Source of the DNA: Sulfurimonas sp.
GTDB taxonomy: Bacteria; Campylobacterota; Campylobacteria; Campylobacterales; Sulfurimonadaceae
NCBI GenBank assembly: GCA_027063645.1
Contig: JAMORK010000018.1
Coordinates: 1-34,106 of the forward strand
Direction: 5' to 3'
DNA: 34,106 nucleotides
Shown piece after piece: positions 1 to 34,106 of this stretch. Position numbers and translations under genes: made by a program. How positions within the stretch are numbered: position 1 is the stretch's first letter; each line of letters starts with the position of its first letter. The notes below the pieces were generated by a model. The model did no database searches. It saw only the letters and a program-made list of their open reading frames with translations, and was not told the DNA's origin.

Positions 1-1
1 A

Positions 2-76
2 CAGTGCCAACAGCTTTATGACCAATTGCAAGGGAAAGTTGCATTTGATATTAGAATTGGTGCTAGTTTAAGTTAA
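2..76 (+). CDS. 3' end of an unidentified protein (partial)
   Basis: An open frame enters from the left edge and ends at TAA 74-76, giving 24 residues that end in GASLS. Too little is present to name a family. The frame overlaps the 3' end of the converging HNH gene by 14 bases. It could be a chance open frame, since it is short and I see only its end. Confidence 0.3.
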   Translation, partial: QCQQLYDQLQGKVAFDIRIGASLS

Positions 77-1181
77 AAGCTTCATGCCCTCTATCAAAAA
101 TTAGATAATCACTTTTTTTACATAATGATTCTATGGCTATATCTAGACAAATGTCATTACCTATTAAAGCAACTTCTATTTGAGATTTAAATAATAGAGG
201 CATAGCTTGCTGATAAGCATTCCAGTAATTTATAATAATATCAGAACGCTTTTCAATCAGTTTTCGAGTAGGTATTTTAGCTTTTTTCTGTTGTTGGTTT
301 AATTTTCTATCTGTTGGCAACATATTCCATAAATCATTATTGAACCAAACTGAATATGGCAACATATGATCTACATCATAGTTTTTGCCTTTGAGCTCTT
401 TTCCTGACCATACACATTCTTGTTCTTCTGTCAATATTTTTCTAATGGATGCTGTTTCTCGTATTTCAAGTGTATCGCTTGAAAGTTTGTCAATAATATT
501 TTTTGTAATCTCTTGGTCAGCATTTAATAAAATAGTTTTTTGTTTCCATTTAGCCATAATTGTGGATGTACCGTAGAGTGTTTGACCTAAGTATCTAAAG
601 ATATTGTAGTGTTGTTCTGAAATAGAGAAGTAATCAAAATTATTGATTAAAAAACTTGAAGTGTATAGTTCTTTAGCTTGGAGCTTTACTGTTCCAAATT
701 TATACCTTTCTGGTGTAAAAAATTCATATTCTGATTTACCAGTAAATTTCATAGGCATATTAACAATTTTATCTGCTATCTTTTTTGAAAGAATTAAGAA
801 TTTTTTTGAGAGTTCTATCGACATATTGGGGTTATGAAAAGCTTTGATAAATTGTGTATATGCATATTCCCATTCAATAGATTTATCTAGGTTAAGGAGT
901 TCAAATATACTATTATAAATAGCTGTAATTGGCTTATCTAAAACACTTTTATTATTTTGCTGTGAAATTTCTTTAAATACAAATGGCATATAGTCTAATA
1001 TCCACTGTTCTACAATGAGTCCAAGTGGAATATTAGCCCTACCTTTTTGGATATTAATAAGATGTTCATATTTTTGAGATGCATTTATAACACTTTTTAA
1101 AAGAACATATTTATAGGTACTTGAGGTCGAATCTTGTTCTATAATATAGTTTATTTGTCGTAAAGCTTCTGTATTAATCAT
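63..1181 (-). CDS. HNH endonuclease domain protein
   Basis: This is a 372-residue protein with a C-terminal HNH nuclease fold at about residues 250-305. Visible residues are C256 (CVWSG), the core DVDH with H272, the NDLWNMLP stretch with N286, and KLNQQQKK with N295. The second zinc-binding CxxC pair of many HNH proteins is missing. The first 240 residues are mostly helical and contain STYKYVLLKS near residue 21, a pattern I associate with accessory HNH proteins. Its ATG overlaps the upstream methyltransferase stop by 8 bases, so the two are very likely co-translated. No clear Shine-Dalgarno sequence precedes the start. The gene is AT-rich compared with the housekeeping genes. A DNA-cleaving role in defence or a mobile element is inferred; target and partner are unknown. 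Confidence 0.75.
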   Translation of the reverse strand: MINTEALRQINYIIEQDSTSSTYKYVLLKSVINASQKYEHLINIQKGRANIPLGLIVEQWILDYMPFVFKEISQQNNKSVLDKPITAIYNSIFELLNLDKSIEWEYAYTQFIKAFHNPNMSIELSKKFLILSKKIADKIVNMPMKFTGKSEYEFFTPERYKFGTVKLQAKELYTSSFLINNFDYFSISEQHYNIFRYLGQTLYGTSTIMAKWKQKTILLNADQEITKNIIDKLSSDTLEIRETASIRKILTEEQECVWSGKELKGKNYDVDHMLPYSVWFNNDLWNMLPTDRKLNQQQKKAKIPTRKLIEKRSDIIINYWNAYQQAMPLLFKSQIEVALIGNDICLDIAIESLCKKSDYLIFDRGHEAFNLN

Positions 1182-1767
1182 GTCTAAATATTATCGTAAT
1201 CCATGTTAAAGCATCTCTATTTAAACTATCTTGGGTGGAAACTGTCTTTATAAGAGTAAAGTTATATTGAGCAAACAACTGAATTATATATTCTAAATCA
1301 ACATCTTCAAAGTAACGTTGATCTTCACTTCTATTTCCTTCTGAATAACTAATAATTACAGAGGCTTTATCTGCAGTCATTCTAGCTATATCATTAACAA
1401 CATTTTCATACTGTTCTTTTTTTAAGTGCATCCACATGGCTATTGCGATAATGGAATCAAATTTTATTTTAAAGGGCGGCTGGTCTGTTGAAAATGGAAC
1501 TTCATTTACAATAAAGTGATTGGAAATAGCTGAAAATTTAGTTTGAGTATTTTGTACAAATTTCTTAGATGGGTCAATACCCCATATGTTGTACTTGTTT
1601 TCTTTTAGAAATTCTAGATCTCTACCAGAACCAAAACCTATATCTAATACAGTTGATTTTGGTTTGATATATTGTAAAAAAAGTTTGTGGAGTTTAGACA
1701 TATCTGCATTGTCATATTTTTTTATAAGTTCTTTTGATTGGGAATTGTAAAAGTCTAGTGTATTCAT
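1174..1767 (-). CDS. Class I SAM-dependent methyltransferase
   Basis: A 197-residue Rossmann-type methyltransferase. Motif I is VLDIGFGSGRD at residues 40-50 (D42, G44, G46, G48), and the acidic residue that usually binds the SAM ribose is D65 in GIDPS. No DPPY or NPPY motif is seen, so a base-methylating DNA enzyme is not indicated; the substrate could be protein, RNA or a small molecule. It starts about 65 bases beyond the 3' end of the tRNA-Ser gene, on the same strand, after an AT-rich spacer with no convincing ribosome-binding site. The downstream HNH gene overlaps its stop. The pairing suggests one accessory module rather than housekeeping, but this is inference. Confidence 0.8.
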   Translation of the reverse strand: MNTLDFYNSQSKELIKKYDNADMSKLHKLFLQYIKPKSTVLDIGFGSGRDLEFLKENKYNIWGIDPSKKFVQNTQTKFSAISNHFIVNEVPFSTDQPPFKIKFDSIIAIAMWMHLKKEQYENVVNDIARMTADKASVIISYSEGNRSEDQRYFEDVDLEYIIQLFAQYNFTLIKTVSTQDSLNRDALTWITIIFRHD

Positions 1768-1831
1768 TTGAAAATCTAATGAATAAAGAAGTATTATTAA
1801 AAATATTATTTGATTGTTGTTAAAAAAGAAG

Positions 1832-1920
1832 TGGTGGACCCTCAGAGATTCGAACTCTGGGAGGTGTTACCCTCGCCGGTTTTCAAGACCGGTGCATTCG
1901 ACCAACTCTGCCAAAGATCC
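1832..1920 (-). tRNA. tRNA-Ser (anticodon UGA)
   Basis: An 89-nt cloverleaf including an encoded CCA. The anticodon stem is CCGGT/ACCGG with loop CTTGAAA (UGA), there is a long variable arm closed by GAGG/CCTC, and the T arm is CAGAG-TTCGAAT-CTCTG. The acceptor GGATCTT pairs with AGGGTCC using two G-U pairs. The discriminator base reads A, whereas bacterial tRNA-Ser usually has G. It is the last gene of the four-tRNA operon and is followed directly by a T-rich tract (TTCTTTTTT on the minus strand) that may end transcription. Confidence 0.95.
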
Positions 1921-1950
1921 ACATGTGTTATTATAACATAAAAGTAAAAC

Positions 1951-2024
1951 TGGAGGTGCCACCCAGATTTGAACTGGGGATAGCAGCTTTGCAGGCTGCG
2001 GCCTTACCACTTGGCGATGGCACC
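1951..2024 (-). tRNA. tRNA-Cys (anticodon GCA)
   Basis: A 74-nt cloverleaf. The anticodon stem is GCAGC/GCTGC with loop CTGCAAA (GCA). The acceptor GGTGCCA pairs with TGGCACC, followed by discriminator T and an encoded CCA, as expected for tRNA-Cys. It lies 30 bases upstream of tRNA-Ser on the same transcript. Confidence 0.96.
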
Positions 2025-2045
2025 AGTCATTATCTTTCATATCAA

Positions 2046-2132
2046 TGGTGCCCGGAGCCGGACTTGAACCGGCACAGTATTGCTACCGGGGGATTTTAAG
2101 TCCCCTGCGTCTACCAATTTCGCCATCCGGGC
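2046..2132 (-). tRNA. tRNA-Leu (anticodon UAA)
   Basis: An 87-nt cloverleaf with a long variable arm. The anticodon stem is GGGGA/TCCCC with loop CTTAAAA (UAA). The acceptor GCCCGGA pairs with TCCGGGC, followed by discriminator A and an encoded CCA. It is second in the tRNA operon. Confidence 0.96.
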
Positions 2133-2170
2133 ATCTGTTATGAAATCACAGTTTACAATTATTAAGTTAA

Positions 2171-2245
2171 TGGAGCGGGAAACGAGGTTCGAACTCGCGA
2201 CCCCAACCTTGGCAAGGTTGTGCTCTACCACTGAGCTATTCCCGC
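2171..2245 (-). tRNA. tRNA-Gly (anticodon GCC)
   Basis: A 75-nt cloverleaf. The anticodon stem is CAACC/GGTTG with loop TTGCCAA (GCC). The acceptor GCGGGAA pairs with TTCCCGC, followed by discriminator T and an encoded CCA. It is the first gene of the minus-strand operon, about 35 bases downstream of the promoter's -10 box. Confidence 0.96.
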
Positions 2246-2280
2246 ACTCTTACACGACCTATGTCTGTAAGTGAGGTGGA

Positions 2281-2309
2281 ATTATAGCCGATTGTTTTTT
2301 GTTTGTAAA
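2281..2309 (-). promoter_or_regulatory. Sigma-70 promoter of the tRNA operon
   Basis: On the minus strand TTTACA (2309-2304) is followed by a 17-base spacer and a perfect TATAAT (2286-2281). This is the closest match to a textbook sigma-70 promoter in the window and fits a highly expressed stable-RNA operon. It is divergent from the ilvD promoter about 55 bases away. Confidence 0.75.
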
Positions 2310-2340
2310 GAGTTTTCAGCATAAATTTCAAAAAAAGTGG

Positions 2341-2346
2341 TATAAT
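2341..2346 (+). promoter_or_regulatory. -10 box of the ilvD promoter
   Basis: A perfect TATAAT lies 44 bases before the ilvD start. No good -35 hexamer is seen at the right distance; the upstream stretch is AT-rich. This probably drives ilvD-thrS-infC. Confidence 0.55.
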
Positions 2347-2389
2347 CGCATTTATAAATAAAGATGTAAACTACTATATAGGAAAAAAT

Positions 2390-4078
2390 ATGAGAAGTGA
2401 TACTATTAAAAAGGGCTTTGATAAAGCACCGCACCGTTCACTGTTACGTGCAACAGGACTTAAAGATGAAGATTTTGACAAGCCGTTTATTGGTATTGCG
2501 AACTCTTACATAGACATTATTCCGGGGCACTTTTTTCTTCATGAGTATGGAGAGATTGTAAAAGAGGCTATTCGTGAAGCGGGTGGTGTACCATTTGTTT
2601 TCAATACAATTGGTGTAGATGATGGAATTGCAATGGGGCATGATGGTATGCTTTATTCTCTTCCATCTCGTGAGATTATTGCTGATTCTATTGAGACTGT
2701 AATGAATGCTCATAAATTAGATGCGATGATTTGTATTCCTAACTGCGACAAGATTGTTCCAGGGATGATAATGGGTTCACTTCGTGTAAATGTTCCTACT
2801 ATTTTTGTTTCAGGTGGGCCAATGCCTGCTGGACATAAAAAAGATGGTACACCAATTGACCTTTCAACAGCTTTTGAAGCAGTTGGAGAATTTAATGAAG
2901 GGAAGATGACTAAAGAAGAACTTTATGAGATTGAGTGTGAAGCTTGTCCATCTGGTGGTTCATGTTCTGGTATGTTTACTGCAAACTCTATGAACACTCT
3001 TTGTGAAGCTATGGGTATTGCCCTTCCTGGTAATGGTACAGTTTTAGCAATGACACCTGAGCGTATTGCGATGGTTAAAGTTGCTGCTAAGCGTATTGTA
3101 GAGCTTGCAAAAATGGAAAACAATGAGAAGTATAACTTCAAAAATATTCTTAATGAAAAAGCAGTGCATAATGCTTTTGTTGTAGATATGGCGATGGGTG
3201 GAAGCTCAAACACTGTACTTCATATGTTAGCAATAGCAAAAGAAGCTGATGTTGATTTCAAAATAGAAAATATCAATAAAATTGCAGATAAAGTAGCACA
3301 TATTGCTAAAATATCTCCATCTTTAACAACAGTTCATATGAAAGATATTGACGATGCTGGTGGAGTAAACGCGGTGATGAAAGAGGTAAGTCGTAGAGGG
3401 GAACTTTTAGAGCTAGATGCTTTAATGATTACTGGTGAGACTTTGGGCGAGCGTATTAAAGATGCTAAGATTAAAAATACAGATATCATCCATACAAATG
3501 AGAATGCTTTTTCTCAAGTTGGTGGTCTCTCTATCCTTTTTGGTAACTTAGCACTAGAGGGTGCTGTAGTAAAAACTGCAGGTATTGATCCAACTATGCG
3601 TCAGTTCAAAGGAACTGCTATCTGTTTCAATTCGCAACCAGAAGCAATCGCAGGTATTATGGGTAAAAAAGTAAAAGCGGGTGATGTTGTAGTTATCCGT
3701 TACGAGGGTCCAAAAGGTGGTCCAGGTATGCAAGAGATGCTTGCTCCTACTGCACTTATCCAAGGGATGGGTCTTGGCGAATCTGTAGCACTTATTACCG
3801 ATGGTCGTTTCTCAGGAGCAACCAAAGGTGCTTCTATTGGGCATGTTTCTCCAGAAGCTGCTGAGGGTGGACTTATCGCACTTATCGAAGATGGTGATGA
3901 GATAGAACTTGACACTGATGCACATCTTTTACAATTAAATGTAAGTGAAGAGATTATTGCTGAGCGTCGTGCAAAATGGAAACCATACAAAAATGAAGTA
4001 AAATCTAAGTGGCTTAAACGCTACCAACTTTTAGTATCAAATGCATCAAATGGTGCTGTACTTAAAACAGAATTATAA
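2390..4078 (+). CDS. ilvD: Dihydroxy-acid dehydratase
   Basis: IlvD dehydrates 2,3-dihydroxy-3-methylbutanoate and its ethyl homologue to the keto acids that precede valine and isoleucine, in the cytoplasm. The 562 residues are full length. Iron-sulfur and magnesium ligands are visible: PNCDK with C119, VDDG near residue 77, and [10 protein letters not shown] with C192. Where the [2Fe-2S] subtype has a third cysteine, this protein has IIPGH (G46), as in the oxygen-sensitive [4Fe-4S] enzymes. The GRFSG motif with the catalytic serine is in the C-terminal third. The ATG at 2390 follows AGGAAAAAAT. thrS starts 15 bases downstream, so the two are probably co-transcribed. Confidence 0.97.
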
Positions 4079-4093
4079 GAATAGGACAAAATA

Positions 4094-5902
4094 TTGAGTG
4101 CAATAGCAATAAAACACAATAATGAAATAGTAGACTTAGTAACTGCAGAAGAACAAGGGATTACAGGTGAAGAGATAGAGTTAGATAACTCTCCTGAATC
4201 ACTTGAAGTACTTCGTCACTCAACAGCTCACCTTATGGCACAGGCGATTAAATCACTCTATCCTGATGCTGAGTTTTATGTAGGGCCAACTGTGAAAGAG
4301 GGTTTTTATTATGACTTTAAAACAGAATCTGAGATAGGTGAGGGTGATCTTAAAAAAATTGAGAAACAGATGCTCTCTTTTGCAAAGAAAAAGTACAAGA
4401 TCGAAAAGTACGAAATTTCTATGGATGAAGCAAAAGAAAAATTTAAAGATGATCACTTAAAGCTTGCTGTTATGGAGAGAATCCCTGATGATAAAGTAAG
4501 TATTTATAAGCAAGGTGAGTTTGAAGACCTTTGTCGTGGTCCGCATCTTCCATCTATTGGGCTTATTCGTTACTTTAAACTTACTAAAGTTGCTGGTGCT
4601 TATCTTGGCGGTGACTCTAAAAATGAGATGCTTACTCGTATATATGGTATTGCATTCGCAACAAAAGATGCACTTAAAGCACATATGGACATGTTAGCAG
4701 AAGCTGCAAAACGCGATCATCGTAAGATAGGTAACGAGATGAAACTCTTTACTTTCCGTGAGGAAGTTGGAGCAGGTTTTCCTATCTGGCTTCCAGCTGG
4801 TGGACGACTTCGTGCTCGTTTAGAATCACTTCTTTTCAAAGCACATCGTAAACGCGGTTATGAGCCAGTTCGTGGACCAGAGATGCTTCGTTCAGACCTT
4901 TGGAAAACATCAGGCCACTACCAAAACTACGGCGAAAATATGTACTTTACTAAAATTGATGAGATAGAGTTTGGTGTAAAACCGATGAACTGTGTTGGGC
5001 ATATTAAAGTGTATGAAGATGAGCTTCACTCTTACCGTGATCTTCCAATTAAGTACTTTGAGTATGGTGTTGTTCACCGTCATGAGATGACAGGTGCACT
5101 TCATGGACTTTTCCGTGTTCGTGAGTTTACTCAAGATGATGCACATATCTTTTGTACTGTAGACCAAATTGAAGAGCAAATTATCGAAGTTATCGACTTT
5201 GTTGATAAAATCATGTCTACTTTTGGATTTGAGTATAAGATGATGATCTCTACGAAGCCAGAAAAAGCGGTAGGTGATGCAGAAGTTTGGGAAAAATCTG
5301 AAGCAGCTCTAAAAAACGCGATGGAAGTTCACAATTTACCATACGAGATAGATGAGGGTGGTGGGGCATTTTATGGTCCTAAAATCGACATTAAAATTCT
5401 TGATGCCATCGGTCGTGAGTGGCAATGTGGTACAGTACAACTAGATAACAATCTTCCAGCAAGATTTGAGCTCGAGTATAACGGTGAAGATAATGAAAAA
5501 ATCCAGCCTGTAATGATTCATCGTGCTATTCTTGGTTCCTTTGAACGTTTTATCGGAATTTTAACTGAGCACTATGCTGGGGAATTTCCGATGTTTATTG
5601 CTCCTACACAAGTGGCAATTGTACCGGTTGCAGAGACACATAAAGATTATGCTAAGCTTTTATCAGATAAACTTATTGACATTAATGCCGATAGTGAGAT
5701 ATATGCTAAAAATGATTCGTTAAATAAACGTATCAGAACGGCAGAAAAAACTCGTGTTCCTATGATAGTAGTCCTTGGTGATGAAGAGATAGAAAACAAA
5801 ACAGTTTCCGTACGTGATAGACGTACACGTGAACAATATACATTAAGTGAAGAGGAATTTCTTGCACTTATACAAACTAAAATAAATGAGGTAAATTTTT
5901 GA
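4094..5902 (+). CDS. thrS: Threonine--tRNA ligase
   Basis: ThrS charges tRNA-Thr and edits mischarged serine. The 602-residue protein has the editing-domain HSTAH motif (H42, H46), CRGPH near residue 148, the class II catalytic core with zinc ligand C300 in MNCVGH, and HRHEMTG. The C-terminal anticodon-binding domain is present (from about residue 500). The N-terminal TGS region is short: only about 40 residues precede the editing domain, compared with about 70 in the E. coli type. Translation starts at TTG 4094, preceded by AGGA; no better ATG fits. The stop overlaps the infC start in the tetranucleotide TTGA. Confidence 0.97.
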
Positions 5903-6414
5903 GTAAAAAAAACCGTGTAATAATGAATGATGACATTCGCGCAACAGAGTTAAGATGTACTGTAGATGGGGGAGAATCTTTAGGGATTGTCTCTTTTGAT
6001 GAAGCTATGGATAAAGCAAATGAGTTGGGACAAGATTTAGTTTTAATCGCTCCAGATGCAAAGCCACCTGTTGCAAAGATTATGGATTACGGTAAATTCA
6101 AATACCAAGAAGAGAAAAAGCTAAAAGAACAACGTAAAAATCAAGTAAAGATTGTTGTTAAAGAGATTAAACTTTCTGTGAAAATTGCAGAAAATGATAT
6201 CAACTACAAAGTAAAACATGCTCGTGAATTCTTAGAAAAAGGTTTTCATGTAAAGTTCCGTGTATTTCTTCGTGGTCGTGAGATGGCTCACCCTGAAGCT
6301 GGTAGAGAAGTTCTTATGCGTGTTTGGCCAATGGTTGAAGATATCGCTGTTATGGAAAAACCACCAAAATTTGAAGGGCGTTACTACAACATGTATGTAG
6401 TACCACAAAAGTAG
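5899..6414 (+). CDS. infC: Translation initiation factor IF-3
   Basis: IF-3 binds the 30S subunit and checks start-codon pairing during initiation. The 171 residues cover the N-domain, the lysine-rich linker (around residues 70-90) and the C-domain ending in YNMYVVPQK. It starts at TTG 5899 inside the thrS stop (TTGA), so translational coupling is likely. A non-ATG start is usual for infC and supports its known autoregulation through start-codon discrimination. The usual followers rpmI and rplT are not here; a non-coding stretch and a converging transporter gene follow instead. Confidence 0.96.
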
Positions 6415-6423
6415 CCGAGGCGG

Positions 6424-6439
6424 TTTTGCTTTAGCAAAA
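6424..6439 (+). terminator. Possible terminator after infC
   Basis: Perfect 6-bp stem TTTTGC/GCAAAA with loop TTTA, 10 bases past the infC stop. It is followed by a CTTTCTTT tract rather than a clean T-run, so strength is uncertain. Confidence 0.4.
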
Positions 6440-6440
6440 A

Positions 6441-6590
6441 CTTTCTTTAGAAAAATAATAACAATAGCGACGTATTTTCTTCGTCGCTACACTCGTCACA
6501 CCCCAAGAGTACTTCTTCACTCTGTTCAGGGCGTGCACATGAGTGCACTTCCTCGCTATGCTTCTTGAAACTACATCACTCTTGTTACTA
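6441..6590. repeat. Degenerate intergenic repeat region
   Basis: Read on the minus strand, this stretch holds three related units of about 34-35 bases that begin AGCGAGGAAGT, AGAGTGAAGAAGT and AGCGACGAAG. Each can fold: GTGCAC-tcat-GTGCAC, AGAGT...ACTCT, and AGCGACG...CGTCGCT (7-bp stem). Base composition is richer in GC than the flanks. No supported ORF is present. It may be a dispersed repeat of this genus; copies elsewhere cannot be seen from this window. Confidence 0.4.
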
Positions 6591-6635
6591 TTTTAATTAA
6601 TGTATTAAATTAGTGTATTTTAATTTTGAAAAGAC

Positions 6636-6654
6636 AGCTAAGATTTACTTAGCT
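6636..6654 (-). terminator. Terminator of the MFS gene
   Basis: Perfect 7-bp stem AGCTAAG/CTTAGCT with a 5-base loop. It overlaps the last codons and stop of the MFS gene and is followed on the minus strand by GTCTTTTC. Confidence 0.5.
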
Positions 6655-7970
6655 ATCTTCGCTTTTAAATCATCTTCTTCTAAACTTTCACTTGCGTATT
6701 TAATCACAACAACATCTTCTGTTTCATTGATAAACCACTCTGCAATGTGTTCACTCTCTAGTGTACCAAGCTTGTCAAAATCAACTTCAATCTGTGGTAT
6801 AACAAGGTGTGAGTAGCGTTTTGGATTTTGCATCTTTAATGCTGTCCATATAAGCCATACAAAACCAATAGCTCCAATAGTAAGACCTAATGTTTCACGT
6901 CCACTAAAGTCAAGGTAGAGACCAGCGAATGTTCCACCTAAGAAAGTCATAAAGTAGGCTACAGAGTTAGCAATACCAAGAGCAGCACCTTTTTGGTGCA
7001 CCTTAGCAAACTTAGAGATCATAGATTGAACAAGTGGCTCCATCATGTTAAACGCGATAAAGAAAAAGATAACAGCAGTTACAAAAACACTGCTTGAATC
7101 TGTTGTTCCCATCATTACAAATGAAGCGATAAATAAAACGATACTTACCATAAAGATCTGTTTTGGAATATTGCGTTTTTCACCAAATACAGCAGCTGGC
7201 CCCATAGCTATAAGTCCAGCTATCATTGCTGGAACATAAACCATCCATAGCTCACTTCTGTCCCAGTTAAAGCCATATTCTGGTTTTGTTAAAAAGATTG
7301 GGATGATGACAAATGCTGCAGTCATAAGACCTTTTTGCATTGCATTAATGATGATCATACCTAAAAGATTCGGATCTTTTAAGATGTCAGCAGTTTTTGT
7401 CTCTTTATGATAGATATGTTTAATCTTAGGTGGGGTTGGTACTTTTACAAAAAGAACTACGATTGCCACAACAGCTAAAATAGCAGTGATAAAAAATATT
7501 GCACTGATTCCGTAGTGAGAAGCTACAACAGGCCCAAGAGCCATAGCAACTGCAAAACTCATTGCTATAAATCCACCCATGATAGCCATGGCATGACCAC
7601 GAGTTTTCTCTTCAACTAAGTCGGCAATCATCGCGGTAACAACACTTCCAATAGCTCCAGCACCTTGTAAAAAACGCCCAAACATGAGTGTATAGATATC
7701 TGTAGAGTAAGCACACACAAGTGAACCTACAAGAAAGATGATAAGACCAAAAAGGATTGTTGGTTTACGACCAACCTTATCACTCATCGTTCCAAAAGGT
7801 ACTTGAAAAATGGCTTGAGTTAAAGCATAACCACCAACAATAACACCTACGAGAAATGGAGTGGCACCTTCAAGTTCGAGTGCATAGACAGAAAGTACAG
7901 GAAGTACTAAAAAGAGTCCTAAAAATCTTAAAAAAAGAATGGAGGAGAGGGGAAAAACTTTTTTGAACAT
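6645..7970 (-). CDS. MFS transporter, YajR-like
   Basis: A 441-residue major facilitator with about 12 membrane segments. The loop 2-3 signature of the superfamily is visible as GTMSDKVGRKP near residues 60-70, and GRFLQGAGA follows in helix 4. After the last helix (about residue 385) there is a hydrophilic tail of about 55 residues with alternating beta/alpha character, which fits the cytoplasmic ferredoxin-like YAM domain of YajR. The substrate is unknown; a drug or metabolite exporter is the family expectation. The ATG at 7970 is preceded by AAAGG. The gene is divergent from rdgB, and the two share a palindromic promoter region. A hairpin overlaps its stop. Confidence 0.85.
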   Translation of the reverse strand: MFKKVFPLSSILFLRFLGLFLVLPVLSVYALELEGATPFLVGVIVGGYALTQAIFQVPFGTMSDKVGRKPTILFGLIIFLVGSLVCAYSTDIYTLMFGRFLQGAGAIGSVVTAMIADLVEEKTRGHAMAIMGGFIAMSFAVAMALGPVVASHYGISAIFFITAILAVVAIVVLFVKVPTPPKIKHIYHKETKTADILKDPNLLGMIIINAMQKGLMTAAFVIIPIFLTKPEYGFNWDRSELWMVYVPAMIAGLIAMGPAAVFGEKRNIPKQIFMVSIVLFIASFVMMGTTDSSSVFVTAVIFFFIAFNMMEPLVQSMISKFAKVHQKGAALGIANSVAYFMTFLGGTFAGLYLDFSGRETLGLTIGAIGFVWLIWTALKMQNPKRYSHLVIPQIEVDFDKLGTLESEHIAEWFINETEDVVVIKYASESLEEDDLKAKIAK

Positions 7971-7989
7971 ATATAGCCTTTATATATAG

Positions 7990-8007
7990 TATAATTTCGA
8001 AATTATA
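7990..8007. promoter_or_regulatory. Palindrome holding both divergent -10 boxes
   Basis: The 18-base sequence TATAATTTCGAAATTATA is a perfect palindrome. It supplies TATAAT on the plus strand (7990-7995, towards rdgB) and TATAAT on the minus strand (8007-8002, towards the MFS gene). The two predicted start sites would fall within the same few bases. It is either a pair of face-to-face promoters or one promoter overlapping an operator. Confidence 0.5.
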
Positions 8008-8080
8008 GAGCAATAATTATTTACATACTATTTGTAAAGAGTAAAATTTGTTTTTTAAAGATAAATATAAGGAATACCCA

Positions 8081-8668
8081 TTGAAACTAGTATTAGCAAC
8101 ATCAAACAAAGGTAAAGTGAGAGAGATTAAGGCACTTTGTGAAGATTATGAGATTATTCCCTATAGTGAACTTATAGATGAATTTGAAATTATCGAAGAT
8201 GCCGATACCTTTAAAGAGAATGCACTTATAAAAGCAAGAGCAGTTTTTGAAGCTCTTGGAGATGAAGATGTTGTTGTGATGGCTGATGATAGTGGTATAA
8301 GTGTTGATATTTTAGATGGTGCTCCTGGAATCTATAGTGCTCGTTATGGTGGAGAGGGTGCTAGTGATAAAGATAACTTAAAAAAACTTATGGAAGATAT
8401 CGCATCTAAAGATGTCGAGTCTTCCCCTGCCCATTATACAGCTGCCATCGCTATAGTAACGAAAGATGCTGAGTATAGTGTTCATGGATGGATGTATGGA
8501 ACTGCTCTTACAAAGGCACAAGGTGATGGTGGATTTGGATATGATCCTATGTTTATCCCATTAGGGTTTGATAAAACATTAGGGGAGTTAAGTGATGATG
8601 TAAAGAAAAAACTTTCTCACCGTTCTAAAGCACTTTCGCTTGCTAAGAAGATCTTAAAAACTCTCTAA
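8081..8668 (+). CDS. rdgB: Non-canonical purine NTP pyrophosphatase (RdgB/HAM1)
   Basis: RdgB hydrolyses dITP, ITP and XTP to the monophosphates and keeps deaminated purines out of DNA. The 195-residue protein has the substrate-binding SNKGKVREI near the N-terminus, the catalytic ADDSGISVD motif (D69, D70), GIYSARYGG, GDGGFGYDP and the C-terminal LSHRSKA. I chose TTG 8081 because AAGGA sits 7 bases upstream and the family starts with this strand; an in-frame TTG at 8048 would add 11 residues without a good ribosome-binding site. The stop codon lies inside a strong hairpin. Confidence 0.95.
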   Translation: MKLVLATSNKGKVREIKALCEDYEIIPYSELIDEFEIIEDADTFKENALIKARAVFEALGDEDVVVMADDSGISVDILDGAPGIYSARYGGEGASDKDNLKKLMEDIASKDVESSPAHYTAAIAIVTKDAEYSVHGWMYGTALTKAQGDGGFGYDPMFIPLGFDKTLGELSDDVKKKLSHRSKALSLAKKILKTL

Positions 8669-8679
8669 AAAGAGAGTTT
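8658..8679. terminator. Bidirectional terminator between rdgB and the uppP unit
   Basis: Perfect 9-bp stem AAACTCTCT/AGAGAGTTT with loop AAAA. On the minus strand the stem is followed by more T residues (AGAGAGTTTTT), making a good terminator just past the small ORF; on the plus strand it overlaps the rdgB stop. Confidence 0.7.
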
Positions 8680-8770
8680 ATAGAAATTTTTGACTTAGAT
8701 TGTAAAAAGATTCTTCTAGTTTTCGTAAGTACAAATGTAGATGGTCGTTATATCTGCGCATTTTCTGCAT
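8678..8770 (-). CDS. Small basic protein of 30 residues, unknown
   Basis: An ORF of 30 codons too short for usual gene calls. It has a near-ideal ribosome-binding site: AAAGGAG, five bases, then ATG at 8770. The peptide begins MQKMRRYNDHLHLYLRK and ends SQKFL; it is rich in Arg, Lys, Tyr, His and Leu and could form an amphipathic helix. No membrane segment or signal peptide is seen. It lies 71 bases downstream of uppP on the same strand, and its TAA abuts a strong terminator, so it would be the last gene of that transcript. I do not recognise the family. A non-functional ORF is possible, but the start context argues against it. Confidence 0.6.
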   Translation of the reverse strand: MQKMRRYNDHLHLYLRKLEESFYNLSQKFL

Positions 8771-8841
8771 GATATCTCCTTTAACATTGGTTCAAAAAAA
8801 ATCAAGCAAAAAGTATTCCAGAAGTGAATAAAAAGTGAGTT

Positions 8842-9612
8842 TTAATTGAAAATAAAGAGTAAAACAATACCAAAGATAATTCTATAAATACCAAACGCCA
8901 CAAAGGTAAACTTTTCTAAAAATTTAAGAAAGAGTTTGATTGTAAGATAAGCGACAAAGAAAGAAACAACAAAACCAACTCCTAAATTGAGAAGATGCTC
9001 CCCTTGGAACTCCTTATAGTGTTTGAGGAGATCATAAGCTGTGACTGCACTCATAACAGGAAAGGCAAGTAAAAAACTAAACTCAGCACTTGCCTTTCTT
9101 GTAAGCCCAACTAATAAAGCACCTATAATAGTACTCCCCGCTCTACTTGTTCCAGGAATTAGTGCAAAAACTTGTGCAAAACCTATTACCATCGCTTGCT
9201 TTGTAGAGAGATCTTCTACATTATCGATATGCTGTGTTTGTTTGGGTATAAAAAACTTTTCCATAATTAAAAAAGCGATACCCCCTATAATGAACATAAC
9301 TGCAACTACATTAATGCTAAAAAGCTCTTTGATCTGATGTGAAAAGATAAAACCAACTATCCCAATAGGAAGAAAGGCTAAGAAAACTTTTCTCCATAGA
9401 TCAATCTTTTTTAATGTAAATTTTTCTTTATAATTGAAGATTACAGCTAAAATAGCAGCAAATTGTATAATAACTTCATAAGCTTTTGTAACATTAGTTT
9501 GATCGATTCCTAAAAATTCACTAGCAACAATAAGATGACCAGTAGAAGAGATGGGAAGAAATTCTGTAAATCCTTCAATAATGCCTAATATGATTGAGTT
9601 GAATATATCCAT
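8842..9612 (-). CDS. uppP: Undecaprenyl-diphosphatase
   Basis: UppP (BacA) dephosphorylates undecaprenyl diphosphate at the inner membrane to recycle the lipid carrier for peptidoglycan and O-antigen. The 256 residues hold both signature regions: [19 protein letters not shown] near the N-terminus and [17 protein letters not shown] in the middle, with about 8 membrane segments. The start is ATG 9612, six bases after AAGGA; a TTG five codons upstream is not needed. A small ORF follows on the same strand and the transcript probably ends at 8658-8679. Confidence 0.95.
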
Positions 9613-9707
9613 TGTATTCCTTGACAATTTAGCGACAGTTTTAATAAATTTTTTAATTTTATATGTTAAACTTGAGGTCGAATTTTATCATAATAAAAAG
9701 AGAAAAT

Positions 9708-10103
9708 ATGAACTTATTGATTGTAGATGATAGTAAAATTGTACGACGTGTGTTAAAAAATACAACTGCACGTTACTTTAAAGCACCAGAATGGAAAGAG
9801 TTTAATGTTTTTGAAGCTGAAGATGGCAATGAAGCGATGGCAATTATGGAAAAAGAGAAGATAGATATTATGCTTCTTGATTGGAATATGCCAAATATGA
9901 CAGGACCAGAAGTTGTAGAAGCTGTTCGTGCGAAAAAAGAGTGGAATAAGACACGTATCATTATGGCTACTACAGAAGGCTCAAAGTCAAGTGTACTTGC
10001 TATGATTAAAAAAGGTGCTAACGGTTATATGGTGAAACCTTTTCAAGAAGAGGCTATCTTTAAAACACTCGATACCATTACGGCTCGTATGCCAAAATCT
10101 TAG
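9708..10103 (+). CDS. Single-domain response regulator, CheY-like
   Basis: A 131-residue receiver domain with no output domain. Key residues are present: acidic D7/D8 (LIVDDSK), phospho-acceptor D58 (LLDWNMPN), T88 (MATTEG) and K110 (MVKPF). It carries an unusually long loop with aromatic residues (YFKAPEWKEF, about 23-32). It starts at ATG 9708 after AGAGAAAAT; an upstream in-frame start is not supported by the domain boundary. No histidine kinase is adjacent. It probably acts in chemotaxis or another phosphorelay by protein-protein contact, but whether it is the main CheY cannot be told from this window. Confidence 0.85.
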   Translation: MNLLIVDDSKIVRRVLKNTTARYFKAPEWKEFNVFEAEDGNEAMAIMEKEKIDIMLLDWNMPNMTGPEVVEAVRAKKEWNKTRIIMATTEGSKSSVLAMIKKGANGYMVKPFQEEAIFKTLDTITARMPKS

Positions 10104-10119
10104 ATTAAATTTATTTCGA

Positions 10120-10125
10120 TATAAT
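10120..10125 (+). promoter_or_regulatory. -10 box upstream of the aminotransferase gene
   Basis: Perfect TATAAT 64 bases before the start codon, with no clear -35. A small hairpin (AGTTC-TTTAG-GAACT, 10150-10164) lies in the leader between it and the ribosome-binding site TAGGA. Confidence 0.45.
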
Positions 10126-10188
10126 ACGAGGTTTTATTTTAAACACATGAGTTCTTTAGGAACTTAAAAATCTCGTAGGAAATTTTAT

Positions 10189-11301
10189 ATGTTACTTTTT
10201 ACACCAGGCCCAACTCCAGTTCCACAAAATGTTCGTAATGCTATGAGCGACGAAACAATGCACCACCGTACTCCAGAATTTGAAGCTATCTTTGAAAAAA
10301 CTCGTACTCACCTTTTTAAGCTTTTTAAAACTGATGAGGTAGTAATGCTCTCTTCAAGTGGTACGGGTGCTATGGAAGCAGCGGTTATTAACCTTTGTCA
10401 CAACACACTTCTTAGTATCAACTCTGGGAAGTTTGGTGAGCGCTTTGGTAAGATTGCGCTTGCACATGGACTCAAAAATGTTGAGATTAAAAATGAGTGG
10501 GATACACCTGCGAGTGTAGAAGATGTAGTAGCAGCACTTCAAGCAAATGCAGATATTGATGCTATTGCGATTCAAATTAGTGAATCTGCTGGCGGACTTC
10601 GCCACTCTGTAGAAGAGATTGCAGCTGCAGCTAAAGAGATAAATCCTAAAATTATGATTATTGCTGATGGAATTACTGCAGTTGGTGTTGAACCTATAGA
10701 TGTAACAAACATAGATGCACTTTTAGCAGGAAGCCAAAAAGCACTTATGCTCCCTCCCGGTTTATCATTACTTGGTCTCTCAAATGCAGCGATAGAGAAG
10801 ATTGGAGCGGGTAAAGGCTACTATCTCAATCTCGCATCTGAAGTGAAAAAACAGCGTCAAAATACAACTGCTTATACAGCAGCTACAACACTCACTATAG
10901 GACTTTTAGAAGTACTTGAAACGATTGAAGCTGAGGGTGGTATAGATGCACTTTATGAGAGAACTGCTATAAGAGCAGAGGGTGTAAAAGCAGCACTTGA
11001 GGCTCTTGGACTTCATGTGTATCCTACACATCCTGCAAAATCGATGACAACGATAGATGATGAAAATGCGAGTGAGATTAGAAAACTTCTTAAAGAAGAG
11101 TATGGTGTAAATGTTGCAGGTGGACAAGATCATCTTAAAGGGAAGATTTTTAGAATCAATCAAATGGGTCTGATTCATAACTATGAGATGGCATGGGTAG
11201 TGAATGCTGTAGAATTAGCACTAGATAAACTGGGTCGTCGTACATACGATGGTACAGCAAACAAAATCTTTAACGAGATTAGCTTTAAAATTGGAAAATA
11301 G
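10189..11301 (+). CDS. Class V aminotransferase (alanine/serine-glyoxylate type)
   Basis: A 370-residue PLP-dependent aminotransferase of fold type I. The N-terminus FTPGPTPVP, the phosphate-binding SSSGTGAMEAA (residues 55-65), D160 (IIADGITAVG) for the pyridine nitrogen, and the Schiff-base lysine K184 in GSQKALM are all visible. Members of this family use alanine, serine or phosphonates as amino donors, so the exact substrate is uncertain. Related Campylobacterota genes have been mislabelled as a soluble hydrogenase subunit. ATG 10189 has TAGGA eight bases upstream. The hisZ gene begins directly after its stop, so the two are likely one transcript. Confidence 0.85.
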   Translation: MLLFTPGPTPVPQNVRNAMSDETMHHRTPEFEAIFEKTRTHLFKLFKTDEVVMLSSSGTGAMEAAVINLCHNTLLSINSGKFGERFGKIALAHGLKNVEIKNEWDTPASVEDVVAALQANADIDAIAIQISESAGGLRHSVEEIAAAAKEINPKIMIIADGITAVGVEPIDVTNIDALLAGSQKALMLPPGLSLLGLSNAAIEKIGAGKGYYLNLASEVKKQRQNTTAYTAATTLTIGLLEVLETIEAEGGIDALYERTAIRAEGVKAALEALGLHVYPTHPAKSMTTIDDENASEIRKLLKEEYGVNVAGGQDHLKGKIFRINQMGLIHNYEMAWVVNAVELALDKLGRRTYDGTANKIFNEISFKIGK

Positions 11302-12150
11302 ATGATACTTGAACACGAGATACCAAATGGCTCAAAACTTTACTTTGGAAAATCTGCAAAGATAAAACGCCATGTTGAAAATGTAGCAAGTGAAATTCTT
11401 GATGCAAATGGTTTTGAAGAGATTGTTACACCGATTTTTTCTTATCACCAACACTTAAGTATTGCTGATGAGAGAGAACTTATTAAAGTAAATGATGCTA
11501 AAAACAATGCACTCTCTCTTCGTGCAGATTCTACTATAGATGTTGTACGTATCATTGAGAAGCGTTTAGGGGCAAACTATTCACAAAAAAAATGGTTTTA
11601 TATACAGCCTGTAGTTACATATCCTACAACAGAGCAGTATCAAGTGGGTGTGGAGTTTATGGGGGAGAAAAAACTCTCTTCCGTAGCTTCTTTAGCAACT
11701 CAAATTTTTCAAAAACTAGAGCTAAACCCTCTTATGCAAATCTCTAACATTAAGATTCCAGAATTATTAGTAGAGATGTTTGATAGCTTAAGTATTGATG
11801 ACTTTAGACATATCAACATAGATAAGTTTATCTCTTTAAAAGTGGAATGGCTTACTAAACTTGTATATCTGCAGTATGTTGAGCAGATAGATGAGGTGAT
11901 GAGTATAGCACCAGCAGAGATTGTTGTTGAACTTCAAAAGATGAAAGATCTGTGTTCTGAGATGTCGTGTGAAAATACTGTACTCGCTCCAATGTACTAT
12001 GCGAAGATGCTTTACTACGATGAACTCTTTTTTCGAGTTATTCAAGATAACGAAGTATATGCTCGTGGTGGAAGATATAAAAATAACGACCTAACATCAG
12101 TAGGTTTTGCAATATACACAGACTCAGTTTGTGAAGAATTAACTAAATAA
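11302..12150 (+). CDS. hisZ: ATP phosphoribosyltransferase regulatory subunit (HisZ-like)
   Basis: HisZ is a catalytically dead relative of histidyl-tRNA synthetase that activates the short form of HisG in the first step of histidine synthesis. The 282 residues show the class II core: PNGSKLYFG at the N-terminus, [13 protein letters not shown] as motif 2-like sequence (about 73-85), and YARGGRY near residue 252. The C-terminal anticodon-binding domain of HisS is absent, which fits HisZ rather than a tRNA synthetase. ATG follows the aminotransferase stop without a gap, and purA starts 23 bases later. hisG is not in the window. Confidence 0.8.
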
Positions 12151-12173
12151 TTATTAAAAAAGAGGTAGATGAA

Positions 12174-13424
12174 ATGAAAGCAGATTTAATCGTAGGGATC
12201 CAATGGGGTGATGAAGGTAAAGGTAAAATAGTAGATAGACTTGCTTGTAAGTACGATATGGTATGTCGTTCTCAAGGTGGTCATAATGCTGGCCATACTA
12301 TCTGGGTTGATGGTGTAAAATATGCACTTCACCTTATCCCTTCTGGTGTTTTAAATCCTGAAGCTATTAATGTAGTAGGAAATGGTGTTGTTCTCTCACC
12401 TGAATCTATCATCAAAGAGATGGAGCAATTTGAGGGTTTAGAGGGTCGTCTTTTTATCTCAGATAAAGCACATCTTAATCTCCCTTACCATGCTTTAATC
12501 GACCAAGCTAAAGAGCACCTTAGAGGTGATAAAGCGATTGGTACAACAGGAAAAGGGATAGGGCCTGCTTATTCTGATAAGATCAACCGTGTTGGACATC
12601 GTGTTGGTGAACTTTTAAACCCTGCAAAACTTGCTACTTCTATATTAGAATATTTTGAGCAAAACAAGGCATTTTTTGACGTGATGAGTATCACTCCCCA
12701 AACAGAGATGGAACTTATCGCTGAACTTGAAGGCTATAAAGAGAAACTTGCTCCTTTTATCACAGATACGACTCAGCTTGTTTGGAAAGCTCTTGATGAA
12801 GAGAATAAACGTGTTCTTTTAGAGGGTGCACAAGGGACAATGCTTGATATTGATCATGGAACATATCCGTATGTAACATCTTCTGCAACAGTTTCAGCTG
12901 GTGCTTGTACAGGTCTTGGGATCAATCCTAAAGATATAGGAAAAGTGACAGGAATTGTAAAAGCATACTGTACACGTGTTGGTAATGGCCCATTCCCAAG
13001 TGAAGATTTTGGTGATGATGGAAAACGTCTTGGTGAACAAGGTCATGAGTTTGGAACTACTACAGGAAGAGCTCGTCGTTGTGGTTGGTTTGATGCTGTA
13101 GCTACTCGTTATGCATCACGTTTAAATGGTTGTGATGAGCTTGCACTTATGAAACTTGATGTTCTTGATGGTTTTGATGAAGTAAAAGTATGTATCGCTT
13201 ATGAATACAATGGCCAAGAGATTGATTATCTTCCAGCCGATTTAGAGAATGTTACACCAATTTACAAAACATTTAAAGGGTGGGACAACTCTGTTGGTGC
13301 ACGTAAATTTGAAGATCTTCCACAATCTGCACAGGATTATGTTAAAATAATCGAAGAGATTAGTAAAACAAAGGTTGGGATTATCTCAACTTCACCAGAG
13401 AGAGACGATACAATCATCCTCTAA
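12174..13424 (+). CDS. purA: Adenylosuccinate synthetase
   Basis: PurA joins IMP and aspartate using GTP to make adenylosuccinate, the committed step to AMP. The 416-residue protein is of typical bacterial length. The P-loop-like [11 protein letters not shown] holds catalytic D13, GGHNAGHT holds H41, and [11 protein letters not shown] and the C-terminal TSPERDDTI follow. GAGGT precedes ATG 12174. Its place before fliJ-like, an MgtE_N protein, DUF507 and carA matches the gene order I recall from Campylobacter and Helicobacter. Confidence 0.97.
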
Positions 13425-13445
13425 ACCTAAAAAGGTTATACCTGC

Positions 13446-13883
13446 ATGAAGACTCGCTACAGCTCTTTAGTAACTTTAAAAAAAAATAAGATGCAAAAGA
13501 GTGAACAGCAGGTTCAAAGTGCAAATGCTGCACTCAATAGTGCCCTTATTGCACTTGAGATCTCATCCCAATCTATCTATACCTTAACACAACCAGAGAG
13601 TGGTTCTATGAGTGAGCTTTTAGCTTCACGAACTTTACTTGATGTCAAACGCTCAGAGATTCAACATAACAAAGAGTGGGTGAGTTTTGCAAAAGTACAA
13701 CTCAAAGATGCACAAGCACAACTCAAATTTGATATGATAGAATATGAAAAGTTTAAATACTTAGAACTTGAAGAGATTAAAAAGATAGTAAAAAAACAAA
13801 AAATGCAAGAGATGAAAGATTTAGACGAAGTTGCTTTAATGACACATACAAGAAAAAAAGAACAGTTAAAAAAGGTGGGTTAA
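13446..13883 (+). CDS. FliJ-like flagellar export protein
   Basis: A 145-residue protein, almost all alpha-helical coiled coil, rich in Lys, Gln and Glu. It begins MKTRYSSLVTLKKNKM, the usual FliJ pattern of a short lead into a long antiparallel coiled coil. FliJ is the stalk-like component between the FliI ATPase and the FlhA export gate. No enzymatic motif is expected. The assignment rests on size, coiled-coil character and its place directly after purA, where Helicobacter has HP0256, described as a FliJ homologue. The following gene overlaps its stop by one base (TAATG). Confidence 0.65.
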   Translation: MKTRYSSLVTLKKNKMQKSEQQVQSANAALNSALIALEISSQSIYTLTQPESGSMSELLASRTLLDVKRSEIQHNKEWVSFAKVQLKDAQAQLKFDMIEYEKFKYLELEEIKKIVKKQKMQEMKDLDEVALMTHTRKKEQLKKVG

Positions 13884-14392
13884 TGAGATATATAATAATT
13901 TTAATGGTGACATTTATATCACTTCAAGCACTTCAAACAAGTGATAAACTTTTTGAATGTACAGAGATATTTCAAGAGAGAAAGAGTGAACTACTTGTAG
14001 AATTAGAACGTATTGATGAGCAAAAACAATCTTTAAGTGCTCTAAAAACTGCGACTGAAGAGCTTCTCAAACAAAAAGAGGCAAAACTCTCTCAAAAAGA
14101 GGAAGTGGTTGATAATAAACTTGCAGAGTTAAGTAAAAAAGAGAAAAATATTCAAGAGATGCTTACTAAAAATGAGGCTATTTTAAAGAAAATTTCTAAA
14201 ATAAAAATGGATAAAATAGCTCAAACTTTTGCAAAAATGAAAGCAGGCTCAGCAGCAAATATTCTTTCAGATATGGATACAAAAGATGCTGCTGTAATTT
14301 TGCAATCACTTAAGCCTAAAACAGTAGGAAAAATACTTACAAAAATGGATTCAAAAAAAGCTTCACAACTTACATTACTTTTAGCCAAATAA
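13883..14392 (+). CDS. Exported coiled-coil protein with MgtE_N-like domain
   Basis: A 169-residue protein with a short hydrophobic N-terminus (YIIILMVTFISLQAL) acting as signal peptide or membrane anchor, a coiled coil at about 35-105 (EELLKQKEAKLSQKEE), and a C-terminal MgtE_N-like helical repeat (ILSDMDTKDAAVILQSLKP). The architecture resembles MotE, a periplasmic stator chaperone of alphaproteobacteria, and the C. jejuni orthologue by position is Cj1496c, reported as a glycoprotein affecting invasion. Coupling to fliJ by a TAATG overlap supports a motility role. No magnesium transport domain is present, so it is not MgtE itself. Confidence 0.7.
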   Translation: MRYIIILMVTFISLQALQTSDKLFECTEIFQERKSELLVELERIDEQKQSLSALKTATEELLKQKEAKLSQKEEVVDNKLAELSKKEKNIQEMLTKNEAILKKISKIKMDKIAQTFAKMKAGSAANILSDMDTKDAAVILQSLKPKTVGKILTKMDSKKASQLTLLLAK

Positions 14393-14407
14393 TCAAACTT
14401 TTACCTT

Positions 14408-14442
14408 ACTTATTGTAAAATGACAAAATTTTATTAATAAGT
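14408..14442 (+). promoter_or_regulatory. Hairpin in the leader of the DUF507 gene
   Basis: Nested stem: ACTTATT pairs with AATAAGT (7 bp) and inside it TAAAAT pairs with ATTTTA (6 bp), with a 6-base loop. It ends just before the likely ribosome-binding site (GTAGG, 14441-14445), and no T-run follows. It might shield or expose that site, or simply be the end structure of the preceding transcript. Confidence 0.35.
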
Positions 14443-14455
14443 AGGTCACAAACTC

Positions 14456-15007
14456 ATGAAGATATCACTTAAAAGTATCCCACATATATCAAACAAAATA
14501 GCGATCGATTTAAACAAGAGTGGTGTTGTGACAATGACTAAAGGTCTTGAAGCTGTAGCCAATGAAGCGGAAAAGATTCTTCATGAAAATGTAAAACAAG
14601 AGATGGCTCTTGAAGAGAAAGCAGACGAGATTTGTGAAGCAAATGAGGAAGAGATTGAGTTTATGCTTGCAGATGAGCGTCAACTTTTCTTTATGATTAA
14701 GAAAAAATTAGCACCTGAATTTGGTGTTATCTTAGATTATGAAGAGCGCTTTTCAGATATCTCACACAAAATATTAGATGAACTTTATGAAGAAGATCTA
14801 ATCCATTTTGATGTAACAGAAAATCGTATTAAAAATATTATCTATAATGCGATTACATCGTTTATTGCTGATGTATCTGAGATTGAAGATGCTGTAATGG
14901 ATAAGATACGTTCATATAAAAAGAGATATATCCCAGGAACAGATGAGTTTGATATCTTACATGAAAAACTTTATAGAGAAGAGCTAATGAAAAGAGGTAT
15001 GGAGTAG
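14456..15007 (+). CDS. DUF507 family protein
   Basis: A 183-residue, acidic, mostly helical cytoplasmic protein of the DUF507 family, whose role is not established. It has two similar halves: both contain an acidic run followed by a hydrophobic helix (EEIEFMLADERQLFFMI; EDAVMDKIRSYKKRYIPGTD). No catalytic motif, signal peptide or membrane segment is seen. A structured leader precedes it. carA follows with a one-base overlap or a 5-base gap, depending on the carA start, so the two are likely co-expressed. Confidence 0.75.
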   Translation: MKISLKSIPHISNKIAIDLNKSGVVTMTKGLEAVANEAEKILHENVKQEMALEEKADEICEANEEEIEFMLADERQLFFMIKKKLAPEFGVILDYEERFSDISHKILDELYEEDLIHFDVTENRIKNIIYNAITSFIADVSEIEDAVMDKIRSYKKRYIPGTDEFDILHEKLYREELMKRGME

Positions 15008-16149
15008 TGAGTATGGTTGAGTTAAAAAAAGCATATATATATCTTGAAAATGGTACATTTTTAGAAGCATCAAGTTTTGGTGCTGATGACACAAGTGTTG
15101 GGGAGATAGTTTTTAATACATCTCTCTCAGGATATCAAGAGATTATGTCAGATCCATCTTATGCGGGGCAATTTGTAACTTTTACAATGCCAGAGATTGG
15201 AAATGTTGGTGTAAATGATCAAGATATGGAGAGTAAATCTGCTCATGCAAAAGGGATGATTGTAAGAAAATACCAATCACGTTACTCAAACTTTAGAGCA
15301 GAAGACTCTCTTCATAATTTTTTGGTAAAACACAATGTTATGGGTATCTGTAATATAGATACAAGATACCTAACAAAGATGGTACGATCTGAGGGTGCTA
15401 TGATGATGGTAGCTTCTACAAAGATCTCTGATAAAGAGGAGCTCAAAGCGATTTTAGAAGCAGCTCCCCGAATTGAAGATGTAAACTACATCGAACAGGT
15501 AAGTACAAAAAAAGCTTATAAGCACACTTCTAGTACTTATGCACCAAGAGATTTTGAATACGAAAAAGCCCCAGAAGCTAAAGCAAAGATAGCTGTAATA
15601 GATTTTGGTGTAAAACGCAATATATTAAATGAGATCGTTTCTGCTGGAATAGAGGTAGAAGTTATACCAAATGATTTTAAAGCTGAAAATATCATATCTG
15701 ATTATGAAGCAAAAAAAATTGATGGCGTTTTCTTATCAAATGGTCCTGGCGATCCACTTGTACTTAAAAAAGAGCAAGAGCAAATTAAGAAGCTTATCGC
15801 AGCAAAAGTACCAATGTTTGGTATTTGTCTAGGGCATCAACTTCTTTCGATTTCACATGGTTATGATACTTTTAAACTTAAATTTGGTCATCATGGTGGA
15901 AACCATCCAGTAAAAAACGAAAAAACAGGTTTAGTAGAGATCACAGCACAAAATCACAACTACAATGTACCTGATAATATTGTAGAGATTGCAGAGGTTA
16001 CACATGTGAATCTTTTTGACAATACGATTGAGGGCTTATCTTATAATAATGCTCCAATATTTTCGGTACAACACCATCCAGAATCTTCTCCTGGACCAAA
16101 AGAAAGTCGTTATATATTTAACGAATTTTTAGCTTTAATACAAAGATAG
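15007..16149 (+). CDS. carA: Carbamoyl-phosphate synthase small subunit
   Basis: CarA is the glutaminase subunit that feeds ammonia to CarB for arginine and pyrimidine synthesis. The 380 residues cover the N-terminal small domain (YLENGTFLEASSFG, FNTSLSGYQEIMSDPSY) and a class I glutamine amidotransferase domain with nucleophile C274 (FGICLGHQLLS), H357 and E359 (QHHPESSPG). Start choice is open: GTG 15007 overlaps the DUF507 stop by one base, while ATG 15013 has GGAG at a better distance and would give 378 residues. A strong hairpin follows the stop. carB is not in the window. Confidence 0.96.
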   Translation: MSMVELKKAYIYLENGTFLEASSFGADDTSVGEIVFNTSLSGYQEIMSDPSYAGQFVTFTMPEIGNVGVNDQDMESKSAHAKGMIVRKYQSRYSNFRAEDSLHNFLVKHNVMGICNIDTRYLTKMVRSEGAMMMVASTKISDKEELKAILEAAPRIEDVNYIEQVSTKKAYKHTSSTYAPRDFEYEKAPEAKAKIAVIDFGVKRNILNEIVSAGIEVEVIPNDFKAENIISDYEAKKIDGVFLSNGPGDPLVLKKEQEQIKKLIAAKVPMFGICLGHQLLSISHGYDTFKLKFGHHGGNHPVKNEKTGLVEITAQNHNYNVPDNIVEIAEVTHVNLFDNTIEGLSYNNAPIFSVQHHPESSPGPKESRYIFNEFLALIQR

Positions 16150-16151
16150 CT

Positions 16152-16175
16152 AAGTAGTACATCTTTGTACTACTT
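16152..16175 (+). terminator. Strong hairpin after carA
   Basis: Perfect 10-bp stem AAGTAGTACA/TGTACTACTT with loop TCTT, starting 3 bases after the carA stop. It is followed by CAAATAAC rather than a T-run, so it may stabilise the 3' end or stop transcription with help. Confidence 0.5.
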
Positions 16176-16276
16176 CAAATAACAACACTATTCCCCCCTT
16201 TCTTAATTAAAAATAAAATTCCAAAAGTAAACAAAAAGATAATAAATCTACTAATTTCACCTCTACTTAAGATAAT

Positions 16277-16304
16277 TTAAACAAATCTACTGCTAATATA
16301 CAAT
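16277..16304 (+). promoter_or_regulatory. Candidate promoter of the cco operon
   Basis: TTAAAC and TACAAT separated by 16 bases, about 70 bases before ccoN. The match is moderate. The 16176-16374 stretch otherwise holds AT-rich sequence and the repeats described next; no FNR-type TTGAT-N4-ATCAA site is seen. Confidence 0.35.
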
Positions 16305-16314
16305 GTTAATTAGT

Positions 16315-16357
16315 TTCAAAGGCACAAGTATGTACTTTGAAGCTTAATTGCTTTGAA
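16315..16357 (+). promoter_or_regulatory. Competing hairpins in the ccoN leader
   Basis: TTCAAAG (16315-16321) can pair with either of two identical CTTTGAA copies (16335-16341 and 16351-16357). The copies are part of a 13-base direct repeat CTTTGAAGCTTAA/CTTTGAATCTTAA with a 16-base period. The second copy ends just before the strong ribosome-binding site AAGGAGG (16362-16368). The two pairings exclude each other, so the leader could switch or be bound by a protein or small RNA. Confidence 0.35.
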
Positions 16358-16374
16358 TCTTAAGGAGGCTATAT

Positions 16375-17853
16375 ATGGAGAATCGTCCATTAGAGTACGA
16401 CTATACGGTTGCAAAGATGTTTATGGTTACAACAATTGTTTTAGGAATTGTTGGAATGAGCATCGGAGTATTTATTGCATTTGAACTAGCGTTTCCATGG
16501 TTAAACACAATCCTTGGTCCTGATCTTGCAGAATACACTAACTTTAGTCGTCTTCGTCCATTGCACACTGATGCAGTTGCATTTGGTTTTACAGTAAGTG
16601 GTATTTTTGCTACTTGGTTTTATGTTGGTCAAAGGGTACTAAAAGTATCTATGGCTGAATCTAAATTTTTAATGTTTATCGGTAAATTACAGTTTTGGTT
16701 GTATGTAATCGGTGTAACAGCTGTTGTTATTTCACTTTTTATGGGTTATACAACATCAAAAGAGTATGCTGAATTTGAATGGCCTATTGATATCGCTATC
16801 GTTGTGGTATGGGTATTATGGGGTGTGAGTATTTTCGGTCTTATCGGTATTCGTCGTGAGAAGAGTTTATATATCTCTGTATGGTACTATATTGCTACTT
16901 TCTTAGGTGTGGCTATGCTTTACCTATTTAACAATATGGAAGTTCCAACTTACTTTGCTTCTGGTGGTATTGGTGATGTTATGCACTCAGTATCTATGTA
17001 TGCTGGTACAAATGATGCACTAGTACAATGGTGGTATGGACACAATGCAGTTGCATTTGTATTTACTGTGCCTATTATTGCTATGATTTACTACTTTTTA
17101 CCAAAAGAATCAGGTCAAGCTATTTATTCATATAAATTGTCTTTACTTTCATTCTGGGGTTTAATGTTTGTTTATCTTTGGGCTGGTGGTCACCACCTTC
17201 TTTTCTCAACTGTTCCAGATTGGATGCAAACTATGGGGTCAATTTTCTCAGTAGTTTTAATTCTTCCATCTTGGGGTTCAGCGATCAATATGCTTCTTAC
17301 AATGAAGGGTGAGTGGCAACAAGTTGCAGCTTCTCCATTAATTAAGTTTATGGTACTTGCTTCTACTTTCTATATGTTCTCAACACTAGAAGGTCCAATT
17401 CAAGCTATCAAATCTGTTAATGCTATTGCTCACTTTACTGACTGGATTGTTGGTCATGTTCATGATGGTACTCTTGGTTGGGTTGGATTCATGATTATTG
17501 CTGCACTTTATCATATGGCTCCACGTGTATTTAAACGTGAACTATATTCTAAAAGTTTAATGGCATCTCAATTCTGGATTCAAACATTAGGTATCGTTTT
17601 ATACTTTACTTCTATGTGGATCGCAGGTATTACTCAAGGTATGATGTGGCGTGCTCACGATGAATTTGGTAACCTTGCTTACTCATTCATTGATACTGTT
17701 GATGTTTTACATCCATACTATGCTCTTCGTGGTACAGGTGGTTTATTATACTTAGTTGGTTTCTTTATGTTTGCTTATAACATTTATAAAACTATGTCTG
17801 CTCGTCCTGTTGAAGAGTCAGAGCTACAAAATGCTTCGCCTATGGGCGCTTAA
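16375..17853 (+). CDS. ccoN: Cytochrome c oxidase cbb3-type subunit I
   Basis: CcoN is the catalytic subunit of the high-affinity cbb3 oxidase in the inner membrane; it reduces O2 to water at a heme b3-CuB centre and pumps protons. The 492 residues span about 12 helices. Ligands can be placed: H64 and H363 for low-spin heme b, H223, H273 and H274 for CuB, H361 for heme b3, and Y267, six residues before the HH pair, as the cross-linked tyrosine. A strong AAGGAGG lies just upstream of ATG 16375. It is the first gene of the cco operon, and ccoO follows after 18 bases. Confidence 0.97.
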   Translation: MENRPLEYDYTVAKMFMVTTIVLGIVGMSIGVFIAFELAFPWLNTILGPDLAEYTNFSRLRPLHTDAVAFGFTVSGIFATWFYVGQRVLKVSMAESKFLMFIGKLQFWLYVIGVTAVVISLFMGYTTSKEYAEFEWPIDIAIVVVWVLWGVSIFGLIGIRREKSLYISVWYYIATFLGVAMLYLFNNMEVPTYFASGGIGDVMHSVSMYAGTNDALVQWWYGHNAVAFVFTVPIIAMIYYFLPKESGQAIYSYKLSLLSFWGLMFVYLWAGGHHLLFSTVPDWMQTMGSIFSVVLILPSWGSAINMLLTMKGEWQQVAASPLIKFMVLASTFYMFSTLEGPIQAIKSVNAIAHFTDWIVGHVHDGTLGWVGFMIIAALYHMAPRVFKRELYSKSLMASQFWIQTLGIVLYFTSMWIAGITQGMMWRAHDEFGNLAYSFIDTVDVLHPYYALRGTGGLLYLVGFFMFAYNIYKTMSARPVEESELQNASPMGA

Positions 17854-17871
17854 GAAAGGGAGGATTATATT

Positions 17872-18564
17872 ATGTTTCATTGGTTAGAAAAAAACCCGTT
17901 CTTTTTCGCGGTAGGTGTATTCGTAACAATTGCATTTGCTGGTTTGATTGAGATCGTTCCAAACTTTGCACAAGCATCACGTCCTGTAATTGGGACAACA
18001 CCATACTCAACTTTAGAGTTGGCTGGTCGTCATGTATATATTAAGAATAGTTGTAATGCTTGTCATTCACAACTTATTCGTCCATTTAAATCAGAAACTG
18101 ACCGTTATGGTCACTACTCTTTAAGTGGTGAGTATGCTTATGATCGTCCATTTCTTTGGGGATCAAAAAGAACTGGTCCAGATTTAATGCGTGTAGGAAA
18201 CTATAGAACAACTGAGTGGCATGAGAATCACATGAAAGATCCTCAGTCAATCGTTCCTACTACTATTATGCCAGGGTATCCGTGGATGTTTACAAACAAA
18301 GCTGATATTGACACTGCTTATGCAGAACAGTTAACTATTGCTAATGTGTTTGGTGTACCTTATAACAAAGCAGTTCCTATGAAAGATGGATCAACTAAAA
18401 TTGTTAAAATGGGTAAAGATCTTAAAGATGCTCAAGCTCTAGCATTAGCTGAAGCTCAAGAAGTAGTAAAAAATATGAAAGATCAAGATGTTAAAGATGC
18501 AGTAGCAAATGGTGAGATTCCTGAAATTGTTGCACTTATAGCATACTTAAACAGTCTTAAATAG
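17872..18564 (+). CDS. ccoO: Cytochrome c oxidase cbb3-type subunit II
   Basis: CcoO is the membrane-anchored monoheme cytochrome c of the cbb3 oxidase that passes electrons to CcoN. The 230-residue protein has one N-terminal membrane helix (about 8-30) and a periplasmic domain with the heme motif CNACH (C61, C64, H65) and a likely axial methionine M133 in TTIMPGYPWM. The motif sits inside NSCNACHSQLIRPF, as usual for CcoO. GGGAGGA precedes ATG 17872, and ccoQ follows after 12 bases. Confidence 0.97.
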   Translation: MFHWLEKNPFFFAVGVFVTIAFAGLIEIVPNFAQASRPVIGTTPYSTLELAGRHVYIKNSCNACHSQLIRPFKSETDRYGHYSLSGEYAYDRPFLWGSKRTGPDLMRVGNYRTTEWHENHMKDPQSIVPTTIMPGYPWMFTNKADIDTAYAEQLTIANVFGVPYNKAVPMKDGSTKIVKMGKDLKDAQALALAEAQEVVKNMKDQDVKDAVANGEIPEIVALIAYLNSLK

Positions 18565-18576
18565 TAAGGAATTGTA

Positions 18577-18780
18577 GTGGATATTAATGAATTAGCAGCA
18601 TATGGTTATTTCTTTTTAATCGTGTTCTTGGTTGTAGGGTCTTACTCGTATATATACCATCTGTACACAAAAAAGAAGGATTCTTCTGGAGTTGATTATG
18701 AACACTACAGTAACATGGCATTAGATGACGATATAGATTCTACTCCGGTAAAACCTATATCTGATGAAAAAGAAAAATAG
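18577..18780 (+). CDS. ccoQ: cbb3 oxidase small subunit CcoQ
   Basis: A 67-residue protein with a single N-terminal membrane helix (about 9-29) followed by a charged cytoplasmic tail. CcoQ-type subunits stabilise the cbb3 complex. It starts at GTG 18577, seven bases after AAGGA; no ATG is available in the right place. Its position between ccoO and ccoP supports the call more than its sequence does, since the family is poorly conserved. Confidence 0.85.
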   Translation: MDINELAAYGYFFLIVFLVVGSYSYIYHLYTKKKDSSGVDYEHYSNMALDDDIDSTPVKPISDEKEK

Positions 18781-18789
18781 GAGAGATAT

Positions 18790-19731
18790 ATGAATAAGCT
18801 TTATCTTTGGGGAATCATCATTACTGCTGCAATGCTTGGTGCAACTTATGTAACGGTTGGCTATCAAAAAGGTGGTCTAAATGGTGACATTGTTAACATG
18901 CTTGCAATTGCAGGGGCGGTAGCACTTGTAATTATTACAGTATTTGTTGTAATCAAGTATGTGCGTCAAATGCAAGTTGACCAGGCAACTGGTGAATTAG
19001 CAGATGAGTCGTGGGATAATATAGGTGAATATAAGAACCCTGTGCCAATGGGCTGGGCAATTATGTTTATTGGAACAATGATTTGGGGTATGTGGTATTT
19101 CCTTGTAGGATACCCTGTAAATGCATACTCTCAAATTGGAGAGTATAATGAAGATGTTGCTGCTCATGATGCTAAGTTTGAAAAAGAATATGCAAATATT
19201 AAGGGTGAAAACTTAGTAAATATGGGTGAATCTGTTTATCTAGTTGAGTGTGTTGCTTGTCACGGTTTAAATGCTGATGGTAACAACGAAATTGATGCTG
19301 CAGATATTAACAAAAGAATTTCAGAAAAAAGTGTTAAGTATGTTGTGAACCATGGTTCAAACAACAAACTTTTAGGTATGGAAATGCCTATGCCAGATCG
19401 TAATGGTCTTTTCAATGCTAACACTGGTGCACTTATCACTGATGCTGAGATAGATACTGTTGCTAAATATGTAGCAAACGGTTTCCCAGCAGCTGATCAA
19501 GCTGGTGCTGATGTATTTGCTGGCGTTTGTTCTGCTTGTCATGGTGCTGACGGAAAAGGTATGGAGTATGTTGCTCCAGATATCCGTGAGTGGTCACAAG
19601 CATTAGTTGTTAATGTTCTTGATTATGGTAAAATTGGTGCTATTGGTACTATGCCATCTATGGACAGACTTAATGCAAAACAAAAAGAAGCTATCGCAGC
19701 ATATGTGATGAGTTTAAAAGAAGGAGAGTAA
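18790..19731 (+). CDS. ccoP: Cytochrome c oxidase cbb3-type subunit III
   Basis: CcoP is the diheme cytochrome c that receives electrons from soluble or bc1-linked cytochromes. The 313-residue protein has two N-terminal membrane segments (about 5-24 and 36-56) and a third at about 86-108, then two heme-binding motifs, CVACH (C154, C157, H158) and CSACH (C247, C250, H251), each with a downstream methionine (EMPMPD; TMPSMD). The N-terminal extra helix pair matches the longer CcoP form. AGGAGA precedes ATG 18790. The DUF4006 gene starts one base after its stop. Confidence 0.97.
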   Translation: MNKLYLWGIIITAAMLGATYVTVGYQKGGLNGDIVNMLAIAGAVALVIITVFVVIKYVRQMQVDQATGELADESWDNIGEYKNPVPMGWAIMFIGTMIWGMWYFLVGYPVNAYSQIGEYNEDVAAHDAKFEKEYANIKGENLVNMGESVYLVECVACHGLNADGNNEIDAADINKRISEKSVKYVVNHGSNNKLLGMEMPMPDRNGLFNANTGALITDAEIDTVAKYVANGFPAADQAGADVFAGVCSACHGADGKGMEYVAPDIREWSQALVVNVLDYGKIGAIGTMPSMDRLNAKQKEAIAAYVMSLKEGE

Positions 19732-19732
19732 C

Positions 19733-19942
19733 ATGAATGAAAACAGAAGTGTTTGGGCTCTTAATGGTTTAACTGGTGGACTTATTGCTACAGCTTTATT
19801 GTTAAGTATTTTAGCAGTATTGACTTTCTATGCAATCGGTGTACAATCAGCAAACTCAGAAAACTATTATAAAATAGTTGATGAAAAATCTATCAAGATG
19901 TTTAGTACTGAAAATGCTAAACATCTAGTAGATGCAAAATAA
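19733..19942 (+). CDS. DUF4006 family membrane protein
   Basis: A 69-residue protein with one membrane helix (about 14-37) and a C-terminal tail on one side. The family, to my knowledge, is found mostly in Campylobacterota next to ccoNOQP. A structural or assembly role in the cbb3 oxidase is inferred from position only. AAGGAGAG lies before ATG 19733, and the gene is packed one base after ccoP. Confidence 0.75.
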   Translation: MNENRSVWALNGLTGGLIATALLLSILAVLTFYAIGVQSANSENYYKIVDEKSIKMFSTENAKHLVDAK

Positions 19943-19953
19943 GGAGTGTCAAA

Positions 19954-20043
19954 ATGGAAAAAATTATTTCATGGGGTCTAGTTATAATGGCTGCATATAC
20001 TCTTTTTGCAGTTGTAACTCCTAACCATCTTTACATAGGTTAG
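19954..20043 (+). CDS. 29-residue single-pass membrane peptide in the cco operon
   Basis: An ORF of 29 codons with a strong ribosome-binding site AAGGAG eight bases before ATG 19954, located 11 bases after the DUF4006 stop. The peptide starts MEKIISWGLVIMAAY, continues as one hydrophobic helix, and ends in TPNHLYIG. Size and topology resemble accessory oxidase subunits such as CcoM of Pseudomonas cbb3, though no sequence relationship is claimed. The next gene starts 6 bases after its stop. It may be an unannotated cbb3 subunit; a leader peptide for the next gene is the alternative. Confidence 0.65.
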   Translation: MEKIISWGLVIMAAYTLFAVVTPNHLYIG

Positions 20044-20049
20044 ATTACA

Positions 20050-20751
20050 TTGAAAATCTTACTTAGAGGGCTTTATGCCCTCGCATTCCTCATCGTCTAT
20101 CAAACACAATTATCCGCAGAGTATTTATATAAAGATGAAATTATCTTTAACCCTAAATTTACTGAAGAAGTAGAATTGTTGGGAAAAGAGTTACATGATA
20201 AAACAGGTATAGCTTTACGTTTACTGATGTTAAAAGAGTTGCCAAATGGTGAAAATATTGTTGAATACGAAAAAAGTGTTTTAGCAAAATTTACAGAGCC
20301 AACAATCATCATGACATTTTCAGAATTAAATGGACAGGTTGATATACTAGCTAATGATAAGTCTTTATATAAATATTTTGACAAAAAAGATGTTCTAAGC
20401 CCAGTTGCATCAAAAGTACAAGCTTTTTTAATGGCTGTTATGTATGCAAAAAGTTGGGATGATTTTAAAGAGATCATGACACATAGCAATGGAACTATCT
20501 TACCTCTACTAGGAAGTAAAACAAAAAAATATGAAATTTTAGGTAAATACTCAGCATCTATGTTCAATGGATACTTGGATGTTGCACAACAAATTGCAAA
20601 ACATAAAGGTGTAACACTTGAACATGGTTTTAATGAAACAAATCAAGATACACTCTTTATAGTAAAGCTAGTGTTCTACGGTTTCATAATTTACGCTACT
20701 ATTATGTATATAAGAAGAAGAATATATAAAATGAGGCATAAAAATGAGTAA
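20050..20751 (+). CDS. Exported, C-terminally anchored protein with TPM-like domain
   Basis: A 233-residue protein of uncertain function. It has a cleavable-looking signal peptide (LLRGLYALAFLIVYQTQLSA), a periplasmic domain of about 180 residues and a C-terminal membrane helix (about 203-222) followed by basic RRRIYKMRHK. The pattern of ELLGKELHDKTGIALRLLML and a following IIMTFSELNGQVDI strand resembles the TPM domain seen in YgcG-like proteins, but I cannot confirm this. It starts at TTG 20050; AGGTTAG upstream is a weak ribosome-binding site. It overlaps fixH by 8 bases, so it is part of the cco operon and may help assemble the oxidase. Confidence 0.6.
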   Translation: MKILLRGLYALAFLIVYQTQLSAEYLYKDEIIFNPKFTEEVELLGKELHDKTGIALRLLMLKELPNGENIVEYEKSVLAKFTEPTIIMTFSELNGQVDILANDKSLYKYFDKKDVLSPVASKVQAFLMAVMYAKSWDDFKEIMTHSNGTILPLLGSKTKKYEILGKYSASMFNGYLDVAQQIAKHKGVTLEHGFNETNQDTLFIVKLVFYGFIIYATIMYIRRRIYKMRHKNE

Positions 20752-21250
20752 AAGTACAGGTAAAGCTTGGCCATATGCAATTGCTGGAGCAATTACAATG
20801 GTGTTTGGTTTTTGTGTAGCAACTGTTGTTGTTACAAGTAAGGCTGATATACAAGAGAGTAATGATTATATGACACATTATCAAGATGCTGATGCTAATG
20901 CAAATAAGCTCATTAAAGAGCGTATTGCATTTGATAAAAACTGCAAGATAGAGTATATTAAAAAGCAACTATCTGCTGATGGGACTACTATAGAGTATAA
21001 GATTACAGATATCAATGGTAATCCAATCAATAATGCAAAATTAAAAGTTTTAGTGTCGCGTCCTGAGACACATACACTTGATAAAGATTTAGAAAACCCA
21101 GTAGTAGAAAATGGTATTTACAAATTTGTAGATGTTTCATTTCCAAAGCCTGGTGTTTATAATCTTATAGCTAAAGTTGAAGTTGGTAATCTTTGTAGAT
21201 TTTATAATATAAAGGCTGATACTAGATATAGTAATGCATTTGAATTTTAA
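20744..21250 (+). CDS. FixH family protein
   Basis: A 168-residue protein with an N-terminal membrane helix (about 9-31) and a periplasmic immunoglobulin-like domain (KYKITDINGNPINNAKLKV-type strands). FixH/CcoH proteins are needed for cbb3 oxidase maturation or stability. Two cysteines (KNCKIEY, GNLCRFY) are visible in the exported part. The ATG overlaps the previous gene by 8 bases. The other usual assembly genes (ccoG, ccoI, ccoS) are not nearby. Confidence 0.75.
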   Translation: MSKSTGKAWPYAIAGAITMVFGFCVATVVVTSKADIQESNDYMTHYQDADANANKLIKERIAFDKNCKIEYIKKQLSADGTTIEYKITDINGNPINNAKLKVLVSRPETHTLDKDLENPVVENGIYKFVDVSFPKPGVYNLIAKVEVGNLCRFYNIKADTRYSNAFEF

Positions 21251-21253
21251 ACT

Positions 21254-23593
21254 ATGGATAATATAACCATAGTTCTTCCCTCTGCTCGTGCAATTAGGCA
21301 TGAGCAACTCTCTTTAGATACACACACACTTTTCTTGCCTAATTATACTACTATGGGTGATTTTATATCTAAGCTTTGTCTTGTAAAAGAGTATGTGAGT
21401 GTTGATGATGATACCCGAACTCTTTTACTTCTTGAAGCAGCTAATTTTGAAAACTTTTCCAAACTACAGATAGAGAGAAACTTTTTTACTTTTACAAAAA
21501 ACTCTTCATATATTTTTAAACTCTTTCAAGAGTTGAGTGCAGAGTGTTACGATATAAAAAATTTAAGTGGTGCAGATATCTATGGAGAGTACGAAGAGCA
21601 CATAGAGATACTCCAAGAGTTATATCATCGTTATAAAAAGTTATGTGAAGAAAAAAAGATACTCGATAGAATTTTTCTACCAAAACTATACACTTTTAAT
21701 GTTCAATATGCAAAAACACACCCTAAAGTTGAGATTCATGTAGATGGACATCTCACAAATTTTGAATTAGAACTTTTAGTAAAATATAAAGAGTATGCAG
21801 AAGTAGATATTGTCTTTACAGCAAGCCGTTTCAATACAAAGATGCAAGAGCGTTTAGAAGAACACTCTTTTGATCTAGAGATTGGATACCGATACAGACT
21901 CTCACTCAATACAAATCAAATCTTAGAAAAAAGAAGAGTCTCTCATGCAACAGCCGTTCATTGTGAAAGTCTTAGTGAATCACTACTGCAAATAGCTTAT
22001 GTTGAGCATAAAGTATATGAGTATATACAAAAAGGGTATGACCCAGAAAGAATTGCTGTCATTTTACCAAATGAGCAAAGTGCAGAACTTCTTAGAAGTT
22101 TTGACACGAAAGGAAACTTCAACTTTGCGATGGGTGAGAGTTTTACTCAAGCGAAAGTTTACAAATTATTGGATGCTGCAACAACTACTATAGATCAAAA
22201 TTCAAAAGAGAATTTTGCAAGAGTTCAAAGAGTAGGTGAGAGTATCTTAGGCTCGCTCTTGGGTGTTTATCACAAGCAAAGTTCTGAGATTGACTTGTTA
22301 GGATTACTTGAATCATTCAGCGAGTATTGTGAATCAAAGGTAGAGCTAAATATCTATAAAAAAGAGTTACATAAATTTAAAAATATTGTTGAGATAATGC
22401 AAGATATGCCAGTGAAGTCTTTGCTTAATGTTTTTCTCTCAAGATTACGTTCTAGTACTTTTGATGATGTACGAGGTGGAAAGATAACGGTGATGGGTGT
22501 ACTTGAAACTAGAAGTGTCGCGTTTGATGGTGTGATTATTATAGATTTTGATGATAAAAATGTTCCTAAACGCAGTGATAAAGATATGTTTCTAAATTCT
22601 CAGATAAGAAAAAATGCAGGATTACCTACGATGAACGATAGGGAGAACCTTCAAAAACATTATTATGAGATGTTAATCAACTCTGCTAAAGAGGTGTCAA
22701 TTTGCTATGTAGATTCGGAACAAAGTAAGGGCTCTAGGTTTTTAAAGCAGTTAGGGATTAAAGAAAATAATATCCACAATGAAAAAGAGTATGCGAGTCT
22801 TTTATTTGAAAGAAAAAAACTTGAGAAGAAAATAGATGAAGAGATTATTGAGCCTTATAGCTTTGATAGTATCAAACTCTCCAATAGTCGTCTGAAAACA
22901 TATCTGAGTTGTAAGAGAAAGTATTATTATAGTTATGTAAAGCATATAGATAATCATGATATACCAAGAGATATGCCTCAAGAGCATGAGATCGGGACAG
23001 CTGTTCATAAAGCACTGAAAAATTTATATACCAAGAGAAGTAGTTATTTAGATGTGGAGGAGCTGCGTAGAGACCTTCATGGAGAGCTCGAAGAGGTAAA
23101 GGGTGAGAGTGAACTTGATAAGTATCTTATAGCCCTTCAAAAAAGAAAGATGGATCAGTTTTGTGCTTTAGAGGTGCAACACTTTAGGGATGGCTGGGAA
23201 GTTCTTTATTGTGAAAAAAGTTTTGAGATAGAGTTTCGTGGTATGACACTTACCGGACAGATAGATCGTATAGATAAAAAAGAGAACCTTATAAGTGTTC
23301 TTGATTATAAAACAGGCTCTTATAAAATTTACAATAAAAATAATTTTACAGAGGCAACAGATTTTCAGTTGGAGTTTTACTATCTTTTAGCGAGTGGTTT
23401 GGGGAATGTTGAGTGTGCCTTTTATGATCTAAAAGAAACACAAGTAGTTCCTGAACTTTTTTTAGAGGAAAAACTTGCTATTTTGCAATCACATATAGAA
23501 GATCTCAAACAGGTAGAAGATATCAATTTTGCAAAATGTGAAGATACCAAAGAGTGTCTTTATTGCCCATATACACTAATATGTGGGCGATAA
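21254..23593 (+). CDS. addB: AddB-type helicase/nuclease with PD-(D/E)XK and Fe-S motif
   Basis: AddB pairs with AddA to process double-strand breaks for RecA. The 779-residue protein has a helicase-like N-terminal part without a functional Walker A motif, and a C-terminal nuclease with D671 (GQIDRID) and D684-x-K686 (LDYKTGS). Four cysteines that would hold a [4Fe-4S] cluster are placed as in AddB: C553 (YLSCKRK) and C768, C771, C777 (CLYCPYTLICGR). It begins 3 bases after fixH, so it is probably read through from the cco operon. addA is not in the window. Its 3' end abuts the converging barrel gene with one base between. Confidence 0.8.
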   Translation: MDNITIVLPSARAIRHEQLSLDTHTLFLPNYTTMGDFISKLCLVKEYVSVDDDTRTLLLLEAANFENFSKLQIERNFFTFTKNSSYIFKLFQELSAECYDIKNLSGADIYGEYEEHIEILQELYHRYKKLCEEKKILDRIFLPKLYTFNVQYAKTHPKVEIHVDGHLTNFELELLVKYKEYAEVDIVFTASRFNTKMQERLEEHSFDLEIGYRYRLSLNTNQILEKRRVSHATAVHCESLSESLLQIAYVEHKVYEYIQKGYDPERIAVILPNEQSAELLRSFDTKGNFNFAMGESFTQAKVYKLLDAATTTIDQNSKENFARVQRVGESILGSLLGVYHKQSSEIDLLGLLESFSEYCESKVELNIYKKELHKFKNIVEIMQDMPVKSLLNVFLSRLRSSTFDDVRGGKITVMGVLETRSVAFDGVIIIDFDDKNVPKRSDKDMFLNSQIRKNAGLPTMNDRENLQKHYYEMLINSAKEVSICYVDSEQSKGSRFLKQLGIKENNIHNEKEYASLLFERKKLEKKIDEEIIEPYSFDSIKLSNSRLKTYLSCKRKYYYSYVKHIDNHDIPRDMPQEHEIGTAVHKALKNLYTKRSSYLDVEELRRDLHGELEEVKGESELDKYLIALQKRKMDQFCALEVQHFRDGWEVLYCEKSFEIEFRGMTLTGQIDRIDKKENLISVLDYKTGSYKIYNKNNFTEATDFQLEFYYLLASGLGNVECAFYDLKETQVVPELFLEEKLAILQSHIEDLKQVEDINFAKCEDTKECLYCPYTLICGR

Positions 23594-23594
23594 A

Positions 23595-24449
23595 TTAAAA
23601 TTTATAATTGAGGATAAAACGAAGGTTCCTGATTGTTACATTTTCATTTTGTATTGGTAACTCTTTGGCTCTTTGGTAGATATACTGAGTTCTGAAGATA
23701 ATTTTAGAAAATGTTTTACCTACACCAATAGCATAAGTTCTATCAAACTCCATAGCATGGTGTTGAAGCTTAAAGCCATCATTCATTATGGCAAAACTAC
23801 GTTTTCCAAAATAAGCACCAGCACCTAGGTGGTAGCTATTATAGTGTGTATGGATCTTAAGTCCAAGAGTAGAGTAGTGATCTTTTGCATTTTTTGTAAA
23901 AGCATTGAAAGCAGTTTCTTTGATCTTCATATATTTTCCAAGTATACTAAACTTGACTTTTGCTTTTGAGAGCTGAGTAAAGATATCATAGCGAGCATCA
24001 CTTTGGTACACTTTGAAATCGTCATATTTGCTATAGTATTGTGTTAGATTGACAAGATTATGTGGATCGATTTTATAAGAGAATCCAAGCCCATAAGATC
24101 TTCCCCCATCGGTTAAGGCAATATTATCATCAATAACACTGATGTAGTTTAGGTTTAGACTCAAGTGGTTTTGAAATTTATATGCATATCTAAGATAAAG
24201 TTTTTTAAATCTTAGGTCATCATGAAGGGGTGGTTGTCTAGTATTCGCTCCACCTTTTTCATAGGCTACTTTATATTCTGAACTTTTATAATGCAGATCT
24301 GCTCCAACGCCATACACTTTCCCATCAAGTTTTTGTTTGGAATTTGAATAAGACTTCGTCTCATAATATGTAGAAACACTTGAGTGTACAGTCTCTGAAA
24401 GTGCAGCAAAAAGATATGTGCTCAATAGCAACAAAAGAGATATCTTCAT
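23595..24449 (-). CDS. Outer-membrane beta-barrel protein, unknown
   Basis: A 284-residue protein with a signal peptide (MKISLLLLLSTYLFAALS) and alternating hydrophobic/polar strands to the end, closing with FILNYKF; a C-terminal phenylalanine is typical for BAM-inserted barrels. About 12-14 strands are likely. Tyr, Lys and Ser are abundant. I see no porin family signature, so substrate and function are open. It has its own promoter (TATACT at 24481-24476) and is divergent from the NifU gene. Confidence 0.7.
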   Translation of the reverse strand: MKISLLLLLSTYLFAALSETVHSSVSTYYETKSYSNSKQKLDGKVYGVGADLHYKSSEYKVAYEKGGANTRQPPLHDDLRFKKLYLRYAYKFQNHLSLNLNYISVIDDNIALTDGGRSYGLGFSYKIDPHNLVNLTQYYSKYDDFKVYQSDARYDIFTQLSKAKVKFSILGKYMKIKETAFNAFTKNAKDHYSTLGLKIHTHYNSYHLGAGAYFGKRSFAIMNDGFKLQHHAMEFDRTYAIGVGKTFSKIIFRTQYIYQRAKELPIQNENVTIRNLRFILNYKF

Positions 24450-24475
24450 AAAAAAACCTTATTTAAAATTGCGAA

Positions 24476-24481
24476 AGTATA
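24476..24481 (-). promoter_or_regulatory. -10 box of the outer-membrane protein gene
   Basis: TATACT on the minus strand, 26 bases before the ATG at 24449. No clear -35 is seen. Confidence 0.4.
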
Positions 24482-24555
24482 GCTAAAATAACTTATACAA
24501 ATTTTTAATATAGATATTGATTATAATTATTTACTTATTTGGAGTGAAAAAAGAC

Positions 24556-24561
24556 TATAAT
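24556..24561 (+). promoter_or_regulatory. -10 box of the NifU-like gene
   Basis: Perfect TATAAT, 32 bases before ATG 24594; ribosome-binding site AAAGGGAAAAG follows. A TTTACT 20 bases upstream is a weak -35 candidate. Confidence 0.45.
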
Positions 24562-24593
24562 TCTTTCATAATATTGATAAGTAAAGGGAAAAG

Positions 24594-24953
24594 ATGACTT
24601 TTTTAGATGAAGATATTTATAATGCAGTAAAGAATTATATTCCTAAAGTAAGTGAGTATGTTAATTCACATGGAGGAGGTATTGACCTGCTTGGTGCTAA
24701 AGATGGAACTGTATATATCAAGCTTACAGGAGCTTGTGGTGGTTGCTCTATGAGTTTGATGACAACAAAAATGGTAGTTCAAAAAAAGCTTCGTGAATTG
24801 ATCCATCCAGAACTTGTTGTTGTCAATGTTGATGGTACTCCTGAAAATGAGATGCCAGAGGATGCTTATGTTGGAGATGAGCAAGAAGATGAGATGCAAA
24901 AACCAGAGTCTAATGGACTTTTTGATAATATTAAGAAAATAGTAGGAATGTAG
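24594..24953 (+). CDS. NifU C-terminal-like Fe-S scaffold (Nfu type)
   Basis: A 119-residue protein. Residues 1-85 match the Nfu/NifU C-terminal domain with the cluster-carrying CGGC motif in GACGGCSMS (C49 and C52). These proteins carry [4Fe-4S] clusters to client enzymes; IlvD and the Rrf2 regulator in this window would be examples of clients, by inference only. A C-terminal acidic tail (about 86-119) ends in LFDNIKKIVGM, perhaps a docking helix. The flavin reductase gene starts one base after its stop. Confidence 0.85.
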   Translation: MTFLDEDIYNAVKNYIPKVSEYVNSHGGGIDLLGAKDGTVYIKLTGACGGCSMSLMTTKMVVQKKLRELIHPELVVVNVDGTPENEMPEDAYVGDEQEDEMQKPESNGLFDNIKKIVGM

Positions 24954-24954
24954 C

Positions 24955-25548
24955 ATGCAAATAGACTATAAAGATAAAGAGCTCACACAACGCTACCAGT
25001 TGATGGCTCAAACAATCATCCCTCGCCCTATCGCTTGGATAGTTACACACAATAACGGAGTAACAAACATCGCCCCTTTTAGCTACTTTATGGGTCTCTC
25101 ATCTGAGCCTGCAACTATGATAGTAAGCATTGGTCATAAGAGTGATGGAAGTGAAAAAGACACACTTAAAAACATCAGAGAAACAGGTAAGTGTACAATC
25201 TGCATGGTGGATGAAGCACTTTTAGAGAAGATGCATTTTAGCTCTAAAGAGATGGCAAGTTCACAAAGTGAAGCTCAAGAGTTTGAGATAGCACTTAGGG
25301 ATGTTGTTGCCGATTATCCACCAATGGTTGAGGGTACACCAAGTGCATTTTTTTGTGATTTTTACCAAGAGTTAGAGCTTAAAGATTCTAAGACAATCCC
25401 TTTAGTTGTAGAGATAAAAGAGCAGTATATAGATGATGCAATCTTAAGTGACAGAGAAAAAATAACACTTGATTATGATCCAGTCGCAAGAGTTGGAAAA
25501 AGTTATGCACTCTTAGGTAAGAAAATCACTCCACCTACAATCAAATAA
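24955..25548 (+). CDS. Flavin reductase family protein
   Basis: A 197-residue FMN-binding split-barrel protein. TIIPRPIAWIVT near residue 20 and NIAPFSYFMGLSSEPATMIVS (residues 38-58) are the family's FMN-contacting pattern. Such proteins reduce free flavin with NAD(P)H or bind FMN for other reactions; the partner here is unknown. It sits between the NifU gene (gap 1 base) and a TauE/SafE exporter (1-base overlap TAATG), so the three are probably one transcript. Confidence 0.85.
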   Translation: MQIDYKDKELTQRYQLMAQTIIPRPIAWIVTHNNGVTNIAPFSYFMGLSSEPATMIVSIGHKSDGSEKDTLKNIRETGKCTICMVDEALLEKMHFSSKEMASSQSEAQEFEIALRDVVADYPPMVEGTPSAFFCDFYQELELKDSKTIPLVVEIKEQYIDDAILSDREKITLDYDPVARVGKSYALLGKKITPPTIK

Positions 25549-26285
25549 TGCAAGAGTATCTTCTTTATGGGAGTATCACCTTTTTTCTCTCCATCCTTTT
25601 TTCTATGGGTGGTGCAGGAGCAGGTGTCGCTCTTATCCCAGTTTTAAATTTTTTAGGCTTAGATTTTAGTGTAGCAAAAGCTGTTGGACTTTTTGCAGGT
25701 GCTTCTACCACTATAACCTCAAGTATTATGAATATAAAGCGCAAGGCTGTTGAGTATAGTTTTGTGGCACCTATTGCTATTATGATGGTTGTATTTGCTC
25801 CCCTTGGTGCTTATAGCAGTGCATTTATAGATGAAAATATAGTAAAATTTTTCTTTATGCTTATGCTTTTTTATAGTGCAACAATGATGATGTTTTTTAA
25901 GAAAAAAGCACTCTTTCATGTGAAGTCAAAATTACCATTGTTTATTGTTGGTGGTGTTGTTGGGTTTATTGCGGGGCTTTTAGGTGTAGGGGGAGGAAAT
26001 ATCTTGATTCCACTTTTAGCACTTCTTGGGTATGAGCCAAAAAAAGTTGCAGTAGCTGTGAGCTTTGTTGTTCCTTTTTCAGCCTTAGGTTCATTCTTTA
26101 CTTATGCCTCTTATATACCACTTGATTGGATACTTTTAATGGTTGTGTCTTTATCGGCTATATCGGGGGGATATATTGGAAACTATATGATGCATTTTAA
26201 ACTCAAACAAGAGGATATAAAAAGATTGATGGCGGTGCTTTTGTATCTATTAGCTATAAAACTTTTATATAGTTTTATTCTTTAA
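25548..26285 (+). CDS. TauE/SafE family sulfite or anion exporter
   Basis: A 245-residue membrane protein with about 8 helices in two repeats. The repeat signatures are MGGAGAGVALIPVL near residue 21 and LGVGGGNILIPLLALLG near residue 145. Family members export sulfite, sulfoacetate or other anions, which would suit a sulfur-oxidising organism, but the substrate is not shown. The start overlaps the flavin reductase stop by one base. Its 3' end overlaps the converging DUF134 gene by 11 bases. Confidence 0.85.
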   Translation: MQEYLLYGSITFFLSILFSMGGAGAGVALIPVLNFLGLDFSVAKAVGLFAGASTTITSSIMNIKRKAVEYSFVAPIAIMMVVFAPLGAYSSAFIDENIVKFFFMLMLFYSATMMMFFKKKALFHVKSKLPLFIVGGVVGFIAGLLGVGGGNILIPLLALLGYEPKKVAVAVSFVVPFSALGSFFTYASYIPLDWILLMVVSLSAISGGYIGNYMMHFKLKQEDIKRLMAVLLYLLAIKLLYSFIL

Positions 26286-26559
26286 AACAGATTTTAAGTG
26301 CTTTGGAGTGTAAAAGAGCATCTGCAATTTTTCCTCTTGCAGATTCTATAAGACGTGCAAAGGTTGTTCTTGAAACACCCATTTTATCTGCACACACTTG
26401 TTGGTAGAGACCCTCATAATCAGAGAGTCGAATAGCTTCAAGTTCATCTTCACAAAGTTCTACATTTTCTAAGTGAATCTTTCGAACACCACAGGGTTTA
26501 AAGCAGAGATGACTATGATCTGCTTCTATATTTCTTTGTATCTTTTTTCTGCCACTCAC
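26275..26559 (-). CDS. DUF134 family helix-turn-helix protein
   Basis: A 94-residue protein of the DUF134 (UPF0251) family, predicted DNA-binding. H15, H17, C19 and C23 (DHSHLCFKPC) could bind a metal or cluster, followed by LCEDELEAIRLSDYEGL and a helix-turn-helix at about 51-82 (VCADKMGVSRTTFARLI), similar to sigma-70 region 4. It starts at GTG 26559, 8 bases after AAGGG, and 30 bases after the small ORF that ends the cyd genes, so it probably belongs to that operon. DUF134 genes are often found near NifX-like genes, and one lies at the head of this operon. Confidence 0.75.
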   Translation of the reverse strand: MSGRKKIQRNIEADHSHLCFKPCGVRKIHLENVELCEDELEAIRLSDYEGLYQQVCADKMGVSRTTFARLIESARGKIADALLHSKALKICFKE

Positions 26560-26589
26560 TTTAAAACCCTTACTTGTAGTTATTTGATA

Positions 26590-26718
26590 TTATAGTTCAT
26601 TTTCCTCTAATTTTTCCATATTTTCAAGATGTTTTATATTGAGTTGTACAAATTTGAGTGCTATAAACACAACAACAGGCCAAGATCCATACCAAACAAG
26701 TTCTGCTATATATTCCAT
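26590..26718 (-). CDS. 42-residue membrane peptide, CydX-like
   Basis: An ORF of 42 codons, 11 bases downstream of cydB, with AAAGGA seven bases before ATG 26718. The peptide starts MEYIAELVWYGSWPVVV, has one membrane helix (about 7-25) with a WY pair, and ends in an acidic tail (EKLEENEL). Size, topology and place after cydB match CydX/CbdX, the small subunit that stabilises heme in cytochrome bd oxidases; sequence identity to those is low by eye. The same ribosome-binding context (AAAGGAAAAATAATG) is used for cydA. Confidence 0.7.
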   Translation of the reverse strand: MEYIAELVWYGSWPVVVFIALKFVQLNIKHLENMEKLEENEL

Positions 26719-26729
26719 TATTTTTCCTT

Positions 26730-27851
26730 TTAGTAGTGATGTGAGTCAGATTTGACTTCATCAATAGTGATCTTTGTTGCATCCATACTTCGCCAAATAT
26801 AAACAATATAGCCAAGGACTACAGGGACAAGAAGTGAGACTACACTCATCACTTTAAGAGTATAGAGGCTTCCCGAAGAGTTCTCAACACTCAGCGAACT
26901 TTGCATATCTACTAGAGATGGGTAGTAGATAGAGTGGTTGATACCTAAGATAAAGAGTAAAATAGTTACTGCTAAAACAGTACCACTTCCACTCCACCAA
27001 ATAGCATTGATATTCCCTTTGATAGCACCAAGGTAGATTCCATATAGGAGAGAAAGTACACCACTTAAAAGTATAAGTGCTAGAAGTGGATGTGCTAAAA
27101 AGCTATGTAAAAATTTCATAGACTCAATACTTACTACATATGTATCTGCATCATAGACATAACCATCTTGAAAAAGGATAGTTCCAAATACATATAAAAA
27201 GAGTACTAAGAAAGGGATGAAGTTCTTAAGAACTACACCTTTAACTCTGGAGCGAATAGTTGTTTCATCTACATTATTTAAAAAGTAGAGTCCCGCTTGA
27301 GTACGAGAGAGAAAAACTAACATTGCACCAAATGCAAGATTAAATGGATTGAGCAGTGCTTCAAGACCATAGCTTTGTGTTGCCCATCTTGAAAGGTTCA
27401 TCTCATTAACATAAAAATTTGCACCACTAAAAAGAGTTGCTAGTGCTACACCGATAAGAAAGATCCCTAATGTACCATTGATATAAAGAAGTACCTCATA
27501 AAATCTTTGTCCATAAAAGTTATCTGGTTTTTTTCTGTACTCATAAGCTACTGCTTGGATGATAAAACAAAAAAGAATTGCCATCCAAACATAATAAGCA
27601 CCACCAAAACTTACTGCATAAAAGAGAGGAAAGGCAGCAAAAAGAGCCCCTCCAAACATAACTAAAGATGTAAAAGTGAGTTCCCATTTTCTCCCAAGAG
27701 AGTTGACTAGAACATCACGTTCATCTTCTGTTTTAGCAAATGTGTAAAGGAGAGTTTGTCCCCCTTGTACAAAAGTCATAAACACAAACAGTGCACCTAT
27801 GATGCTTACAAGTAACCACCAGTATTGTTGTAAAGTTAGTAAGTCAAACAT
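26730..27851 (-). CDS. cydB: Cytochrome bd ubiquinol oxidase subunit II
   Basis: CydB is the second membrane subunit of cytochrome bd oxidase; it frames the heme pocket and supports the complex. The 373-residue protein has about 9 membrane helices and the FVQGGQTLLY stretch near residue 28, the place of the usual DGFDLG-type segment, here diverged. A hydrophilic tail ends in DSHHY. ATG 27851 directly adjoins the cydA stop, indicating coupling. Length is typical. Confidence 0.93.
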   Translation of the reverse strand: MFDLLTLQQYWWLLVSIIGALFVFMTFVQGGQTLLYTFAKTEDERDVLVNSLGRKWELTFTSLVMFGGALFAAFPLFYAVSFGGAYYVWMAILFCFIIQAVAYEYRKKPDNFYGQRFYEVLLYINGTLGIFLIGVALATLFSGANFYVNEMNLSRWATQSYGLEALLNPFNLAFGAMLVFLSRTQAGLYFLNNVDETTIRSRVKGVVLKNFIPFLVLFLYVFGTILFQDGYVYDADTYVVSIESMKFLHSFLAHPLLALILLSGVLSLLYGIYLGAIKGNINAIWWSGSGTVLAVTILLFILGINHSIYYPSLVDMQSSLSVENSSGSLYTLKVMSVVSLLVPVVLGYIVYIWRSMDATKITIDEVKSDSHHY

Positions 27852-29381
27852 TTAGTGTCCCTCCGGTCCGATTGAGATTTGTTTTAGCATAATTTTTACC
27901 TCTGCTATAAGGAGGGCTGTAAATAAAATAGCAAAGAGCCAGAAAGTAATCATAACACTTGTGCTTGCTACATTTGATGTTGCCATCCCTACGGGGAGTA
28001 GATCTTGAATAGCCCATGGTTGACGACCAACTTCAGCTACAATCCATCCACACTCTTGGGCTATATACCCTAAAGGAAGTGTAACAAGCCCTAAACGTAG
28101 CAGCCATTTTTTCTGAGTTAGCTCATTTTTCATACTAAAGTAGAGCACGAGGATAAAAAGAACTAAAAACCAAGAGCCAGCAGCTACCATAATATGAAAG
28201 CTGTAAAAAGTAAGGGCTACATCTGGTACAGCATCTTCAGGTTTTTTTAGGTATCCATAACCCATAAAATGACTTGTTGCTCTAAAAGTTTTTAAAGCCT
28301 CATTCATAGCTAGAGTATTGTTTTGTTTTTTATATTTTTTATAGTCACTTAAAGCTTGTACAGCTTGTTTTCCTATAAGCATCTTCTCTCTGACTGAAAG
28401 AAGATTATGTTCTTTATTACCATATACAAGATCATCTATACCTGGAACAAAGGCATTAATATCATGATAACCAAGAAAAGAGAGTGCACCTGGAATCTCA
28501 AACATGAATTTAAAAGGCTCTTTTTCATCACCAATCTCTTTTTCACTTTCTAAAAGACCAAACGCGACAATGCCGGCTCTATCTTCACCCTTGTAAAGAC
28601 CCTCCATTGCTGCAAGTTTCATAGGTTGATTCAATGCTACTTGGTGTGCTGATTCATCACCTGTAGTAAGCATAAGTATAGAAGTGATAAGTCCAAAACT
28701 AGCAGCAACAACGATGCTTTTCTTTGCAAAGGCAACATTGCGTTTTTTCAGTAAGTACCAAGCACTGATACTAATAACAAATAAAGAGGCTAGTACATAA
28801 CCACTACTGATAGTATGAAGAAACTTTGAAACAGCATTTGGATTGAAGATAACTTCCAAAAAATTTTCCATCTCATTTCTTGCACTGTCTGGATTAAACT
28901 GCATCCCTACTGGATGTTGCATCCAACCATTTGCTATGAGGATCCAAAGTGCTGAGAGGTTTGAGCCTATTGCTACAAGCCAAGTGGAAGTAAGGTGAGC
29001 TTGTTTACTTACCTTATCCCAACCAAAAAACATCACAGCAAAGAAGGTTGATTCCATAAAAAACGCCATGAGCCCTTCTATGGCAAGTGGTGCTCCAAAG
29101 ATATCACCAACAATCCAAGAGTAGTTTGACCAGTTTGTACCAAACTCAAACTCCATTATGATTCCAGTTGCGAGCCCGATGGCAAAGTTAATTGCTAAGA
29201 GTCCCATCCAGTATTTTGTAATCTGTTTCCATTTTTTATCGAGTGTTTTAACATAGATAGTTTCCATAATAGCTATGATAAATGTTAGACCGAGTGTAAG
29301 GGGAACAAAAATCCAGTGATAAAGGGCAGTAAGTGCAAATTGTGCACGGGAGTAGTCTATAAGTAGCTCTGTATGCTCCAT
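27852..29381 (-). CDS. cydA: Cytochrome bd ubiquinol oxidase subunit I
   Basis: CydA holds all three hemes and the quinol site of cytochrome bd oxidase, which reduces O2 without proton pumping and tolerates NO and sulfide. The 509-residue protein shows the heme ligands H22 (ALYHWIF), H189 (SKFLHTISSG) and M398 (SFHIMVA), proton-path E102 and E110 (AIEGLMAFFMEST), and Q-loop residues K255 and E260 (PMKLAAMEG). I chose ATG 29381 because AAAGGA precedes it and the family begins here; a longer frame adds 31 residues that overlap the DUF4492 gene. The start overlaps the DUF4492 stop by one base. Confidence 0.96.
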   Translation of the reverse strand: MEHTELLIDYSRAQFALTALYHWIFVPLTLGLTFIIAIMETIYVKTLDKKWKQITKYWMGLLAINFAIGLATGIIMEFEFGTNWSNYSWIVGDIFGAPLAIEGLMAFFMESTFFAVMFFGWDKVSKQAHLTSTWLVAIGSNLSALWILIANGWMQHPVGMQFNPDSARNEMENFLEVIFNPNAVSKFLHTISSGYVLASLFVISISAWYLLKKRNVAFAKKSIVVAASFGLITSILMLTTGDESAHQVALNQPMKLAAMEGLYKGEDRAGIVAFGLLESEKEIGDEKEPFKFMFEIPGALSFLGYHDINAFVPGIDDLVYGNKEHNLLSVREKMLIGKQAVQALSDYKKYKKQNNTLAMNEALKTFRATSHFMGYGYLKKPEDAVPDVALTFYSFHIMVAAGSWFLVLFILVLYFSMKNELTQKKWLLRLGLVTLPLGYIAQECGWIVAEVGRQPWAIQDLLPVGMATSNVASTSVMITFWLFAILFTALLIAEVKIMLKQISIGPEGH

Positions 29382-29593
29382 TATTTTTCCTTTGTAAGTT
29401 GTTGTAATATGTAGTTGCTTCTCTCTTGATCTGTGTGGAAATTCTCTTGCATGATATTTGGAAAGAAGAGCCATTTAATAATTGCAAACATTATAAAGAG
29501 TTTGAGTGCTATAAGAAGCCAGAGTGTTTTGCCAACTTTCATGTTGACAAAACCATCATAGTAAAGAGAATAGATCCATCGGAGAGATTGCAT
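29381..29593 (-). CDS. DUF4492 family small membrane protein
   Basis: A 70-residue protein with one membrane helix (about 22-43, TLWLLIALKLFIMFAIIKWL), preceded by YYDGFVNMKVGKT and followed by a charged tail. DUF4492 proteins are found upstream of cydA in Campylobacterota and Bacteroidetes; their role in bd oxidase is not settled. It begins 4 bases after the NifX-like stop with no clear ribosome-binding site, so translation probably depends on coupling, and its TAA overlaps the cydA ATG (TAATG). Confidence 0.8.
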   Translation of the reverse strand: MQSLRWIYSLYYDGFVNMKVGKTLWLLIALKLFIMFAIIKWLFFPNIMQENFHTDQERSNYILQQLTKEK

Positions 29594-29597
29594 GATG

Positions 29598-29972
29598 TTA
29601 GATGTTATTGTTTAAAAAGTTTTTTATAACTTCAGGTGCTGTTGCACCATGTTTTTGGCGAATCTTTTTTACTTTTAAACCAATCGATTCAAGAGCTTCT
29701 TTCATATTCTCGCCTACAGCTTGTACTAAGATGATGTCACAGTCTTTGAGTGCTTGCACATCTTTTCTATGTGAATTTGTATGTGCTTCGTGCTCTTCAT
29801 GGGAGTGATGATGCTCATGTTTATGAGTATGTGAATGATGCCCACCATCGTGGTGTTTGTTTGGAACTAATTCTATAAGATTTTCATCTTCATAGATAGC
29901 AAAATAAGCAGATTGACCTGTTCTTTTTACTATAGTTTGTTTGTCTTCATCGACAGCTAAAACTATCTTCAT
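29598..29972 (-). CDS. NifX/NafY-like cofactor-binding protein with His-rich insert
   Basis: A 124-residue protein of the dinitrogenase iron-molybdenum cofactor family (NifX/NifB-C fold): MKIVLAVDEDKQTIVKRTGQ at the start and CDIILVQAVGENMKEALESIG in the second half. Between them, about residues 39-68, lies a histidine-rich run with about 14 His, a plausible metal-binding loop. No other nitrogenase genes are near, so a role in metal or cofactor handling for the bd oxidase operon is inferred. ATG 29972 follows AAAGGA; a frame extended upstream lacks support. It is the first gene of the cyd operon. Confidence 0.75.
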   Translation of the reverse strand: MKIVLAVDEDKQTIVKRTGQSAYFAIYEDENLIELVPNKHHDGGHHSHTHKHEHHHSHEEHEAHTNSHRKDVQALKDCDIILVQAVGENMKEALESIGLKVKKIRQKHGATAPEVIKNFLNNNI

Positions 29973-29994
29973 AGTTTTTCCTTTAGTTTTATTT

Positions 29995-30029
29995 TGAACA
30001 TATGAGCAAATTATAATGAACATATGTCC
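29995..30029 (-). promoter_or_regulatory. Promoter and twin operator-like sites of the cyd operon
   Basis: The plus strand carries TGAACATATGAGC (29995-30007) and TGAACATATGTCC (30017-30029), a 22-base period or two helical turns. Both centre on the near-palindrome GAACATATGTTC. The minus-strand -10 box TATAAT (30015-30010) lies exactly between them, about 38 bases before the NifX-like ATG. A regulator bound to either site would touch RNA polymerase. Candidate regulators are the DUF134 protein of the same operon, the nearby Rrf2 protein, or one outside the window. Confidence 0.5.
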
Positions 30030-30097
30030 GAAATCTAATTAAGGTGTAGAACTATATTTATTAGTTAAGATGATATTAATGATAAGTTTTTAGGGGA

Positions 30098-30511
30098 TTA
30101 AAATTTACACCCTTTGCCTGCAATATCTTCAAGACTTGATTCTTGAAACATTTTTTGCATAAGGTGTTTTGGCTCCATCCATTGGTCATGAAGGGCACAT
30201 TTACATAAGCCATTACAAAACCCTATACCTAGAACACACTGCTCATCAGGGATAGAATCATGAAAGATACTAAGAATCTCATTGACCATAATCTCCGAAG
30301 TTGGTTTTTCAAACTTATAACCACCATCTCTGCCTCGAATAGATACCACTAAACCAGATTTAACAATCTCGGTCATAATCTTAGTTAAAAATTTATAAGG
30401 TATTTGAAGAGCTTCAGCAAGTTGTGTTGCATTGAGGAGCTTAGATTCTTTATGTAGTGCCATATAAGAGAGAATTCTAATAGCATATTGGGAACTATTA
30501 CTAAGTTGCAA
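30098..30511 (-). CDS. Rrf2 family regulator, NsrR/IscR-like
   Basis: A 137-residue winged-helix regulator. QLSNSSQYAIRILSYMALH and NATQLAEALQIPYKFLTKI (helix-turn-helix, about 28-46) are typical, and the wing is RGRDGGYKFEKP. A cysteine cluster C92, C99, C103, C105 with H108 fits binding of an Fe-S cluster, as in NsrR and IscR, which would sense NO or redox state. I chose TTG 30511, with AAGGAG six bases upstream; the longer frame runs back through the divergent nor promoter. It is divergent from norCBD, so it is a good candidate repressor of NO reductase. Confidence 0.85.
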   Translation of the reverse strand: MQLSNSSQYAIRILSYMALHKESKLLNATQLAEALQIPYKFLTKIMTEIVKSGLVVSIRGRDGGYKFEKPTSEIMVNEILSIFHDSIPDEQCVLGIGFCNGLCKCALHDQWMEPKHLMQKMFQESSLEDIAGKGCKF

Positions 30512-30554
30512 AATGAACTCCTTATATTTATCTTGTAAAGTATAACATAATATA

Positions 30555-30583
30555 TTTACCATAATGCTACTTAAAGGTAGAAT
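30555..30583 (+). promoter_or_regulatory. norC promoter
   Basis: TTTACC (30555-30560), a 17-base spacer and TAGAAT (30578-30583), giving a leader of about 55 bases before norC. A palindrome overlaps the spacer and the first bases of the -10 box. Confidence 0.45.
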
Positions 30584-30625
30584 TAAATATTTTTGGCTAA
30601 AATTCCAATTACTACTTATAGGTAG
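30567..30625 (+). promoter_or_regulatory. Two palindromic operator-like sites before norC
   Basis: CTACTTAAAGGTAG (30567-30580) and CTACTTATAGGTAG (30612-30625), each followed by AATTA, start 45 bases apart. Both are near-perfect palindromes of the form CTACYT-WW-ARGTAG. The first covers the promoter spacer and -10 box, the second lies in the leader. They are most likely operators for the divergent Rrf2 protein; repression is the expected mode. Confidence 0.6.
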
Positions 30626-30645
30626 AATTATAAAAAGGATTATAT

Positions 30646-32468
<1,823 letters not shown>

Positions 32469-32478
32469 GGTTTATTAA

Positions 32479-34106
32479 ATGCTTCATTATTGGCTAGAGT
32501 TTGAGGAGAGTATGGGCAAAGTTTGGGATAAGTATCTCAACAAAAAAGTTCATAAATTCGACGAAGATGCTCGCGTTAATTTTGAAGATATTAGTAACAC
32601 TTTAAGTATTTTTCATCGCCTTTTAGGTGGTGAAAAAGCTAAAGAACTTCGTGTAACAGATAAACGCACACTTGAAATCTCTCGTACACTTTTAGAAAAA
32701 CTTTCATTTTTAGGTAAAGAGTTCTTTTTAACATGGCAAGATGATAACTCACTTTATCTTCCATCATCACTCGCTTACTTTAGTACAAAACAAGAGAATG
32801 AGATGCTCTATTATTGGCTTGTTGCAATGGCAATAGCTGTAGATAAAGATGATGCAAATATACTTTATCAAAACAGAAAAGCAAGTGAATATTTAGTACA
32901 GAAATATAGTGGTTTTAAACTATTTTATGAAAACGCCATCAATCAACTGACACATAAATATGAAGAGTTGTCATATATTAAATCTTTAGAAAACTTAAGT
33001 GAAGAAGATTTAATAGATGCACACCCAAGCCCTTTATGGATCTACCCTTCAGCTCTTACCCTTAAAAAAGCAAAAAATGGTGAGAGTGATGAGGAGGAGC
33101 CAACTCGTGATGAGGGTGACGAAAAAGCTGAAGAGTTACAGATGAAGAAGCAGACTGAGCAGATAGATGACAAGCATGAAACAGATGGCTTCTTGGCATT
33201 TCTCCCTGAATCACTTATGAGTATTTTTGAGCAGGTTAATGTCGATAGATGTGAAGATGATAGTTTTGATGAAGATGCTCTTTATCATGCTGAGGATTTA
33301 GACGAGATAACCATAGGGCAAAAACAGGCAAATCTCTCTGCTAGAATTAAGATGGATTTAGAGTTGCAAGTAGATGAGACCATTATCTACCCTTTAGGGA
33401 AAGGGCATTATGTTGATGAGTGGGATTATAAAAAGGGTGATTATCTCAAAAATTATGCTCGCATTTTACCTCATGTGACGATGAATGTAGTACCGATGGC
33501 ACTCCCTGCAAGACTTACAAAAACTGTAAGGAAAATCCACAGAGAGTTAGACCTTTTAAAACTTGATCGTATCAAAAACGATAAACTCCCTTACGGTGAT
33601 GAGATAGATATAGATAGCTGGATAGAGTACACTTCCCATCAAGACAAATCTATGCACCATCAGAAGTTTTATACCACTTATGAGCGAAAAACGCGAGATA
33701 TGGCAACACTTTTACTTGCTGATATTTCACTCTCTACTGAGGGTGGAATTACTCAAGAGGTTCGTATCATCGATGTTATCAAAGACTCTTTGATGGTGTT
33801 TGGTGAGGCATTAGAGAAGCTTGAAGATAAGTTTGCTATCTATACTTTCTCCTCTTTGCAAAACAAAAAGGTCTATTTTCATATTATTAAAAATTTTAAA
33901 GATAGATATAATGATTTAATTCGTGGGCGAATTGACACCATAAAACCAGAGTACTATACTCGTATGGGTGCAGCTATTCGTGAAGCAACGAAGATACTCG
34001 ATAAACAGCAGAGTGCCAATAAACTTCTGCTTATTGTGAGTGATGGAAAACCAAATGATGAAGATAGATATGATGGTCGTTATGGGATTGAAGATACGAA
34101 AAAAGC
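32479..34106 (+). CDS. norD: Nitric oxide reductase activation protein NorD (partial)
   Basis: An open frame of 542 codons that runs off the right edge. NorD is a cytoplasmic von Willebrand A protein needed to mature or activate NO reductase, usually together with the AAA+ ATPase NorQ. The first 200 residues are helical, an acidic linker lies at about 195-235 (GESDEEEPTRDEGDEKAEEL), and the VWA domain starts near residue 405 with the metal site D415-x-S417-x-S419 (LLADISLST) and continues through LLLIVSDGKPNDEDRYDG. ATG 32479 lies 10 bases after norB, with AGGG upstream. norQ is not seen in the window. Confidence 0.88.
   Translation, partial: MLHYWLEFEESMGKVWDKYLNKKVHKFDEDARVNFEDISNTLSIFHRLLGGEKAKELRVTDKRTLEISRTLLEKLSFLGKEFFLTWQDDNSLYLPSSLAYFSTKQENEMLYYWLVAMAIAVDKDDANILYQNRKASEYLVQKYSGFKLFYENAINQLTHKYEELSYIKSLENLSEEDLIDAHPSPLWIYPSALTLKKAKNGESDEEEPTRDEGDEKAEELQMKKQTEQIDDKHETDGFLAFLPESLMSIFEQVNVDRCEDDSFDEDALYHAEDLDEITIGQKQANLSARIKMDLELQVDETIIYPLGKGHYVDEWDYKKGDYLKNYARILPHVTMNVVPMALPARLTKTVRKIHRELDLLKLDRIKNDKLPYGDEIDIDSWIEYTSHQDKSMHHQKFYTTYERKTRDMATLLLADISLSTEGGITQEVRIIDVIKDSLMVFGEALEKLEDKFAIYTFSSLQNKKVYFHIIKNFKDRYNDLIRGRIDTIKPEYYTRMGAAIREATKILDKQQSANKLLLIVSDGKPNDEDRYDGRYGIEDTKK

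Follow-up and report, generated by a model that had tools for sequence, protein, structure and literature searches.

The short open reading frame at positions 19954-20043 of the window, as we call the whole 34,106-nt stretch of Sulfurimonas sp. DNA analysed here, is a real protein-coding gene under strong purifying selection. It is very probably ccoY, the orthologue of Campylobacter jejuni cj1485c, with a role in the activity of the cbb3-type oxidase. ccoY is the second gene of a ccoX-ccoY-ccoZ-ccoH cassette that lies behind ccoNOQP in Campylobacterota, and the likeliest role of its product is that of a supernumerary subunit with one helix, or of an assembly and stability factor, in the oxidase or in the supercomplex of the oxidase with Qcr and CcoZ. 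Respiratory oxidases often have very small subunits that are missed by gene finders. In this regard, an earlier note on this DNA had proposed that the frame encoded an unannotated cbb3 subunit. The functional link with cbb3 stands, carried by synteny, selection and the deletion phenotype of C. jejuni, whereas the novelty does not, CcoY having been described in 2021. The CcoY family itself is known; what is new here is its distribution across the order, the test of selection and the form found in Helicobacter.

The window derives from an assembly of 1.14 Mb that is 54% complete, and most of the named proteins related to its DUF4006 product come from Sulfurimonas. Its cco genes, all on the forward strand and closely packed, follow each other as ccoN, ccoO, ccoQ (for an accepted subunit of cbb3 oxidases), ccoP, ccoX (DUF4006), ccoY, ccoZ and fixH/ccoH, with the following features:

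16375-17853, forward strand: ccoN, catalytic subunit of the cbb3 oxidase (PF00115, 4.2e-107; TIGR00780 above cut-off)
17872-18564, forward strand: ccoO, mono-haem cytochrome c subunit (PF02433, 1.4e-84; TIGR00781)
18577-18780, forward strand: ccoQ (PF05545, 3.8e-15; TIGR02736 at 56.4 bits, under its 61.55 cut-off)
18790-19731, forward strand: ccoP, di-haem cytochrome c subunit (PF14715 and PF13442 above cut-offs)
19733-19942, forward strand: ccoX (DUF4006), single transmembrane helix (PF13179, 1.2e-28)
19941-19946, forward strand: ccoY Shine-Dalgarno site (AAGGAG), which overlaps the stop codon of ccoX (sequence)
19954-20043, forward strand: ccoY, 29-aa single-helix membrane peptide (sequence, homology, selection, synteny)
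19963-20019, forward strand: predicted transmembrane helix of CcoY, residues 4-22 (Kyte-Doolittle maximum 2.05)
20017-20040, forward strand: conserved C-terminal TPNHLYIG of CcoY, predicted periplasmic (159 of 164 distinct peptides have a C-terminal Gly)
20050-20751, forward strand: ccoZ, with TTG start, N-terminal hydrophobic segment, TPM-fold domain and C-terminal helix (AlphaFold2, Foldseek)
20744-21250, forward strand: ccoH/fixH, 8-nt overlap with ccoZ (PF05751, 5.9e-07)

The ccoY frame opens with the ATG at 19954, closes with the TAG at 20043 and translates as MEKIISWGLVIMAAYTLFAVVTPNHLYIG (29 aa). Three features on which the earlier note had relied are borne out. The good ribosome-binding site is an AAGGAG placed 7 nt before the ATG, within the end of the ccoX gene, whose TAA stop occupies 19940-19942. 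The tight packing between DUF4006 and the next gene is seen in the overlap of that site with the ccoX stop and in the TTG start of ccoZ (20050), 6 nt past the ccoY stop. The single hydrophobic helix corresponds to residues 4-22, the most hydrophobic 19-residue window of the peptide, with a Kyte-Doolittle mean of 2.05. A motif of the Shine-Dalgarno kind was found by script in 156 of 190 ccoY loci. The window peptide falls in no Pfam or NCBIfam family, the sole NCBIfam row being of EmrA type at E 0.2, far under the cut-off.

With the window peptide alone as query, 141 of the 151 family genomes gave a match (best E-values between 1.5e-15 and 5.2e-4), and the ten genomes without ccoY also miss DUF4006/ccoX (0/10) and have no match to the CcoY profile. 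Over the order, the same search reached 201 of 298 genomes at E <= 1, the weakest of these matches being noise. For the analysis of selection, loci L001-L057 supplied 51 distinct sequences of 29 codons free of gaps. Their pooled pN/pS is 0.197 in frame, whereas the other two frames give 1.50 and 2.35, and the median dN/dS over 645 pairs with 0.1<pS<0.6 is 0.14. Because of these family-wide matches and of the in-frame dN/dS and pN/pS values, ccoY qualifies as a selected protein-coding gene.

At the level of the order, ccoX (DUF4006) was detected in 255 and FixO in 251 of 298 genomes, both of them in 249, ccoX only in six (three of them weak) and FixO only in two. A 'phylum' sample of 121 genomes consists entirely of members of the same order, and the distribution given here is therefore order-wide. 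Of 230 loci, 222 contain ccoX, 218 ccoZ and 197 a ccoY that the iterated profile recognises. Recurrence of the ORF at the same place in relatives, which had been suggested as a check, is what we find: once identical ccoX DNA is collapsed, 204 of 205 distinct ccoX loci contain either CcoY recognised by profile (174) or a CcoY-like ORF in the slot (30). The one locus with neither, L203, lies where its contig breaks off, 216 nt past the ccoX match; the same genome has CcoY (E 1.9e-14) on another contig. The ccoNOQP-X-Y-Z-H order is kept, with ccoX-Y-Z in this order in nearly all loci. Four loci of families f4 and f18 (L200, L202, L223 and L224) show between ccoX and ccoY a ccoG-like gene of about 480 aa, recognised from its ferredoxin-type cysteine motifs, and there ccoY still directly precedes ccoZ. 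Some f4 genomes (e.g., G213, G237 and G259) have CcoY with no match to ccoX or FixO, which we take to be due to contig breaks. In G203 and G356, FixO is present, ccoX is absent and the CcoY matches are weak; the FixO gene of G203 is at a contig end, and G356 stands as an exception. Apart from this, G216 and G309 have two FixO (ccoO) copies each, and both G216 matches run over a TAA. Natural fusions of CcoY were also considered and rejected, since the long open frames correspond to an unrelated efflux-adaptor-like protein in G377 and, in G319 and G338, to a normal ORF whose frame stays open further upstream.

The identity of the gene comes from C. jejuni. According to passages of PMC8267372, the genes from ccoP to ccoH are named there as ccoX (cj1486c), ccoY (cj1485c), ccoZ (cj1484c) and ccoH (cj1483c). 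In the same passages, ccoX (Cj1486, DUF4006) is essential for Cco oxidase activity, Cj1485/CcoY has 33 residues with one central helix, deletion of ccoY significantly decreases, without abolishing, the cbb3 (ascorbate/TMPD) oxidase activity, and CcoZ (cj1484c) has a TPM domain like that of Msmeg_4692 (PMC8267372). As that part of the source describes the deletion, polar effects on ccoZ and ccoH may contribute to its phenotype. A published primer for strain NCTC 11168 that reaches from the end of ccoY into ccoZ has an exact match in our C. jejuni-like locus L085, and six other primers tried from the same paper match it with 0-2 mismatches. The slot ORF of L085 encodes 33 aa, MNKALEYLIVIGLVVAAAITAWSVLTVNHLHIG, the size given for Cj1485; it was reached by a profile seeded with the window peptide (E 1.5e-14) and is 52% identical to it. 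The shared X-Y-Z-H order, the homology to this 33-aa peptide and the TPM fold of ccoZ are thus the grounds for naming the window ORF ccoY.

A more puzzling panorama was offered by family f14, taken to be Helicobacteraceae. The first search gave no CcoY in f14 or in the single genomes of f2, f8 and f21, save for the f14 locus L136, found by the iterated profile, and even a profile that included one f14 peptide missed most f14 genomes, or barely found them, when run genome-wide. The absence of ccoY from Helicobacter that single-peptide and profile searches had suggested was rejected after reading the ccoX-ccoZ slot itself: an ORF of 29-41 aa with a single helix occupies it in 31 of 31 divergent loci (f14 plus the single genomes of f2, f8 and f21). 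Scored with a CcoY profile built without any divergent peptide, the slot ORF ranks first of the 83-189 six-frame ORFs in 23 of these 31 loci, and takes ranks 2, 3, 3, 3, 3, 3, 7 and 12 in the other eight. In the reverse test, an f14-only profile placed CcoY first in 157 of 187 other loci, in ranks 2-3 in 16, in ranks 4-10 in 11 and lower in three. Moreover, direct comparison of the CcoY and f14 profiles with hhalign gave a probability of 92.9% (E 3.7e-7), in register over 29 columns, against at most 20.8% when both profiles were compared with six control segments of CcoX, Q, H, P, O and Z. Since this profile-profile match is far above the controls, we read the slot peptides of the Helicobacteraceae-like genomes, of 33-41 aa, as divergent forms of CcoY, in which the TPNHL(Y/F)(I/V)G end has been lost. 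One of the divergent genomes, G359, encodes a UreB that shows full identity, along 569 residues, to PDB chain 8hc1_B, which we take to be the urease of H. pylori; its CcoY, MKFTTLEKILALMVVATILMTIVISFVPNLFLFST, starts at an ATGA overlap with ccoX, behind AAGGGAG. In the literature searched, which holds few subscription journals and no preprints, we found no paper describing a Helicobacter CcoY-like peptide. As a side observation, the f14 locus L131 (genome G390) shows a second ccoX-like profile match downstream of ccoH, in the order NOQPXZHX.

A close-up view of the peptides shows a conserved C-terminal end and a marked asymmetry of charge. Among 164 distinct CcoY peptides outside f14, 159 end in Gly and 154 in [YFH][IVL]G, which is preceded by T-x-N-H-L in 99. 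Lys or Arg occurs within the first nine residues in 142 of 165 distinct peptides and within the last nine in 24, and the 20 f14 peptides follow the same trend (20/20 in the first twelve residues, 2/20 in the last nine). By the positive-inside rule, this distribution of charges, the only basis for the topology, places the N-terminus in the cytoplasm and the conserved end in the periplasm as the predicted arrangement.

The neighbouring 233-aa gene offers a clue about partners. Neither Pfam nor NCBIfam gives it a match at E <= 1, and sequence searches gave no solved PDB relative for CcoZ and a single chance match (E 0.27) for CcoX. The AlphaFold2 model of window CcoZ (pLDDT 92.3) adopts a TPM fold that, with Foldseek/VIA, matches AtTLP18.3 and Psb32 with Z 14-15, TPM proteins other than the mycobacterial ones with Z 14-16, and the TPM subunit of the mycobacterial III2-IV2 supercomplex (6adq_J, 6hwh_O, 8hcr_J and 8ovc_V) with Z 11.7-12.2. 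Because the modelled fold matches both TPM proteins and the mycobacterial supercomplex subunit, the gene is, as modelled, ccoZ, with a TPM fold as in MSMEG_4692. The preserved pairing of ccoY with ccoZ, together with this supercomplex-like fold, suggests that CcoY may help to keep CcoZ attached to the oxidase, or may link Cco with Qcr. In the arrangement that we propose, CcoY would cross the inner membrane as one helix, with a cytoplasmic N-terminus and the TPNHL(Y/F)(I/V)G end facing the periplasm, and would pack against subunits of the oxidase. It would serve there as a small accessory subunit or as an assembly and stability factor, probably in concert with CcoX and with CcoZ, the periplasmic TPM protein, at the Cco-Qcr contact.

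Whether CcoY remains in the mature enzyme is a separate question, and here we lean towards a peptide that stays in the finished complex as a subunit. It is also possible, if rather unlikely, that CcoY acts in biogenesis only, in folding, haem or copper insertion or the joining of CcoNO with CcoQP, and then leaves the finished oxidase. The partial loss of activity upon deletion would agree with such a role, as would the insertion of ccoG, a biogenesis gene, beside ccoY in some families; conservation of ccoY with the structural genes throughout the order, however, fits a subunit equally well. Biogenesis would also explain why CcoY is missing from the nine proteins listed after mass spectrometry of the high-mass/supercomplex band of C. 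jejuni in the accessible part of PMC8267372. This is weak evidence against a subunit, since CcoQ is unlisted as well, and peptides of small size and high hydrophobicity readily escape mass spectrometry. A bolder version of the subunit reading, which we regard as doubtful, would make CcoY an obligatory single-helix subunit in all cbb3-bearing Campylobacterales, including a strongly diverged and undescribed Helicobacter/H. pylori form, and CcoX, CcoY and CcoZ a module particular to this lineage by which the oxidase docks to Qcr, the Gram-negative equivalent of the linker subunits in the mycobacterial supercomplex.

The remaining alternatives fare much worse. A frame that merely coupled the translation of ccoX to that of ccoZ, with a peptide of little effect in itself, would account for the ribosome-binding site inside the ccoX end, the short or negative distances between ccoY and ccoZ, and the 4-nt ATGA overlap that the frame has with ccoX in H. 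pylori-like genomes, to which the sequence near its stop would add another with ccoZ. Selection on the amino acids, the conserved C-terminal motif and the persistence of ccoY beside ccoZ where ccoG parts it from ccoX make it very improbable. A common origin with the CydX/CioY helper peptides of bd oxidases has in its favour the size range, the location in an oxidase operon and the W, P and Y residues. We find that CioY-like ORFs of 31-51 aa (with W, YK and a positive C-terminus) follow cydB in 12 of the 14 loci with this gene (e.g., L241, L245 and L246), in families f9, f11, f18 and f20; hhalign gives only 1.0-3.0% between them and CcoY (0.1% for the f14 profile), and their positive C-termini have a polarity opposite to that of CcoY, so that this kinship was rejected as exceedingly improbable. 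In locus L249 (C. jejuni-like genome G399), the CydB/CioB match covers positions 1-156 of 302 and contains a TGA, and the gene looks broken or misassembled. Finally, a chance ORF in an intergenic gap, for which its very short length and the lack of a Pfam or NCBIfam family would speak, is virtually negligible in view of its presence in 141 of 151 family genomes and 204 of 205 loci with a dN/dS of 0.14.

Altogether, ccoY is a part of the core cbb3 operon of the order, more than a curiosity of Campylobacter, and the CcoY profile obtained here can be used to annotate it across Campylobacterales. The gene is also predicted in Helicobacter, and to our knowledge the cbb3 oxidase is the sole terminal oxidase of H. 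pylori. The tie between ccoY and ccoZ makes the Qcr-Cco supercomplex proposed for these bacteria easier to test.

Small partners of this kind occur in other oxidases. Within the same operon, CcoH (FixH) and CcoQ are also small membrane partners of cbb3, although they are encoded by separate genes in the window and their N-terminal segments have no profile match to CcoY. CioY/CydX of the CioAB/cytochrome bd oxidases is, like CcoY, a helix of some 30-40 aa encoded behind the oxidase genes, and CioY binds CioA according to passages of PMC11955535; the comparison is one of how the peptides would work. A search of the PDB with CcoY, by sequence and by profile, gave no convincing chain, the profile returning only MacA at E 2.9. 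The CcoM peptide of the Pseudomonas stutzeri cbb3 oxidase, of 36 aa according to the abstract of PMC10433244, is a small single-helix cbb3 subunit and would be an analogue in role; it comes from different bacteria, and the likeness is one of size and proposed role. The closest system is CcoY (Cj1485) of C. jejuni, the only one of the two whose function has been tested: with 33 instead of 29 aa and TVNHLHIG in place of TPNHLYIG, it shares with the window peptide the slot between ccoX and ccoZ, a length of about 30 aa, a single central hydrophobic helix and a homologous sequence.
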